Origin: Bacteroidia bacterium
Lineage (GTDB): Bacteria; Bacteroidota; Bacteroidia; Flavobacteriales; Flavobacteriaceae
Direction: 5' to 3'
Length of the DNA stretch: 64,000 nucleotides
Assembly (NCBI GenBank): GCA_030432635.1
Contig: JAUIMB010000010.1
Location: 1-64,000 of the forward strand
The notes beneath the pieces are model-generated. The model made no database searches. It worked only from the letters and a program-made list of their open reading frames with translations, and had not been told where the DNA came from. Below are positions 1 through 64,000 of the stretch, one piece after another; the first letter of the stretch is position 1, and the number at the start of each line of letters is the position of its first letter. A program made the translations under genes and the position numbers.

Positions 1-34
1 GTACTGCAATCCGTGGGAGAGTAGGTCGCCGCCT
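1..34 (+). rRNA. rrf: 5S ribosomal RNA, 3' end only
   Basis: The first 33 or so bases match the conserved 3' end of bacterial 5S rRNA (GGGAGAGTAGGTCGCCGCC) and run into a T tract. The rest of the gene, and presumably the whole rRNA operon, lies to the left of the window. The exact 3' end is uncertain by a base or two. Confidence 0.85.
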
Positions 35-45
35 TTTTTGAATAT

Positions 46-77
46 CCCCTGCACCGTAATATGTGTAGGGGTTTTTT
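46..77 (+). terminator. Intrinsic terminator of the rRNA operon
   Basis: A 9-bp stem (cccctgcac 46-54 with gtgtagggg 63-71, one G-T pair) is followed by six T. It lies just after the 5S 3' end, as expected for the end of an rRNA operon. Confidence 0.8.
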
Positions 78-123
78 GTTTGTATCCTATAGTAGTGATG
101 TACGAGATAAGGTAGTGAAGAGT

Positions 124-354
124 TCAGTCTTTGAACATACTATCCATAATGGTCTTCAACCCTTTAAAGGCAAAGTATATTGCAAGTATACAAAGTAAAG
201 ATGCTGTAATCAATAAAGGAATGTATAAGGGTTTTTCTGTATTGTTAAGTGCAATATAAAAAAGAGTAGGTCCTAGAAACATCAATATTAAAGTGAACCC
301 CATTATTTTTATACCTTTTACTAATAGCTCTTTATTGGTCTTTTTTGTCTCCAT
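124..354 (-). CDS. DUF6095-like small membrane protein
   Basis: A 76-residue protein with two clear hydrophobic segments (about residues 16-38 and 45-65) and a Lys-rich N terminus, so a two-pass inner-membrane protein. I recall this type of protein as the DUF6095 family found beside murQ in flavobacteria; that assignment is from memory. Its start overlaps the 3' end of murQ by 23 bases on the same strand, so the two are probably co-transcribed and translationally coupled. The function is unknown. A link to cell-wall recycling is suggested only by its position. Confidence 0.7.
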   Translation of the reverse strand: METKKTNKELLVKGIKIMGFTLILMFLGPTLFYIALNNTEKPLYIPLLITASLLCILAIYFAFKGLKTIMDSMFKD

Positions 355-1162
355 TTGTATGATTTTGAATGACTTCTCTTACACTTTTATATTCTAATAA
401 TAAAGCTCTTGCACTATCCTCGCTGATTTCTAATGCTTTCATTATCATTTTTGTGCCTCTTTCAACAAGCTTATTGTTACTCAATTGCATATCAACCATT
501 TTATTGCCTTTTACTTTATTGAGTTTAATCATGACTGAAGTAGAAATCATATTTAATACCAATTTTTGTGCTGTTCCAGCTTTCATTCTTGAGCTACCTG
601 TTACAAATTCTGGTCCTACAATCACTTCAATAGGATAATCAGATACCTTCGACAGAGGACTATTTTTATTACACGTGATGCAGCCAGTAATAATTTTTTC
701 CTTGTTGCATTTCTCTAAGGCTCCAATAACATAAGGTGTCGTTCCTGAGGCTGCTATTCCAATAACAATGTCATTGGTAGTAATATCATATGCCTTTAAA
801 TCATTCCAACCTTGCTTTGTGGAATCCTCTGCGAATTCTACTGCTTTTCTTATTGCAGTATCACCTCCAGCAATTAATCCAATGATTACATCATGTGGTA
901 CACCAAAAGTAGGTGGGCATTCTGAGGCATCTAAAATTCCGAGTCTTCCACTCGTACCAGCACCAATATAGAACAAACGTCCTCCTGATTGTAATTTGGG
1001 TACAATTTGCTCGATTGCGTTAGTAATTTGAGGAATTGCTTTTTCGACTGCAATTGGAACTGACTTATCTTCAGTATTCATGTTAGTCAACAAATCGGTT
1101 ATTGACATGTTTTCTAAATGATCGTAGCTTGAGTCTTGTTCTGTTGTTTTTATAAATCCCAT
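332..1162 (-). CDS. murQ: N-acetylmuramic acid 6-phosphate etherase
   Basis: MurQ cleaves the lactyl ether of MurNAc-6-phosphate to GlcNAc-6-phosphate and D-lactate in peptidoglycan recycling, in the cytoplasm. The 276-residue protein has the SIS sugar-phosphate fold, with the phosphate-binding motif FYIGAGTSGRLGILDASE at about residues 64-81 and a second motif IAASGTTPYVIGALE. The family motif GPEFVTGSSRMKAGTAQK is intact. The length is slightly below the usual 300 or so, with the short C terminus seen in many flavobacterial versions. It is the first gene of a pair with the downstream DUF6095-like gene. No murK or anmK is visible nearby. Confidence 0.93.
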   Translation of the reverse strand: MGFIKTTEQDSSYDHLENMSITDLLTNMNTEDKSVPIAVEKAIPQITNAIEQIVPKLQSGGRLFYIGAGTSGRLGILDASECPPTFGVPHDVIIGLIAGGDTAIRKAVEFAEDSTKQGWNDLKAYDITTNDIVIGIAASGTTPYVIGALEKCNKEKIITGCITCNKNSPLSKVSDYPIEVIVGPEFVTGSSRMKAGTAQKLVLNMISTSVMIKLNKVKGNKMVDMQLSNNKLVERGTKMIMKALEISEDSARALLLEYKSVREVIQNHTNGDKKDQ

Positions 1163-1189
1163 AGTGTAAAAATAGATAAAATTTTGTCT

Positions 1190-1358
1190 GCGTTAGTGAT
1201 GGCAGTGACATCCTTTTTGTCGAATCTCAATTATATTTAACTATGATCCATATTTAAACTACTAACTCGCTTATTTATATTTATGATGACAAAAAGATAC
1301 AACGAACAGCACGGCGCTTTTGCCTGCGCATTATAAGCTAGGCAAAAGGGCAACGCCC
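1190..1358 (-). repeat. Bipartite palindromic intergenic repeat, copy A
   Basis: This fills the gap between the dehydratase gene and murQ. Read on the minus strand it has GGGCGTTGCC, then a hairpin (cttttgcct/aggcaaaag, plus coordinates 1317-1325 and 1340-1348), then a conserved block GTATCTTTTTGTC. After 66 bases comes its partner GACAAAAAGGATGTCACTGC and a CACTAACGC tail. The arms ctttttgtc (1213-1221) and gacaaaaag (1288-1296) are perfectly complementary. The same plan and sequence blocks recur at 6061-6163 on the other strand. No coding potential was seen. It is probably a REP-like non-autonomous element. Confidence 0.7.
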
Positions 1359-1375
1359 AAAAAAAAAAGATAAAA

Positions 1376-2311
1376 CTAAAAAGGTAAGTTTTCAAGATCC
1401 ACATTTCCTCCAGATATGATAATGCCAACAGATTTATTTTTAAAAGTTGTGGTGTTCTTTAAAACAGCTGCAAGAGCCACAGCACTTGAAGGCTCAATAA
1501 TGATCTTCATTCGCTCCCAAATAAAACGCATTGCTTGTATAATGTCATCTTCGGAAATCCTAATAATTTGTTGTACGTGCTTTTTAATGATTGGAAAGTT
1601 GTGATGTCCTAATTGTGTTCGTAAGCCATCTGCAATGGTGTTTGTCGTTAAGTTTGTTTCTATTTTACCACTTATTAATGAGCGATAGGCATCATCGGCT
1701 TCCGAAGGTTCAGCTCCAATAACATTACATTTTTTTCCAAAATGATAAGCAGCCAAAGCTGAACCTGCTAAGAGTCCGCCACCACCAACAGGACAAATCA
1801 CTGTGTCTAGGTTTGGAAAGTCATCTAATAGTTCCATACATGCTGTTCCTTGTCCTAAAATGACATTAAGATCATTTGAAGGATGGATGAATGTTGCTCC
1901 ACTTGTTGATATAATGTGTTCGGTAGTTGCTTGACGTGCCTCAATAGTTGATGCGCACTCTATAATTTTGCCGCCATATTGCGCAACAGCATTTTTCTTT
2001 ACTTGAGGTGAATTTGAAGGCATAACTATGGTAGCCTTTACGTTCAAACTCCTAGCTGCCAAAGACAAGGCTTGAGCAAAATTACCCGAAGAATGTGTAA
2101 TGACTCCTATACCTTTTTGCTCAGTGTTGAGTTGCATGATGGCATTGGTTGCGCCACGCATTTTATAAGCACCTGTACGTTGAAAGTTCTCACATTTAAA
2201 ATATACTTTGGCACCAGTAAGTTCATCGACTAATCGTGATGTTAAAATAGGTGTTTTGTGAATATATGGAGCAATTCGGTTGTAGCAATCTATAAAGTCT
2301 TTTTTGGTCAT
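1376..2311 (-). CDS. Threonine/serine dehydratase-type PLP enzyme
   Basis: A fold-type II PLP enzyme of 311 residues, built like catabolic threonine ammonia-lyase, L-serine dehydratase or serine racemase. The PLP lysine is K50 in GAYKMRGA, and the phosphate-binding glycine loop is VGGGGLLAGSALA near residue 177. There is no C-terminal ACT regulatory domain, so it is not the biosynthetic IlvA form of about 420-510 residues. Likely activity is PLP-dependent dehydration of L-threonine or L-serine to a 2-oxo acid plus ammonia. Serine racemase activity cannot be excluded from sequence. It stands alone between the repeat and icd, with no neighbouring branched-chain genes. Confidence 0.85.
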   Translation of the reverse strand: MTKKDFIDCYNRIAPYIHKTPILTSRLVDELTGAKVYFKCENFQRTGAYKMRGATNAIMQLNTEQKGIGVITHSSGNFAQALSLAARSLNVKATIVMPSNSPQVKKNAVAQYGGKIIECASTIEARQATTEHIISTSGATFIHPSNDLNVILGQGTACMELLDDFPNLDTVICPVGGGGLLAGSALAAYHFGKKCNVIGAEPSEADDAYRSLISGKIETNLTTNTIADGLRTQLGHHNFPIIKKHVQQIIRISEDDIIQAMRFIWERMKIIIEPSSAVALAAVLKNTTTFKNKSVGIIISGGNVDLENLPF

Positions 2312-2343
2312 AGGATAAATTTACGACTTTCAAACTATTGCAT

Positions 2344-2374
2344 GAAAAAGGCGACCTGTTTTTGTGGTCACCTT
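2344..2374 (-). terminator. Intrinsic terminator after icd
   Basis: On the minus strand, stem aaggtgacc/ggtcgcctt (plus positions 2366-2374 and 2348-2356, one mismatch) is followed by TTTT. It is about 30 bases after the icd stop codon and would separate icd from the dehydratase gene. Confidence 0.7.
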
Positions 2375-2403
2375 TATTTGAATGTTATGATTATGGGTCA
2401 CTC

Positions 2404-4668
<2,265 letters not shown>

Positions 4669-4672
4669 TCAG

Positions 4673-4680
4673 CAAATATA
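4673..4680 (-). promoter_or_regulatory. -7 box of the icd promoter
   Basis: TATATTTG on the minus strand matches the Bacteroidota primary sigma factor -7 element TAnnTTTG, about 50 bases upstream of the icd ATG. No good -33 TTG was seen at 19-21 bases. Confidence 0.6.
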
Positions 4681-4909
4681 CAAAAAACAAGGGTTCCTTG
4701 AAATCTGATACTGTCTTAATCTTAGGTATTTGGGGATATACGGACTTTCGATTTTCAAATTAACAAATTGATAATTTATGCGTATATAAATGTGGATTTG
4801 ACAAAAAACAAAAATCATTTTGGTTTATTGTGTAAAATATAACAGGTATATTCTTTTTTAAGTTCAGTGTAAATCACTAAAACGTTGGAAGACGATAGCC
4901 TAAAAAAAC

Positions 4910-4951
4910 AAAAGCCATATCATTGTAGCAAACTACCTTGACATGGCTTTT
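4910..4951. terminator. Long imperfect hairpin, bidirectional terminator
   Basis: A stem of about 19 bp (4910-4928 with 4933-4951, loop caaa, about three internal mismatches) has its outer part aaaagccat/atggctttt flanked by T tracts in both directions. No plus-strand gene precedes it. On the minus strand it closes a possible small transcription unit at 4972-5330. Confidence 0.55.
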
Positions 4952-4971
4952 TTGAAATAGTGGCACCTGAC

Positions 4972-5307
4972 CTATTTAACATTGCTGCTAAAACCGAGAC
5001 CGCTGAACTTTCGTTCCCTTGTCCCTTTCGATTCAAGTTGCACTACATCAATGAAACGGTTCATAACTTTCAAAATGTATTGACCTGTTATTACTAGGTT
5101 TCGGTTTTTTGACTGTTTTTCTTGATGTCTTTCTAGGTCATCCTTCACTTTCATGACTAATTACCTAAAATACATTGCCCATCCGTTTCACATCCACTTT
5201 CACTTCTGTTACTTTTTCAAGGCTTTTGGTTTCTTCCACGACTAACTGCCTAAACATTCACTTGCTTTCAAAACCGCATGATTCTTTCGCCTCACATGCA
5301 TACACAT
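4972..5307 (-). other. Unassigned intergenic unit with three tandem small ORFs
   Basis: The gap from 4624 to 5572 contains no recognisable gene. In its middle, the purine-rich minus strand holds three successive short frames: 5307-5242 (21 codons, ATG), 5239-5165 (24 codons, GTG) and 5154-4972 (60 codons, ATG). The second and third start inside similar 21-base sequences (TTAGGYARTTAGTCRTGRAAG) about 85 bases apart, and GGKCAATRYATTTT also recurs, so the unit looks like a diverged tandem duplication. A hairpin terminator follows. The peptides (for example the 60-residue one ending GLGFSSNVK) match nothing I know. It could be a decayed gene, a structured RNA or small peptides. The rest of the gap (4681-4900, 5330-5520) is AT-rich with nothing visible. 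Confidence 0.3.
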
Positions 5308-5520
5308 GCAGCTACTGAACCTCAAAAAACAATACAATATAAAGAACGTTACTTTATTTACAATTTAACATAAAATTGAAAATTAATTCAATACCAAAGC
5401 GTATTTGTTGTTAATTGTTTAGCTAAAGTATGCTTTTGTTTGAGAATTCCAAATTTTTAGGTCTTTTAGATATCCACATTTTATAAACCGAACTTATTAA
5501 CAAAAGTTCATAACCCAAAA

Positions 5521-5547
5521 TAAAAAAGCCCTGACATTGTCAAGGCT
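5521..5547 (-). terminator. Intrinsic terminator after rplS
   Basis: On the minus strand, stem agccttgac/gtcagggct (one G-T pair, 3-base loop) is followed by TTTTTTATTTT. It is about 26 bases beyond the rplS stop codon. Confidence 0.85.
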
Positions 5548-5572
5548 CTTTTGAAATTTATGTAGTCGGAGA

Positions 5573-5923
5573 TTACTTTCTAACTTCCTTAATTCTAGCT
5601 TTCTTACCAGTAAGACCTCTAAAGTAAAAGATTCTTGCTCTTCTAACTTTACCTCTTTTGTTGACTTCAATTTTTTGAAGTGCTGGCAAATTAATTGGGA
5701 AAATACGCTCGACACCTATAGTACCAGACATTTTTCTAATGGTAAAGGTTTGCGAACTACCCGATCCCTTAACCTGCAATACCACACCTTTAAAAAACTG
5801 GGTACGTGTTTTACTACCTTCCTTAATTTCGTAATACACTGTTATGGTATCACCTGCTCCAAATTCTGGAAAATTCTTTTTCTCTACAAATTCGTTTTGT
5901 ACAAAATCTACTAAAGAACTCAT
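5573..5923 (-). CDS. rplS: 50S ribosomal protein L19
   Basis: L19 lies at the 30S-50S interface of the ribosome. The 116-residue protein has the family blocks FPEFGAGDTITVYYEIKEG, RTQFFKGVVLQVKGSG and SGTIGVERIFPINLP, and a basic C terminus RGKVRRARIFYFRGLTGKK, at typical length. In many bacteria rplS directly follows trmD. Here trmD is upstream on the same strand, but 349 bases carrying a palindromic repeat separate them, and rplS has its own promoter and about a 75-base leader. Confidence 0.98.
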   Translation of the reverse strand: MSSLVDFVQNEFVEKKNFPEFGAGDTITVYYEIKEGSKTRTQFFKGVVLQVKGSGSSQTFTIRKMSGTIGVERIFPINLPALQKIEVNKRGKVRRARIFYFRGLTGKKARIKEVRK

Positions 5924-5998
5924 CTTTTTTAAAATTTAAAATAGTTGTTTCAAATCAACATTCACGATTCTCGCCAGAGGTTAACCCAAAAGTGGGTG

Positions 5999-6006
5999 CA
6001 AAGATA
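5999..6006 (-). promoter_or_regulatory. -7 box of the rplS promoter
   Basis: TATCTTTG (minus strand) fits TAnnTTTG. It implies an rplS leader of about 70 bases containing CACCCACTTTTGGGTTAACC, which could fold. This supports rplS being transcribed independently of trmD. Apart from this site and the repeat at 6061-6163, nothing is visible in the 5924-6272 gap. Confidence 0.6.
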
Positions 6007-6060
6007 GTTAAAAAGTTATAAGTAAAAAGTAAAACGCAAAAAGTTTTATTGGGTTTATTT

Positions 6061-6163
6061 GGGTGTTTACATCATTGCCTAACAAGGCAATGATGTACCA
6101 GGCTTTCCGCTATATCTTTTGTTCCAAAAGTCACAAAAGGATGTCGCTGCAATCCTTAACACG
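6061..6163 (+). repeat. Bipartite palindromic intergenic repeat, copy B
   Basis: The plus strand reads GGGTGTT, a perfect 12-bp hairpin (acatcattgcct 6069-6080, loop aaca, aggcaatgatgt 6085-6096), then GGCTTTCCGCTATATCTTTT. A 7-bp inverted pair cttttgt (6116-6122)/acaaaag (6133-6139) follows, then GGATGTCGCTGCAATCC and TTAACACG. The order and blocks match copy A at 1190-1358 in inverted orientation. The first hairpin differs in sequence but keeps its pairing. It lies between trmD and rplS. Confidence 0.75.
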
Positions 6164-6272
6164 TTTTCAAGCGGTATATGGTTGTAAGACACTCATGGGA
6201 AAGGACAAGGTTTAGCCACTAATCCCTAATTTCTTAAATCTTTTCCTTACGCCTTTTTACTTTAGACATTAC

Positions 6273-6950
6273 TTACTCATCCAATAAGTCTGGTCGTCTT
6301 TCCTTCGTGCGTTTATAGGCTTGTTCCTCGCGCCATTTTTCAATCTCTGGAAAGTTTCCACTAAATAACACCTCAGGAACTTTCATACCATCATATTCCC
6401 TAGGTTTTGTATAAATTGGAGGTGCTAATAAACCATCTTGAAATGAGTCGGTTAGGGCAGAAGTTTCATTTCCTAAAACACCAGGAATCAACCGAATGAC
6501 AGCATCGCATAAAACAGCAGCTCCCAATTCGCCTCCAGATAACACATAATCTCCTATGGATAGTTCCTTTGTGATAAATTTATCTCGAACACGTTCGTCA
6601 ACACCTTTATAATGACCACACAATATAATGATGTTTCCTTTCAGTGAAATTTGATTGGCAATGCCTTGGGTTAAGCGCTCACCATCAGGTGTCATATAGA
6701 TGATCTCATCGTAGGCTCTTTCGCTTTGCAATTTGGAGATGCATTTATCAATGGGTTCAATCATCATTACCATACCTGCGCCTCCTCCAAATTGTGTGTC
6801 ATCCACAGCTTTATAGCCTCCAGTGGCATAATCGCGTAAATTATGTAAATGCACACTCACCAATTCTGCTTCGATCGCTCTTTTTAAAATAGAGGCTTCA
6901 AACGGACTCCTAAGTAGTTCGGGTAAAACGGTAATAATATCGATTCGCAT
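6273..6950 (-). CDS. trmD: tRNA (guanine-37-N1)-methyltransferase
   Basis: TrmD uses S-adenosylmethionine to methylate G37 next to the anticodon, preventing +1 frameshifting. The 225-residue SPOUT enzyme starts [20 protein letters not shown] and has the trefoil-knot cofactor loop [17 protein letters not shown] at about residues 128-144. The dimer and tRNA-binding C terminus [20 protein letters not shown] is intact. It has its own -7 box 20-30 bases upstream and is followed by repeat copy B, not directly by rplS. Confidence 0.97.
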
Positions 6951-6970
6951 GGATTACGGGTTTAGGTGTG

Positions 6971-6978
6971 CAAAGATA
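6971..6978 (-). promoter_or_regulatory. -7 box of the trmD promoter
   Basis: TATCTTTG (minus strand) lies 21 bases before the trmD ATG. With the terminator at 7055-7080 just upstream, it suggests trmD is transcribed separately from the coiled-coil gene. Confidence 0.6.
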
Positions 6979-7054
6979 AGGTATTTACGATTTGATTCTG
7001 GGCTATCGAATGATCAAAGCGACTATTAAAAAAGGATGGGTTCATCCCTAAAAA

Positions 7055-7080
7055 AAATCTGCAACTTAAGTTACAGATTT
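7055..7080 (-). terminator. Intrinsic terminator after the 208-residue membrane protein gene
   Basis: A 26-base near-perfect palindrome (aaatctgcaac.../...gttacagattt) is followed on the minus strand by a run of T. It lies about 33 bases after the stop codon at 7113. Confidence 0.8.
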
Positions 7081-7112
7081 TTGATGATTTATATTGAGTC
7101 CAATCGGTTTTA

Positions 7113-7739
7113 TCAACCATTGTTCTTCTGCTTATTGATTTCATCTTGCAATTGACGTCTCACTTTTTGTTCGCGTTCGAGTGCATTGCGTCTGTGTTCT
7201 TCAAACTCTTCCTCAATTTCGGCTAAATTTAATTTAGCTTGTTTGGTCACGGCATTGCTGTTTCTAAATTTGTAGATAAAAAACAACAATAAAACTGCCA
7301 AAGCTCCAATAATACTCCATAGAATCATGCTATAATTGGGCTTGGTCGTCTGCATTCCAAATAAAGTCATGCTGTCTTTTTCAGAAATTGTGTTGTTCAA
7401 CTCGGTTTTTGTATTGGCCAATTCAGTATTTAAATCGTCAATAGTTTTGGCTTGAGTGGCAACAACAGTTTGGGTTTTATCAAGCTCTTGATACGTCGTT
7501 TTTAGCGAATCCAAAACATTGGACTTTAATCGAAGTAACCACGTTTGTTTTACTGCTTCATATTTTTGGCCTCTAGTGCCTTTGAAGTTTCCAGATTTTC
7601 TAAAAACATATTCAAATTGACTGTCAATAGTACCACTGTCTAATGACAAACTTGACTCCTCTTGTGAATCTTGTGCATAGGAGTTATTAAAAAAGAAAAT
7701 AGAGAGTGTTGCTAGAACTAGCGTTTTGAAGATTTTCAT
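7113..7739 (-). CDS. Exported coiled-coil protein with one transmembrane helix
   Basis: A 208-residue protein of unknown function. Residues 1-22 form a signal peptide (ending NNSYAQ). Residues about 85-120 form a heptad-rich coiled coil, residues about 135-157 a transmembrane segment (IIGALAVLLLFFIYKF), and the cytoplasmic tail is a second charged helix rich in Glu, Arg and Gln. A conserved-looking motif RGQKYEAVKQTWLLRLKSNV precedes the coiled coil. I recall homologues beside trmD being labelled 'tRNA (guanine-N1)-methyltransferase'. Nothing here supports that: there is no SPOUT motif, and trmD itself is the next gene. The topology suggests a periplasm-spanning or sensing scaffold, which is inference. 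Confidence 0.8.
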   Translation of the reverse strand: MKIFKTLVLATLSIFFFNNSYAQDSQEESSLSLDSGTIDSQFEYVFRKSGNFKGTRGQKYEAVKQTWLLRLKSNVLDSLKTTYQELDKTQTVVATQAKTIDDLNTELANTKTELNNTISEKDSMTLFGMQTTKPNYSMILWSIIGALAVLLLFFIYKFRNSNAVTKQAKLNLAEIEEEFEEHRRNALEREQKVRRQLQDEINKQKNNG

Positions 7740-7829
7740 TTTGGTTGAATTATAATAGCTTAATTAATCGTTGGCAATATAATAATTTATATGGAATCGG
7801 TTAGGTAAATCAAGATGTTGATATAAACA

Positions 7830-7856
7830 ATTAGCCTCGCAAATTGCAAGGCTAAT
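7830..7856 (-). terminator. Hairpin terminator after gap
   Basis: An 11-bp stem (7830-7840 with 7846-7856, one mismatch) with a 5-base loop lies 41 bases beyond the GAPDH stop codon. The T tract is short (TGTTT), so this may be a weak terminator. Confidence 0.6.
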
Positions 7857-7897
7857 TAATATACGGTCTAAAACATTATTTTAGATGTTGCCTACTT

Positions 7898-9346
7898 TTA
7901 ATAATATGAAAAACGTCTTACCTTGGCAATATATTTCGCCAATCGAATAACTTGATGGCTATAACCATATTCATTGTCATACCATATGTACAATATTGCA
8001 TTTTTACCATCTTTACGAACAATTGTTGCTTTGCTGTCATAGATTGAAGGTGCTGAGCTTCCAACGATATCACTCGAAACCAATTCGTCACTCATCTCAT
8101 ATTTGATCTGTTCTACAAGATTACCTTCAAGGGCATATTTTTTCATAATGGTATTCATGCCTTCAACAGATGTTTCCTTTTCCAATTCCAAATTTAGAAT
8201 GGCCAAAGATCCATTAGGGACAGGTACACGAATAGCATTAGACGTCAATTTTCCTTCTAAAGAAGGCAATGCTTTAGCAACAGCACTTCCAGCTCCAGTT
8301 TCAGTGATAACCATGTTCAGGGCAGCTGCTCTTCCACGACGGTATTTTTTATGGAAGTTATCTACCAAGTTTTGATCATTGGTATACGCGTGGATGGTTT
8401 CCAAATGGCCACTTACCACACCAAAAGTATCTTCAACGGCTTTCAATATTGGTGTGATGGCATTTGTTGTACAGGAAGCTGCAGAAAAAATATCCACTTT
8501 ATCTGGATCATTTTCCAAGTGGTTTACGCCATGTACAATATTCGGAATGTTTTTTCCTGGTGCTGTCAATAAAACCTTATCGACACCTTTGGCTTTTAAA
8601 TGTCTGCCCAATGCCTTGTCATCCCTAAATGCACCAGTGTTGTCAATAACCAAGGCATTGTTGATTCCTAGTGCAGTATAGTCGATATCTTCTGGTGCAT
8701 TGGCCGAAATAATGTTTACAGTTGTACCATTGATAATCAATGCACTGTTTTTTGCGTCAGCAACTACAGTTCCAGGAAAATCACCATGCACTGAATCATT
8801 ACGCAACAACGATGCTCTCTTTTCTAATACAACATCATCAATAGCACCTCGAGTGACAATAGCTCTTAGTCTCAGCTGACTTCCTTTTCCTGTTCTCGCC
8901 ATTAATTCCCTAGCCACCAAACGACCAATTCGACCAAAACCATAAAGCACTACGTCTTTTGGGTTCAAATCCTTTTGCTTTTTGGCTTCCTTAAGTTTAT
9001 CGGCTACAAATCCTGTTGCATTGCTGTACTTTTGATCTTCCAAATGAAATTCATAAGTCATTTTCCCAATGTCCAATTTTGCTGGTGGAAGGTCCAAGGT
9101 TTTAATAGCTTGGGCAATTTCAACAGAATCAAAAATAGAGATAGGCTTCTGTACAAATTCGCCAGCATATTCGTGAAGATTTAAAATTTCACTCACATTG
9201 CGATCAATCAATTGATTTCTAAAAAGCACCAATTCGATGGATTTGTCGTACCAAAGATCACTGACAATTTTAATAAATTCCACCGTAGCTCTTCTACGAT
9301 CGGCTTGAAAAGCCAACTCTTTTTCATAAGTTCCGTTCAAACTCAT
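7898..9346 (-). CDS. gap: Glyceraldehyde-3-phosphate dehydrogenase with N-terminal extension
   Basis: Catalyses NAD(P)-dependent oxidation of glyceraldehyde-3-phosphate with phosphate. The 482-residue protein has about 130 extra N-terminal residues ahead of the Rossmann motif VVLYGFGRIGR (132-142). The catalytic cysteine is C292 in SAASCTTNAITP, and the C-terminal WYDNEYGYSHQV is intact. A normal GAPDH is about 335 residues. I know this long form from Bacteroidota and some gammaproteobacteria, where it often coexists with a standard GapA. Its direction (glycolytic or gluconeogenic) cannot be told here. The extension, rich in charged helices, has no motif I recognise. A -7 box lies at 9404-9411. 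Confidence 0.92.
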   Translation of the reverse strand: MSLNGTYEKELAFQADRRRATVEFIKIVSDLWYDKSIELVLFRNQLIDRNVSEILNLHEYAGEFVQKPISIFDSVEIAQAIKTLDLPPAKLDIGKMTYEFHLEDQKYSNATGFVADKLKEAKKQKDLNPKDVVLYGFGRIGRLVARELMARTGKGSQLRLRAIVTRGAIDDVVLEKRASLLRNDSVHGDFPGTVVADAKNSALIINGTTVNIISANAPEDIDYTALGINNALVIDNTGAFRDDKALGRHLKAKGVDKVLLTAPGKNIPNIVHGVNHLENDPDKVDIFSAASCTTNAITPILKAVEDTFGVVSGHLETIHAYTNDQNLVDNFHKKYRRGRAAALNMVITETGAGSAVAKALPSLEGKLTSNAIRVPVPNGSLAILNLELEKETSVEGMNTIMKKYALEGNLVEQIKYEMSDELVSSDIVGSSAPSIYDSKATIVRKDGKNAILYIWYDNEYGYSHQVIRLAKYIAKVRRFSYY

Positions 9347-9403
9347 TGTTTTCGATTTAATAGTCTCTTAAATAGGAGACAGGTTGTTGTGTTAAATTTT
9401 TTG

Positions 9404-9411
9404 CAAAAATA
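9404..9411 (-). promoter_or_regulatory. Putative -7 box of the gap promoter
   Basis: TATTTTTG (minus strand) fits TAnnTTTG about 58 bases upstream of the GAPDH start. Just upstream of it, two near-identical units acgttttcgta and acgtttttcgt lie in tandem (plus 9423-9445). Confidence 0.45.
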
Positions 9412-9455
9412 ATATATTTCAAACGTTTTCGTAACGTTTTTCGTGAAAATAAAAA

Positions 9456-9482
9456 ACCCTTCAATGGTGGATATTGAAGGGT
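9456..9482 (-). terminator. Intrinsic terminator after the HtrA protease gene
   Basis: A perfect 10-bp stem (acccttcaat/attgaagggt) with a 7-base loop is followed on the minus strand by TTTTTATTTT. It is 21 bases after the stop codon. Confidence 0.9.
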
Positions 9483-9503
9483 CTGTCGATTCACTTGTTT
9501 TTT

Positions 9504-10922
9504 CTATCTAAAAATCACTTCTTTTCGGTTCAAATTCGTATCCATGTATTCTAGTTTGAAGATTTCGTCTTGGGCATTATTTCCATATTTATTGTTAAAT
9601 TTAGAAATGTCTTGGACACTGTTTATTTCGATATCATTTATTCCGGTTATGATATAACCTGGTCTGATACCTAGTTTTTTGTACAGAAATACATTTTCAT
9701 TTTTTTGGACCATCACACCAGCATCAATATCATATTCCTTTTTAATCTTAGTCGGAATGTTACGAAGTTCCATATCGATAAATTCTACACTTATGATGTC
9801 ACTTTTGGACAGTTTTACAGGAATGGTTTTGAGTTCGTCATTTCTGAGGACTTGCACATCAACAACGTCATTAGGTCGTTTTGTCTTAAGGTAGCCACTC
9901 AAATCTGAAAATTTGGAAATCTCGACATTGTCCAACTTTTTAATAATATCTCCGCTTTTGATGCCTGCCTTTTTTGCGCCAGAATTATCGTCAACGTTAG
10001 ACACAAAGAAACCTTCGGTCGTAGCAATCCCGTTTTCATCGGCAAAACGACTCGTTAATGCACCACCTGATACACCAAGAACGCCTTCTTGAACATCACC
10101 AAACTCCATGATATCCTCAACAACCTTTCTTGCAATATTACTTGGCACTGCAAACGAATACCCTATATAAGATCCTGTTCGGGAAGAAATAGCAGTGTTA
10201 ATACCGACCAATTCGCCTCTGGAATTAACTAGTGCGCCTCCAGAATTGCCTGGATTTACGGCAGCATCAGTTTGAATAAACGATTGGGTGTTGGCTCCTG
10301 AAAGATCTCTGGATTTTGCACTTATAATTCCGGCAGTAACCGTAGACGTAAGGTTGAAAGGGTTTCCTACAGCCAAAACCCATTCACCTACTTTAGCTGT
10401 ATCGGAATCTCCAAATGGAATCGAAGGAAGGTCTTCGTCGGCATCGATTTTAAGCAAGGCAATGTCAGTTTTTTCATCAGTACCTATCAGCTCTGCTTCA
10501 TAAACACGATTGTCATTCAATGTGATTGATATACTGTTTGATCCTGCAATAACATGGTTGTTCGTAATAATATATCCATCCTTATTGATGATCACACCAC
10601 TTCCGGTTCCAACCTGCTCGCGTTGGGAACGCCTTCCAAAGAATAAATCCTCAAGAGATGTTGGTGCCGAAACAATTGCTGTGTTTTTTACGTGTACCAC
10701 TGCATGAATCGTTCTGTCTGCAGCCACAGAGAAATCCATGTGTTGAGATTCGAATAGATTTGCAGTTTTGGTATCGTAATTCGTAGGTATCAAAGGTGAC
10801 GGTTCTTGAGTGGTTTCAAGAGTCACGGTTTGTTGTTCTTTTTCTATAAAAAGTTTGTAGGCAGACAAGGTTAAAACTCCACCTAACACAGAAACAAAAA
10901 CTAAAGTTAAAAGCTTTTTCAT
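9504..10922 (-). CDS. degP: Periplasmic serine protease/chaperone, DegP/HtrA family
   Basis: An envelope quality-control protease degrading or refolding misfolded periplasmic proteins. The 472-residue protein has an N-terminal signal or anchor (residues 3-24). The trypsin-like domain shows the triad H123 (ITNNHVIAG), D153 (TDIALLKI) and S227 (NPGNSGGAL). Two PDZ domains follow (about 270-370 and 385-465), giving the DegP/DegQ arrangement. The substrate-gating LA loop is short, with FGRRSQREQVGTGSGV around residue 100. It is divergent from dapF. The 142-base gap between them holds an array of TTTAAC hexamers. Confidence 0.93.
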   Translation of the reverse strand: MKKLLTLVFVSVLGGVLTLSAYKLFIEKEQQTVTLETTQEPSPLIPTNYDTKTANLFESQHMDFSVAADRTIHAVVHVKNTAIVSAPTSLEDLFFGRRSQREQVGTGSGVIINKDGYIITNNHVIAGSNSISITLNDNRVYEAELIGTDEKTDIALLKIDADEDLPSIPFGDSDTAKVGEWVLAVGNPFNLTSTVTAGIISAKSRDLSGANTQSFIQTDAAVNPGNSGGALVNSRGELVGINTAISSRTGSYIGYSFAVPSNIARKVVEDIMEFGDVQEGVLGVSGGALTSRFADENGIATTEGFFVSNVDDNSGAKKAGIKSGDIIKKLDNVEISKFSDLSGYLKTKRPNDVVDVQVLRNDELKTIPVKLSKSDIISVEFIDMELRNIPTKIKKEYDIDAGVMVQKNENVFLYKKLGIRPGYIITGINDIEINSVQDISKFNNKYGNNAQDEIFKLEYMDTNLNRKEVIFR

Positions 10923-10981
10923 GGTTTAAAATGTTTATAAATTAGGTAACGATTAAAATTAATTATTTATTGATTCTTGAA

Positions 10982-11026
10982 TTTAACTTTAACGATTTTT
11001 AACGTCGAGTTTAACGCGTATTTAAC
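10982..11026. promoter_or_regulatory. Array of five TTTAAC hexamers
   Basis: TTTAAC occurs at 10982, 10988, 10998, 11010 and 11021, spacings of 6, 10, 12 and 11 bases, in the divergent degP-dapF promoter region. Three copies continue with G. The near-helical phasing suggests a protein-binding site for one or both genes. The regulator is unknown. Confidence 0.4.
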
Positions 11027-11051
11027 ACGACAGAAATCACTTCAATATTCC

Positions 11052-11059
11052 TATATTTG
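11052..11059 (+). promoter_or_regulatory. -7 box of the dapF promoter
   Basis: TATATTTG, a perfect TAnnTTTG, ends only 5 bases before the dapF ATG at 11065. Transcription would start at or very near the start codon, giving a leaderless or nearly leaderless mRNA. Confidence 0.65.
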
Positions 11060-11064
11060 CAGCA

Positions 11065-11838
11065 ATGCAACTTACTTTTTATAAATATCAAGGAACGGGA
11101 AATGACTTTGTCATGATTGATAATCGTCATCATGTGTTTGACAAAAATGATACCAAGCGAATTGCTTTTTTGTGTGACAGACGTTTTGGCATAGGAGCTG
11201 ACGGTTTGATATTGTTGGAGCGTCATGACAGCCTAGATTTTAAAATGATATATTTCAATGCCGATGGAAACGAAAGTTCGATGTGTGGTAATGGAGGACG
11301 TTGTATTACTGCATTTGCCAATTATCTGGGAATTATAAATGATGAGGCCATGTTTGAGGCTATTGATGGTGTTCATAAATCGAAAATCAAAGATGGTATT
11401 GTCAGTCTGCAGATGCAAGATGTGAATGCTATTGAAACACATAAGTCCCATGTCTTTCTGGATACAGGTTCACCTCACCATGTGCAAATGGAAGCTAAAC
11501 TCGATCACTTGGATGTTAAATCGGTTGGTCGACAAATCCGAGAAAGTGCTTTGTATACTAAAGCAGGAAGTAATGTGAATTTTGTGAAGAAAGTGTCCAA
11601 TGACAAATTTTCTGTCAGAACCTATGAACGAGGTGTTGAAGATGAAACTCTGTCCTGTGGAACAGGTGTAACAGCTGTGGCTATAGCGATGCATTATATA
11701 GGCGAAACTGAGAAAAATCTAGTTGCATTGAATACAAAAGGAGGTCAGTTGAAAGTATCTTTTGAAGCCTATCAAAAAGGCTACAGGAATATTTGGCTCA
11801 TGGGTACAGCAACTCAAGTTTTTAAAGGTGTAATCTAA
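11065..11838 (+). CDS. dapF: Diaminopimelate epimerase
   Basis: Interconverts LL- and meso-diaminopimelate, the last shared step before lysine and the peptidoglycan cross-linking residue. The 257-residue protein carries both catalytic cysteines: C74 in SSMCGNGGRC and C198 in LSCGTGVTAVA. The N-terminal YQGTGNDF motif (here YKYQGTGNDFVMIDN) is present. It heads an operon: its stop codon overlaps the ATG of the acetyltransferase gene by one base, and mltG follows in the same manner. dapA, of the same pathway, is at 37008. Confidence 0.97.
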   Translation: MQLTFYKYQGTGNDFVMIDNRHHVFDKNDTKRIAFLCDRRFGIGADGLILLERHDSLDFKMIYFNADGNESSMCGNGGRCITAFANYLGIINDEAMFEAIDGVHKSKIKDGIVSLQMQDVNAIETHKSHVFLDTGSPHHVQMEAKLDHLDVKSVGRQIRESALYTKAGSNVNFVKKVSNDKFSVRTYERGVEDETLSCGTGVTAVAIAMHYIGETEKNLVALNTKGGQLKVSFEAYQKGYRNIWLMGTATQVFKGVI

Positions 11839-12362
11839 TGGAAACACTTAAAGGGAAACATATTTATTTAAGAGCTTTAGAGCCTGAAGACCTTGAGTTT
11901 ATTCATGAAATTGAAAACAATCAAGACGTTTGGGATATCAGTAATACCATTACGCCTTATTCTAAATATTTGATAAAGCAGTACCTTGACCATGCACATA
12001 AGGATATTTATGAAGTAAAGCAGTTGCGGCTGGTGATAAGTTATTATGATAATGAACCTATAGGAATGATTGACTTGTTTGATTTTGATTTTAAAAACAG
12101 AAGAGCAGGTGTAGGGATTTTAATCAAGGATTCTAAAAACAGAAATAAGGGTCTTGGTAAGGAAACTTTAAAACTTTTGATTGCATATTGTAAATCCCAT
12201 CTAGACTTACATCAATTGTATTGCAATATTTCCGAAGACAATGATACTAGCCTTAAATTGTTTAAGAATGAAGGTTTTAATGTTATTGGACTCAAAAAAG
12301 ACTGGAACTACAGCAACGGTTCCTTTAAAAATGAATACCTACTACAAACACTCTTAACATAA
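11838..12362 (+). CDS. GNAT family N-acetyltransferase (RimJ/RimL-like)
   Basis: A 174-residue single GNAT domain. The acetyl-CoA pyrophosphate loop is KNRNKGLGKETLKLLI at about residues 100-115, and LRALEPEDLEFIHEIENN at the N terminus is typical of the Acetyltransf_3 (RimJ/RimL) branch. The acceptor substrate is unknown: a protein N terminus or a small amine are both possible. It is sandwiched between dapF and mltG with one-base overlaps (TAATG) at both ends, so translation is coupled to cell-wall genes. That hints at, but does not show, an envelope-related role. Confidence 0.85.
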   Translation: METLKGKHIYLRALEPEDLEFIHEIENNQDVWDISNTITPYSKYLIKQYLDHAHKDIYEVKQLRLVISYYDNEPIGMIDLFDFDFKNRRAGVGILIKDSKNRNKGLGKETLKLLIAYCKSHLDLHQLYCNISEDNDTSLKLFKNEGFNVIGLKKDWNYSNGSFKNEYLLQTLLT

Positions 12363-13405
12363 TGTATATAAAGAAAATACTTTGGGCTATTGCCCTCATC
12401 GGTTTAATTGTTGCTGCTTATTTCGCCTATTATATATATAGCGCAATGCTTAAGCCCAATACCGCTTTTAATAATGATGTGGCTTATATCTACGTTCCTA
12501 CAAATGCTACGTATGATGAAGTGAGAGAGCAGTTGGAACCCTTGCTTATTGATATTGATAATTTCGATGTTCTAGCTGAAAGAAAAAAATACACCACGAA
12601 TTTGAAAGCAGGACGGTTCGCCATCGAAAAAGGAATGAGTAATAATGATATTATCAATTCCATTCGCAGTAATAACCTTCCAGTGAAACTCGCTTTCAAC
12701 AATCAGGAGAGCTTGGCAAAACTTGCTGGACGCATTGCTGCTCAAATCGAAGCTGATAGTATTTCGCTCATCACTGCCATGAATGATGCGTCTTTTTTAA
12801 ATGAAAATGGATTTTCAACGGCAACAGCCTTAGGTATGTACATTCCAAATAGTTACGAATTTTTTTGGAATACTTCTGCGGATGAATTCAGAGGTCGAAT
12901 GCTCAAGGAATACAACCGGTTTTGGAACGATAATAGAAATGCCAAGGCAATAACTATAGGTCTATCAAGGGACGAGGTATTGACCTTAGCATCCATAGTG
13001 CATGAAGAATCCAAACAAGCTAGTGAACAACCACGAATTGCTGGAGTTTACATGAATCGCATCAAGATTGGAATGCCACTTCAAGCAGACCCTACCCTGA
13101 AATTTGCTGCATATAAGTTGCCTGAATACCAAAATACGGTCATCAAACGTGTGCTCAATAAGCATAAGGAGATCAACTCTCCATACAACACCTATAAAAA
13201 TGCTGGTTTACCACCTGGTCTCATCGCGATGCCAGATATTTCAGCAATTAATGCTGTCTTGAACTATGAAAAGCACGACTATTTGTATTTCGCTGCAGAT
13301 GCTAAGAAATTAGGATTTCATAAGTTCGCGAAAACTTTGACCCAGCATAACAAAAATGCAAGGGAATACCAACGTTACTTATCGTCTCAAGGAATCAATC
13401 GCTAA
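12362..13405 (+). CDS. mltG: Endolytic transglycosylase MltG
   Basis: MltG cuts nascent glycan strands at the inner membrane and limits their length. The 347-residue protein has an N-terminal transmembrane helix (about 7-30), a LysM-like segment, and the YceG catalytic domain. The glutamate region TLASIVHEESKQ, then GVYMNRIKIGMPLQADPT and SPYNTYKNAGLPPGLI, are hallmark blocks. It is in an operon with dapF upstream and the DUF2279 gene two bases downstream. Confidence 0.95.
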   Translation: MYIKKILWAIALIGLIVAAYFAYYIYSAMLKPNTAFNNDVAYIYVPTNATYDEVREQLEPLLIDIDNFDVLAERKKYTTNLKAGRFAIEKGMSNNDIINSIRSNNLPVKLAFNNQESLAKLAGRIAAQIEADSISLITAMNDASFLNENGFSTATALGMYIPNSYEFFWNTSADEFRGRMLKEYNRFWNDNRNAKAITIGLSRDEVLTLASIVHEESKQASEQPRIAGVYMNRIKIGMPLQADPTLKFAAYKLPEYQNTVIKRVLNKHKEINSPYNTYKNAGLPPGLIAMPDISAINAVLNYEKHDYLYFAADAKKLGFHKFAKTLTQHNKNAREYQRYLSSQGINR

Positions 13406-13407
13406 TC

Positions 13408-14319
13408 GTGAGTAGTCGTTGCATTTGCCTGATAATTTGTTTGATGCTAGTACAACTCGTGCTATCCCAGTCCAAATTTGACCAATTTTTAAAACCCAGC
13501 GATACCTTAAATAAACCGAGAAGAAATGCCGTAATAATTACGGAAGTATCTGTAGCTTCCCTAACATTGATTGGACTAGATCAATTATGGTATGCCGATT
13601 TTCCTAGGTCGAAGTTTAAGACAATCAATGATGCTGACGAATGGTTGCAAATGGATAAGTTAGGTCATGTGTTTTCTGCTTATCAACTCGGAAGGGTAGG
13701 AGCTAACGCACTTAATTGGGCTGGAGTTCGCAAAAAGGATCAACTTATTTATGGTGCAACTCTTGGCTTTGGTTTTTTGACAGCTGTCGAACTTTTTGAT
13801 GGTTATTCTGAAGAATGGGGATTTTCATGGTCTGATATGGCTGCAAATGGATTAGGGACTGGATTGTACATCGGACAGGAACTATTATGGGACGAACAAC
13901 GTGTGACCTTGAAATATTCTTTTCACCAAACATATTTTGCCAAGCAACGGCCAGATAAACTAGGAGATGGGTTGTTAGAGGAAGTACTCAAGGATTATAA
14001 TGGGCAAACCTATTGGTTGAGTGCTAACCTAAGTTCTTTTCTTAAAAACAGCAAAATTCCTAAGTGGTTGAATGTTGCGGTTGGTTATGGAGGAACAGGA
14101 ATGCTCACCGGAAAAACCGAAAATGTTGAAAACTTTATGGTAACTCAAGAGCGTTATCGTCAATGGTACTTGAGTTTGGACGTCGATTTGTCAAGAATAC
14201 AAACAAAATCTAGGTTCCTAAGAACCGTTTTTGACGTTTTTAATGTCATAAAACTACCTTTTCCAGCGATTGAGTTCAACGGAAAAAATGGCGTAAAACT
14301 TCATTATATCTACTTTTAA
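13408..14319 (+). CDS. DUF2279 (YfiM-like) envelope protein
   Basis: A 303-residue protein. Residues about 4-21 form a signal peptide (start GTG at 13408, two bases after the mltG stop). The central part with DEWLQMDKLGHVFSAYQLGR and GFGFLTAVELFDGYSEEWGF matches what I know as DUF2279/YfiM. The C-terminal half (YWLSANLSSFL, LNVAVGYGGTGML) reads like amphipathic strands of an outer-membrane or periplasm-facing protein. The function is unknown. Its place after mltG points to the cell envelope. Confidence 0.8.
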   Translation: MSSRCICLIICLMLVQLVLSQSKFDQFLKPSDTLNKPRRNAVIITEVSVASLTLIGLDQLWYADFPRSKFKTINDADEWLQMDKLGHVFSAYQLGRVGANALNWAGVRKKDQLIYGATLGFGFLTAVELFDGYSEEWGFSWSDMAANGLGTGLYIGQELLWDEQRVTLKYSFHQTYFAKQRPDKLGDGLLEEVLKDYNGQTYWLSANLSSFLKNSKIPKWLNVAVGYGGTGMLTGKTENVENFMVTQERYRQWYLSLDVDLSRIQTKSRFLRTVFDVFNVIKLPFPAIEFNGKNGVKLHYIYF

Positions 14320-14361
14320 CTACACTTTAACATCTAATTTTCAGTAGATTATAAAAAATCG

Positions 14362-14369
14362 TATATTTG
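14362..14369 (+). promoter_or_regulatory. -7 box upstream of the lysozyme-like gene
   Basis: TATATTTG matches TAnnTTTG, 58 bases before the ATG at 14428 and 34 before the possible TTG start at 14404. Confidence 0.6.
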
Positions 14370-14427
14370 CATCCTGAAATTTGTAATGTGATTTGGGGAG
14401 ATTTTGACATTGCAGAAATTGGCTATT

Positions 14428-15114
14428 ATGATTAAAAGAATAGGTAATTATTTCATTGTTCCATTAGCTATTATGGCAGCCATATTTATGGCAGTTAAGC
14501 CGAATACGTCATTAAATTATGATGATTATTCCACTGAAGGCTTAGAACTGGATTACACCCTAACAAAAGACATTGCATTTAACGCTCCTCATGATGCGAA
14601 TTCTTCAATTCAATTGTCAAATCCGTTTCACAATCAGGATTTTTATGTGCCTTACCTCGGAAAGTCATTCAATGGCTTTAAGGAGGCGTTGGCATTTAAG
14701 GAGTCAAGAGGCAATTATTTTACGGTAAACACTCTTGGTTATCTTGGCAAATACCAATTTGGAACAGAAACCTTAAAACTTATAGGGATTTATAATCCTT
14801 CAGAATTTCTTAATGATCCAGAGTTACAAGAAAAGGCATTTTTGGCGAATGCTGAGCGTAATAAATGGATTCTCAGGAAAGACATCGAGCGTTTTCAAGG
14901 TAAAAACATTGGAGGTGTTGAAATTACAGAATCAGGTATTTTGGCAGCCGCTCATTTAGCAGGTCCAGGAAGTGTTAAAAAGTACCTGAGAAGCTATGGG
15001 AGTCATAATGTTTCAGATGCTTATGGTTCTTCAGTACGTTACTACATGAAGAAATTTTCTGGCTATGATACATCTTTTGTCGAAGCAGATAGACGAGCCA
15101 AAGTGACCCTTTAA
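14428..15114 (+). CDS. Lysozyme-like (SLT-type) envelope protein
   Basis: A 229-residue protein starting at ATG 14428 (MIKRIGNYFIVPLAIMAA); an upstream in-frame TTG at 14404 is less likely. One N-terminal signal anchor or signal peptide is followed by a lytic-transglycosylase-like fold. FKEALAFKESRGNYFTVN carries a candidate catalytic Glu in the ES(R)GN context, LGYLGKYQFG follows, and GILAAAHLAGPGSVKKYL is the helix typical of SLT/lysozyme-like proteins. I recall homologues annotated as 'peptidoglycan-binding protein LysM', but no LysM repeat is visible. It probably cleaves or binds peptidoglycan in the periplasm. Confidence 0.75.
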   Translation: MIKRIGNYFIVPLAIMAAIFMAVKPNTSLNYDDYSTEGLELDYTLTKDIAFNAPHDANSSIQLSNPFHNQDFYVPYLGKSFNGFKEALAFKESRGNYFTVNTLGYLGKYQFGTETLKLIGIYNPSEFLNDPELQEKAFLANAERNKWILRKDIERFQGKNIGGVEITESGILAAAHLAGPGSVKKYLRSYGSHNVSDAYGSSVRYYMKKFSGYDTSFVEADRRAKVTL

Positions 15115-15121
15115 TCTTACT

Positions 15122-15838
15122 TTAATCTTTGTGAATTACAAAAATTGCCGGTCGTTTATGAAGATCGACCTTGGCATGTTTCCATTCTTTTACCGTCATC
15201 GTTTTGATATACTCCGAAGGTAAGGTGATATCACAAGCGATACAGACTCTAGTGTTTGGGTGGAGTATTGCGCAAATATCCTCTATAACCTTGTTGTTTC
15301 GGTATGGCGTTTCAATAAACAATTGTGTTTGGTTGTGTTCGTGTGACAGTCGCTCTAAACGTTTTAGGGTGGCTTTTCGTTCAGGTTTGTCTATTGGAAT
15401 ATATCCATTAAATGCAAAATTTTGACCGTTCATTCCAGAGCTCATGAGTGCTAATACAATAGATGAAGGCCCAACAAGTGGTACAACCTGAATCTGTGCT
15501 TCATGTGCCAGTTTTACAATTTCAGCACCAGGATCGGCAATTCCAGGACAGCCTGCTTCAGACAATAAGCCCATGGCTTTACCTTTTTTACAGGCATCCA
15601 AAAATCCATAGAGTTCTTCGGGTTGGGTGTATTTATTCAGTAATTTGAAGTTTAAGCTAGATTGTTGTTTTCTAGAATTAACACGTTTGATAAAGCGCCT
15701 TGCTGTTTTTTCATTTTCAACGATATAATCATCGACAGATTCAATTACTTTCTTAACTGAAATAGGCAAAACCTCTAGAGGTGGATTGTCGCCAAGACGT
15801 GTGGGAATTAGATATAACTTGCCAAAGTTAGTATTCAT
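15122..15838 (-). CDS. rsmI: RsmI-like tetrapyrrole-methylase-fold methyltransferase
   Basis: A 238-residue SAM-dependent enzyme of the tetrapyrrole methylase fold, related to RsmI, which 2'-O-methylates C1402 of 16S rRNA. Blocks seen are LLSEAGCPGIADPGAEIV (about 88-105), VVPLVGPSSIVLALMSSG and LFIETPYRNN. It is shorter than E. coli RsmI (about 286), starts with LYLIPTRLGDNPPLEVLP instead of the usual glycine-rich N terminus, and lacks the RsmI C-terminal domain. It may therefore modify a different site. It is the last gene of the dnaA-proximal minus-strand series. Confidence 0.82.
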   Translation of the reverse strand: MNTNFGKLYLIPTRLGDNPPLEVLPISVKKVIESVDDYIVENEKTARRFIKRVNSRKQQSSLNFKLLNKYTQPEELYGFLDACKKGKAMGLLSEAGCPGIADPGAEIVKLAHEAQIQVVPLVGPSSIVLALMSSGMNGQNFAFNGYIPIDKPERKATLKRLERLSHEHNQTQLFIETPYRNNKVIEDICAILHPNTRVCIACDITLPSEYIKTMTVKEWKHAKVDLHKRPAIFVIHKD

Positions 15839-15844
15839 AAGCTT

Positions 15845-17242
15845 CTATTGAATAACTAATTTTTGAATGGTTTTTGTTCCGTTTGATGCTTTGATTTCCA
15901 CGATATACATACCAGTGGTCAATGATGCTGTGGAAATGGTAGTTTGCTGATTTTCAAAATTGTCATGCTGTAGCACCAGTTTTCCTTGTGTATCGTGAAT
16001 GTTAACGCTGCCCAATTGTAAATTTGAGCTACTCACATCAAAGGACAATACATTTTTAGCAGGATTAGGAAACATCTTAATTTCATTTAGCGATACATCA
16101 TCGACACTTAATACATCTTGAACAATTCTGTAAATATTGCCTGTAAATAAGCACATAACAAACAATTCGCCATCGACATCTTCTCCAAACCCAGAAAACC
16201 CTTCACCTGCTGTGTCCAAAATAAATTCCAAGTCATATCCTCCAGAGGTGTTTTCCTTAACGTAACCTATTTCATCGGTACAGAAATCGGCAAAAATATA
16301 ATAGCCCTCTAAAGCCTCTTGCATCGTGCCTCTGTAAACATAGCCTCCAGAGATTGAGCATCTTCCAAAGTTATGGGCATATTCGGCAATTGGTGTTTCA
16401 TGGGTTATGCCGTTACAGTCTGTAGAAGTTTGGAATACATCTGAGCCTTCGAAACATTTCCAACCATAATTTTCTCCTCCATTTGAGGTTGAAGGGACTT
16501 TGTTGATTTCTTCGATGAGGTTTTGTCCAACATCGGCAGACCAGAGGTCGTGAGTGTCTCTATCGAAAGAAAACTTCCATGTATTTCGTAATCCGTAAGC
16601 CCATATTTCATCGAGCGCCTCAGCAATACCTACAAAGGGATTGTCTGCAGGAATACCATAGTTGCCTGCACTGTTGCCATCAACATCGATTCTGAGAATT
16701 TTTCCGAGTAAACTATTTAATCGTTGGCCATGATTTTGAGGGTCACCTCCAAAGCCACCATCGCCTAAGGAAATATAAAGATATCCATCATTTCCAAAGT
16801 GAAGGTCGCCTCCATTGTGATTAAAAGAAGGTTGGGATACATTTAAAAGCACAAGTTCGGAACTAGGATCAGCTGTGGTGGTTGAATTTCTTGTAAACCT
16901 TGAAATAACCGTATCTCCAGAATTGTCTATGTAATTCACATAAAAGTAACCATTATCATTATAGTTAGGATGAAATGCAACGGCAAGCAGTCCTTCTTCA
17001 CCTCCAGCGTTGGTAACTCTGTCGTTAATATCTATAAAAGGGACAGTATTGGTTGTCCCATCAGCATTTAAAATTTTTATGATTCCTGAGCGTTCAACAA
17101 CAAAAAAGCGATCGTCTCCAGCGTGTTTCATATTCACGGGATTTGAAAAACCTGAAGCGAAAAGTTCTAAAGTGATGTCGATGTCCTGTGCATAGCAAAT
17201 GGACATTACCAAGCAGGTCAAGGCAGTTGCGAATGTTTTCAT
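15845..17242 (-). CDS. PQQ-dependent sugar dehydrogenase with T9SS sorting domain
   Basis: A 465-residue exported protein. Signal peptide 1-18 (CYAQ) is followed by a beta-propeller of the glucose/sorbosone dehydrogenase (YliI/Aldose sugar dehydrogenase) family. Motifs include RFFVVERSGIIKILN, EEGLLAVAFHPNY, FNHNGGDLHFGNDGYLYIS, GDGGFGGDP and AYGLRNTWKFSFD. The last 75 residues, beginning KMFPNPAKNVLSFDV and ending TKTIQKLVIQ, are a type A T9SS C-terminal sorting domain. The protein is thus sent to the cell surface or medium. The sugar substrate is unknown, and no PQQ-synthesis genes are in the window. Confidence 0.9.
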   Translation of the reverse strand: MKTFATALTCLVMSICYAQDIDITLELFASGFSNPVNMKHAGDDRFFVVERSGIIKILNADGTTNTVPFIDINDRVTNAGGEEGLLAVAFHPNYNDNGYFYVNYIDNSGDTVISRFTRNSTTTADPSSELVLLNVSQPSFNHNGGDLHFGNDGYLYISLGDGGFGGDPQNHGQRLNSLLGKILRIDVDGNSAGNYGIPADNPFVGIAEALDEIWAYGLRNTWKFSFDRDTHDLWSADVGQNLIEEINKVPSTSNGGENYGWKCFEGSDVFQTSTDCNGITHETPIAEYAHNFGRCSISGGYVYRGTMQEALEGYYIFADFCTDEIGYVKENTSGGYDLEFILDTAGEGFSGFGEDVDGELFVMCLFTGNIYRIVQDVLSVDDVSLNEIKMFPNPAKNVLSFDVSSSNLQLGSVNIHDTQGKLVLQHDNFENQQTTISTASLTTGMYIVEIKASNGTKTIQKLVIQ

Positions 17243-17303
17243 TTTCTGGGAATTTTTTCCGACAAATTACAAAAAAATAAATTATGCCTAAGGAAACCGT
17301 ATG

Positions 17304-17765
17304 TTAGAGGTCGGATTGCAGTTGACGAGACAAGATGTCGCACGCTCGGTCCAATAATTGAAACACAGCTTCAAAGTCGGAAAGATTTCCGTAATAAGGA
17401 TCCATAACGTTTTTGTTTTCAATACGTTCATCAATTTCCAACAAGAGCTTAACTTTTGCTATGTCACTGGAATCACGAGCGAGATCAATGATATTGTTGT
17501 AGTTGGAATGATCCATTACAAAAATATAGTCAAAGGTATCAAAATCAGACACTTTGAATTGTCTCCCAAGTTGCTGCGAAATGTCAATGCCATTTGTTTT
17601 GGCAACCGCAATTGAACGGTGGTCAGGTTGATCACCAACATGATAATTGGCTGTTCCTGCAGAGTCTATATAAAACTGTTCTTTTGGGAGTTTGGATTCC
17701 AGAATGCCATGGGCTAATGGTGAACGACAAATATTGCCTAAACATACCATTAGAATACTGGTCAT
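17304..17765 (-). CDS. Low-molecular-weight protein-tyrosine phosphatase
   Basis: A 153-residue cysteine phosphatase. The P-loop VCLGNICRSP holds nucleophile C8 and R14 (C-X5-R), and the general acid is the Asp of VMDPYYG near residue 120. The length is normal for the family. In bacteria such enzymes dephosphorylate BY-kinases of polysaccharide export, or arsenate in the ArsC relatives. No kinase or ars gene is nearby. It starts 11 bases after the dnaA stop and is probably co-transcribed with dnaA. Confidence 0.93.
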   Translation of the reverse strand: MTSILMVCLGNICRSPLAHGILESKLPKEQFYIDSAGTANYHVGDQPDHRSIAVAKTNGIDISQQLGRQFKVSDFDTFDYIFVMDHSNYNNIIDLARDSSDIAKVKLLLEIDERIENKNVMDPYYGNLSDFEAVFQLLDRACDILSRQLQSDL

Positions 17766-17776
17766 TTCAATTGAAT

Positions 17777-19204
17777 TTAAAGCGAAAGTTTTTTTGAAAG
17801 ATCTTCAACGTACTTTCTGAATTGCTTGTCTGTAGAGGATAAGTTGTCTACTGTTTTGCACGCATGAAGCACTGTTGCATGATCGCGCTTGCCAATTTGG
17901 GAACCAATACTTGCTAAAGATGCTTTAGTGTATTTTTTGGCAAAAAACATGGCTAGTTGTCTGGCCTGAACAATATGTCGTTTTCTGGTTTTGGATTGTA
18001 GCGTACTCACATCCATCTGGAAATAATCGGAAACAACCTTTTGGATGTAATCGATGGATACCTCACGTTTGGTGTTTTTGACAAATTTCTCTACGATCTC
18101 CTTGGCAAGGTTAACCGTGATTTCCTTTTTGTTGAATGATGATTGAGCGATTAACGAAATGATCGCACCTTCAAGTTCGCGTACATTTGTTTTGATGTGC
18201 TTTGCAACATATTCAACGATTTCATCTGGCATTTCGACACCATCACGATAGAGTTTGTTCTTCAGAATGGAGACCCTTGTTTCAAAATCAGGGCTTTGTA
18301 GTTCAGCGGAAAGTCCCCATTTAAATCGAGATAACAGGCGTTGCTCAATATCTTGCATATCGACAGGAGCTTTGTCACTGGTGAGGACCACTTGCTTTCC
18401 ATTTTGATGCAAGTGGTTGAAGATGTGGAAAAACACATCTTGCGTTCCTGATTTTCCTGAAAGGAATTGTACATCATCAATGATGAGTACGTCTATGATT
18501 TGATAGAAATGAATGAAATCTGTACGATTGTTCTTTTTTACCGAATCAATATATTGTTGTGTAAACTTTTCAGCAGAAATATAAAGGACTGTTTTTTCAG
18601 GGTACTTATCCTTAATGTCTACTCCAATGGCATGAGCCAAATGCGTTTTTCCCAAGCCTACGCCTCCAAAAATCAATAAAGGATTAAAGGATGTGCCTCC
18701 TGGTTTGTTCGCAACGGCCAATCCAGCATTTCTCGCCAAACGGTTAGAATCGCCTTCAAGGAAGTTTTCGAAACTGTAGTTTGGGTTGAGCTGAGATTCG
18801 ATCTTTACATTTCTGATGCCAGGAATCACAAACGGATTCTTTAGTTCGGGATTTTTATTGTTTAGGGGTACATCAACATCCTGCGATTTTAATGCACCTC
18901 TGTTGGTACTCGGAATTTTTTCGGTAAATGGTTGCTTGTTGCCATAGGTGTTTTCCATCTTGATAACATATACCAATTTGGCTGATTCACCCAATTGTTT
19001 GGTAAGGGCAACTTTAAGGATCTTTACATAATGTTCTTCAAGCCATTCGTAAAAGAATTTACTGGGAACTTGAATGCTCAGGGCATTATCTGAAAGTTTT
19101 ACTGCTACTATTGGTTCAAACCATGTTTTATAGGCTTGTGGCTGTATATTGTCTTTTATAAATGCGAGACAGTTCGTCCATACCGATTGCGCAGTTACAT
19201 CCAT
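17777..19204 (-). CDS. dnaA: Chromosomal replication initiator protein DnaA
   Basis: Binds DnaA boxes and opens oriC. The 475-residue protein shows domain I (WTNCLAFIKDNIQPQAYKTW), a short linker, and the AAA+ domain III with Walker A GGVGLGKTHLAHAIG, Walker B VLIIDDVQFL and the arginine-finger region QRLLSRFKWG. The domain IV DNA-binding signature is KRDHATVLHACKTV. The upstream gap of 189 bases is AT-rich but contains no TTATCCACA-type boxes. A terminator-like hairpin lies in the leader (19239-19266). Confidence 0.98.
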   Translation of the reverse strand: MDVTAQSVWTNCLAFIKDNIQPQAYKTWFEPIVAVKLSDNALSIQVPSKFFYEWLEEHYVKILKVALTKQLGESAKLVYVIKMENTYGNKQPFTEKIPSTNRGALKSQDVDVPLNNKNPELKNPFVIPGIRNVKIESQLNPNYSFENFLEGDSNRLARNAGLAVANKPGGTSFNPLLIFGGVGLGKTHLAHAIGVDIKDKYPEKTVLYISAEKFTQQYIDSVKKNNRTDFIHFYQIIDVLIIDDVQFLSGKSGTQDVFFHIFNHLHQNGKQVVLTSDKAPVDMQDIEQRLLSRFKWGLSAELQSPDFETRVSILKNKLYRDGVEMPDEIVEYVAKHIKTNVRELEGAIISLIAQSSFNKKEITVNLAKEIVEKFVKNTKREVSIDYIQKVVSDYFQMDVSTLQSKTRKRHIVQARQLAMFFAKKYTKASLASIGSQIGKRDHATVLHACKTVDNLSSTDKQFRKYVEDLSKKLSL

Positions 19205-19238
19205 TCTCTAAATTTAAATTGTTAGTTAGTTAATCAGC

Positions 19239-19266
19239 AAAAAAAAGAGAAATTCGAGTTTCTCTT
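19239..19266 (-). promoter_or_regulatory. Terminator-like hairpin in the dnaA leader
   Basis: On the minus strand, an 8-bp stem (aagagaaa/tttctctt, plus 19245-19252 and 19259-19266) with a 6-base loop is followed by eight T, ending about 35 bases before the dnaA ATG. It has the form of an attenuator, but the stem is AU-rich and weak. Confidence 0.4.
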
Positions 19267-19393
19267 GAAATAAATTTACACGACAAATATGTGAACAAAT
19301 TTCTTAATAAAAAAATCAAATAATGTTGAATTTTAAGATTTTTTTTCTCATGTTTAATTCCTTCCGAATATACAAAAAAAAATATCAAAACTC

Positions 19394-19804
19394 ATGTCAA
19401 AACTAAGCAAAACCGATGAAATACAATTTAGGGTTCGTTATGGGGAAACTGATCAGATGGGAGTTGTGTATCACGGTAACTACGCGCAATATTTTGAAAT
19501 GGGACGAACCGAATGGTTGCGAAAAATGGGTTTTTCCTACAGAAAAATGGAAGCGAGTGGAATTATGCTTCCTGTGATATCCTTGTCTATAAATTACAAG
19601 AGGTCAGTAAGTTATGATGATTTGATTAAAGTGAGAACTAAACTTGTTAATAAACCTACTGTTAAGATAGAATTCGACTATGAGATTTTAAATGAAAATG
19701 ATGAAATTCTGACAACGGGAAATACAGTTTTGGCGTTCATCGATATTAACAAGAATAGGCCTACAAGATGTCCAGCTTATATTTTAGACCAACTGCAAGA
19801 TTAA
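19394..19804 (+). CDS. Acyl-CoA thioesterase, hot-dog fold (YbgC/4HBT type)
   Basis: A 136-residue single hot-dog domain. The motif VRYGETDQMGVVYHGNY holds the active-site Asp, and EMGRTEWLRKMGFSY follows on the central helix, as in YbgC and 4-hydroxybenzoyl-CoA thioesterases. It hydrolyses acyl-CoA thioesters; chain length and physiological substrate are unknown. It is divergent from dnaA and converges with the YigZ gene, overlapping its 3' end by four bases. Confidence 0.9.
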   Translation: MSKLSKTDEIQFRVRYGETDQMGVVYHGNYAQYFEMGRTEWLRKMGFSYRKMEASGIMLPVISLSINYKRSVSYDDLIKVRTKLVNKPTVKIEFDYEILNENDEILTTGNTVLAFIDINKNRPTRCPAYILDQLQD

Positions 19805-20421
19805 TCGTTTAAGTTTTCAATTTTAATTTCGTAAAGACTGTCAAACAGTTCAAAAATTGCTTCCACATTCTTTAAACGCACCGAAATTGTAATCTCACAA
19901 CTTAATTCCAGTTTTTGATCAATGATGTTGAGGTTCCTTTCCTTGATAATACGCATGACCTTGTTCATGTTTTTATATTCAAAGGAAATGACGAATTCTT
20001 GGTTTATCGTCCTTTCAACAATGTTTGAAGCTTCAAGTGCTTGTTGTGCTGCAGTTCTGTAGGCATTTATCAATCCGCTCACACCAAGTTTAGTGCCTCC
20101 AAAATAGCGTACGACCACAATCAAAATGTTGGTGACCTCAAAGGATTGTATTTGACCATATATCGGCATTCCTGCACTATTACTTGGCTCGCCATCATCA
20201 TTAGCTCGAAATGTGTAATGCGCTTCTTGTGTGCCCAGTTGATAGGCGTAACACCAATGTCTGGCTTGATGATGCTGTTTTTTTAAGTCTTCAAGATGTT
20301 CTTTTACGTCATTCTCATCATGTATAGGAAAAGCATAACCGAAAAATTTACTGTTTCGATCTTTAAATAATACTTCGGCTGAAGGTTTGGTTATGGTCTT
20401 ATAAGTATCGGTTTGTGCCAT
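19801..20421 (-). CDS. YigZ/IMPACT family protein
   Basis: A 206-residue protein of the YigZ family. An N-terminal IMPACT domain holds SKFFGYAFPIHDENDVKEHL, HHQARHWCYAYQLG and the signature DDGEPSNSAGMPI. RYFGGTKLGVSGLINAYRTA follows, then a C-terminal DUF1949-like ferredoxin-type domain. Its biochemical role is unsettled; relatives contact ribosomes or regulate translation. It is the last gene of a tightly packed minus-strand operon (lipoprotein, ribD, HAD, EamA, yigZ). Confidence 0.92.
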   Translation of the reverse strand: MAQTDTYKTITKPSAEVLFKDRNSKFFGYAFPIHDENDVKEHLEDLKKQHHQARHWCYAYQLGTQEAHYTFRANDDGEPSNSAGMPIYGQIQSFEVTNILIVVVRYFGGTKLGVSGLINAYRTAAQQALEASNIVERTINQEFVISFEYKNMNKVMRIIKERNLNIIDQKLELSCEITISVRLKNVEAIFELFDSLYEIKIENLND

Positions 20422-21285
20422 TTATGCCAAAGTTACAATAACTATGGAGATGATGGCAAGTGCTATCCCAAGCCAATTCGTTTTGGAAATTTGTTCCTTA
20501 AATATGAGCAGCCCTAAGAGTGTTGAAATCATCACAATAGCTACATTGTTTACCGTAAACAATGTTGAACTTTCGAGATGGTCATGGTCAAGCGCTTTTA
20601 ATAAATAGAAAATGGATCCATAATTCACAATTCCCAATATGCCTCCACCTGCAACGGTTTTTAATGGAAATCCCATTGGTTTCTTGATTGCCTTGGCAAT
20701 CAAAGCGAGACTACCTAAGATAAATGCAAAACCAAAAATGGTTGCCGAAAATATTGGAATACCATTGTCTGGAAGATAGGTGGTTTCTACATATTTGATG
20801 GATGTATCGATAACACCAGAGCCAAAAAACAATAATATAGGTAGCCAAAGTCCTTTCGATGCTTTTTTGGGCGAATTGGGTTTGGTAGAGGTCAAGTATA
20901 CTGAAAGAAGTGCCAGTACGATTCCAGTGATTTTTTGTAATCCAACGCCTTCATGGTACACGTAAATCCCGAAAATCACGGGAATGATAACGCTCATTTT
21001 AGATGCAACCGAAGCTACTGATAAACCATTTCGTTGTGCTGTCAATGCCATGACATTGAAAATAGCAATGAATAAAAAGCCTAAACCAATGGCTCCAAGA
21101 AGCCACTTTGATGCGATAATATCATCGATCTTAATGGGAGAATCGTAAATCCATAAGCCAAATAAACAAGCGGTTAAGTAGTTGATTACTATTGCCTGAA
21201 GTGTATTGATGTTATACTTGTCAAAGAGTTTGAAAATGATAAAAATGCAGGTCGATGCTGCGATGCTGAGTAAGAGGTATATCAA
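20422..21285 (-). CDS. EamA/DMT family transporter
   Basis: A 287-residue polytopic protein with about ten hydrophobic segments arranged as two EamA repeats, so a drug/metabolite transporter of the inner membrane. Landmarks are a duplicated pattern LLGAIGLGFLFIAIFNVMAL and a C-terminal helix NWLGIALAIISIVIVTLA. The substrate is unknown. It abuts yigZ without a gap and overlaps the HAD gene by four bases. Because ribD is in the same operon, flavin export is conceivable but unsupported by sequence. Confidence 0.87.
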   Translation of the reverse strand: MIYLLLSIAASTCIFIIFKLFDKYNINTLQAIVINYLTACLFGLWIYDSPIKIDDIIASKWLLGAIGLGFLFIAIFNVMALTAQRNGLSVASVASKMSVIIPVIFGIYVYHEGVGLQKITGIVLALLSVYLTSTKPNSPKKASKGLWLPILLFFGSGVIDTSIKYVETTYLPDNGIPIFSATIFGFAFILGSLALIAKAIKKPMGFPLKTVAGGGILGIVNYGSIFYLLKALDHDHLESSTLFTVNNVAIVMISTLLGLLIFKEQISKTNWLGIALAIISIVIVTLA

Positions 21286-21899
21286 AACAGTTCCTTTTTT
21301 ATTTCAAATAATGCTGTGACGTCCTGTGTTGTTTCGTCAATATTCCAAACGTGAATGCCCAACTTGGAGGCCGCTTCAGTGTTGTCTTTAGTATCGTCGA
21401 TAAATAGACATTCTTGTGGTTTCAAGTTGTTTTGGTCCAAAACAAACTGGTAGATATCAGCATTTGGTTTGCGCAATTGAATTTCATGGGATAAATAAAA
21501 CGCATCAAAACAAGATTTAAAAGCTTCATAAAAAGGCACATGTTGTTTCACCCAATTGATGTGAATGTCATTGGTGTTACTCAATAAAATGAGCTTGTAT
21601 GTTTGCTGTTCGGCTAGTTCTTTAAGGAAATCCAAACGATACTCTGGAAAATCCTTCAGAATATAATTCCATGCGTCGAGAATTGCCGATTGTGAAAGCT
21701 TAGGGAAGTTTTCAGTATAGAAGGCTAAAAATTCTTCCGAAGTCATAAGGCCTTGTTCGTATAGCGTGTTAATCGCGACGAGATCTTCAGGCAAGGTATC
21801 AAGTTCAAAGAGCTCAAGTGCTTTTTGCATCGCGCCTTGCTTGTCTAAATTGATGAACACGTCACCGAAGTCGAAAATTATGGCTTTAATTGTGGACAT
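21282..21899 (-). CDS. HAD-family hydrolase
   Basis: A 205-residue haloacid-dehalogenase-type phosphatase with a helical cap (subclass I). Motif I is FDFGDVFINLD, motif II LLSNTNDIH, motif III the Lys of QLRKPNADIYQ and motif IV LFIDDTKDN. It is likely a small-molecule phosphatase. Directly downstream of ribD (14-base overlap), it is a reasonable candidate for the step that dephosphorylates the pyrimidine intermediate (ARPP) of riboflavin synthesis, which in other bacteria is done by HAD enzymes such as YcsE or YigB. That role is inference from position. Confidence 0.88.
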   Translation of the reverse strand: MSTIKAIIFDFGDVFINLDKQGAMQKALELFELDTLPEDLVAINTLYEQGLMTSEEFLAFYTENFPKLSQSAILDAWNYILKDFPEYRLDFLKELAEQQTYKLILLSNTNDIHINWVKQHVPFYEAFKSCFDAFYLSHEIQLRKPNADIYQFVLDQNNLKPQECLFIDDTKDNTEAASKLGIHVWNIDETTQDVTALFEIKKELF

Positions 21900-22938
21900 A
21901 GGTTCTTAAGATATCCGTTTTTATGTTTTGTTCAGAGACCAGCTTACCATAACATTGAGGTGCTTTCACACCGTCCTTGAATAACGAACTACCCGTAAAT
22001 ACTCGAGCTTCATCCCAGAGGTTTTCATGGATGAAGGTTTGAAGCGTTTGGGCTCCACCTTCAATTATGATGGAATTGATTTGTCTTTTGTAAAGGATCT
22101 CACAGATTTGATAAGCGATAGAATGTCTCAGGTTCCAATTGATGAATTCCAAATCGGCTACATGGGTTTTGCCTAGTTTACTATTTTCAATAGAAGTGAT
22201 AACAATGGTTTTGGCTTTTTCGTCGAAAATGGAAGCTTCCTGACTCAGTTCGAGATGCTTGTCAAGCACAATCCTTATCGGTTGCTTGCCTGTCCAATCA
22301 CGAACAGTGAGACTCGGATTGTCTTCCAAAACGGTAGTCGTACCGACTAATATGGCTTGCTCTTCAGCGCGCCATTTATGAACTAGCTGTCTCGATAGTT
22401 TATTTGTGATCCAAACAGGTTTTTTTTCATCCTTGTGTTTAGGGGCTAAGAAGCCATCGGTGGTTTCAGCCCATTTAAGGATAACATAAGGGCGTTTTTT
22501 ATTGTGAAACGTAAAAAAGCGTTTGTGATGCGCCTTGCATTCAGCCTCTAAAACACCAACAGTAACATCGCAACCTGCAGCCTCTAGTTTTGCTATTCCT
22601 TTTCCAGACACTAAAGTATTACTATCTACGCAACCTATCACTACCCTTGGAATATCATGCTTGATGATCGCATCGACACAAGGCGGTGTTTTTCCATAAT
22701 GGGAACAAGGTTCAAGCGTAACATATAAGGTTGATGACTTCAGTAAGGTGATGTTGGTCATGCCATCAATCGCATTCACTTCAGCATGACTACCACCATA
22801 CGGACTTGTGTAGCCTTCAGAAACAATATGGTCGTCATGAACGATGACACAGCCAACCATAGGATTGGGAGCCGTTGTTCCCAAGCCTTTCTTGGCAATT
22901 TGAATACAGCGCGATATGTAAAATTCATCTCTTGTCAA
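21886..22938 (-). CDS. ribD: Riboflavin biosynthesis protein RibD (deaminase/reductase)
   Basis: A bifunctional enzyme for the second and third steps of riboflavin synthesis. The 350-residue protein has an N-terminal zinc deaminase (GGSHAEVNAI with the zinc His and catalytic Glu, TLEPCSHYGKTPPC with the zinc cysteines, about residues 45-85). The C-terminal NADPH-dependent reductase (about 145-350) carries VKWAETTDG-type residues and SIIIEGGAQTLQTFI. It lies second in a five-gene operon, overlapping the lipoprotein gene before it by 4 bases and the HAD gene after it by 14. No FMN riboswitch was seen upstream. Confidence 0.96.
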   Translation of the reverse strand: MTRDEFYISRCIQIAKKGLGTTAPNPMVGCVIVHDDHIVSEGYTSPYGGSHAEVNAIDGMTNITLLKSSTLYVTLEPCSHYGKTPPCVDAIIKHDIPRVVIGCVDSNTLVSGKGIAKLEAAGCDVTVGVLEAECKAHHKRFFTFHNKKRPYVILKWAETTDGFLAPKHKDEKKPVWITNKLSRQLVHKWRAEEQAILVGTTTVLEDNPSLTVRDWTGKQPIRIVLDKHLELSQEASIFDEKAKTIVITSIENSKLGKTHVADLEFINWNLRHSIAYQICEILYKRQINSIIIEGGAQTLQTFIHENLWDEARVFTGSSLFKDGVKAPQCYGKLVSEQNIKTDILRTYVHN

Positions 22939-23399
22939 AACTTGATTTTTACCATTTCAGTTTCATCAATTGGATACGTGTACGAAAAACCAAAAGTCTT
23001 GTAAACAATATCTCCTTTGTATTGAACCTTGAATTCTTCATTCAAAATGCTATTGAGAATACTTCCTAATACAGCATTTGTATTGCCTTTGAGAATACTG
23101 TCGGTACTGACCTTGACTTTCAAAGGGATGGTGAATTCCTGCTTCGACGGTACCTTAAAATTTTCTGAAGATACATGGGCAACCTTGGCATCGTTGATAA
23201 ATACCGAAATATCATCACTTTCTAGGGAGCCTCCAACATCATTTGGGTTTTTAAATATGGCATTGGCCTTTAAAGTGATCGTTCGTGATGTTTTTTCCTC
23301 TAGTTCTATATTTTCAACAGCAACAAAAACTGGTTTTTCCTTGATGCTGCAACTACAAACCAAGACTGACAGACTTAACAATAAAACTAAATTCCGCAT
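22935..23399 (-). CDS. Small lipoprotein with LEA type 2/WHy-like domain
   Basis: A 154-residue protein with a lipoprotein signal peptide (lipobox LVCSC, cysteine about residue 17). One beta-sandwich domain follows, resembling LEA type 2/WHy proteins: a run ITLKANAIFKNPNDVGGSLE, then DISVFINDAKVAHV and FTIPLKVKVST. Such domains are linked to desiccation or envelope stress, but the function here is unknown. It is the first gene of the ribD operon, overlapping ribD by four bases. Confidence 0.78.
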   Translation of the reverse strand: MRNLVLLLSLSVLVCSCSIKEKPVFVAVENIELEEKTSRTITLKANAIFKNPNDVGGSLESDDISVFINDAKVAHVSSENFKVPSKQEFTIPLKVKVSTDSILKGNTNAVLGSILNSILNEEFKVQYKGDIVYKTFGFSYTYPIDETEMVKIKF

Positions 23400-23450
23400 A
23401 ATTTAAAATAGATTTATCTGTATCTTCACGGCACAAAAATACGATAATAA

Positions 23451-23945
23451 GTGTGTGGGAAGACTATTATAATAAGAGAAATTCGCCCTGAGGATAATGC
23501 GCAGGTTGAGGCCATTATTAAAGCCTGTTTCCCTGAGTTTAAGATTCCGTTGAAAGGTACAGCGTATGAAGACGCAGAGACACCGTTTATGTATGAATCT
23601 TATCAAGGTGATCGAGAGGTTTATTATGTATTGGAAAGCGATGATGAGGTTTTAGGAGGAGGAGGAATCAAACCGCTAAGGAATTTTGATGAAGATGTGT
23701 GTGAACTACAGAAAATGTATTTTTCTCCAAAGATTAGAGGGATGGGTTTAGGAAAAAAAATGCTAGCGACATGCTTGGAGGCTGCTAAGCAATTTGGATA
23801 TGATACCTGTTATTTGGAATCGGCTTCACAATTAAAGGCTGCAATTCATATTTATCAGGCTTTCGGATTTGAACACCTTGTGAAACCTCTGGGTAGCACA
23901 GGCCATTATTCCTGTGGTATTTGGATGGCCAAGTCCTTGGATTAG
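23451..23945 (+). CDS. GNAT family N-acetyltransferase
   Basis: A 164-residue GNAT protein. IIIREIRPEDNAQVEAIIKA is the N-terminal beta-alpha unit, and the acetyl-CoA loop is SPKIRGMGLGKKMLATCL at about residues 90-107. YLESASQLKAAIHIYQAFGF is the conserved end. The annotated start is GTG at 23451 because no ATG is available near the conserved N terminus, so the start is uncertain by a few codons. The substrate is unknown. The gene is divergent from the ribD operon. Confidence 0.85.
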   Translation: MCGKTIIIREIRPEDNAQVEAIIKACFPEFKIPLKGTAYEDAETPFMYESYQGDREVYYVLESDDEVLGGGGIKPLRNFDEDVCELQKMYFSPKIRGMGLGKKMLATCLEAAKQFGYDTCYLESASQLKAAIHIYQAFGFEHLVKPLGSTGHYSCGIWMAKSLD

Positions 23946-24078
23946 TTTCAGGCTGACATTAGGTAGACAATAATAAGCGGTAAAGTACTATAAGGAGAAG
24001 TGACATTTTTAGCGCAGTTTGGGTAAAATTTGGAAATGGTATTAAATGTTGCATTTGAAAGAAAATCAGAAATTATTA

Positions 24079-24099
24079 ACAAGTCAGCAAATGACTTGT
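24079..24099. promoter_or_regulatory. Perfect inverted repeat upstream of prmC
   Basis: Acaagtca (24079-24086) and tgacttgt (24092-24099) form a perfect 8-bp inverted repeat with a 5-base spacer in the 178-base gap before prmC. No T tract follows, so a protein-binding site is as likely as an RNA hairpin. Nothing else was recognised in this gap. Confidence 0.35.
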
Positions 24100-24123
24100 C
24101 GTTAACCTTAAAAAAACTAAGTT

Positions 24124-24996
24124 TTGATCTTAAGGGATATCCTAAATATTTATCATTCTGAACTTGATGCATTCTACGGAAAAAATGAAGTGGATTCATT
24201 TTTTTATCTTCTTATGGAACATCATCTCAACCTTGATAGAATTCACCTTGTACTCAAACCTGAATATGTGATTTCTAAAACGGAAGAACAGCCATTTTTT
24301 GAAGCGTTAAGCCGATTGCGATTACATGAACCGATTCAATATATTTTGGGAGCAACCGAATTTTACGGATTGCCATTTGAGGTCAATAAGGATGCGCTAA
24401 TTCCGCGCCCTGAAACAGAAGAGTTGGTGTCTTGGATTGTGTCTTGTCATTCGCAGCAAAATGAAGTGTCTACACTCAGAATTCTTGATATTGGAACAGG
24501 TTCAGGCTGTATTGCAGTTGCATTGGCAAAACATTTGACAAATGCTCAAATACATGCCATAGACTTTTCCAAAAAGGCGCTAAATGTTGCCAAAAAGAAT
24601 GCACTATTGAATAACGTTGACATTGATTTTTCTGAAGTGGACATCCTCAATCCATCGACTTGGGATTTGAAGTTTTCAAATGTAGAATTTGATATCATTG
24701 TTTCCAATCCACCTTATGTTCGAAATTTGGAGAAAGCTGATATGAAACCCAATGTTATTGATAATGAACCACATTCGGCTTTGTTTGTGGATGACGATAA
24801 CCCACTACAATTTTATAAGGCTATTTGTGAGTTTTCTAAAGCATGTCTTAAGGACAACGGTAGTTTGTATTTTGAAATCAATGAATATTTAGGAAACGGA
24901 ATGCTGACTTTAATGAAAGCATTCAAATTTAAGTCTGTAGAACTGAAACAGGATATTTTTGGAAAAGATAGAATGGTAAAAGGGCAGAACTTCTAA
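24124..24996 (+). CDS. prmC: Release factor glutamine methyltransferase
   Basis: Methylates the GGQ glutamine of peptide release factors. The 290-residue protein has an N-terminal helical domain (DILNIYHSELDAFYGKNEVD) and a Rossmann methyltransferase domain with SAM motif ILDIGTGSGCIAVALA (about 119-134) and the catalytic NPPYV motif (about residue 195). TTG at 24124 is taken as start because it gives the usual N terminus MILRDI and no ATG lies close by. Confidence 0.95.
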   Translation: MILRDILNIYHSELDAFYGKNEVDSFFYLLMEHHLNLDRIHLVLKPEYVISKTEEQPFFEALSRLRLHEPIQYILGATEFYGLPFEVNKDALIPRPETEELVSWIVSCHSQQNEVSTLRILDIGTGSGCIAVALAKHLTNAQIHAIDFSKKALNVAKKNALLNNVDIDFSEVDILNPSTWDLKFSNVEFDIIVSNPPYVRNLEKADMKPNVIDNEPHSALFVDDDNPLQFYKAICEFSKACLKDNGSLYFEINEYLGNGMLTLMKAFKFKSVELKQDIFGKDRMVKGQNF

Positions 24997-25033
24997 ATTG
25001 CTGAACCTGTTAGGCTCAGTGTAGTTGAAGATG

Positions 25034-27508
25034 TCAATTCATAATTTCATTCAAGGTCTTCAGTTTTAAGCCGTTGAGGTGTTTGGCTTCTGTTTCGAAT
25101 TCAATTCGGACTTCAGTGTTTGGTAATAGGTCAAAGAAGTTGTCGCTAAAATGACCTTTTTCGGTAGTATATAGAAATACATTTTTCTGTAACGTATTAC
25201 TGGTCAAAATAATTTGAAAACCTTTATCCGTTTTGGATACATGTGTTTTTATTGGTGACTTTTTTAGCTTTAATGCTTTAGGTTTTACCAAATAGAAATA
25301 GGACGTGGTATTCCCAAACCTTGAAATAACTACAACTTCAGACTTGTTGACTTTTAAAGTGCTTAAATCTAGCTCATAGGCGACCAGATTGTCATGGCTC
25401 AGATAAATTGATGTATTATCTTTTAAGATGGAGTTCCCTTTGAAATCCATAACTTCAATTTCAAAATGACTAGCTATACCTTCCAATGAATCATTTATAA
25501 GGTGTGTTTTTAAGGTGTTATTCTCTATTACATTGGAAATGAGAACATTTTTGAATGCTTTTTTCGCCTGATAATGCAAAGCCTTCCAGTTTCCGAAGAA
25601 ATCAATACTCGACCAGGATACAGCAGGCCAGCAATCATTAAGTTGCCAATATAATGTGCCCATGTTATATGGTTTTGACCTGCGATGTGCTTCAATACCT
25701 TTCGTGATGCCATAGGCTTGCACTAGCTGACTCACGTAAACATAATCTTCAGGTTTTTTGGGAACAGGGAAATCCCGTTCCATATAATCATCAATAAGTT
25801 GGAAACCGCGAATATGCTTTTGGTGATTCCTGAATGCTTCCGTAGTGATTTCAATGCTGTCCTTTTGATTGATATAGCGAATGGCTTCATAACTCGGAAA
25901 TGATTGAAATCCAAATTCACTCATAAATCGAGGAACATGGTGCTCCAGATGTTCGAACGGATAGGCATCATGCCAAATCCACCAATCATGGGCATCACCT
26001 TCAGACGTATACTTCGGATTGCCTCGTCCATATTTGGGCGAGCTTTCCCAATAGTTAACATCGGTGTGTTTACTTACTGTATTGGGAAGGATACTGTCAA
26101 AAAGTTTAAGATAGTTGTTCCAGATTTCGACTTTTTCTTCATCTGTCCTGTTGGCTTGCCAACCCCAACGATGCCAACCTTCCGAACTTTCATTATTACC
26201 GCACCACAAGGCAATACAGGCATGATTTCGAAGTCGCATGACATTTTGCGTTGCTTCAATTTGCACATTTTTCAAAAATGCTTCATCACCTGGATACATG
26301 GCACATGCAAACATAAAATCTTGCCAAACGAGAATTCCTTTTTCATCACATAGTTCGTAAAAGGTATCATTCTCATAAATGCCACCACCCCAAACCCTAA
26401 GCATATTCATGTTGGCATTCACCACATCATTTAATAATTTATCATAATGCGACGGTGTGACTTTATTCTGAAGACTATGTTGAGGAATATAATTCGCACC
26501 TTTCATATAAATAGGAATCCCATTCAATTTAAAATGAAAAGATGTGCCTATACTATCTTTTTCAGTTACCAAAGCAATAGTTCTTAGTCCTTTTTTTACT
26601 GAAATACTGTCCAAAATACACTTATCGTCCTTAACAACAACTTTAATGTCGTATAGATATGGTTCTCCAATATTATGTGGCCACCAGAATTTTGGCTTAT
26701 CAATCATTAGTGGTAAAATCGTTGACTGTTTTGTCGGAAGTTTTGTTATGGTCTTGGTTAATGAGTCATTGACATATATGTCATAGCTTAGGTTTTTGGA
26801 GCCTATATCAGTTCTGTTCAGTTTTAAATCTAGAATTAGTCCAGCATGAGTCTTGTCTAAGGTTTCCTGCTTGATGTATAGGTCCTCAATTTTAAGACGG
26901 TTCCAGGCATTGAGTTTTACAGCACGCCAAATACCACAAGTGTTGAGTTTGGGTCCCCAATCCCAGCCATACTGAAATTGGGCTTTCCTGGTAAAAATAC
27001 GATTGCCTTCCGGAAGTTGGTAGTGAAGTTGCGTTTTTTGGTGTTCTTCGGAACGTGACGTGCGTTCAAAATAGATGTGAAGTTGGTTTTCAGATTTTAT
27101 AATGTGTTTAACATCTACGCTAAACCTTCGGAAGGCATTGTCCGTTTTAAGAATCAAACTATCGTTCAAAATAACTGAAGCATAGGTGTCAAGACCTTCG
27201 AAATCAAGAGTGATGTGGTTTTTTTTAAGCGTTTCCTTATCTACTGAAAAGAAGGCTTTGTATTCCCAATCCGTTTCTGAAATCCATTGCAAGCTAGCTT
27301 CATTGTTGCCAATGAAAGGATGGCGAATAATGTCATGGTTAAGCAAGTCGGAGTGCACATTCCCAGGTACAATAGCCGATTTCCAAATAGAATCATTAAC
27401 TGCCTTAAATTGCCAATTGGCATGGAGATCGATATTAATAGGAAGCTCATGCTGAGGCTGACAACCTAAAATCAACATGCTAAGTATGGCAAAAATACTA
27501 TGCTTCAT
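25034..27508 (-). CDS. Beta-mannosidase, glycoside hydrolase family 2 (lipoprotein)
   Basis: Removes non-reducing beta-mannose, for example from Man-beta1,4-GlcNAc cores or mannan oligosaccharides. The 824-residue protein has a lipoprotein signal (LGC, Cys16), then the GH2 sugar-binding, immunoglobulin-like and TIM-barrel domains. The predicted acid/base is E440 (ALWCGNNESSEGW) and the nucleophile E531 (RFMSEFGFQSFPS). QYGWDWGPKL and MLRVWGGGIYEND are beta-mannosidase hallmarks. As a lipoprotein it probably sits on the outer or inner membrane facing the periplasm. It overlaps cutC by four bases in a GH20-cutC-GH2 operon. Confidence 0.93.
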   Translation of the reverse strand: MKHSIFAILSMLILGCQPQHELPINIDLHANWQFKAVNDSIWKSAIVPGNVHSDLLNHDIIRHPFIGNNEASLQWISETDWEYKAFFSVDKETLKKNHITLDFEGLDTYASVILNDSLILKTDNAFRRFSVDVKHIIKSENQLHIYFERTSRSEEHQKTQLHYQLPEGNRIFTRKAQFQYGWDWGPKLNTCGIWRAVKLNAWNRLKIEDLYIKQETLDKTHAGLILDLKLNRTDIGSKNLSYDIYVNDSLTKTITKLPTKQSTILPLMIDKPKFWWPHNIGEPYLYDIKVVVKDDKCILDSISVKKGLRTIALVTEKDSIGTSFHFKLNGIPIYMKGANYIPQHSLQNKVTPSHYDKLLNDVVNANMNMLRVWGGGIYENDTFYELCDEKGILVWQDFMFACAMYPGDEAFLKNVQIEATQNVMRLRNHACIALWCGNNESSEGWHRWGWQANRTDEEKVEIWNNYLKLFDSILPNTVSKHTDVNYWESSPKYGRGNPKYTSEGDAHDWWIWHDAYPFEHLEHHVPRFMSEFGFQSFPSYEAIRYINQKDSIEITTEAFRNHQKHIRGFQLIDDYMERDFPVPKKPEDYVYVSQLVQAYGITKGIEAHRRSKPYNMGTLYWQLNDCWPAVSWSSIDFFGNWKALHYQAKKAFKNVLISNVIENNTLKTHLINDSLEGIASHFEIEVMDFKGNSILKDNTSIYLSHDNLVAYELDLSTLKVNKSEVVVISRFGNTTSYFYLVKPKALKLKKSPIKTHVSKTDKGFQIILTSNTLQKNVFLYTTEKGHFSDNFFDLLPNTEVRIEFETEAKHLNGLKLKTLNEIMN

Positions 27509-28203
27509 TGGATCGCTTTTAAAATAGCCTTGATTTCATCAACGCTAGAAACCGTTTGTGTTGTATTTCCAAAATATGTGGAAGCATCCTTAGGAATACG
27601 TACTGAAGCAGACGCATGTATTTCATCGAAACCTTCATTTTTGAATTTCACTGCATTCTCAGAACTGATGCCACTTCCTGCTAAAATGACAATTCTATTT
27701 TGAGCTTGTCGTTTTAATTCTGAAAGTAAATCCAAACCTTCAATAGCCTTTGGTCGCTGACCTGAAGTCAATACACGATTTGCACCCAATTGGATCAACT
27801 GTTCAAGGGTCTCCTTTGGATTGGGTACGATATCAAAGGCGCGATGGAAAGTGAATGACATAGGTCTGGAAATTTCTATAAGCTCGCGAGTTCGATTTAT
27901 ATCGAGCGTATGATCTTCATTCAATACTCCAGAAACAATGCCATCACAGCCTAAGGCTTTACAGATTTTGATGTCTTCTTTCATGATTTCGAATGTCTCA
28001 TCAGAATAACAAAAGCCACCACTGGATGGACGAATCAATACATAGGTTTTAATACGTAACGTTTTGGTTACACGGTCAATCAAACCATAGCTTGGCGTGA
28101 TACCACCAACTGATAATTCGCTGCATAACTCAATGCGATGAGCACCTGCGTCTTGCGCATGCTTTGCCGATTGGTATGAGTTGGCACAAATTTCTAATAT
28201 CAT
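27505..28203 (-). CDS. cutC: CutC family protein
   Basis: A 232-residue TIM-barrel protein: MILEICANSYQSAKHAQDAG, RIELCSELSVGGITPSYGLI, VLIRPSSGGFCYSD, FHRAFDI and NRVLTSGQ are CutC signatures. The family name comes from a proposed copper-homeostasis role, which is weakly supported in general; conserved His, Arg and Cys residues line a barrel pocket more like that of an enzyme. Here it overlaps a beta-mannosidase gene and follows a hexosaminidase gene, with no copper genes nearby. This suggests a role in glycan or glycosyl-amino-acid breakdown, which is inference from context. Confidence 0.93.
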   Translation of the reverse strand: MILEICANSYQSAKHAQDAGAHRIELCSELSVGGITPSYGLIDRVTKTLRIKTYVLIRPSSGGFCYSDETFEIMKEDIKICKALGCDGIVSGVLNEDHTLDINRTRELIEISRPMSFTFHRAFDIVPNPKETLEQLIQLGANRVLTSGQRPKAIEGLDLLSELKRQAQNRIVILAGSGISSENAVKFKNEGFDEIHASASVRIPKDASTYFGNTTQTVSSVDEIKAILKAIQ

Positions 28204-28263
28204 GACGTTGCGTACTTCGTAGAATGTGTTTTTGATGCTTGCAAGGTATTCAAAACGGATATT

Positions 28264-30537
28264 TTAATTTACAATGATTTCGTCGATGAATGTCCAAGCC
28301 TTATTCCCTGCACCTTGTTTGCCATCGGGAATGGTGCCATAGTTTGGTATTCGTAAATATATTTTTCTAGTATTCACATTGGCTTCAATTATTATATCCA
28401 TAATCTGTTTTTCAGTTCTTGGAATAGTAATGCTAGAATCGATTCCGTGGGAACTAAAACCAAATTCAATCTTGTTCGGAGCATATATCCATTGCCCATT
28501 ACCATTGTGAAATCGAGTTTTGATAGTGTTGATTTCTGTGTCTTCACCAAGGTCAATAGTGATTTCAATATCGTCTCCCCAAAATCCCAACCATTCCTTG
28601 TCGCCATAGCGCGTTTCACTGCCACTAATACCATTAATTAAGCCATTGGCTCCACTTCCAGAATAGGATGGGTGAGGTGTTTTGTTAATGGTAATGGACT
28701 TTCCGACGGCTTTATGAAAAGTGATGTCCTCTGAAAAGATACGTCCTAGACGTTGTTCGTCATCAAAAACAGCTGCCTTGAGTTTGGTTGTTGAATTTAT
28801 AGGTATTGGGTTTGTGTAAATTGCCGAACTGGTGTTTGGGTCTGAACCATTCAGTGTATATCTAATGGTTTTGTCGTCCAAAATGGTCAATAATTGATAT
28901 GAGGTTGATTTGTTTTCTGAAAGCAATTCACCTGAAATCTCGTATAAGTGATTCGCATAATTGATGTCCAATTCATCCAAGCGTTTATTGAACTGTTCGA
29001 CACGTTTGGCAAAACCATTATAGGATTTGTTCTGATTTTGAGACCAAACCACTTCGCTCATAGCCAACATGCGAGGAAATGCCATATATTCTAGATGATC
29101 TTCATTTGTGATGTATTCGGTCCAAATATTGCCTTGGGCTCCTAAAATATAAGTAGCTTCATCAGTATTTAATTCTGAAGGTATGGGATTAAACCCATAG
29201 ACTTTTTCCAAAGGAAGAAATCCACCAATTGCAGTGGGTTCATCAGGATTTGTTGATTGGTAGTAATCAAAATAACAGTGTGATGTTGGTGTCATTATGA
29301 CTTTGTGCTGTTGTTTTGCGGCTTCAATGGCACCTTTGGTGCCTCTCCAAGACATTACTGTAGCATTTGGAGCCAATCCGCCTTCCAATATTTCATCCCA
29401 ACCAATAATCTGTTTGCCTTTGGAGTTAAGGTATTGCTCAATTCTCGTTATAAAATAATTCTGAAGTTCGTGTTCATCTTTCAGTCCTTCAGTTTTAATG
29501 CGTTCTTGGCACTGCACACAAACTTTCCATTGTGTTTTTGGCGCTTCATCACCACCAATATGAATGTATTTGCTTGGAAATAATGCAATCACCTCATCTA
29601 AAACATGCTCCAGAAATTCGAAAGTTTCCTCTTTTGAACAATAAATGTGTTCAAAAACGCCCCATTTTGTTGCCACATTGATCTGTTCACCAGTACATCC
29701 CAAATGTGGATAGGCAGCAATTGCAGCTTGAGCATGACCAGGTAGTTCAATTTCAGGAATGATAGTCACATGTCTACTTTCTGCATAAGCAACAATGGAT
29801 TTTATTTCATCTTGCGTATAAAAGCCACCATAAGGTTTACCATCAAATTGATGAGGTTGATCACTGTAATGGCCAATTAAGGTTTCGGTTCTAAAAGCAG
29901 CAATATCTTGTAGTTTAGGATATTGTTTGATTTCAATGCGCCAACCTTGATCTTCGGTGAGATGCCAATGAAAGGTATTCATCTTAAGCATGGCTAGAGC
30001 ATCAATATATTTTTTGATAAAATCTACAGAGAACATGTGTCGACCCACATCCAAGTGCATGCCACGGTAAGAAAACTGAGGAGCATCTGTAATGGTCATA
30101 CATCGTAGGCTTACGGTTTCATCAGAAAATGAGCCAGATTCAAATTCTGGTGGTAATAGTTGTCTTAGGGTTTGTACAGCGTAAAAAGCGCCTTGATCAG
30201 TTTTAGCTTTGATAATAATATTGTAAGGTTGAATGTCTAGAATGTACCCTTCAGCATTTTCAATGGAGTCATCCAGAATAAATTGAATGTCATTGGTGTC
30301 GCGCAATAGCATATCCATTCCGTTTAAGATATAATTCTGAAGAAAGTCACCAGAAACCTTGAAGGTGTCATCATAAGATAGTCCAACATCGCTGTCAAGT
30401 AAAAAAAAGCCTCCTGTTAGGGTTTGATTGTATGGAACAGGAATGATTTGCGGAATTTTAACCGATGGACTTTCAGATTGACAACTGAATAGAAAGGAAA
30501 TAAAAACGCAAGTAACAACAATTGTTTTGAATGACAT
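28264..30537 (-). CDS. Beta-N-acetylhexosaminidase, glycoside hydrolase family 20 (lipoprotein)
   Basis: Releases terminal beta-GlcNAc or GalNAc by substrate-assisted catalysis. The 757-residue protein has a lipoprotein signal (FSC, Cys19), a GH20b N-terminal domain, and the catalytic barrel with D330-E331 in HIGGDEAPKTQW and FHWHLTEDQGWR at about 189-200. A chitobiase-type C-terminal domain (IRYTLNGSDPNTSS, about 570-620) follows, then an F5/8 type C-like carbohydrate-binding module (GFWGDDIEITIDLGEDTEI). It is the first gene of a three-gene operon with cutC and the GH2 beta-mannosidase. Confidence 0.95.
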   Translation of the reverse strand: MSFKTIVVTCVFISFLFSCQSESPSVKIPQIIPVPYNQTLTGGFFLLDSDVGLSYDDTFKVSGDFLQNYILNGMDMLLRDTNDIQFILDDSIENAEGYILDIQPYNIIIKAKTDQGAFYAVQTLRQLLPPEFESGSFSDETVSLRCMTITDAPQFSYRGMHLDVGRHMFSVDFIKKYIDALAMLKMNTFHWHLTEDQGWRIEIKQYPKLQDIAAFRTETLIGHYSDQPHQFDGKPYGGFYTQDEIKSIVAYAESRHVTIIPEIELPGHAQAAIAAYPHLGCTGEQINVATKWGVFEHIYCSKEETFEFLEHVLDEVIALFPSKYIHIGGDEAPKTQWKVCVQCQERIKTEGLKDEHELQNYFITRIEQYLNSKGKQIIGWDEILEGGLAPNATVMSWRGTKGAIEAAKQQHKVIMTPTSHCYFDYYQSTNPDEPTAIGGFLPLEKVYGFNPIPSELNTDEATYILGAQGNIWTEYITNEDHLEYMAFPRMLAMSEVVWSQNQNKSYNGFAKRVEQFNKRLDELDINYANHLYEISGELLSENKSTSYQLLTILDDKTIRYTLNGSDPNTSSAIYTNPIPINSTTKLKAAVFDDEQRLGRIFSEDITFHKAVGKSITINKTPHPSYSGSGANGLINGISGSETRYGDKEWLGFWGDDIEITIDLGEDTEINTIKTRFHNGNGQWIYAPNKIEFGFSSHGIDSSITIPRTEKQIMDIIIEANVNTRKIYLRIPNYGTIPDGKQGAGNKAWTFIDEIIVN

Positions 30538-30579
30538 TTTAGTATATTAGTGAGCTTTAAATATAAGGTAAAAGAATAA

Positions 30580-32592
<2,013 letters not shown>

Positions 32593-32659
32593 AATTCTTA
32601 CATATTAATTTATTTTATCGATTAAATGCAATAAAATTCGTTTATATGTAATTTATCTC

Positions 32660-32667
32660 TATATTTG
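32660..32667 (+). promoter_or_regulatory. -7 box upstream of the first polytopic membrane protein
   Basis: TATATTTG, a perfect TAnnTTTG, lies 23 bases before the ATG at 32691. It supports that ATG over the upstream in-frame TTG at 32670. Confidence 0.6.
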
Positions 32668-32690
32668 CTTTGCTATTAATACCTAAAATC

Positions 32691-33431
32691 ATGTATGTAA
32701 GCAAAGCATTAGGGATCATTATAATACTGCTGAGCGTTGTATTTTTAGGGCTTCAGTCGCAAGCTTTGGAAGTAGAAGCTTCAGGAGTCAAGGCTTTGGC
32801 GTTGTTGTTATTAACTGTTCTGTATTTAATAAGAATCAAGAAGAAAAATACTTTATTTCTAATGTTCTTGATATTTTTTACAATCGCTGAGGTTTTTAAT
32901 TATATAACTTGGATTGAAAATATAGATATCGATCCGTTTTTTGACTACTATTATTACATTGGCAACGCACTTTACATTTTGGCATATACTTTCTTGATCA
33001 TTCAAGTTTTTTCCAGTTTGAATATGTCTGAAGTATTGCGACGGTTTCCAATGCAAATTATCTTGCTCATAGGTCTTGGTGTATTTGTTGTCTATTTGGT
33101 GACCGATACTACAAAAAGCACCTTGAACGTTTCTGAATATACCTTAGAGTTCACCTACAATACTGTGATCATGGTGTTGCTTTCGGTATCTTTTCTCAAT
33201 TATATGTATCGCGATGATAAGAAATCGATGAATTTGTTAATTGGATCAATCTTTATTTTGTTCTCAGAAATACTGCAATTAGCTTATTTCTATATTGCTG
33301 CCGATTTCAACGTGCTCAATTTGTTTTGTTCTGTGTTTATTGTCGCTGCCTTTGTGTTTCTTTTCCTTCAGTCTCGTTTAGAACACAAGAATTTTGTAGA
33401 ATGTGATGTTCATGAGCCACAACAGATTTAA
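32691..33431 (+). CDS. Polytopic membrane protein (YhhN-like topology)
   Basis: A 246-residue protein of unknown function with about eight hydrophobic segments and short loops. Acidic residues sit inside or at the edge of helices (MFLIFFTIAEVFNYITW and GSIFILFSEILQLAYFYI). The size, helix number and two buried acidic positions recall the YhhN/TMEM86 lysoplasmalogenase family, but similarity is too weak to assign. It shares the pattern with the protein at 33962, so the two are probably diverged paralogues. It overlaps the end of the DoxX gene on the other strand by four bases. Confidence 0.6.
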   Translation: MYVSKALGIIIILLSVVFLGLQSQALEVEASGVKALALLLLTVLYLIRIKKKNTLFLMFLIFFTIAEVFNYITWIENIDIDPFFDYYYYIGNALYILAYTFLIIQVFSSLNMSEVLRRFPMQIILLIGLGVFVVYLVTDTTKSTLNVSEYTLEFTYNTVIMVLLSVSFLNYMYRDDKKSMNLLIGSIFILFSEILQLAYFYIAADFNVLNLFCSVFIVAAFVFLFLQSRLEHKNFVECDVHEPQQI

Positions 33432-33817
33432 AAGCTTAAGCGCTTTCCTAAATAAGGAATATCTTTTCTGTAAATAAGAAGAATAACCAACGATAATACA
33501 AAAGTCAATACTGCTGTGTAAAACAAGACACCACCATCACCTCTAACTTCAATTCCTAATGCTGTTAAGTGCATCATAATGGCACCACCTATAATGCCAA
33601 TGGTAAGTGTGGCACCTAACCAAGCCGTTTTTCGGAATAGTATCAAAAGACCAGCGATAAGCTCGGCAACTCCTATACCAATTCTTCCGTAGGGTTCTAA
33701 TCCTACTTTGGTGAAAATATATACGCTGTCTTCATGAGCTAGAAACTTAAATCGTAATGTTTGGATCAAAATCACTGCGACAATAATGCGCAGTAGAATA
33801 GGAAAATATTTTTTCAT
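33428..33817 (-). CDS. DoxX family membrane protein
   Basis: A 129-residue protein with four transmembrane helices, with the family pattern VGLEPYGRIGIGVAELIAGLLIL and GGAIMMHLTALGIEV. DoxX proteins are found with quinone or redox systems, or alone. Here there is no redox partner nearby. It lies between the two polytopic membrane protein genes, on the opposite strand. Confidence 0.85.
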   Translation of the reverse strand: MKKYFPILLRIIVAVILIQTLRFKFLAHEDSVYIFTKVGLEPYGRIGIGVAELIAGLLILFRKTAWLGATLTIGIIGGAIMMHLTALGIEVRGDGGVLFYTAVLTFVLSLVILLIYRKDIPYLGKRLSF

Positions 33818-33933
33818 GATTTATAGGTTTACAACCTTAGACGTAGCGAATTTTAAAACCTACAGATCAGTCCTAAAAAAACAAAAAAATCGATAAAATG
33901 TTTGTTTTTGACGATGAAATACATATTTTTTAC

Positions 33934-33941
33934 TATATTTG
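33934..33941 (+). promoter_or_regulatory. -7 box upstream of the second polytopic membrane protein
   Basis: TATATTTG lies 20 bases before ATG 33962, almost the same geometry as at 32660. It argues that translation starts at 33962 and not at the in-frame TTG 33902. Confidence 0.6.
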
Positions 33942-33961
33942 CTAAACCCAATGACTTTAAA

Positions 33962-34738
33962 ATGCTTAAAGCACTAAACATAAAACCTAATAGCGTTCTG
34001 GTATTTATCTTACTAGTGTTATTATTGTCAACAGTAATGGCAACTTACTTTGGTGTAGATGTAGTCTCCATGACTGTAAAACTGGTTGCTGTGTCTATCC
34101 TTCTAACGTTTTACTATTGCCAGTTGAATACAATGGCCAATGTTTTTTTGACAATTTTCCTAGTGTTTTTTGTAAGTGATGCCTTGGATGTTTTCAGTTT
34201 TAGTGAATTTACACTTAAGATATCCAAATCCTTGACCATATTGGCATATTTATTTTTGATTTTTGTGTTGTTAGGAAAGTTGAAGCGTGTAAAATTTGAA
34301 GGGTTGGTCACTGTGTATTTAGTGTTGGTTTTGGTACTGAATTCTTATTTTTTATATGAACTATATGGTGTTGCCAAAGACAATTTCGTTGACAAAACCA
34401 ATATGGTGTTGTATATCTGTCATGGTGTTACGCTAATAGCCATGACGTATTTTGCATTTGCAGTATATCTCAGTAGGGAATCGGCCCAATCCATTACATT
34501 TTTGTTAATGGTGTTTTGTTTTGTGTTTGCCGATGTTCTTGGTTATATCTGTAATTTGTATGTGTATTATTGGGTGTTTGAGGCTTTTGAAGGTGCATTG
34601 CATACCTCAGGTCTATTCTTGTTTTATAAATATGTTTACGATCATTATATGAACAAGAATGGGTATAAGCGTATTCATATTTCAGAATATTTTATACCAA
34701 CTACACAACGATTGAAGAATATAAGGGTTTACCTCTAA
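33962..34738 (+). CDS. Polytopic membrane protein, probable paralogue of 32691-33431
   Basis: A 258-residue protein of unknown function with about eight hydrophobic segments. VFLTIFLVFFVSDALDVF and FLLMVFCFVFADVLGYI align in position and pattern with the corresponding segments of the protein at 32691, and ILAYLFLIFVLLGKL matches ILAYTFLIIQVFSSL there. The C terminus is basic and cytoplasmic (YKRIHISEYFIPTTQ). YhhN-like architecture is possible but unproven. Its stop is eight bases from the convergent metallophosphatase gene. Confidence 0.6.
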   Translation: MLKALNIKPNSVLVFILLVLLLSTVMATYFGVDVVSMTVKLVAVSILLTFYYCQLNTMANVFLTIFLVFFVSDALDVFSFSEFTLKISKSLTILAYLFLIFVLLGKLKRVKFEGLVTVYLVLVLVLNSYFLYELYGVAKDNFVDKTNMVLYICHGVTLIAMTYFAFAVYLSRESAQSITFLLMVFCFVFADVLGYICNLYVYYWVFEAFEGALHTSGLFLFYKYVYDHYMNKNGYKRIHISEYFIPTTQRLKNIRVYL

Positions 34739-34745
34739 GGTTTTA

Positions 34746-35657
34746 TCATACAATAATTGAAGTGCCATTGGCCGATTTGTTCTTATTACCATCAAAATAG
34801 AAGTCTATTTTTCCTAGATTGATACCATAACAACCAACTTGATTGACTAACATGTTTTTGCCTTCCAGGTTTTTAACAATCGTTGGTTTTTTTAGGAAGG
34901 TGTGTGTGTGGCCACCAATAATTAAATCGATATGCTTCGTAGCTGCAGCCAATTTGAGATCTGAAGGACGCTCAGGATGATTTTTATAATGATAGCCTAA
35001 ATGCGATAAACAAATGATGAGGTCGCACTGTTCATCGTCCTTAAGGATTTTTGTCATTTCCTGTGACGTTTCTGTAGGGTCAAGATATACTGTTTCCTTA
35101 TACATGTTTTTGTCTACAAGACCTTGTAATTTGACACCCAGTCCAAAAATTCCGATTTTAATCCCATCCTTGATTATGATTTTATAAGGCTTCACATGAG
35201 TGTCTAATACAGTGTTGGAAAAATCGTAATTGGCAGAGACAAAATCAAACTTGGCGTGTGGTAGTTGGGCATATAGACCTTCAATACTATTATCAAAATC
35301 GTGGTTTCCTATGGTCGCTACATCATATTTGAGCATACTCATCAATTTAAATTCCAATTCACCTCCATAATAATTAAAATATGGAGTGCCTTGAAAAATA
35401 TCACCAGCATCCAATAACAGTGTGTTTGGGTTGTCCTTTCTAATGGAATTTATCAAACTCGCACGTCTAGCCACACCGCCTTGGTTAGGGTTTCTGCCAT
35501 CATCAGGACCAAAGGGATCAATATGGCTATGCACATCATTGGTATGTAAAACAGTGATTTTCTTTGTCGAGGGAGTAAATGATGTTAAACCTGTACCACC
35601 AAGTCCGATTAAAGTAGAGGCAGCCAATGTGTGCTGTAAAAAATCTCTTCGTTTCAT
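34746..35657 (-). CDS. 5'-nucleotidase-type metallophosphatase (catalytic half)
   Basis: A 303-residue calcineurin-like phosphoesterase. The twin-arginine-like signal is MKRRDFLQHTLAASTLIG, then metal-binding motifs TVLHTNDVHSHID, LLLDAGDIFQG, TIGNHDFDNS and GGHTHTFLKK. This is the catalytic domain of UshA-like 5'-nucleotidases without the C-terminal substrate-binding domain, which the preceding gene encodes separately. Together they would hydrolyse extracytoplasmic nucleotides. The two genes are three bases apart. Confidence 0.9.
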   Translation of the reverse strand: MKRRDFLQHTLAASTLIGLGGTGLTSFTPSTKKITVLHTNDVHSHIDPFGPDDGRNPNQGGVARRASLINSIRKDNPNTLLLDAGDIFQGTPYFNYYGGELEFKLMSMLKYDVATIGNHDFDNSIEGLYAQLPHAKFDFVSANYDFSNTVLDTHVKPYKIIIKDGIKIGIFGLGVKLQGLVDKNMYKETVYLDPTETSQEMTKILKDDEQCDLIICLSHLGYHYKNHPERPSDLKLAAATKHIDLIIGGHTHTFLKKPTIVKNLEGKNMLVNQVGCYGINLGKIDFYFDGNKNKSANGTSIIV

Positions 35658-35660
35658 ATG

Positions 35661-36419
35661 TTAGTTGTTTAACTGAATAAACCGATCATCTCTCACTGGA
35701 TTGAGTGTGTCTATTTTTGTGAAATAATCAATAAGTACATTTCGTATTTTATAGTCCAATACATATAAACTATCATTGGTTTTGAAAAAATTCATGCTAT
35801 CTCCACCATTGTATAGGTAATCGTTGGTGGCAACATTGTAAGTAGCGTTAAAATCAATGGGCTTACCATCAAGCTCGGCAGATTTTAATTGCTCATTACT
35901 GTCTAAAACCACTTTCAATTTAGAAATCGGATGTGCTCTTTTGTCGGCAACCAAATAGTCAATAAGTTCCTTGACTTGTGTGCCCTTCAAAGTAACAACA
36001 ACCACTGAATTTTCAAAGGGCATTACCTCGTAGGCTGTTCTAGTGGTTACTTTTCCTTTGGAAATGATAGCTCTAATTCCACCATGGTTGAGCAACACAA
36101 AATCAATGTTCTTGCCAGTTCTGTTTTTAAAAACTGGATTGGCTTGTTCAAAAACTGCATCAGCCATCATATTACCAATAGCTGTATTGTAGTTGCCATC
36201 TCTTTTAGAGTAGGTGTCCACAGCATAGGCTAATACGCTATCCAGATTTTTGTTCACATTGTCACGATAAGGCTTTATAAAGTCTTCAATGTTCGTGTCA
36301 ATAGCTAGACTGTCGGAAATATTAATCTGTTTTCCTTCTACTTTATTGAGATGGACATCAGTCTTGCAGGCAACGCAGAATGTCAGCACTATAATAAGGC
36401 AAACCTGTTTATAATTCAT
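35661..36419 (-). CDS. 5'-nucleotidase C-terminal domain lipoprotein
   Basis: A 252-residue lipoprotein starting at ATG 36419 (MNYKQVCLIIVLTFCVAC, lipobox Cys18); the reading frame is open further upstream but lacks a signal there. It consists of the 5'-nucleotidase C-terminal domain alone: NYNTAIGNMMADAV, FVLLNHGGIRAIISKG, TYNVATNDYLYNGGDSM and FENSVVVVTLKG. The domain normally binds the nucleoside and lacks metal ligands, so it is presumed to pair with the metallophosphatase encoded directly downstream. A split of one enzyme over two genes is inferred. Confidence 0.87.
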   Translation of the reverse strand: MNYKQVCLIIVLTFCVACKTDVHLNKVEGKQINISDSLAIDTNIEDFIKPYRDNVNKNLDSVLAYAVDTYSKRDGNYNTAIGNMMADAVFEQANPVFKNRTGKNIDFVLLNHGGIRAIISKGKVTTRTAYEVMPFENSVVVVTLKGTQVKELIDYLVADKRAHPISKLKVVLDSNEQLKSAELDGKPIDFNATYNVATNDYLYNGGDSMNFFKTNDSLYVLDYKIRNVLIDYFTKIDTLNPVRDDRFIQLNN

Positions 36420-36463
36420 ATGTTTTATTCTGAAATGTTTGAGAATTGAACAAGCAGTTTTAC

Positions 36464-36471
36464 TACATTTG
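36464..36471 (+). promoter_or_regulatory. -7 box upstream of the DUF6913 gene
   Basis: TACATTTG matches TAnnTTTG, 18 bases before the ATG at 36490, with TTTG at 36438-36441 as a possible -33 element (22-base spacing). Confidence 0.5.
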
Positions 36472-36489
36472 TACAAAGGATAAATATAA

Positions 36490-37008
36490 ATGATTTTCAA
36501 GGCATTTAAGACAAAATCTAATCAAAAATACATTAACAAGTTATTAAATGCTAGACGTGTTGCTGTTCGTAATGCGAAAATGAAAAAAGTGGGTGTAATA
36601 TTGAATGTGTCTGAGTTTTCAGATTTTGAGGCTTTTAGGCAGTATTTCAAATCACTTGGGATTCAGCAAGCCAATACGAAAATTATAGGTTTTGTTGAAG
36701 ACCCGAAAGATTCCAACGATTTGTGGGATACCTATTTCAATCCGAAGGACTTCGGATGGAAAGGAAAAATCAACAATATTGACCTTCAGACTTTTATCGA
36801 CACCGAATTTGATGTACTCATCAGCTACTATGAAGCGAATGTCCTAGAGCTCAATTTGATCACTGCTGTTTCAAAAGCTGATTTCAAAGTAGGATTGACC
36901 AATCATGACAATCGGCTTTACGATTTGATGATCGATATAAAAACAAAGGAGTTTTCAGTATTTAAATCCGAACTTAAAAAATACTTAACCGTTCTAAAAA
37001 AATTATAA
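36490..37008 (+). CDS. DUF6913-like protein
   Basis: A 172-residue cytoplasmic protein of unknown function, with no signal or membrane segment. It has a basic N terminus (residues 1-33), then an alpha/beta domain with VGVILNVSEFSDFEAFRQYF, NTKIIGFVEDPKD and FDVLISYYEANVLELNLITA. I recall this family as DUF6913, seen upstream of dapA in flavobacteria. Its stop codon overlaps the dapA ATG by one base, so the two are coupled. Confidence 0.78.
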   Translation: MIFKAFKTKSNQKYINKLLNARRVAVRNAKMKKVGVILNVSEFSDFEAFRQYFKSLGIQQANTKIIGFVEDPKDSNDLWDTYFNPKDFGWKGKINNIDLQTFIDTEFDVLISYYEANVLELNLITAVSKADFKVGLTNHDNRLYDLMIDIKTKEFSVFKSELKKYLTVLKKL

Positions 37009-37901
37009 TGACCAAATTTCGTGGTACAGGTGTTGCCATAATTACACCGTTTAAGACTGATCTTTCAGTCGATTTTAACGCTTTAGCGAACCTCGTAAAT
37101 TACAATATTGACAATGGTATTGATTATATCGTAATCAGTGGCACCACAGGAGAAAGTGTAACCATTACGTCCGAAGAAAAAAAACAAATTACAACAACCA
37201 TTATTGAGGCAAATAATGGTCGTGTGCCACTCGTTTTGGGTATAGGAGGAAATAATACAGCGCAAATTCTTGAGGAAATCAAAAGTACAGATTTAAGTCA
37301 GATTGATGCTATTCTGTCTGTGTCACCTTATTACAGTAAACCTACGCAAGAAGGCATTTACCAACATTTTAAGGCGATTTCGAAAGCTTGTCCTGTGGAT
37401 GTTATTTTGTACAATGTGCCTGGTCGCACATCGTCAAATGTGTTGCCCGAAACCACCTTGCGATTAGCAAATGATTTTGATAATATCGTCGCGGTTAAGG
37501 AGGCTGGAAACAATGTGCATCAATACTTGAGATTGTTACGGGATAAACCCGATGATTTTCAGATTATTTCTGGCGATGATGATTTGGTGTTAGGTGTTGT
37601 GCTTGCTGGAGGTGCTGGTGTGATTTCTGTACTGGGTCAAGCTGTTCCAAAACAATTTACGGAAATGATCAACTTAGGGTTGCAAGGTCGTGCCAAGGAG
37701 GCTTACAGCATTCATTTCAAGTTAATGGAATTGACATCATTAATATTTTCTGAAAACAATCCAGCTGGTATTAAAGCTGTACTGGAACAACTTAAGCTAT
37801 CAAACGCGACGGTAAGATTACCATTGGTTGAAGCTACAGAAGGCCTGAAACAAAACATCAAGGATGCCCTTCATAAACTAGAAGTTTCCAGTAAAAGTTA
37901 A
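37008..37901 (+). CDS. dapA: 4-hydroxy-tetrahydrodipicolinate synthase
   Basis: Condenses pyruvate with aspartate semialdehyde, the first committed step of lysine and diaminopimelate synthesis. In the 297-residue TIM barrel, the Schiff-base lysine is K164 (VAVKEAGNN), the catalytic Tyr is Y135 (VILYNVPGRT), and the Thr pair is in ISGTTGESVT. It is translationally coupled to the DUF6913 gene upstream. With dapF at 11065 it supplies the cell wall. Confidence 0.97.
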   Translation: MTKFRGTGVAIITPFKTDLSVDFNALANLVNYNIDNGIDYIVISGTTGESVTITSEEKKQITTTIIEANNGRVPLVLGIGGNNTAQILEEIKSTDLSQIDAILSVSPYYSKPTQEGIYQHFKAISKACPVDVILYNVPGRTSSNVLPETTLRLANDFDNIVAVKEAGNNVHQYLRLLRDKPDDFQIISGDDDLVLGVVLAGGAGVISVLGQAVPKQFTEMINLGLQGRAKEAYSIHFKLMELTSLIFSENNPAGIKAVLEQLKLSNATVRLPLVEATEGLKQNIKDALHKLEVSSKS

Positions 37902-37984
37902 ATATTACTTAAACATAACAAGAGCCTTATTTCATACGTTATTTTAGCAGAGAAAATTTGTTTTTATAATACGTTAATAATACG

Positions 37985-37992
37985 TACTTTTG
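37985..37992 (+). promoter_or_regulatory. -7 box upstream of bamD
   Basis: TACTTTTG matches TAnnTTTG, 17 bases before the bamD ATG. TTTG at 37957-37960 is a possible but distant -33 element. Confidence 0.55.
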
Positions 37993-38009
37993 CAACCTGT
38001 TTTTTAATT

Positions 38010-38825
38010 ATGAAGCAACTCGTTTATTTATTAGTCATTTTTGTAGCATTTTCCTCTTGTAGCGAATATCAACGCGCATTGAAGTCTGAAAATATCAAGG
38101 ATAAATTTGATATGGGAACTAAAATGTTCGAAGCTGGTAAATGGGCAAAGGCAAATAAGATCTTTCAGCAAGTGGTACCTAATTATGCAGGAAAGCCACA
38201 GGCAGAAAAGCTTATGTACATGTATGCCATGACATTTTACGAAATGAAAAGCTATTTGGAAGCAGGTTACCAAATGGGTCGTTTTGAGCGTTCTTATCCA
38301 AAGAGTGAAAAGGTGGAAGAGATTGCCTTTTTAGCTGCGAAAAGCTATTATCATGTTTCTCCTGTGTACAGTAAGGAACAACAGGAAACCGTTGAAGCAT
38401 TGGAGAAATTACAGTTGTTCATCAACAAATATCCTGATTCTGAGTACTTGCCACAAGCCAATGCCATAATTAAGGAATTGGATTTCAAACTAGAGAAAAA
38501 AGCCTTTGAAATTGCCAAACAATACAACAAAATTGCCTATTTTGAGTCGTCTGATTATGAAGCAGCCATAAAGGCATTTGATAATTTTTTAGCTGATTTT
38601 CCAGGAACCAGTTTTAGGGAAGAGGCCATGTTTTACCGATTGGATTCGGCATATAAACTAGGAGTCAATAGTGTAGTGACAAAAAAGGAGACACGATTGA
38701 ATACAGCAATAAATTACTATAACAGTTTCAAGCAGTTTTATCCAAATTCTGAGTTCATTGAAGATGCTAATAAGATGAAGGAGGAGATGACAGAAGCCTT
38801 GAAAGCGATCAATTCACAAAGTTAA
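38010..38825 (+). CDS. bamD: Outer membrane protein assembly factor BamD
   Basis: A lipoprotein partner of BamA in beta-barrel insertion. The 271-residue protein has a lipobox signal (FSSC, Cys17) followed by five tetratricopeptide-type helical repeats. Characteristic stretches are KANKIFQQVVPNYAGKPQAE, SYLEAGYQMGRFERSYPKS and AIKAFDNFLADFPGTSFREE. It starts an operon continuing with rpoZ, coaBC and the DUF4835 gene. Confidence 0.95.
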   Translation: MKQLVYLLVIFVAFSSCSEYQRALKSENIKDKFDMGTKMFEAGKWAKANKIFQQVVPNYAGKPQAEKLMYMYAMTFYEMKSYLEAGYQMGRFERSYPKSEKVEEIAFLAAKSYYHVSPVYSKEQQETVEALEKLQLFINKYPDSEYLPQANAIIKELDFKLEKKAFEIAKQYNKIAYFESSDYEAAIKAFDNFLADFPGTSFREEAMFYRLDSAYKLGVNSVVTKKETRLNTAINYYNSFKQFYPNSEFIEDANKMKEEMTEALKAINSQS

Positions 38826-38837
38826 TAACACGATACA

Positions 38838-39167
38838 ATGGATTTAAAGAAGACAAATGCACCAGTAACCACTGAGACGTATGATAGAAATATCATCGAT
38901 GGGCCAACGAACAATATCTATGAAGCTATTTCAGTGATTTCAAAGCGTGCAGAGCAAATCAACACAGATATCAGACGCGAGTTGGTTGATAAACTCGAAG
39001 AGTTTGCAACTTATAATGATAGTCTTGAGGAAATCTTTGAAAACAAGGAACAGATTGAAGTCTCTAAGTTCTATGAGAAATTGCCAAAGCCTCACGCTTT
39101 AGCAGTTCAAGAATGGTTAGACGATAAAATCTACTATAGAAATACTGAAGACGACGTTCAGGAATAA
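38838..39167 (+). CDS. rpoZ: DNA-directed RNA polymerase omega subunit, Bacteroidota type
   Basis: A 109-residue protein aiding assembly of the polymerase beta' subunit. NIYEAISVISKRAEQINTDI is the omega core helix region. The C-terminal extension with FYEKLPKPHALAVQEWLDD is typical of the Bacteroidota version, which standard RpoZ models detect poorly. It lies between bamD (12 bases) and coaBC (7 bases), in the same operon. Confidence 0.9.
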   Translation: MDLKKTNAPVTTETYDRNIIDGPTNNIYEAISVISKRAEQINTDIRRELVDKLEEFATYNDSLEEIFENKEQIEVSKFYEKLPKPHALAVQEWLDDKIYYRNTEDDVQE

Positions 39168-39174
39168 TACAGGT

Positions 39175-40386
39175 ATGTCAATATTAAGCGGCAAAAATAT
39201 ACTCCTAGGCATTACTGCTGGTATCGCTGCTTATAAGACTGCAAGTCTAGTTAGACTATTCATAAAAGCAGGCGCAAACGTAAAGGTCGTTATGACGCCT
39301 GCTTCAAAAGACTTCATTACACCTTTAACGCTTTCAACCTTATCCAAAAACCCAGTACACTCATCGTTTACTAATGAAGATGATGACAATGCTGTATGGA
39401 ATAATCATGTAGAGCTTGGTCTTTGGGCTGATGTATTCATAATTGCTCCTGCGACTGCCAATACCTTGTCAAAAATGGCCAATGGAACATGCGACAATTT
39501 ATTATTGGCTACATACCTTTCTGCGAAATGCCCTGTTTATTTTGCACCTGCTATGGATTTGGACATGTACAAGCATGAATCTACTAAAAATTCTTTCGAC
39601 AAGTTGGCATCCTTCGGAAATGTGATGATTCCAGTGACCTCTGGCGAATTGGCAAGTGGTTTGGTGGGTAAAGGACGTATGGCAGAACCTGAAGATATTG
39701 TCACCTTTATTGAACATGATATCCTCGGAAAGCTGCCCTTATATGGGAAAAGAGTCTTGATTACTGCAGGACCAACCTATGAGGCCATAGACCCTGTGCG
39801 TTTTATTGGAAATCACTCCAGCGGAAAAATGGGTTTTGAGATTGCAAAGGCGGCTGCTAATTTAGGTGCAGAGGTTGTTTTGGTGTCTGGTCCTTCATAT
39901 CAAACAACCAACCATAGCTTCATAGATGTAAAGCGTGTTGTGAGCGCTCAACAAATGTATGATGAGGTCCATAAGCATTTTGAAAGTGTTGATATTGCTA
40001 TACTTTCGGCTGCTGTGGCAGATTACAGACCAAAAAATGTTGCCGATAAAAAAATAAAAAAGAAGGAAGCGACGTTTACAATAGCATTGGAGAAGACTAA
40101 GGATATATTGAAATCCTTGGGAGATGTCAAAAAAGATCAATTTTTGGTTGGTTTTGCCTTGGAAACCAATAATGAGTTGGAACATGCCAAAGGAAAGTTA
40201 CAGTCAAAAAACCTAGATTTGATTGTACTTAATTCCCTTAACGATAAAGGTGCAGGTTTTGGTGGTTCAACAAATAAGGTTACTTTTATAACGGCATCCC
40301 ATGACATCATTTCTCATGAGTTGAAATCTAAGGCTGAAGTTGCCAAAGATTTGATGCAACAAATTTTAAAACAAACGCATGCGTAA
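39175..40386 (+). CDS. coaBC: Bifunctional phosphopantothenoylcysteine decarboxylase/synthetase
   Basis: Makes 4'-phosphopantetheine for coenzyme A in two steps. The 403-residue protein has an N-terminal flavin-dependent CoaC domain (1-175) with catalytic H78 (NNHVELG) and a C-terminal CoaB domain (190-403) with DPVRFIGNHSSGKMGFEIA. Two CoaC positions differ from the well-studied enzymes. The PAMN motif reads PAMD (D128), and the reducing cysteine of the ACGxxGxGRM motif is a serine (S161 in LASGLVGKGRM). I believe this is common in Bacteroidota CoaBC. It overlaps the DUF4835 gene by eight bases. Confidence 0.96.
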   Translation: MSILSGKNILLGITAGIAAYKTASLVRLFIKAGANVKVVMTPASKDFITPLTLSTLSKNPVHSSFTNEDDDNAVWNNHVELGLWADVFIIAPATANTLSKMANGTCDNLLLATYLSAKCPVYFAPAMDLDMYKHESTKNSFDKLASFGNVMIPVTSGELASGLVGKGRMAEPEDIVTFIEHDILGKLPLYGKRVLITAGPTYEAIDPVRFIGNHSSGKMGFEIAKAAANLGAEVVLVSGPSYQTTNHSFIDVKRVVSAQQMYDEVHKHFESVDIAILSAAVADYRPKNVADKKIKKKEATFTIALEKTKDILKSLGDVKKDQFLVGFALETNNELEHAKGKLQSKNLDLIVLNSLNDKGAGFGGSTNKVTFITASHDIISHELKSKAEVAKDLMQQILKQTHA

Positions 40387-41266
40387 TCTAGTATATATCT
40401 ATTTAATGTTGGTTTCATCTGTGCTGTGGTCTCAAGAGCTTAACTGCAATGTCATTGTCAATGCCCAACAAACAGGTAATGAAAATGTTCAGGTCTTTAA
40501 GACCTTGGAACGTCAGCTCACGGAGTTTGTAAACAATACGCAATGGACCAACAAATCCTATAAAAATCAGGAGCGCATCGATTGTGGTATGGTGATTACC
40601 ATCAACGACTATAATTCTGATCGTTTTGATGCCTCCATTCAATTGCAAAGCAGCCGACCTGTTTATGGTTCTGTATATGGCACACCGATTTATAATTTTA
40701 ATGACAAGGATTTTAATTTTCAGTATTTAGAATTTCAGAATTTCGTATACAACCCAAACCAATTCGAATCAAATCTAGTTTCAGTGATTGCTTTCCATGT
40801 CTACATTATGTTGGGATTGGATGCCGATTCATTTGCACCCAAAGGTGGAGAAGAGTATTTTAAACAAGCACAAACCATCTTAAATTATTCTCAACAAGAT
40901 AATGCTAGAGGTTGGAAATTGGAAGATGGTCTTCAAACACGTTTCGTTTTGATTGATAATATGTTGTCACCAACTTTCGATGGGTTTAGAACTGTGATGT
41001 ACGACTACCATCGCAATGGGTTGGACACCATGAGTGAAGATGTGAAAAAGGGCAAGCAGGTGATTGCCGATGCTTTGGAAACGCTTAAAGTCATGAATAA
41101 CAAACGACCTAATTCGTTTTTGATGCGTGTGTTTTTTGACGCCAAGTCTGATGAAATCAAGGATATCTTTACAGGTGGTCCAAATGTCAATGTAGCTGAT
41201 TTGATTTCTACTTTGACGAGAATAGCACCAATGCATTCTTCAAAATGGCGTGATATAAAATTTTAG
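40379..41266 (+). CDS. DUF4835 family exported protein
   Basis: A 295-residue protein. Signal peptide 1-18 (SVLWSQ) is followed by one globular domain with ERQLTEFVNNTQWTNKSY, IQLQSSRPVYGSVYGTPI and NFNDKDFNFQYLEFQNF, then SNLVSVIAFHVYIMLGLDAD and a C-terminal helical part. I know this as DUF4835, conserved after coaBC in Bacteroidota. I believe the family has been connected with type IX secretion (a PorD-like name), but that is unverified. Its start overlaps coaBC. Confidence 0.85.
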   Translation: MRNLVYIYLMLVSSVLWSQELNCNVIVNAQQTGNENVQVFKTLERQLTEFVNNTQWTNKSYKNQERIDCGMVITINDYNSDRFDASIQLQSSRPVYGSVYGTPIYNFNDKDFNFQYLEFQNFVYNPNQFESNLVSVIAFHVYIMLGLDADSFAPKGGEEYFKQAQTILNYSQQDNARGWKLEDGLQTRFVLIDNMLSPTFDGFRTVMYDYHRNGLDTMSEDVKKGKQVIADALETLKVMNNKRPNSFLMRVFFDAKSDEIKDIFTGGPNVNVADLISTLTRIAPMHSSKWRDIKF

Positions 41267-41359
41267 TTGCGCTTCTTCTTTTAATCATTTTTTGAGCTTT
41301 TTGATTCAGCATTGTAAGCCTAATTTGAGTATTTTTACCTCACAATCCAAAGCGATACT

Positions 41360-43012
41360 ATGTTAACACAGCTTGTCATAAAAAATTATGCACTTATTGA
41401 CGAACTTCAAGTTGAGTTTAATAACGGATTGACGATCATTACCGGTGAAACAGGAGCAGGAAAATCCATTTTATTGGGCGGTTTGTCCCTGATTCTTGGA
41501 AAAAGAGCAGATTTGGGAACGGTCAAGGATGCGTCAAAAAAGTGTATTATTGAGGCCACCTTTGATATCGCGAAATACAACCTAAAGCCATTTTTCAATA
41601 GTGAAGACCTGGATTATGAGTCGCTTACCATCATAAGAAGGGAAATACTACCCTCTGGAAAATCGAGAGCTTTTATAAATGATACTCCTGTAAATTTAAG
41701 TAGTCTTCAAGGTCTTGGAGAACAATTGTTAGACATCCACTCGCAGCATCAAACCTTACAATTGACCAATGATCAATTTCAGTTTCAAATCATCGATGCT
41801 TTAGCAGATAATTCGAACTCGCTCGAGTTGTATTTTGAAAAACTGAAAACGTATAAGCGCTCATCTGTTGCGCTTCAAGAACTCTTAGCACAAAAATCGG
41901 AGTCGATTAAGGAACTGGATTATAATCTGTTTTTATTAAAGGAGTTAGAGGACGCCAATTTAATAGAAGATGAATTGGAAGCCTTGGAGAGCGAATATGA
42001 AACACTTAATAATGTTGAGGATATCAAGGAAAAACTAGGACGTTCGCAGCATTTACTTCATGATGATGATCTTGGGATTATTTCAAATCTCAATGACATA
42101 AAACAACAATTGGCCAAACTGGTGGGTTATGGAAAGCACTATGAGGCCATTTATGAACGCGTCAATAGCAGTGTTATTGAATTGGACGATGTGCTTTCTG
42201 AAATTGAAGATTTAGAATCTCAATTAGAGGCAGATCCATTGCGATTGGATACAGTAAATGCAAAGTTGCAAACGCTTCATAATTTAATGCAAAAGCATGC
42301 CGTAGCATCTGTAAAAGAGCTCATGACTATTAAGGAGGAACTTTCAGAAAAAGTCTTAATCACTGAGAGTTTGGATCATCGCATTTCAGATATGGAGAAG
42401 GAACTCAAGCAACTCGATGCGCAATTGAAGGACATTTCAAAGGTCATCCGTGACAAACGAATACAGGTCTTACCAGAATTGACCAATCAATTGGAGACCA
42501 TTTTGGGAACTCTAGGCATGCCAAATGCCAAGTTCAATATCGTAATCAAACCAATAGAGACCTATTTGTCCAACGGAACTGACGACTTGCAATTTCTGTT
42601 TTCAGCCAACAAAGGTATGCAGTACAATGACTTGAAAAAAGCAGCGTCTGGTGGAGAGCTCTCTCGAATTATGCTTGCCATAAAATCAATATTATCAAAA
42701 TACACCCAATTGCCTACCATTATGTTCGATGAAATTGATACAGGCGTTTCGGGTGAGATATCCAATAAAATGGCAAGTATCATGCAGCGTATGAGCAAAG
42801 CCATGCAAGTATTTACGATTACCCATTTACCTCAGATAGCAGCCAAAGGAGATACTCATTTTAAGGTCTATAAGGAAGATGTCGACGATGTGACGCAAAC
42901 ACAACTTAAAAAGTTAACGGCTGAAGAACGTATTGTTGAGATAGCTCAAATGCTTGGTGGTAGTGACGTTTCCAACTCTGCATTAGAGCATGCCAAACAA
43001 TTGCTAAATTAA
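41360..43012 (+). CDS. recN: DNA repair protein RecN
   Basis: An SMC-like ATPase acting in double-strand-break repair. In the 550-residue protein, Walker A is ITGETGAGKSILLGGLSLIL (about 28-47), the coiled-coil arms are at about 160-370, the ABC signature is ASGGELSRIMLAIKSIL, and Walker B is TIMFDEIDTGVSGE. The length and all motifs are normal. It follows the DUF4835 gene by 93 bases and may belong to the bamD operon. Confidence 0.97.
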   Translation: MLTQLVIKNYALIDELQVEFNNGLTIITGETGAGKSILLGGLSLILGKRADLGTVKDASKKCIIEATFDIAKYNLKPFFNSEDLDYESLTIIRREILPSGKSRAFINDTPVNLSSLQGLGEQLLDIHSQHQTLQLTNDQFQFQIIDALADNSNSLELYFEKLKTYKRSSVALQELLAQKSESIKELDYNLFLLKELEDANLIEDELEALESEYETLNNVEDIKEKLGRSQHLLHDDDLGIISNLNDIKQQLAKLVGYGKHYEAIYERVNSSVIELDDVLSEIEDLESQLEADPLRLDTVNAKLQTLHNLMQKHAVASVKELMTIKEELSEKVLITESLDHRISDMEKELKQLDAQLKDISKVIRDKRIQVLPELTNQLETILGTLGMPNAKFNIVIKPIETYLSNGTDDLQFLFSANKGMQYNDLKKAASGGELSRIMLAIKSILSKYTQLPTIMFDEIDTGVSGEISNKMASIMQRMSKAMQVFTITHLPQIAAKGDTHFKVYKEDVDDVTQTQLKKLTAEERIVEIAQMLGGSDVSNSALEHAKQLLN

Positions 43013-43038
43013 AGAGAAATAGAATTCAAACTTTTGTT

Positions 43039-43046
43039 AACTTTGA
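43039..43046 (+). promoter_or_regulatory. Putative -7 box of the fabI promoter
   Basis: TAACTTTG matches TAnnTTTG, 40 bases upstream of the fabI ATG. Confidence 0.45.
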
Positions 43047-43086
43047 ATCGAACGATTAAACAACTAAATCATAAATAATCTATAAT

Positions 43087-43899
43087 ATGTCATATAACTT
43101 ACTAAAAGGAAAAAAGGGAATCATCTTTGGCGCTTTAGATTCGAATTCAATTGCTTGGAAAACAGCAGAGCGTGTGCATGAAGAAGGTGGAACCTTCGTG
43201 TTGACCAATGCTCCTATAGCCATGAGAATGGGACAGATTAATGAACTTGCAGAGAAAACAGGTTCTAAGGTCATAGCGGCTGACGCAACTTCTGAAGAAG
43301 ACTTACAAAATTTGGTGGAGCAGTCTATGGAAATTCTTGGAGGTAAGTTGGATTTTGTATTGCACTCCATCGGAATGTCGGTTAACGTGAGAAAGGGTAG
43401 GGCTTACACCGATCAAAAATACGATTGGACGCAAAAAGGAACTGACGTGTCTGCGACGTCATTTCATAAAGTGATGCAAACCTTGTATCAAGCTGATGCC
43501 ATGAATGAATGGGGAAGTATAGTGGCTTTGACCTATATGGCTGCACAGCGTGTGTTTCCAGATTATAATGATATGGCAGATAATAAGGCCTTATTGGAAA
43601 GTATCGCACGAAGTTTTGGATATTTCTTCGGAAGGGATAAAAAGGTACGAGTCAATACCATTTCGCAATCACCAACACCAACAACAGCTGGTCAAGGTGT
43701 AAAAGGTTTTGATGGATTTATTTCCTATGCTGAAAAAATGTCGCCACTTGGCAATGCCACTGCAATAGATTGCGCCAATTATACAGTGACTTTATTTAGC
43801 GACCTAACTAAACGTGTTACTTTACAGAATCTATACAATGATGGAGGTTTCAGTAATATGGGAGTTAGTGAAGCGGTAATGGAACAATTTGTAAAATAG
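43087..43899 (+). CDS. fabI: Enoyl-[acyl-carrier-protein] reductase (NADH)
   Basis: The last reductive step of each fatty-acid elongation cycle. In the 270-residue short-chain dehydrogenase, the cofactor loop is GKKGIIFGALDSNSIAW, and FVLHSIGMSV marks the active site. The catalytic Tyr-X6-Lys pair is in PDYNDMADNKALLES, and SQSPTPTTAG is in the substrate-binding loop. It is monocistronic with a strong terminator 22 bases downstream. Confidence 0.97.
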   Translation: MSYNLLKGKKGIIFGALDSNSIAWKTAERVHEEGGTFVLTNAPIAMRMGQINELAEKTGSKVIAADATSEEDLQNLVEQSMEILGGKLDFVLHSIGMSVNVRKGRAYTDQKYDWTQKGTDVSATSFHKVMQTLYQADAMNEWGSIVALTYMAAQRVFPDYNDMADNKALLESIARSFGYFFGRDKKVRVNTISQSPTPTTAGQGVKGFDGFISYAEKMSPLGNATAIDCANYTVTLFSDLTKRVTLQNLYNDGGFSNMGVSEAVMEQFVK

Positions 43900-43921
43900 T
43901 CAATCTTAATTTATAATATTG

Positions 43922-43958
43922 AGAACTGCTAAAACTCGTGTTTTAGCAGTTCTTTTTT
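43922..43958 (+). terminator. Intrinsic terminator after fabI
   Basis: A perfect 14-bp stem (43922-43935 with 43940-43953), tetraloop TCGT, then TTTTT. Its stem is symmetrical enough to work also in the other direction. Confidence 0.92.
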
Positions 43959-44106
43959 GTGCAATGGAAAATAGAAACACTATAAAAGAAAGTGTATGTT
44001 CCAATCGGTTAGCTCCATTAATTATTAATCGATATCAACATTTGTTTTTTTTAAATCAAAGCCATTACTTTTGGTTGCGGATATTTACTTCCAGTGAATT
44101 TATTTG

Positions 44107-44114
44107 TACTTTTG
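44107..44114 (+). promoter_or_regulatory. -7 box of the mdh promoter
   Basis: TACTTTTG matches TAnnTTTG, 58 bases before the mdh ATG. It lies within the upstream open reading frame, which supports starting mdh at 44173 and not at 44104. Confidence 0.6.
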
Positions 44115-44172
44115 CACACTCAAACACAACCTGTCTGCAATACAGGCAGTCAAAACTAAAAAACACAATAAT

Positions 44173-45099
44173 ATGAAAGTAACAGTAGTAGGAGCAGGAG
44201 CAGTTGGTGCAAGTTGTGCCGAATATATTGCCATCAAGAACTTTGCTTCAGAAGTTGTCATCTTAGATATCAAGGAAGGCTACGCTGAAGGTAAAGCTAT
44301 GGATTTAATGCAATGTGCCTCTCTAAATGGGTTTGATACCAAGATCACAGGAAGTACTAACGATTATACCAAAACAGCCAATAGTGATATTTGTGTCATT
44401 ACTTCGGGAATTCCTAGGAAACCAGGTATGACTCGTGAAGAGTTGATTGGTATTAATGCTGGAATCGTAAAGAGTGTGTCTGCAAGTTTGGTAGAGCATT
44501 CGCCTAATACGATTCTTATCGTGGTGAGTAACCCTATGGATACCATGACCTATTTGGTGCACAAGACTACTGATTTACCAAAGCATAAGATTATCGGAAT
44601 GGGAGGAGCATTGGACTCAGCTCGTTTTAAGTACAGATTGGCAGAAGCTTTAGATGCGCCAATTAGTGATATTGATGGTATGGTCATAGGAGGACACAGT
44701 GATAAAGGTATGGTGCCTTTAACTTCACATGCGACAAGAAATAGTGTCAATGTCTCTGAGTTTATATCAGAAGAACGTTTAAACCAGGTGAAAGAAGACA
44801 CTAAGGTAGGTGGAGCTACATTAACCAAACTCCTTGGAACTTCGGCATGGTATGCTCCAGGAGCTGCCGTTTCTGGTTTGGTGCAAGCGATTGCATGTGA
44901 CCAAAAGAAAATGTTCCCATGCTCAACTTTGTTGGATGGTGAATACGGATTGTCAGATTTGTGTATTGGTGTCCCAGTGATTTTAGGCCGAAATGGAATC
45001 GAACGTATTGTTGATGTGCCATTAAGCGATGCCGAAAAGGATCATATGAAGGAAAGTGCCGAAGGTGTTAAGAAAACCAATGGTTTGCTTGAATTCTAA
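44173..45099 (+). CDS. mdh: Malate dehydrogenase
   Basis: NAD-dependent oxidation of malate to oxaloacetate in the TCA cycle. The 308-residue protein starts at ATG 44173 with the Rossmann motif MKVTVVGAGAVGASCAEY. Other motifs are the substrate loop SGIPRKPGMTREE, the VVSNPMDTMTYL motif and the catalytic His in IGGHSDKGMVPL. It is of the lactate-dehydrogenase-like type found in Bacteroidota. The frame extends 23 codons upstream but crosses the promoter. Confidence 0.97.
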   Translation: MKVTVVGAGAVGASCAEYIAIKNFASEVVILDIKEGYAEGKAMDLMQCASLNGFDTKITGSTNDYTKTANSDICVITSGIPRKPGMTREELIGINAGIVKSVSASLVEHSPNTILIVVSNPMDTMTYLVHKTTDLPKHKIIGMGGALDSARFKYRLAEALDAPISDIDGMVIGGHSDKGMVPLTSHATRNSVNVSEFISEERLNQVKEDTKVGGATLTKLLGTSAWYAPGAAVSGLVQAIACDQKKMFPCSTLLDGEYGLSDLCIGVPVILGRNGIERIVDVPLSDAEKDHMKESAEGVKKTNGLLEF

Positions 45100-45128
45100 A
45101 TCACCTTTAGAACGATAAAATTTGAATG

Positions 45129-45162
45129 ATAAAGACCGTAAAGATGCGGTCTTTATTTTTTT
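45129..45162 (+). terminator. Intrinsic terminator after mdh
   Basis: A perfect 10-bp stem (ataaagaccg 45129-45138, cggtctttat 45147-45156) with an 8-base loop and a T run. An open reading frame passes through it from an ATG at 45126, so that ATG is not the start of the next gene. Confidence 0.88.
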
Positions 45163-45164
45163 CC

Positions 45165-45172
45165 TATATTTG
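45165..45172 (+). promoter_or_regulatory. -7 box of the SecD-P1-like gene
   Basis: TATATTTG ends 4 bases before the GTG start at 45177, immediately after the mdh terminator. As at dapF, the transcript would be leaderless or nearly so. Confidence 0.6.
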
Positions 45173-45176
45173 GCGC

Positions 45177-45809
45177 GTGAAAAACAGATGGTACATAAGT
45201 ATTCTAGTCCTAACATTACTGGTGTTGGGCAATGTCGCCAATAAACAACAGGTTACTATTCCTAATCAGGAAATTGTACTTCAATTTACATCTGGACAAG
45301 TTTCTATAGAGGATACCAAGAGCACGATTGCTAATGTAAAACAACGATTGGCAAGTGCTGGCATTGTAGATATTCAAGTTGAAGAACTTCAGCAAGGTCG
45401 CTTAAAAATTGCGTATTACAGCTCCAATGACGTTGAAAGCATTAAGGTCTTATTGTCTGAAGACAAGCAGCTTCAACTGGATCACTACAGCTACAAAAAA
45501 CATCAGGATGACCAACCGTCTGAGGAAGATCCAGTCGATTACAATTTTGATGTGTATGAAATCAAGCAAAGTATAGATCTGTCGGATGTCGACGGAAAGT
45601 TATCGCTTGAGACCAAAGCTGAAAACGACCGATTTTTCAATCCGAATATAAATGCACCTTCAACTACTTACAATTTTGAAGCAAAGGAACGTATTGAGCA
45701 AGTCGCATTTAATTTCCGTAAGGAGCTTGCGATAGCTATAGATAAACATTCCTACAGAATTCCTGAAGTAAGGGCTGGACCTTTAGCACATGGAATGTAT
45801 CTTCTATAA
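45177..45809 (+). CDS. Membrane-anchored SecD P1-domain-like protein
   Basis: A 210-residue protein starting at GTG 45177 (the ATG at 45126 lies before the mdh terminator and the promoter). One N-terminal transmembrane helix (about 5-20) is followed by a periplasmic domain. Residues 50-104 resemble the P1 head of SecDF residues 190-246: NVKQRLASAGI aligns with VLRKRIDQFGV, GRLKIAYYSSNDVESIKVL with GRVLVELPGVKDVKRATEL, and KQLQLDHY with AQLQFWDV. The rest (PSEEDPVDYNFDVYEIKQ and beyond) is unassigned. It has no other SecD parts. It lies between mdh and secDF, which makes a role with the translocon plausible. This is inference. Confidence 0.65.
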   Translation: MKNRWYISILVLTLLVLGNVANKQQVTIPNQEIVLQFTSGQVSIEDTKSTIANVKQRLASAGIVDIQVEELQQGRLKIAYYSSNDVESIKVLLSEDKQLQLDHYSYKKHQDDQPSEEDPVDYNFDVYEIKQSIDLSDVDGKLSLETKAENDRFFNPNINAPSTTYNFEAKERIEQVAFNFRKELAIAIDKHSYRIPEVRAGPLAHGMYLL

Positions 45810-45867
45810 ATTCCATTACATTTCCGTATAAAAAAGCAATGCAGGATTGATGCAACTTTTATTGCTA

Positions 45868-45890
45868 CTGTTAGGGTTTCTACCTAACAG
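45868..45890 (+). other. Hairpin upstream of the secDF promoter
   Basis: ctgttagg/cctaacag (8 bp, 7-base loop) lies in the 188-base gap between the SecD-like gene and secDF. A second pair agcaat/attgct lies just before it (about 45834 to 45866). There is no clear T tract, so it may be a weak terminator of the upstream gene. Confidence 0.35.
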
Positions 45891-45918
45891 ATTTCAAACC
45901 ATATTTTAAACATAACAA

Positions 45919-45948
45919 TTGTCAAGTACGTGCTAAATTATATATTTG
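45919..45948 (+). promoter_or_regulatory. secDF promoter
   Basis: TTG (45919-45921), 19 bases, then TATATTTG (45941-45948): the best full match in the window to the flavobacterial TTG-N17-23-TAnnTTTG promoter. The -7 box is 50 bases before the secDF ATG. Confidence 0.7.
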
Positions 45949-45997
45949 CGCTTCCTATTATTAAAGGAACTACTAACTTGACTTAAACCACAGAGTA

Positions 45998-48994
45998 ATG
46001 CAAAACAAAGGACTAGTAAAACTTTTTGCAGTGTTATTTGGATTGGTGAGTATCTACCAATTATCATTTACATTCAAAAACAACCAAATCGATGCTGATG
46101 CAAAATCATTTGCTGAAAGCAAATTTGAAACTCCAGATGAAATCAATGATGCCGAGATTAGATATCTCGACTCGCTTTCTAATGTCGAAGCCTATAACAT
46201 AGGTATTGCGAGTTTCACAGGAAAAGAAGTAAAGGAAAAGGCCATGAACCTTGGTCTTGACCTTAAAGGAGGATTAAACGTAATCCTTCAAATTTCTGTA
46301 AGGGATATCCTTTATGGATTATCTAATAATAGTAAGGATCCTGCATTCAATAAAGCCTTAGCTGATGCCGAGGAAATTCAGAAGGATGCTCAGGAATCTT
46401 ACCTAGAATCATTTTTTAGCGCTTGGGAAGCTGTTAAAGGTGATCAAAAGTTAGCTTCTCCAGATATCTTTGCCAATAAGGACTTGGAAGATGCTATCAA
46501 ACTTACAATGACCGATGCAGATGTTCGGAAGGTATTGGAATCAAAAGTAGATGAATCTATTGTTTCGGCTTTTGAGGTATTGCGTAAACGTATCGATCAG
46601 TTTGGTGTAACCTCACCTAATATCCAACGTCTTGGGAACTCTGGACGTGTATTGGTTGAATTACCAGGTGTGAAGGATGTAAAGCGCGCTACAGAATTGA
46701 TTACCACGACTGCACAATTACAGTTTTGGGATGTTGAAACGCCTACTGCTTTAGGGAATTTCTTTGCCGATACCGATGCAACCTTAAAGCGTGTACTGGA
46801 TATCGAAGATGAACAAACGGAAGCTGCAGAAAGCCAAGATAGTACTGCGACAGAGGATGCTGATAGTACCATTGATGAACTGCTTGGTGAGACATCTACT
46901 GACTCTACTGAGGTGACCACTGAAGTTAGACCGTTATTTGATCTCGTTGCACCAGTGCCAAGTATGGGATTGTTCGCAGTGAAATTGGAAGATAAGGAAA
47001 AATTACAGTCTTATTTAAAAATGCCAGAAGTATTGGCAAATCTTCCTGCTGAAGCACGATATACAAAGTTTGCTTTTGGTTTGCCAACTATCGATGCCAA
47101 TACAGGATTGGAAACCGTTGATGTGTATGCCTTAAAAGGAAACAGAGATAATGAACCAGAGTTGAGTGGTGGTGTTGTTACCGACGCTCGTCAGGCGTAT
47201 AGCCAAACGAACAAGCCAACGGTATCTATGCAGATGAACGCGAAAGGTGCTAAGATTTGGGAAGAAATGACAGGAAGAGCATTTACCCAAAAATCGCAAA
47301 TTGCAATTGTTCTCGATGATATTGTATATTCAGCTCCTCAAGCAACTAATGGTGCTATATCAGGTGGGAACACTGAAATATCAGGAAACTTTACAGTTAA
47401 AGAGGCTGAAGATTTAGCGAATGTATTAAGAGCTGGTAAATTACCTGCTCGAGCAGAAATCATTCAAGCAGATCAAGTTGGGCCTTCTCTTGGAAAGGAA
47501 GCTATAGATAGTGGTACAAAGTCATTCTTGATTGCACTTGCTTTAGTGTTGATTTGGATGATTCTATACTACGGAAAGGCAGGTATCTTTGCTGATATTG
47601 CCTTATTGTTAAACATCTTATTAATCTTTGGTGTGCTTTCTGGATTAGGTGCTGTATTGACACTTCCTGGTTTAGCTGGTATCGTATTGACCATTGGTAT
47701 GTCTGTTGATGCCAACGTGCTGATCTTCGAGCGTATACGTGAAGAATTGGCTAAAGGAAAGGCTCAAAAGGAGGCTGTTAAGGATGGTTTTGCAAATGCA
47801 CTGTCTTCCATCTTGGATGCGAATATTACAACTGGATTAACCGCATTGATATTATTTGTTTTCGGTACTGGTCCGATTAAAGGTTTCGCAACTACATTAT
47901 TGATTGGTATTGTAACCTCATTATTTACAGCTATATTTATCACAAGGCTGTTGGTAGATTGGTATGTAAACAAAGGAAAAGCTTTAGACTTCTCGACATC
48001 GATTACCAAGAACTTATTCAAGAATCTAAAGATCAACTTTATTGGAAAGCGTAAGGTGGCCTATATTATTTCGGGTATTTTAATCGCCATTTGTCTTGGG
48101 TCCTTATTTACGAATAAGTTGGACCAAGGTATTGACTTCGTTGGAGGTCGTACCTATCAAGTGCGTTTTGCTGATGCTGTAAGCTCTGAGAAGGTGGCTT
48201 CAGATTTGACCCAAGTGTTCAATAGTGTTGAGGTAAAAACGATTGGAAGTGCAAATCAGTTGAAAATTTCTACCAAATATAAAGTCAACGAAAACTCTGT
48301 AGAAGTTGATGAGGAAGTACAAACCATGCTTTTTGAAGGATTAAAACCTTATTTACCAAATGGTATTTCTTACAAGGATTTTTCTGAAGGTAAGGATAAT
48401 GTTGGTAAAGTACTTTCAAGTAAAGTGAGTCCAACCATCGCAGATGATATCAAGCGCGAGTCCTTATTGGCAGTCTTAGGGTCATTGGTTGTGGTGTTCC
48501 TATACATTCTTTTCCGTTTCAAGAGATGGCAGTTCTCTTTAGGTGCAGTCACAGCTGTTTTCCATGATGTGATTATTGTTCTGGGTATCTTCTCATTACT
48601 GTATAAATTCATGCCTTTTAGTATGGAAATCGATCAAGCATTTATTGCAGCGATATTAACGGTAATTGGTTACTCACTCAATGATACGGTTGTCGTTTTC
48701 GATAGAATTCGAGAGGTGTTGTTGGAACGTGACGGATTTAAAGGTGGTGTGAACATCAATTCTGCGATCAATAGTACATTGAGTAGAACCTTGAACACGT
48801 CTTTAACAACCTTGGTTGTATTGTTGGCGATGTTCATTTTCGGTGCAGAATCATTGAGAGGCTTATTATTTGCCTTAATCGTTGGTGTGGTTGTAGGTAC
48901 CTATTCTTCGGTGTTTATTGCAACGCCATTGATGTATGATACACTTAAAAACAAAGGTATTGCTCCTCCTTCTGAAGACGAAACAGATAAATAA
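45998..48994 (+). CDS. secDF: Protein translocase subunit SecDF (fused)
   Basis: Uses the proton gradient to pull proteins through SecYEG into the periplasm. In the 998-residue fusion, the SecD half has TM1, the LGLDLKGGLNVILQIS motif (about 85-100), the P1 domain (about 190-470), and TM2-6 with ANVLIFERIREELAKGK. The SecF half (about 680-998) has GIDFVGGRTYQVRF and YSLNDTVVVFDRIREVL. A low-complexity Ser/Thr/Asp/Glu insert (about residues 270-310) interrupts P1. Fusion is normal in Bacteroidota. It is monocistronic, with a clear promoter and terminator. Confidence 0.97.
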   Translation: MQNKGLVKLFAVLFGLVSIYQLSFTFKNNQIDADAKSFAESKFETPDEINDAEIRYLDSLSNVEAYNIGIASFTGKEVKEKAMNLGLDLKGGLNVILQISVRDILYGLSNNSKDPAFNKALADAEEIQKDAQESYLESFFSAWEAVKGDQKLASPDIFANKDLEDAIKLTMTDADVRKVLESKVDESIVSAFEVLRKRIDQFGVTSPNIQRLGNSGRVLVELPGVKDVKRATELITTTAQLQFWDVETPTALGNFFADTDATLKRVLDIEDEQTEAAESQDSTATEDADSTIDELLGETSTDSTEVTTEVRPLFDLVAPVPSMGLFAVKLEDKEKLQSYLKMPEVLANLPAEARYTKFAFGLPTIDANTGLETVDVYALKGNRDNEPELSGGVVTDARQAYSQTNKPTVSMQMNAKGAKIWEEMTGRAFTQKSQIAIVLDDIVYSAPQATNGAISGGNTEISGNFTVKEAEDLANVLRAGKLPARAEIIQADQVGPSLGKEAIDSGTKSFLIALALVLIWMILYYGKAGIFADIALLLNILLIFGVLSGLGAVLTLPGLAGIVLTIGMSVDANVLIFERIREELAKGKAQKEAVKDGFANALSSILDANITTGLTALILFVFGTGPIKGFATTLLIGIVTSLFTAIFITRLLVDWYVNKGKALDFSTSITKNLFKNLKINFIGKRKVAYIISGILIAICLGSLFTNKLDQGIDFVGGRTYQVRFADAVSSEKVASDLTQVFNSVEVKTIGSANQLKISTKYKVNENSVEVDEEVQTMLFEGLKPYLPNGISYKDFSEGKDNVGKVLSSKVSPTIADDIKRESLLAVLGSLVVVFLYILFRFKRWQFSLGAVTAVFHDVIIVLGIFSLLYKFMPFSMEIDQAFIAAILTVIGYSLNDTVVVFDRIREVLLERDGFKGGVNINSAINSTLSRTLNTSLTTLVVLLAMFIFGAESLRGLLFALIVGVVVGTYSSVFIATPLMYDTLKNKGIAPPSEDETDK

Positions 48995-49012
48995 TCGATC
49001 TTCTTATAAATT

Positions 49013-49046
49013 AAAAAAAGCCACTTTGAATTAAGTGGCTTTTTTT
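49013..49046 (+). terminator. Intrinsic terminator after secDF
   Basis: A 14-bp stem (aaaaaaagccactt 49013-49026, aagtggcttttttt 49033-49046) with a 6-base loop, 18 bases after the secDF stop codon. Confidence 0.9.
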
Positions 49047-49141
49047 ATGTTTAGTTTCAATAATTCAATCCTAATGTATTGTAAATTATGTATCTTTCTG
49101 AATAGTAATAAATCTTTTAAAAATAATAATCCGCTACAACC

Positions 49142-51175
49142 ATGAAAAAATTTTTACTCATTCTTTTGTTTACATTCATTTCCTTTGGCGGTCTTGCACA
49201 GGAGTATCTCATGCAAAATGGTTCAGTTAGCGCATGCTCAGGAATATTTTATGACTCTGGAGGAGAATTTGGAAATTATTCCAATAATGAAAATTTTACC
49301 TATACAATTTGTCCTGAAGGTCCTGAACAACGTATCAGATTAGATTTCTTGGAATTTATATCTCAACTCAATGTTGATTTTTTAACTATTTACGATGGAA
49401 CTGACACCACAGGAGATGTTATTGGAGTTTTTTCTGGTGCAATGTCGCCAGGTGTTGTGGTCGCGCCTTTTGATAGTACTACAGGGTGTTTGACTATTGC
49501 ATTTTCATCAGATGCAGCTGGAGCTACTGCTGGATGGGCTGCGGAAATTAGTTGTTTAATTCCATGTCAGGATATTACAGCACAACTTGATTCAACTAAT
49601 CCAGCTCCAAATGGTGACGGTATTATCGAGGTATGCGTTGGAGACAATATAACCTTTAATGGAAGCGGAACTTTTGAAGTTGATGGTACTGGTGCTACTT
49701 ACGAATGGGATTTAGGTGATGGTACAACAGCGATGGGACAATCTGTGAACGTTTCCTATAACCAACCAGGAGTGTATTTAGTAGATTTGAATATTAGAGA
49801 TACAAACACAGACAACTTTGAAGATGGTTGCCCAGATAGTAACACAATCAACCAAATAGTGCGAGTTTCAGGAGAGCCTGATTTTACAGGTACAGAAGCC
49901 GAAGTCGATATTTTGTGTTATGGTGAAAGTACAACAATTGAAGCCGTTGTTAACCCTTTAACCCTAATTTATAATTGTCCACCTCCTGAAAGTGAAACGA
50001 CGTTCTTGCCAGATGGTAATGGTGCAGCATATTATACTTGTATTAATGTAACGTGTTTTGATCCGAGTGCTGTTTTGACTGATGTATCCCAAATTTTTGA
50101 TATTTGTTTAAATATGGAGCATTCTTATTCAGGAGACTTAGATATTAAAATTATCTCACCAAATGGACAGGAAGTTGATTTATTTACTCAAGCAGGAGGA
50201 GGTACTTTTTTTGGAGGTGCTAATGATGATAATAGCAATGATCCAGGAGTAGGAGCAGACTATTGTTTTTCTATGTCTGCTACTAGCTTGTTGATTGATG
50301 CCTATACAATTGAAGCAGGAAACCCTTTAAACGATTCTTGGGAACCAGGTACTTACTTGCCAGTAGGTACATTCGATTCTTTATTGGGAAGTCCTCTGAA
50401 CGGTGAATGGTGTATTGAAATTGTCGATAACTTAGCAATAGACAATGGTTATATCTTTTCTTGGGAATTGAATTTCAATGAAGATGTTCCACAAGAGGAT
50501 TTTTCTTATGTACCATCAATTGTTTCACAATCATGGGATACCGACGCAAGCATCATCAATACAAATGGTAATATTATAACTGTAGAGCCAGATGGATCAG
50601 GTGAATATTGCTACACCTATAGGACTATTGATGTTTTTGGGTGTGAATATACCAAAGAAGTATGTGTTACTGTTGCTGATGAAGATCAGGTTCCTGTGAC
50701 GTACTATGAAGATATAGATGGTGATGGATTTGGTGATGAAGAAAGTTCTATAACACTATGTTCAGACGTTCCGCCTGAAGGTTATGTCAGTAATAATAGA
50801 GACTGTAATGATGGTGACCCAACGATTAATCCTGATGCAGCAGATCCTGAAGGAGATGGGATTGATACCAATTGTGATGGTGTCGATGGAGATGTATTGG
50901 GAATAGATGAATTCAATCTCAATTCAGTTAATATACAGCCAAATCCGTTTGAAGATGCGTTTGAAGTGAATGTATCATCGCGATTAAATGGAAGTAGTTT
51001 TCAAATTATTATATACGATATCAATGGTCGTATTGTACATGAACAAATCAAAATTGTTACAAATGGAGCGCTAGAGGTTAATGGTCTTTCCAATATGGAG
51101 AAGGCGCCTTATTTTATGAGTCTATCGAATTCTGAATTCGGATTGAATGTAACTAAGAGATTGATAAAAAAGTAA
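49142..51175 (+). CDS. Secreted CUB/PKD/P-domain protein with T9SS type A sorting domain
   Basis: A 677-residue exported multidomain protein. Signal peptide 1-19 is followed by a CUB-like domain (about 25-135, FLTIYDGTDTTGDVIGVFSG) and a PKD domain (about 150-245, YEWDLGDGTT). Next are a proprotein-convertase P-like domain (about 310-450, EHSYSGDLDIKIISPNGQEV), an Ig-like stretch, and a MopE-type metal-binding segment with DCNDGDPTINPDA. The type A T9SS C-terminal sorting domain (about 600-677, VNIQPNPFEDAFEVN) ends it. It has no protease catalytic domain. Its first 500 or so residues are paralogous to the giant protein at 55888. It is probably a surface adhesin or matrix protein. Confidence 0.87.
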   Translation: MKKFLLILLFTFISFGGLAQEYLMQNGSVSACSGIFYDSGGEFGNYSNNENFTYTICPEGPEQRIRLDFLEFISQLNVDFLTIYDGTDTTGDVIGVFSGAMSPGVVVAPFDSTTGCLTIAFSSDAAGATAGWAAEISCLIPCQDITAQLDSTNPAPNGDGIIEVCVGDNITFNGSGTFEVDGTGATYEWDLGDGTTAMGQSVNVSYNQPGVYLVDLNIRDTNTDNFEDGCPDSNTINQIVRVSGEPDFTGTEAEVDILCYGESTTIEAVVNPLTLIYNCPPPESETTFLPDGNGAAYYTCINVTCFDPSAVLTDVSQIFDICLNMEHSYSGDLDIKIISPNGQEVDLFTQAGGGTFFGGANDDNSNDPGVGADYCFSMSATSLLIDAYTIEAGNPLNDSWEPGTYLPVGTFDSLLGSPLNGEWCIEIVDNLAIDNGYIFSWELNFNEDVPQEDFSYVPSIVSQSWDTDASIINTNGNIITVEPDGSGEYCYTYRTIDVFGCEYTKEVCVTVADEDQVPVTYYEDIDGDGFGDEESSITLCSDVPPEGYVSNNRDCNDGDPTINPDAADPEGDGIDTNCDGVDGDVLGIDEFNLNSVNIQPNPFEDAFEVNVSSRLNGSSFQIIIYDINGRIVHEQIKIVTNGALEVNGLSNMEKAPYFMSLSNSEFGLNVTKRLIKK

Positions 51176-51188
51176 CTGTATTATATAG

Positions 51189-51219
51189 AAAAAAACCACT
51201 GTTGAAGGTGGTTTTTTTT
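51189..51219. terminator. Bidirectional terminator between convergent genes
   Basis: An 11-bp stem (aaaaaaaccac/gtggttttttt) with an 8-base loop. It lies between the stop codons of the T9SS type A protein (+) and the DUF192 gene (-), with T tracts in both directions. Confidence 0.85.
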
Positions 51220-51233
51220 ATATGTAATAGGTG

Positions 51234-51734
51234 TCATTCTTTCGTAAAAGTCATCAAATCTCCTGTTTCTAAAGTCCATTCATCACTAAGTCCGCCGTTG
51301 ACTTCGAGAACGTATTTGGCTGGACCTTCGGAAGGTAAAGAGCTTTCGTCCATGGGTTTTGCGTTCTTCTGAATGCTAACGATACGTTGGTTTTCAGAAA
51401 TATAAATGATATCCAGAGGAATTTCAGTGTTTTTCATATAAAAGGAACGATAATCTTCATTGGGAAAAATAAAGAGCATACCATGGTTGGGATCCATGTG
51501 CTTACGATACATTAAACCAGTTTGGGTGGAGTATTCGTCATCAGCAATTTCAATGTCCAAATGCACTAATAGGGAATCGGTTGCCTTTTTTCGGAGTTCT
51601 AATTCACCTTCCTTTTTAAAGGATACTTTGAATTGCTTTACCGCCTTGGTTGATTTTTCTTCTTTACAGGATATTGAGAAGACCATCATAAATCCCAGGC
51701 TAAATACAGCAGAGTTTCGGACCAATGCGTTCAT
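51234..51734 (-). CDS. DUF192 lipoprotein
   Basis: A 166-residue protein starting at ATG 51734 (MNALVRNSAVFSLGFMMVFS then ISC lipobox); the frame is open 19 codons upstream, but that part overlaps lgt. The DUF192 domain is recognisable: DDEYSTQTGLMYRKHMDPNH, GMLFIFPNEDYRSFYMKNTE, IPLDIIYISEN and AKYVLEVNGG. The function of the family is not established. It lies 4 bases after lgt, whose product would lipidate it. Confidence 0.88.
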   Translation of the reverse strand: MNALVRNSAVFSLGFMMVFSISCKEEKSTKAVKQFKVSFKKEGELELRKKATDSLLVHLDIEIADDEYSTQTGLMYRKHMDPNHGMLFIFPNEDYRSFYMKNTEIPLDIIYISENQRIVSIQKNAKPMDESSLPSEGPAKYVLEVNGGLSDEWTLETGDLMTFTKE

Positions 51735-51738
51735 GTTT

Positions 51739-52566
51739 TTAGCGCTGTGATTTTGTTTTCGGCTTGTGAACAAACATAAAGTACAATCCAATTAATATAA
51801 ACGGAATACTTAAGAGTTGACCAGTATTGAGCAACCAATCGGCACGTTCTTCATTTTGTGCTTCCTTCACGAACTCGACAAAAAACCTGACCGTCCAAAG
51901 CAGGACTAAAAACAATCCGAATAAAAAACCTTCCTGTTCACTTTTTTTGGTTTTCCAATAGAAGTACCAAAGAATCAAAAAAACAAAAACATAGCTGCCA
52001 GCCTCATATAATTGTGCAGGATGACGTGGAAAGGTTTCTCCAAGTTGCTTAAATGTAACACCATAGTCACTACCTGTAGGCTTACCAATGATTTCAGAGT
52101 TGATAAAATTTCCCAATCTCACAAATACAGCGCCAGAAGCAACAGGAATCACCACGCGATCTAATATCCAAAGCACGGTTTTATGCAAAACTTTCTTATT
52201 GTAGAGATACATGGCAATGATCATCGCTATAGCAGCACCATGACTTGCCAAACCTTTAAAACCGGTAAACTCAAATCCGCCTTTAAACTTGAAAGGCAAG
52301 AAAATGCTAAAAAAGTCTTCAGAGATCAACTCAGGTTGATAAAAAATGACATGCCCTAATCTCGCACCTAACATGATGCCAATAACCGCATAAATGAAAA
52401 GAGAATCCAGAGCCTGTTGACTTTGTTTTTCATGGTTGAAAATACGCTTCATGATTTGAAGTCCAATCACAAAAGCGACTATCCACATTAAACTATAATA
52501 GTGTAAGGTGAAGACGCCTAAATCTAAACCTTTTGATGGATCCCAAACCATATCAAGTGCAATCAT
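51739..52566 (-). CDS. lgt: Prolipoprotein diacylglyceryl transferase
   Basis: Transfers diacylglycerol from phosphatidylglycerol to the lipobox cysteine of prolipoproteins. The 275-residue inner-membrane protein has seven hydrophobic segments, the Lgt signature GNFINSEIIGKPTG (about 138-151), the essential Arg/His regions GARLGHVIFYQPE and GLASHGAAIAMI, and RHPAQLYEAGSY. The window's many lipoproteins (BamD, GH2, GH20, 5'-nucleotidase, DUF192) depend on it. Confidence 0.96.
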   Translation of the reverse strand: MIALDMVWDPSKGLDLGVFTLHYYSLMWIVAFVIGLQIMKRIFNHEKQSQQALDSLFIYAVIGIMLGARLGHVIFYQPELISEDFFSIFLPFKFKGGFEFTGFKGLASHGAAIAMIIAMYLYNKKVLHKTVLWILDRVVIPVASGAVFVRLGNFINSEIIGKPTGSDYGVTFKQLGETFPRHPAQLYEAGSYVFVFLILWYFYWKTKKSEQEGFLFGLFLVLLWTVRFFVEFVKEAQNEERADWLLNTGQLLSIPFILIGLYFMFVHKPKTKSQR

Positions 52567-52664
52567 ACCGAATTATTTAATGGTGGTAAAGATAGTATTT
52601 ATGAAGCATAAAAACGGGTAGTTAATATAGTTTTAAGAACACCGAAGTTAACGTGCTTTAAAAG

Positions 52665-52901
52665 TTACTCTTCTTTATTGTCTGGAACAGGATCATAACC
52701 ACTTCTTCCAAAAGGATGACAACTGAAAATTCGTTTTAAAGCGAGTTTCCCACCTTTCCATAGACCATGCTTTTCAAGGGCTTCTTTTGAATAATGCGAA
52801 CATGTAGGCTGAAATCTACATGAAGCAGGTGTTAACGGTGAAATCACAGTTTGGTAGATCTTTATGAGCAGTAGAAATGGATATGTGAGCAGTTTTTTCA
52901 T
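52665..52901 (-). CDS. yidD: Membrane protein insertion efficiency factor YidD
   Basis: A 78-residue protein with [20 protein letters not shown], the cysteine motif [19 protein letters not shown] and [17 protein letters not shown], all hallmarks of YidD. It helps YidC-dependent membrane insertion. It lies 14 bases after the cysS stop, probably co-transcribed with it. The 98 bases up to lgt hold nothing clear. Confidence 0.95.
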
Positions 52902-52915
52902 TTCGTAATAAAGAA

Positions 52916-54397
52916 CTAATTCACAGAAAAAGTGGTGCCATCCTTACCATCTTTCAATTGAATACCTTTGGCAGCTAACTCATCACGTATTTTATCGGAT
53001 AAAGCAAAATCTTTATTGGCTCTTGCTTCCTGACGCAATTTGATAAGCAACTCTACTGCACCCGATAATTTATCGGTTCCAGAATCAGAACTTACTTGGT
53101 CTTCCAATCCCAATACGTCAAATGTAAAATCATGCATGGTTGTTTTGAGCAATGCTATATCAGTTTTGGTGAGCGTGGCAGTACCAGTTTTAACTTGATT
53201 AATTTGTTTGGAAGCTTCGAATAAATGCGCAATTAATATTGGTGAATTAAAGTCGTCATTCATGGCATCATAACAGAGTTGTCTCCATTTTTGGACATCA
53301 AATGTAGATGTGTCTCCGGCTTCTAGTTCATCAAGCAGATGAATGGCATCCATTAAACGGTGGAATCCTTTCTCGCTGGCTAAGAGTCCGTCATCAGTTA
53401 AGTCAAGCACACTGCGATAGGAAGATTGTGCATTAAAGAAGCGGATAACGCTTGGTGCATAAGCCTTACTGAAAAATGAGTTGTTGCCTGATAATAATTC
53501 GGCAGGATTGACCGTATTACCAGTTGATTTTGACATACGTTGCCCATTGAGGTGCAGCATATTGGCATGCATCCAATAATTTACTGGTGATTGGTTTTTT
53601 GATGCTTGGCTTTGGGCTATTTCACATTCGTGATGCGGAAACTTTAGATCCATACCACCACCATGAATGTCAAAATTATCGCCAAGATATTTTGTGCTCA
53701 TCGCAGTACATTCTAAGTGCCATCCAGGAAATCCGTCACTCCAAGGTGATGGCCATCTCATGATGTGTTGTGGTTCGGCACGTTTCCACAAAGCAAAATC
53801 CTGAGGGTTCTTTTTGTCACTTTGACCGTCAAGCGCTCTGGTGTTATGTATGAGTTCTTCGAGCTTACGCTTGCTTAAAATTCCGTATTCATAACTTTCA
53901 TTGAACTTATGGACGTCAAAATACACCGAACCATTGACAACATAAGCATACCCATTATCAATAATTGATTTTATCAGTTCAATTTGCTCGATGATATGCC
54001 CTGTGGCTGTGGGTTCGATACTAGGAGGAAGGAAGTTAAATGTATTTAGTATGTTATGAAAGTCTACAGTGTAGCGTTGTACCACTTCCATAGGCTCAAT
54101 TTGTTCTAAACGCGCTTTCTTGGTGATTTTATCCTCACCTACATCAGCATCATTTTCAAGATGTCCAGCATCGGTTATATTTCTTACGTATCTAACCTTA
54201 TATCCTAAATGTTTCAGGTAGCGGAAAACCATATCGAACGACATAAAGGTTCTTACGTTTCCCAAGTGAACATTACTATATACCGTTGGTCCGCAAACAT
54301 ACATGCCTACGTAACCAGGTTCAATAGGTTTGAAAACTTCTTTTTTTCCGCTTAAAGTGTTGTAAATCTGGATGTTTTGCGTTTCGTAAAAAGGCAT
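52916..54397 (-). CDS. cysS: Cysteine--tRNA ligase
   Basis: Charges tRNA-Cys. In the 493-residue class I synthetase, zinc Cys and the HIGH-equivalent are in [19 protein letters not shown], the zinc ligands continue in [10 protein letters not shown] and [10 protein letters not shown], and the KMSKS-equivalent is [11 protein letters not shown] helical anticodon-recognition C terminus follows. The length and motifs are normal. Confidence 0.97.
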
Positions 54398-54476
54398 ATG
54401 ATTAGGCGTTAAATATCAGAATTTGTAAACTGATATGTAAATCTAAGGCTTTAATTTCTTCGGAAAAAATCTACGC

Positions 54477-55154
54477 TTAAAAAGATGTGTCGAGATTGAT
54501 GTAATCCAGGAATTCACGTTTGGTTTCCTTGTTTTTGAATTGCCCTCCAAATTCGGAAGTTACAGTACTACTCTCTATATCTTTAATACCTCTGGAATTA
54601 ACGCATAAATGTTTGGCATCTATAACGCAAGCGACGTCTTCGGTATTTAAAACCTCTTGCAGTTCTTTAACGATTTGAATTGTTAATCGTTCTTGTACTT
54701 GGGGACGCTTTGCAAAATAATCAACGATACGATTCATTTTTGAAAGCCCTACAACTGTTCCGTTGGAAATATATGCTACATGGGCTTTTCCAACAATAGG
54801 TAGTAAGTGGTGTTCGCAAGTCGAGTACAAGGTGATGTTTTTCTCGACTAACATTTCTCCGTACTTATATTTGTTTTCGAAAGTTGATGCACTTGGTTTT
54901 TTCTTTGGGTCAAGACCGCCAAATAGCTCATTGACAAACATTTTTGCAACTCGGTTTGGTGTCCCTTTAAGGCTGTCATCATTTAAATCAAGACCTAAAG
55001 TTTCCATAATATGCCTAATATCATCTTTAATGATGTCTACCTTTTCATTATTGCTCAATTTAAAAGCATCATGTCTTAAAGGAGTTTCGGCTGATGTTCC
55101 GATATGATCGTCTCCGAAGGCGTCTATATTGTGCGTGTCTTTATCTAACTTCAT
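54477..55154 (-). CDS. folE: GTP cyclohydrolase I
   Basis: Converts GTP to dihydroneopterin triphosphate, the first step of folate synthesis. The 225-residue protein has zinc ligands in TLYSTCEHHLLP and HLCVNSRGI, and SKMNRIVDYFAKRPQVQERL at the active site. The first 40 or so residues form a variable extension. A -7 box lies at 55224-55231. It precedes cysS by 79 bases on the same strand. Confidence 0.96.
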   Translation of the reverse strand: MKLDKDTHNIDAFGDDHIGTSAETPLRHDAFKLSNNEKVDIIKDDIRHIMETLGLDLNDDSLKGTPNRVAKMFVNELFGGLDPKKKPSASTFENKYKYGEMLVEKNITLYSTCEHHLLPIVGKAHVAYISNGTVVGLSKMNRIVDYFAKRPQVQERLTIQIVKELQEVLNTEDVACVIDAKHLCVNSRGIKDIESSTVTSEFGGQFKNKETKREFLDYINLDTSF

Positions 55155-55223
55155 TTTTGTTTTTCATAGTTTAAACTTAAATTTTTGTCATAAACCAAAA
55201 ATTATCAGTCTCAAATGGGACTG

Positions 55224-55231
55224 CAAAGATA
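55224..55231 (-). promoter_or_regulatory. -7 box of the folE promoter
   Basis: TATCTTTG (minus strand) matches TAnnTTTG, 70 bases before the folE ATG, with TTTG 16 bases further upstream (plus 55248-55251). It would also serve the cysS and yidD genes if they are co-transcribed. No tetrahydrofolate riboswitch was recognised. Confidence 0.55.
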
Positions 55232-55377
55232 CGCAATAAAAAAAAACCAAAATAAGGTAGGAGTTTTTTAATTTGGCATGTTTAATATTCAGAATTGGCA
55301 CGTGGGATAATGCGACCTGATTTAACAGTTTATTCATCAAAATTTTCTTAAATTTCGTGCCTTTAATTAATTAAACC

Positions 55378-55851
55378 ATGAATTCAAAATTACTATTCCC
55401 TCTAATTATGTTAGGTGTATTGTTGACAACACCAGCAGTTTATTCCCAATCTGGTAGTATCTATAAAAACCAGAAAACAGTGACCTATAAATCAAATGTC
55501 AAAAATCCCTTAACTAGTGATGAACTTGCCATGATTACAGAAGTTTATGGCGAAACGACTGCGGATAATGTTTTGGGGAATCCAATCAGATTGAAAAACA
55601 TAAAAAATATTCTTAGAAATAGGGTCGAGATTTTAGAACTCCCTACTGATAAGAACAAGAAGTCCATTCCGTTATTATCGACAGTGCCTCTTATGGATTA
55701 TTATGTAGATGGTCTAGAGAGGGATGTTGTTTTTAACCCAGAAACATTCAACCCACTTAAATATTTGTTCAATTTTAACTCCAACGGTTCTGAACTGTAT
55801 AAAGTTGATAATTCGAACTACTACATATATATCAAATCACAACATAATTAA
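55378..55851 (+). CDS. Small exported protein of unknown function
   Basis: A 157-residue protein with a signal peptide (1-24, ending PAVYSQ) and no other membrane segment. It contains NPLTSDELAMITEVYGETTA, PIRLKNIKNILRNRVEILEL and FNPETFNPLKYLFNFNSNGS. There are no cysteines after the signal and no lipobox, so it is a free periplasmic or secreted protein. It ends 37 bases before the giant adhesin-like gene on the same strand, with no terminator between, so they probably form an operon and may act together. I do not recognise the family. Confidence 0.7.
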   Translation: MNSKLLFPLIMLGVLLTTPAVYSQSGSIYKNQKTVTYKSNVKNPLTSDELAMITEVYGETTADNVLGNPIRLKNIKNILRNRVEILELPTDKNKKSIPLLSTVPLMDYYVDGLERDVVFNPETFNPLKYLFNFNSNGSELYKVDNSNYYIYIKSQHN

Positions 55852-55887
55852 TATTCACATTCAATTGTATAAATAATATATGACGCT

Positions 55888-58800
55888 ATGAAGAAAGCAT
55901 TACTCTTAATATTCACCTTAGTAGCAGTTAGCATGTACTCACAAGAAGTTATGATGCAAGAAGGACAGGTCGATACTTGTACTGGAACATTTACAGATTC
56001 TGGAGGTGCTGGAGGCAACTATGGCAGCAACGAGAACTTTACATTGACCATTTGCCCAGACGTTCCTGGAAATATGGTGCAGTTAAACTTTACTCAATTT
56101 AGTACTCAGTTGGGTGTAGATACCATGACTATTTTCAATGGTCCTGACACTATGGCAACACAGCTTGGCGGTAACTATGATGGAGCGAATAGCCCTGGAT
56201 TTGTAACCGCTACTCCAGCAATAAACCCATCGGGATGTTTAACTATTGTATTTACATCCGATGGAGCAGGAACCACCACAGGATGGTCTGCAGATATAGC
56301 TTGTAGTGAACCTTGCCAAACAATTGTAGCAGAAATCGATAGTACAATTCCAGCTATAAGTGCCGATGAGTCAATAAAAGTATGTCAAGGAGAAGAGATT
56401 AGCTTTACGGGAACAGCCACTTTTTCTAGTGATCCGACTGGAGCAACTTATGCTTGGGATTTTGGAGATAACACAACAGCAGATGGTCAAACAGTTACAC
56501 ATTCGTATGATACTGCAGGTGTTTATTTGGTTAATTTAGTAGTGACAGATGATAATACAACTGATGACCCAGATGGATGTTCCAGTTCAAATATTATAAA
56601 TCAAATTGTTCAAGTATCTACCGAACCAGACTTTTCTATGACTCAGGCAGCTGATGATTCGCTTTGTTTTGGCGAAACAACTACAATAGAAGGTGTTGCT
56701 ACAGCTACCGAATTTATATTTGATTGTACACCAGCAACAGGACAGGAAACAAGCCTTCCAGATGGGAATGGTGTGAGTTATACTTCTGGAACTATTGTTG
56801 AAAACTGCTATGCTGATACAGAGGTTATTGTTGATGGAGACCAAATTGCTGAAGTTTGTCTTAATATCGAGCATTCTTATTCTGGGGATTTGGATATATT
56901 TTTAGAAAGCCCGAATGGCGTTCAGGTGCAATTGTTTGCTCAAGCAGGAGGAGGTATTTATTTTGGAGGAGCAGATAATAATGACAACGGAGTACCTGGA
57001 GTAGGAGCCGATTATTGTTTTTCAAATGCTGGTACTATTTTATTAGAAGATGCAAATACTATTACAGCAGGTTCTAACCCACCAAACAATTCATGGGAGC
57101 CAGGGACTTATTTGCCGATTGGCAATTTTGATGATTTCATCGGAAGTCCAATTAATGGAGATTGGACAATCATCATTACAGATAATATTCCAATTGACGA
57201 TGGAACCATATTCTTCTGGAGTATAGATTTTGATCCTGCTTTGCAGCCACCTCTTTTATCATTCACGCCTGTTATTGAATCTGAAGCATGGGACCCTGAT
57301 CCAACCATTACAGATGTTACGGGCAATACCATTACCGTAGCACCTCCTACAGCAGGAACCTATTGTTATACGTATCGAGTAGTTGATGATTTTGGTTGCG
57401 AATATACAGAAGAAGTGTGTATTACGATGGAAGAGGAAATTACGGCAGATGTGGCATCTGTAGTAAACCCTATATGCCAAGGTGATGATGCAGAATTTTC
57501 AATAACCGCTACTCCTAATTCCACTATAAGCTATACACTTAATGGAGGCGCAGTACAAACCGAGGTTATAGATGCGACAGGTACCTGGACTTTTACTGTA
57601 GCATCAGCAATGGTAGATCAAACATTTAATCTAATTGATGTTACTTTAGGTGACTGTACAGTTACACTTAATGATATCGAAACCATAATTGTCGGTCAGG
57701 TATTCGACACGTCTTTTACGCTTACCGCTACATGTGATGGAGCTACTGCGACAGTTTTAGGTGATGTAGGAGGTGTATTTGCTTTTGCTGATCCTCAACC
57801 AACCGATGGTGCGATGATTGATTCTGCTACAGGAACCATCACTAATGGAACTTCTGGTGCGACTTATACAGTGGTTTATGAATTTGTTAGTTCATGTACT
57901 CCTGGTGATTCTGAATCGGTAACCGTTTTGCCTTCTGCTGATTCAAGTTTTACTTTGACACCAACATGTGACGGAGCAACTGCTAGTGTCACTGGTGATG
58001 CTGGAGGTACTTTTGCATTCAATCCATTGCCTGCGGATGGTGCTGTTATCGATATGACCACAGGTGCAATAACAAACGCTGTATCCAATGTTACTTATAC
58101 AGTCGAATATTTAGTTCCTGGTGCATGCTCATCTGTGACTACTGAGACTGTGACTGTACTTCCTGCTGAAGATGCCAGTTTTACGTTAACTGCTACATGT
58201 GAAGGTGCTACAGCTGTTATCACTGGAGATATTGGTGGAAGTTTTGCTTTTAACCCTTTGCCAATGGATGGTGCTACGATTGATGGAGCTACAGGTTTGG
58301 TTACAGGAGTTTCTGCAACAACATATACAGTGGAGTATACAACTTCTGGACCTTGTCCAGAAACTTCTACCGAAACAGTAACCGTATTGCCATCTGAAGA
58401 TGCTTCTTTTTCATATACATCAAATTGTTCAGGTGCTGTTGCCACTATTATTGGTAATGTTGGTGGTACATTTATATTCAATCCTGTTCCAACAGATGGA
58501 GCAGTTATTGATGCAGCTACAGGAGAAATTACAAATGGTACTGCAGGAACGACTTATACTGTTGAATATACTACGTCTGGAAGTTGTGCTGAATCATCAA
58601 CGCAAACGGTAACCGTATTCATAGAAGATGATTCGAGTTTTTCCTTGACTGCTACATGTGATGGTGCATTTGCTACTATTACCGGATTACCAGGAGGAAC
58701 TTTTGCATTCAATCCTGTTCCAACAGATGGCGCTATAATTGACCCTGCTACTGGTGCTGTTACTAATGCGCCATTCGATACTTCATACACAGTAGAATAT

Positions 58801-61800
58801 ACTACAAATGGAACATGTCCAACTACAAGTACGCAATCATTTACGGTCTTATCGCAGCCTGTTATCATTGATCCCACGCCATTGGAGGTTTGTGACGACG
58901 GTGTTCCGGATGGTTTGACTGCTATAGACCTCACGATAAAGAACGGTGAGGTCACTGGCGGCGACACGACCTATTCCGTGAGCTACCATTTGACCCAGTT
59001 TGATGCTGACAATGCCCTTGGCCCCTTGCCTATACCTTATACTAACACAGTTAACGGCCAGGTTGTATATGTAAGGGTCCAGGACATCGTCACAGGCTGT
59101 TACGCTACCACGACCCTTGAGCTAATAGTTGAGCAGGCACCAGTTGCTAACACTCCGGTTCCATTGGAGTACTGTGATGCCGACAGTGACGGTTTCGGAG
59201 TGTTTACGCTCAGTGACGCCGATAATGGGGTCACGGGAGGGGACCCGACCCTAACGGTGAGCTACCATGAGACGATGGCCGATGCGGACAATAACGTTAA
59301 CGCTCTCACGAGCCCTTACAATAATATAGTTGAGGGGCAGCAGACGGTCTACGTGCGTGTTGAGAGCGCTACGATAGCGACCGATTGCGCGACGGTAGTT
59401 GAGTTGGTCCTTATGGTCCACCAGACCCCACAGATAGAGGACCCTACGCCGTTGGAGGTATGTGACGATGTTTCCGCCGATGGTTTCGCGCAGTTCGACC
59501 TGACCAGCAAGGATGCTGAGATATTGGACGGTCTGGACCCTTTGCAGTATCTTGTGACCTATTATGAGGTGGAGGCCAATGCCGAGTCAGGCACGGGCCC
59601 GATTTTGGTGCCGACGGGCTATACCAATACCACGGCCTTCAACCAGACCCTTTGGGTACGTGTTGAGGACACTGTCAATGGCTGCCACAAGCTTACGACC
59701 CTGGACTTAGTGGTCAATGCGCTTCCCGTTCTGATACAGCCAGCTCCCTTGGAGCTATGTGACGACAACAACCCGGGCGATGAGGTAGAGGCCTTTACCC
59801 TTGAGGATGCCAATGCGGAGATGCTCGGCGGACAGACAGGGATCAGCTTTACCTATTATGAGACCCAGTTGGACGCGGACAGCGGTACCGATCCGATAGT
59901 GAGCCCATACATGAACACGAGCAATCCACAGACGGTATTCGTACGTGCCACAGATGATGTCACGGGCTGCTGGGTAAGCACCACGGCGACGATACTCCTG
60001 CGAGTGAACCCTATACCATCGCCTGCGGCACCGACCGATCTGGAGGTCTGTGACCTTGACAACGATGGTTTTGAGGAGTTCGACCTGGAGAGCAGGACCT
60101 TAGAGGTCATCAATGGGGAGCTGGACATTGCGATCACTTACCACGAGACGCAGAGTGATGCCGAGATGGGCCTTAATGCGCTTGCAAGCCCTTATACAAA
60201 CATAGTGATGGACGAGCAGTTGATCTATATCAGGGCAGAGAATACCGTTACGGGCTGTTACAATGCTCTGGAGACGCTTACCATCCGTGTGCTCCCGTCA
60301 CCGGTGGTCCCTGTGGAGATAGGGGACTACGTGGTCTGTGACACGGACAGTGACGGTTTTGCCCAGTTCGACCTGACCACCAAGGATGCTGAGGTCTTGG
60401 GGGGGCAAGACGCATCGGAGTTCATGTTGACCTATCACGTGAGCCAAGCCGATGCTGAATCGGGGAGCAACCCAATAGCGAACGTTACCAATTACACGAA
60501 TATAAATAATCCACAAACGATCTACGTACGTTTGGAGAGCGGGGTGAACGGCTGTGTCACCGCTACCGGTCTTTTTGAGATCCGAGTGGAGCTGCCACCG
60601 GTTGCGGTACAACCGACACCTTTGGAGTTCTGTGACGATGAGGTTGCGGATGAGGTCACCGTGTTTGACCTGACGGTCAAGGACTTGGAGATCACCGGCG
60701 GAGAGGCAAGTTGGAGCGTTTCCTATTATGAGACGGATGCCGATGCCCAATCAGGGACGGGCGCCGTTGATGCGACCTCCTATGGCAATACATCTGTGAA
60801 CGGGGCACCGGCTAACCCACAGACGCTCTACGTTGTTGTTACCGATACGGATACGGGGTGTGTCGACTATACGACCTTGACCATACGTGTACTGCCCAAC
60901 CCGACACCGAGCTTGGACCCGTCCGATCTGGAGCTGTGCGATGACATCAATCCAGGGGACATGGAGGAGGTGTTCGACCTGACGGAGAACGAGGTCTATA
61001 TCATCAATGGAGAGTCAGGTGTCACGGCGACCTACCATGAGACAGAGGAGGACGCTGAGTTAGGGGAGAACGCCATAGCCGATCCGACGGCATATGGCAA
61101 TACATCCACGCCGCAGACGATACATGTTCGAGTGACCAACGATGTCACGGGCTGTTACACTTTGGTGAGCTTCGATATAGTGGTCAACCCTTTGCCGGCT
61201 GTCATCCCTGTGACGGATTTTATTCTATGTGAGCTGGACACGGACGGGTTTGATGGGTTTGACCTGGAGCTCAAGGACGGAGAGATACTCAACGGTCAGG
61301 ACGCATCCCTCTTTACGGTTACCTACCATGCGACCCAGTCGGACGCCGATGACCTGATGAACCCATTGGTGAGTCCTTATACCAATACGAGCAATCCACA
61401 ACAGATATTCGTTGCGATCACCAATAACGTTACGGGCTGTTCGATCAGTACACCTAGCTTCAACATCGAGGTGCAGGAAGCTGCAGAGGCGAATTCGGGC
61501 ATGGAGCCCATAACCTATGTGATATGTGACGACGAGATGGACGATGACAATGACCTGTCCAATAACAGCGCACAGTTCGACCTTACGCCTGTCGAAGATA
61601 TAGCTGACCTGGATCCTCTCAGCGTCCAGGCCCAGGTACTTGATGGACAGGACCCGGCCAGCTACATCGTGAGCTACTATGAGACAGAGGAGGGTGCCGA
61701 ACAGGGTGTTGACCCATTGCCGTTCCTGTACGAGAACCTTACCAACCCACAGGTGATCTATGTCCGTGTTGACAACGACACTATGGTTGATGACGGTATG

Positions 61801-62613
61801 GGCAACATGGTGGACTCCTCGATATGTTATGCGGTGGCGGAGTTGACACTCCAAGTTGACCCATTGCCGGTATTCGATTTGGATGACAGTTATATCCTAT
61901 GTGTTGGCACCAATGGGACGGAGGTGCTCGGCGCACCGATATTGGACACGGGACTTGATGCTGCGTTCTATGGCTTTACATGGTCGCTCAATGGGGCTGA
62001 GATCCCGGGAGCAACGGGGAGCATTTATATGCCTACCGAGGGAGGGGCTTACACCGTTGTTGTCGAGGACCTTGCGACGGGATGCACCAGTGGGGACATT
62101 GCGGAGGTTATCGAGAGCGGCCCTCCAATGGTCACCGCAGTGGTCACTACGGAGGCCTTTGCTGAGACCCATGTGATCGAGGTCATCGTAGATGGTGATA
62201 TTTCTCAGTATGAGTACAGCCTGGATGGCGGTCCATGGCAGGACGAGCCGATTTTCACAGGTGTATCGATAGGCGAGCATGAGGTTACGGCCAGAGACAG
62301 GGATGGCTGTGGCCAGGCCAGTGATAAGGTCACGGTAATGGACTACCCGGCATTCTTCACGCCAAATGGCGATGGCTATAACGACACCTGGAACATTAGC
62401 TTGCCCGAAAGTGTAGGACTAAGCACAAAAATTTATATATTTGACCGGTACGGCAAGTTGCTCAAGCAGATCAGTCCATTGGGAGAGGGCTGGGACGGTA
62501 CCTATAACGGCACTGCGATGCCAACCAGTGATTACTGGTTCGTGGTGGAGTACAGTGAGCCGGCAACGTTGCAACAGAAAGAGTTTAAAGCCCATTTTAC
62601 CCTGAAAAGATAA
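55888..62613 (+). CDS. Giant secreted repeat protein with T9SS type B sorting domain
   Basis: A 2241-residue exported protein. It comprises signal peptide 1-18, a CUB-like domain (about 25-140, DTMTIFNGPD), a PKD domain (about 150-250, YAWDFGDNTT), a P-like domain (about 310-450, EHSYSGDLDIFLESPNG) and an Ig-like region. Five 77-residue repeats follow (607-991), then ten repeats of about 95-125 residues with the pattern PLEVCDD...DGF..FDLT...VSYHET..DAD...PYTNT..Q.VYVRV...TGC (992-1996). Two further Ig-like units lead to a gliding-motility-type C-terminal domain (2152-2241, AFFTPNGDGYND, FDRYGKLLKQ). It is probably an elongated surface adhesin. From about 58860 onward, GC content and codon use are strikingly higher than upstream and elsewhere in the window. 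Confidence 0.9.
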   Translation: MKKALLLIFTLVAVSMYSQEVMMQEGQVDTCTGTFTDSGGAGGNYGSNENFTLTICPDVPGNMVQLNFTQFSTQLGVDTMTIFNGPDTMATQLGGNYDGANSPGFVTATPAINPSGCLTIVFTSDGAGTTTGWSADIACSEPCQTIVAEIDSTIPAISADESIKVCQGEEISFTGTATFSSDPTGATYAWDFGDNTTADGQTVTHSYDTAGVYLVNLVVTDDNTTDDPDGCSSSNIINQIVQVSTEPDFSMTQAADDSLCFGETTTIEGVATATEFIFDCTPATGQETSLPDGNGVSYTSGTIVENCYADTEVIVDGDQIAEVCLNIEHSYSGDLDIFLESPNGVQVQLFAQAGGGIYFGGADNNDNGVPGVGADYCFSNAGTILLEDANTITAGSNPPNNSWEPGTYLPIGNFDDFIGSPINGDWTIIITDNIPIDDGTIFFWSIDFDPALQPPLLSFTPVIESEAWDPDPTITDVTGNTITVAPPTAGTYCYTYRVVDDFGCEYTEEVCITMEEEITADVASVVNPICQGDDAEFSITATPNSTISYTLNGGAVQTEVIDATGTWTFTVASAMVDQTFNLIDVTLGDCTVTLNDIETIIVGQVFDTSFTLTATCDGATATVLGDVGGVFAFADPQPTDGAMIDSATGTITNGTSGATYTVVYEFVSSCTPGDSESVTVLPSADSSFTLTPTCDGATASVTGDAGGTFAFNPLPADGAVIDMTTGAITNAVSNVTYTVEYLVPGACSSVTTETVTVLPAEDASFTLTATCEGATAVITGDIGGSFAFNPLPMDGATIDGATGLVTGVSATTYTVEYTTSGPCPETSTETVTVLPSEDASFSYTSNCSGAVATIIGNVGGTFIFNPVPTDGAVIDAATGEITNGTAGTTYTVEYTTSGSCAESSTQTVTVFIEDDSSFSLTATCDGAFATITGLPGGTFAFNPVPTDGAIIDPATGAVTNAPFDTSYTVEYTTNGTCPTTSTQSFTVLSQPVIIDPTPLEVCDDGVPDGLTAIDLTIKNGEVTGGDTTYSVSYHLTQFDADNALGPLPIPYTNTVNGQVVYVRVQDIVTGCYATTTLELIVEQAPVANTPVPLEYCDADSDGFGVFTLSDADNGVTGGDPTLTVSYHETMADADNNVNALTSPYNNIVEGQQTVYVRVESATIATDCATVVELVLMVHQTPQIEDPTPLEVCDDVSADGFAQFDLTSKDAEILDGLDPLQYLVTYYEVEANAESGTGPILVPTGYTNTTAFNQTLWVRVEDTVNGCHKLTTLDLVVNALPVLIQPAPLELCDDNNPGDEVEAFTLEDANAEMLGGQTGISFTYYETQLDADSGTDPIVSPYMNTSNPQTVFVRATDDVTGCWVSTTATILLRVNPIPSPAAPTDLEVCDLDNDGFEEFDLESRTLEVINGELDIAITYHETQSDAEMGLNALASPYTNIVMDEQLIYIRAENTVTGCYNALETLTIRVLPSPVVPVEIGDYVVCDTDSDGFAQFDLTTKDAEVLGGQDASEFMLTYHVSQADAESGSNPIANVTNYTNINNPQTIYVRLESGVNGCVTATGLFEIRVELPPVAVQPTPLEFCDDEVADEVTVFDLTVKDLEITGGEASWSVSYYETDADAQSGTGAVDATSYGNTSVNGAPANPQTLYVVVTDTDTGCVDYTTLTIRVLPNPTPSLDPSDLELCDDINPGDMEEVFDLTENEVYIINGESGVTATYHETEEDAELGENAIADPTAYGNTSTPQTIHVRVTNDVTGCYTLVSFDIVVNPLPAVIPVTDFILCELDTDGFDGFDLELKDGEILNGQDASLFTVTYHATQSDADDLMNPLVSPYTNTSNPQQIFVAITNNVTGCSISTPSFNIEVQEAAEANSGMEPITYVICDDEMDDDNDLSNNSAQFDLTPVEDIADLDPLSVQAQVLDGQDPASYIVSYYETEEGAEQGVDPLPFLYENLTNPQVIYVRVDNDTMVDDGMGNMVDSSICYAVAELTLQVDPLPVFDLDDSYILCVGTNGTEVLGAPILDTGLDAAFYGFTWSLNGAEIPGATGSIYMPTEGGAYTVVVEDLATGCTSGDIAEVIESGPPMVTAVVTTEAFAETHVIEVIVDGDISQYEYSLDGGPWQDEPIFTGVSIGEHEVTARDRDGCGQASDKVTVMDYPAFFTPNGDGYNDTWNISLPESVGLSTKIYIFDRYGKLLKQISPLGEGWDGTYNGTAMPTSDYWFVVEYSEPATLQQKEFKAHFTLKR
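57706..58860 (+). repeat. Coding repeat array A: five 77-residue units
   Basis: Units begin at about 57706, 57939, 58171, 58399 and 58630 (period about 231 bases). Each reads (D/A)SFTLTATC(D/E)GA, GG.FAFNP.P.DGA.ID, TG..TN and YTVEYTT.G.C, and ends TVTVL. Each unit has two cysteines that could form a disulphide. Base composition here is as low in GC as the rest of the window (22 of 60 bases G or C at 58441-58500). Confidence 0.85.
58861..61875 (+). repeat. Coding repeat array B: ten units of about 95-125 residues
   Basis: Ten units share PLE(V/L)CDD, FDLT, a (V/T)(S/T)Y(H/Y)ET..DA(D/E) block, YTNT, Q(T/L).(Y/F)VR and (V/N)TGC, each with two conserved cysteines. GC content is high (33 of 60 at 59161-59220, 37 of 60 at 60541-60600), with many GAC, GAG, ACG and GGC codons. 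The units differ enough in sequence that this is not a recent amplification of one unit. Confidence 0.88.
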
Positions 62614-62634
62614 TATTATTAAGTATTGTATTAT

Positions 62635-62667
62635 AAAAAGCTACGCATTTTTTATGCGTAGCTTTTT
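62635..62667 (+). terminator. Intrinsic terminator after the giant protein gene
   Basis: A perfect 13-bp stem (aaaaagctacgca/tgcgtagcttttt) with a 7-base loop, 21 bases after the stop codon. Confidence 0.92.
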
Positions 62668-62777
62668 ATTTGGTCAACCCCATAATTATTTTAATCATTC
62701 TAAAGTATAGAGTATATAGTTTTTATAATTGTGCAGTAAAATTATATGGTCAAAATCATGTTTATTAACTGATAAAT

Positions 62778-62811
62778 AAAAAGCTGAATATTTTTAAATA
62801 TTCAGCTTTTT
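62778..62811 (-). terminator. Intrinsic terminator after the FadL-type gene
   Basis: A perfect 13-bp stem (aaaaagctgaata/tattcagcttttt) with an 8-base loop. On the minus strand it lies 31 bases after the stop codon at 62843. Confidence 0.88.
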
Positions 62812-62842
62812 AGATTTTACAGATAAAATTAATTTAAAAATG

Positions 62843-64000
62843 TTATATGCTAAATCCAAGGGTCAAAGTTACATTAGAATTCTTGGTGTTAACTACTGCA
62901 GAGTCAGTAAGTCCAACAGAGAATAGTTGATTATTGACTTCTCTTTCAGATTGATCATAAGTCAAATCAAGTTTAAAATTCCCAAAGTTGTACCCTAGAC
63001 CTATGGAATAACCGGAAAGATCACCGTAGAATGAATCATCTTCATAGGGACTTTCTTCAAAACGATAACCGCCTCTGAAACTAAATTGTTTGAACTTGTA
63101 TTCACCACCAATGCGATAAGAATTAGTAATTTTGAAAACGTTGTCAATTATATCGTTTTGAGAAGAGAAAAACGCATCTGATGTGGGTCTGAACTTAATG
63201 TTTTTAAAATTTCTTCTTGAATAATCAAAGCTTAAAAGGCCTCTGTCTCCAAAAACATAAGCTAAACTTCCTGTTAATTTTCCTGGTGATTGTAAACTAT
63301 ATTCAGGGAAGACATTAACTATGTTTGGGGTAATATATACTGGAAAATCACCGTCGATATCTTCAACTGAGGTTGCAATGCCTTGAGTGGTTTCTTCAAA
63401 AATTGTAAACCACGTTGGTGAGTCGTAAGTAAAACCAGCTCTGAGCTCATTTGTTACTTTAAATATTGCACCTAGCTGAAAAGAAAAACCATTGCCAGAG
63501 GTAAGCAAACTATTGTCGAAGTTAACATTCCTTACAACTGATCCTTCGTTTGAATTTGATTCAGTAAAATAAGTAAATCGTTCATAATTTATGAAGTGTG
63601 CATTTAGGTTAATACCAAGATAAAGTTTGTCTTCATATTCTGCAGCTGCATTGAAAGCAATCTTACCATTATACCCAGTTGCAGAATACCTGTAAGATTG
63701 GTTGAAGGTACCAGGTGCAATATTGGAAAAGTATAATGTATTCTCATCATTGTTTTCTTCTGGTTCCAATATGAATGATTCGTAACCAAGAAAAGCCTGT
63801 TGATTGGCATAGCCATAGAAGGAACCTATTTCTTGATAGGCTTGTTCTAAAGTTTCTCCTGGAAAAGCAGATATCTCATCTAGCCTTCTTCCTTGAGCAT
63901 AAGCGAGAAAATAATTGTCTATAGATTGAGTATTAACACCAGAGGCCGACCAATCATCTCGATAGTTAGACGTTTTATCATAAGCGATACTCAATGCGAA
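62843..64000 (-). CDS. OmpP1/FadL family outer-membrane transporter (N terminus outside window)
   Basis: The frame is open to the window edge, so about 386 C-terminal residues are present and the signal peptide and N-terminal hatch are missing. The sequence is a run of amphipathic beta strands with FadL landmarks: KIAFNAAAEYEDKLYLGINL, ELRAGFTYDSPTWF, KLTGSLAYVFGDRGLLSFDY, RIGGEYKFKQFSFRGGYRF and YSIGLGYNFGNFKLDLTY. It ends in an aromatic-terminated strand NVTLTLGFSI. FadL-type porins take up long-chain fatty acids or other hydrophobic compounds; the substrate here is unknown. Confidence 0.88.
   Translation of the reverse strand, partial: FALSIAYDKTSNYRDDWSASGVNTQSIDNYFLAYAQGRRLDEISAFPGETLEQAYQEIGSFYGYANQQAFLGYESFILEPEENNDENTLYFSNIAPGTFNQSYRYSATGYNGKIAFNAAAEYEDKLYLGINLNAHFINYERFTYFTESNSNEGSVVRNVNFDNSLLTSGNGFSFQLGAIFKVTNELRAGFTYDSPTWFTIFEETTQGIATSVEDIDGDFPVYITPNIVNVFPEYSLQSPGKLTGSLAYVFGDRGLLSFDYSRRNFKNIKFRPTSDAFFSSQNDIIDNVFKITNSYRIGGEYKFKQFSFRGGYRFEESPYEDDSFYGDLSGYSIGLGYNFGNFKLDLTYDQSEREVNNQLFSVGLTDSAVVNTKNSNVTLTLGFSI

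Follow-up and report, generated by a model that had tools for sequence, protein, structure and literature searches.

A GC-rich tail shared by two predicted SprB-like adhesin genes of a flavobacterial genome: probable GC-biased gene conversion

Introduction

Gene conversion between paralogues is a known idea, and so is GC-biased conversion, which is disputed for bacteria. Concerted evolution by gene conversion in bacteria is reportedly the subject of a review by Santoyo and Romero (2005); the genes described here share with such cases the intragenomic homogenisation of paralogues and differ from them in a strong local shift of composition.

In bacteria, a rise in GC content with recombination that does not depend on codon selection was reported (Lassalle et al. 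2015, PMC4450053). GC-favouring recombination is described as widespread in that source and as not observed in another (PMC8153448); the dispute is also taken up in PMC6867656, and for M. tuberculosis conversion frequency was reported not to be associated with GC content (PMC13061034). The present genes resemble the case of Lassalle et al. in that GC goes up with recombination, codon selection aside; unlike the across-gene correlation reported there, a 2- to 4-fold GC3 step is found here inside single genes (strong cases), at or near the edge of the homogenised tract, and diverged-copy and apparently single-copy controls are at hand. The arms of primate X-chromosome palindromes (PMC8981503) offer a second likeness, i.e., near-identical copies kept by conversion that are GC-rich against single-copy flanks; those are reported as large structures of a meiotic eukaryote, whereas dispersed bacterial gene tails are dealt with here.

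The closest described protein system is SprB/SprF of F. johnsoniae. PorP/SprF-like carriers, thought to be partner-specific, are needed by type B sorting domains, and SprF binding has been linked to the C-terminal 368 residues of SprB (PMC9143113); a Cys-x-Cys motif joins SprF to GldK (PMC12635249), and three orphan type B proteins of F. johnsoniae are reported to share one carrier (PMC12618676). Locus A of the present genome is like this system as reported in PMC9143113 (type B sorting domain, repeats, adjacent PorP/SprF gene); unlike it, a second adhesin gene with a near-identical tail is present, for which no report was found. On gene conversion, concerted evolution or high GC in connection with flavobacterial adhesins or type IX secretion, literature searches returned nothing to the point (PMC5714932 appears to be a genome comparison of Flavobacterium spartansii, off the subject), and no bacterial case of GC-biased concerted evolution was found, as judged by titles and abstract openings.

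Experimental

Own genome and genus: The window, i.e., the whole stretch of 64,000 nucleotides that was analysed, is from the genome of a marine member of the Flavobacteriaceae, the genus of which is probably Psychroserpens. Tail DNA of the giant gene of the window was searched against the contigs of its own genome; own-genome repeats of at least 85% identity were compared for GC3 inside and outside the repeat, in the stretches examined. From the genus set, four single-contig genomes (G007, G016, G009 and G008) and the window's own were compared. A first tail tree was built of 50 proteins, one of which was a wrong ORF (L060 row, Mangrovimonas), and was rebuilt with 49 rows.

Family comparison: The family search gave a match at E ≤ 1e-150 in 29 of 149 genomes, and the tails of 23 were taken besides those of the own genome; a second sample of 20 named genomes gave a match in 17. 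The GC excess (31 genomes) was calculated as the observed tail GC3 minus that expected from the codon use of the head, each genome being represented by the mean over its genes with a head of at least 250 codons. Left out of the comparison of 18 with 13 genomes (see Results) were: G143 (66% identity in its best pair, one member of which is a short contig); G027, G043, G063, G070, G078, G079 and G081 (contig end within the tail or the gene); G045 (contig end within the head); G111 (75 nt between the end of the gene and that of the contig; excess 0.456; second tail fragment seen); the matches in G001, G092, G095, G126 and G134; and, from the named set, G188 (head missing, the contigs starting within the array), G189 (gene continues past the contig end; excess 0.455), G177 (L042; excess 0.058), G181 (L078; −0.021), G186 (L089; −0.003) and G182 (match coordinates the same as those of G089).

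Amino-acid-changing positions: Aligned codons with differing amino acids were collected, and positions 1 and 2 were scored for GC against AT in the high-GC member.

Results

Window gene and its composition step. The initial annotation had described an intact giant gene with an abrupt switch of composition, and both claims are borne out: one open frame of 2241 codons is present (Table 1), and GC3 passes from 0.21 (codons 1–985) to 0.63 (codons 986–2241), the maximum-likelihood changepoint being located at 58,843 (log-likelihood gain 205 nats). GC per 300 nt rises from about 0.40 to 0.50–0.57 and is 0.23 just past the stop codon. Amino-acid make-up is no explanation, as a tail GC3 of 0.20 is expected from the codon use of the head vs 0.63 observed; among Glu codons, GAG accounts for 85 of 90 in the tail vs 10 of 46 in the head. 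The DNA repeat shared with a second gene (see below) starts at 58,858, 15 nt from the changepoint. The switch had been placed at the boundary of arrays A and B; the two do coincide in the window gene, but the step lies at the edge of the DNA repeat, and in the twin gene (contig C15) three such array-B units of near-native composition come before it, so that it is found within the array. The high-GC half is, as had been proposed, a discrete module with a history of its own and a sharp edge. Of the head domains named earlier, PKD and P-domain, together with CHU_C, were found by Pfam; CUB was not, at E ≤ 0.001. Misassembly at 58,860 had been considered as a possible cause; it is unlikely, because the order cysS, folE, small ORF, giant gene, FadL-like gene is conserved in 4/4 complete genus genomes examined. 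The composition step is the border of a DNA repeat rather than that of a foreign insert.

Table 1: Features of the window gene, its neighbours and the carrier gene of the second locus (positions are those of the window unless a contig is given).
Feature	Coordinates	Strand	Evidence or remark
Giant surface-protein gene (locus B, orphan member of the pair), 2241 aa	55888..62613	+	TIGR04131, 113.9 bits (cut-off 35)
Head (PKD, P-domain, array A), GC3 about 0.2	55888..58857	+	
N-terminus of head, hydrophobic, signal-peptide-like			judged by eye
PKD domain	aa 155–226		Pfam
P-domain	aa 322–355		Pfam
Array A, diverged repeats, 65–68% nt matches, GC3 about 0.2	57700..58857 (approximate limits)	+	
Homogenised GC-rich tail, GC3 0.63	58858..62613	+	common to second giant gene (contigs C15, C37)
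Array B, about 10 units of about 95 aa, Cys-Asp/Glu motif	58858..62337	+	nine motif matches; no Pfam or NCBIfam match
Type IX secretion type B C-terminal sorting domain	62338..62610	+	TIGR04131 and CHU_C
Terminator-like hairpin 3' of orphan gene, 9-nt arms, then T run	62640..62662	+	by eye
FadL/OMPP1-like outer-membrane protein gene	62843..63994	−	syntenic in relatives; weak matches only; no match to PorP/SprF models
cysS and folE, conserved left neighbours	52916..55154	−	names by eye; used for synteny check
PorP/SprF gene after stop codon of twin	C37:124–1080 (L129:115–1125)		234 bits (Pfam), 189 bits (NCBIfam)

Second giant gene and carrier. Two pieces of the tail were recovered elsewhere in the genome: contig C15 (86,788 bases; C15:86453–86788) corresponds to window 58858–59193 with 8 differences in 336 nt (98%), and bases 1–110 of contig C37 correspond to window 62504–62613 with 0 differences up to the stop codon, after which the sequences depart. 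Since C15 ends and C37 starts inside the tail, a second giant gene exists. The middle of its tail is absent from the assembly, presumably collapsed by the assembler, and the near-identity is read over 446 nt only. The head of the twin is unlike that of the window gene and consists of CUB, PKD and choice-of-anchor L, followed by array-B units of near-native composition. The product of the SprF-like gene of C37 carries a Cys-x-Cys pair at its C-terminus, as SprF is described to do (PMC12635249). Six PorP/SprF genes were found in the genome; one adjoins the adhesin pair, after the locus A copy, and no carrier gene was found at the window locus, none of the six being on the window's contig. A neighbouring carrier gene is usual for SprB, though not a requirement for all type B substrates. 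The sorting domain at the C-terminus of the window gene exceeds the curated cut-off (Table 1), and both genes are predicted to encode SprB-like type IX adhesins.

Elsewhere in the same genome, five close-set genes ending in type B sorting domains were observed at C2:37800–52030; their GC3 is mostly 0.24–0.44, the tandem-repeat gene excepted, and contig C2 holds none of the six PorP/SprF genes found.

Two loci and concerted evolution in the genus. The tail or a relative is encoded in 22 of 23 genomes of the genus set (E ≤ 1e-60). Each of the four single-contig genomes carries two tails, 98.4–99.8% identical over 3.7–4.4 kb (G007 99.5%, G016 99.8%, G009 98.4%, G008 99.2%) and 0.4 to 1.9 Mb apart (record coordinates); the heads differ, and the homology of the tails stops at the stop codon or within about 25 nt. 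Both loci, the window-type one (cysS/folE side) and the sprF-linked one, are conserved in all four. GC3 outside/inside the tail (mean of both copies): G007 – 0.14/0.25; G016 – 0.21/0.29; G009 – 0.18/0.67; G008 – 0.26/0.76.

In the tail protein tree of 50 proteins, the two tails of each complete Psychroserpens genome were sisters; those of Winogradskyella G170, G171 and G174 clustered by locus, not by genome. Full-length alignment of the window head was obtained with the locus-B heads of G016, G009 and G008; with the locus-B head of G007, as with the locus-A heads, only about 240–270 residues could be aligned. All four locus-A heads aligned with the C15 head along its full length. A tree of the N-terminal 260 residues, 7 of whose 13 inner forks were unresolved, placed the window gene with the locus-B genes of G016, G009 and G008 (support 98). 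Locus B of G007 is the exception to heads following loci. The tails thus go by genome and the heads mostly by locus, i.e., concerted evolution, and the tail copies are alike within a genome and diverged between genomes, as gene conversion produces. Maintenance of the near-identity by repeated gene conversion between the loci is strongly supported by the sequences. In fragmented genomes of the family, the tail was seen as a lone contig of 3–4 kb (L041, L043, L044, L045, L046, L051 and L056), so that the annotations of these genomes probably lack, or contain only in broken form, one adhesin gene or more.

Edges of the step. As a mean of 11 pairs, GC3 was 0.25 over the last 50 codons ahead of the homology edge; past the edge it was 0.41 over the first 50 codons and about 0.46 deeper in the tail. 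Of 30 genes (those of the window and C15 among them), 11 had their best GC3 changepoint no more than 12 codons from the homology edge and 27 had it no more than 179 codons away; the other three were off by 462, 690 and 1519 codons, the last belonging to a very weak step. Two to three array units precede the homology edge in five sprF-linked genes, and the step was observed past that edge, by 5, 8 and 7 codons in the strong-step genes C15, L172 and L174 and by 51 and 53 codons in the weak-step genes L168 and L171; there, the step does not follow the domain edge of the array.

GC excess and homogenisation across the family. In 18 genomes with near-identical copies (best pair at least 93%; the window's genome included) the excess was positive throughout (18/18; 0.03–0.50, median 0.14); in 13 genomes whose best pair does not exceed 91.4% or which yielded one tail, it was −0.015 to 0.058 (median 0.03). 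The difference (one-sided Mann–Whitney, p = 1.2e-5) is between genomes that are not independent, 5 of the 18 being from the window's genus and 7 of the 13 from Winogradskyella; when the values of Psychroserpens, Winogradskyella and Lacinutrix were pooled into one mean per genus, 13 vs 7 remained (p = 5e-5), and without G172, G173, G175 and G176, 18 vs 9 (p = 8e-5). One tail was found in G120, G040, G044, G105 and G089, and when the threshold was relaxed to E ≤ 1e-25, none of the five had a second tail of similar identity among the matches listed. G120 alone is a single contig; a perfectly collapsed second copy is possible in the other four.

Unhomogenised genes of seven Winogradskyella genomes gave an excess of −0.004 to 0.058, and the intact unpaired tails of the Winogradskyella tail clade have GC3 of 0.16–0.28. 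G144 (L180–L183), in the same clade, holds four tails as two near-identical pairs (97.2% and 98.1%), one per branch, with GC3 of 0.63 and 0.53 and an excess of 0.32. The contrast is clearest in this clade. Elsewhere in the tree, the tail of the window (GC3 0.63) stands beside those of P. mesophilus (0.31) and G007 (0.25) with full support, that of G009 (0.67) in a small clade with P. damuponensis (0.27), and that of Subsaxibacter (0.72) as sister to Aquaticitalea (0.26). With a cut at 0.5, at least 8 changes between the high and the low GC state are needed on the rebuilt 49-row tree, and the rise in GC recurred in several lineages. GC is raised in the recombining tract and not in its flanks, with very variable strength.

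Further 26 genes with a head of at least 250 codons (a subset of 78 loci; copy number mostly unsettled) were run. Nine run off a contig end (excess −0.008 to 0.455; the lowest value is that of L209, cut inside the tail); of the other 17, 13 gave −0.043 to 0.071, three gave 0.11–0.14 (L059, L114 and L118, copy number unsettled) and one gave 0.456 (G111). Extreme tail GC3 values were noted in L211 (G079; 0.94), L212 (G111; 0.90, its upstream part 0.45), L199 (G143; 0.89) and L207 (G078; 0.87); three of these four tails are whole short contigs.

Several results speak against biased conversion, among them the values of L209, L059, L114 and L118 just given. In the minority differences among three copies, change from GC to AT is not clearly in excess (29:13, p = 0.12; 136:135; 7:9). 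The strength of the effect does not track identity: the tails of G016 are 99.8% identical and have GC3 of only 0.29, and the excess in G073 (0.042) and G184 (0.030) is within the control range. Lone tail contigs of Psychroserpens, presumably collapsed copies, have GC3 of only 0.26–0.35. Some contigs of Winogradskyella G172 and G176 start with small tail fragments, which show that these genomes have further, hidden tails; whole-contig tails of G172, G175 and G176 have GC3 of 0.26–0.38 vs 0.22–0.31 in the intact gene of the same genome. In G177 (excess 0.058), two contigs begin with fragments 88% identical to the end of its tail.

Other repeats of the own genome. GC3 was raised inside repeats in a gene of C2 (0.59 vs 0.33) and in one of C1 (0.39 vs 0.22); a repeat of contig C12 (L134:12109–12720) is a counterexample (0.25 vs 0.33). 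The C2 case (C2:49048–52026, L131:15049–18027) is a single-copy type B surface gene, and its island is built of tandem repeats with 222-nt spacing in six copies (the reference, four 89–94% identical to it and one 68% identical). Homogenised repeats of this genome thus carry another GC island, independent of the first.

Discussion

Two loci with one tail, ongoing homogenisation, and a rise in GC that is tied to the homogenised stretch and independent of codon preference can be read from the sequences themselves. The best reading, and a likely one, is GC-biased gene conversion between two SprB-like type IX adhesins, by which the tail is homogenised, perhaps for compatibility with SprF. At locus A an SprB-like gene stands before sprF, and at locus B is the orphan gene of the window; the two genes combine different heads with one tail, made up of array B and the type B sorting domain. 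The tail would be exchanged between the loci by non-reciprocal gene conversion; mismatches in the heteroduplex would be repaired more often to G or C, and the exchanged stretch would drift up in GC at silent and amino-acid-changing positions, the remainder of the gene staying behind. Identity of the tails may persist since both proteins would use the SprF of locus A as a carrier, copying of the tail keeping the sorting domain of the orphan fitted to it.

The bias need not lie in mismatch repair. GC-biased mutation linked to recombination (error-prone repair synthesis) would also be confined to the recombining tract and blind to the coding frame, and the minority differences of the three-copy genomes, being balanced, agree with it to much the same degree. 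Nothing decisive speaks against such mutation; we consider it unlikely, bacterial mutation being reported as generally AT-biased (PMC2936535).

Direct selection for GC-rich DNA in the shared tail, e.g., as an aid to strand pairing that keeps the loci exchangeable, would account for the tie to the shared tract and for the shift at all codon positions. It is improbable to a like degree: G016 and G073 maintain pairs of 99.7–99.8% identity at a GC content that is scarcely elevated, and exchange can therefore do without high GC.

Synonymous-codon selection confined to the tail (for the sake of translation speed, mRNA structure or expression), one of the two explanations offered in the initial annotation, agrees with a shift that is largest at third positions. 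The amino-acid-changing positions are shifted too, and this makes it very unlikely. At positions 1 and 2, GC:AT was: window vs G007 – 161:60; window vs P. mesophilus – 152:78; G009 vs P. damuponensis – 94:59; Subsaxibacter vs Aquaticitalea – 146:77; G144 pairs vs Winogradskyella – 136:97 to 163:92; low-vs-low controls – 68:85, 37:36 and 73:70. The GC excess was present in 12/12 high-vs-low comparisons, only some of which are independent; exchanges of GC-coded vs AT-coded amino acids agreed in 11/12, one G144 comparison being reversed (4:9). Codon frequencies of EF-Tu from the same genome (GC3 0.27) correlated with those of the head (rho 0.68) and not with those of the tail (rho −0.01). In the five sprF-linked genes the step trails the homology edge, with 2–3 units of the same array before that edge, and there is little step in diverged or apparently single-copy relatives. 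The effect is independent of codon selection and visible at amino-acid-changing positions.

The other explanation offered there, an imported cassette, would have the GC-rich tail taken from a GC-rich bacterium, fused to a native head and then copied to the second locus. The sharp step with its module boundary and the very GC-rich tails in other genera (GC3 0.72 to 0.94) are in its favour; it is nevertheless highly improbable, since the tail protein tree puts the tail inside its own genus, with the AT-rich tails of that genus (0.25 and 0.31) as its nearest relatives at full support, relatives carry the same gene at the same site with near-native GC, and high GC arose repeatedly on the tail tree, with mild steps of the same sign. 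That array B is GC-rich by nature was rejected, own-genome relatives on C2, C20 and C31 having GC3 of about 0.18–0.44 per 100 codons (the tandem-repeat gene of C2 is a different repeat).

If GC-biased conversion is the cause, identical tails would drift from GC3 of about 0.2 to 0.6–0.9 in the lineages most affected; codon preference would be overridden and amino acids shifted, and the rest of the same adhesin gene would stay AT-rich. The gene pairs provide a within-gene contrast that is replicated across lineages and accompanied by diverged-copy controls, and the question of GC bias in bacteria thereby becomes directly testable. A local GC anomaly of this kind can pass for horizontal transfer. 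The pairs also suggest how an orphan adhesin keeps matching its carrier; we lean slightly towards the view that the twin adhesins of Flavobacteriaceae are natural reporters of strong GC-biased conversion, the exchange being maintained by one SprF that would serve both.
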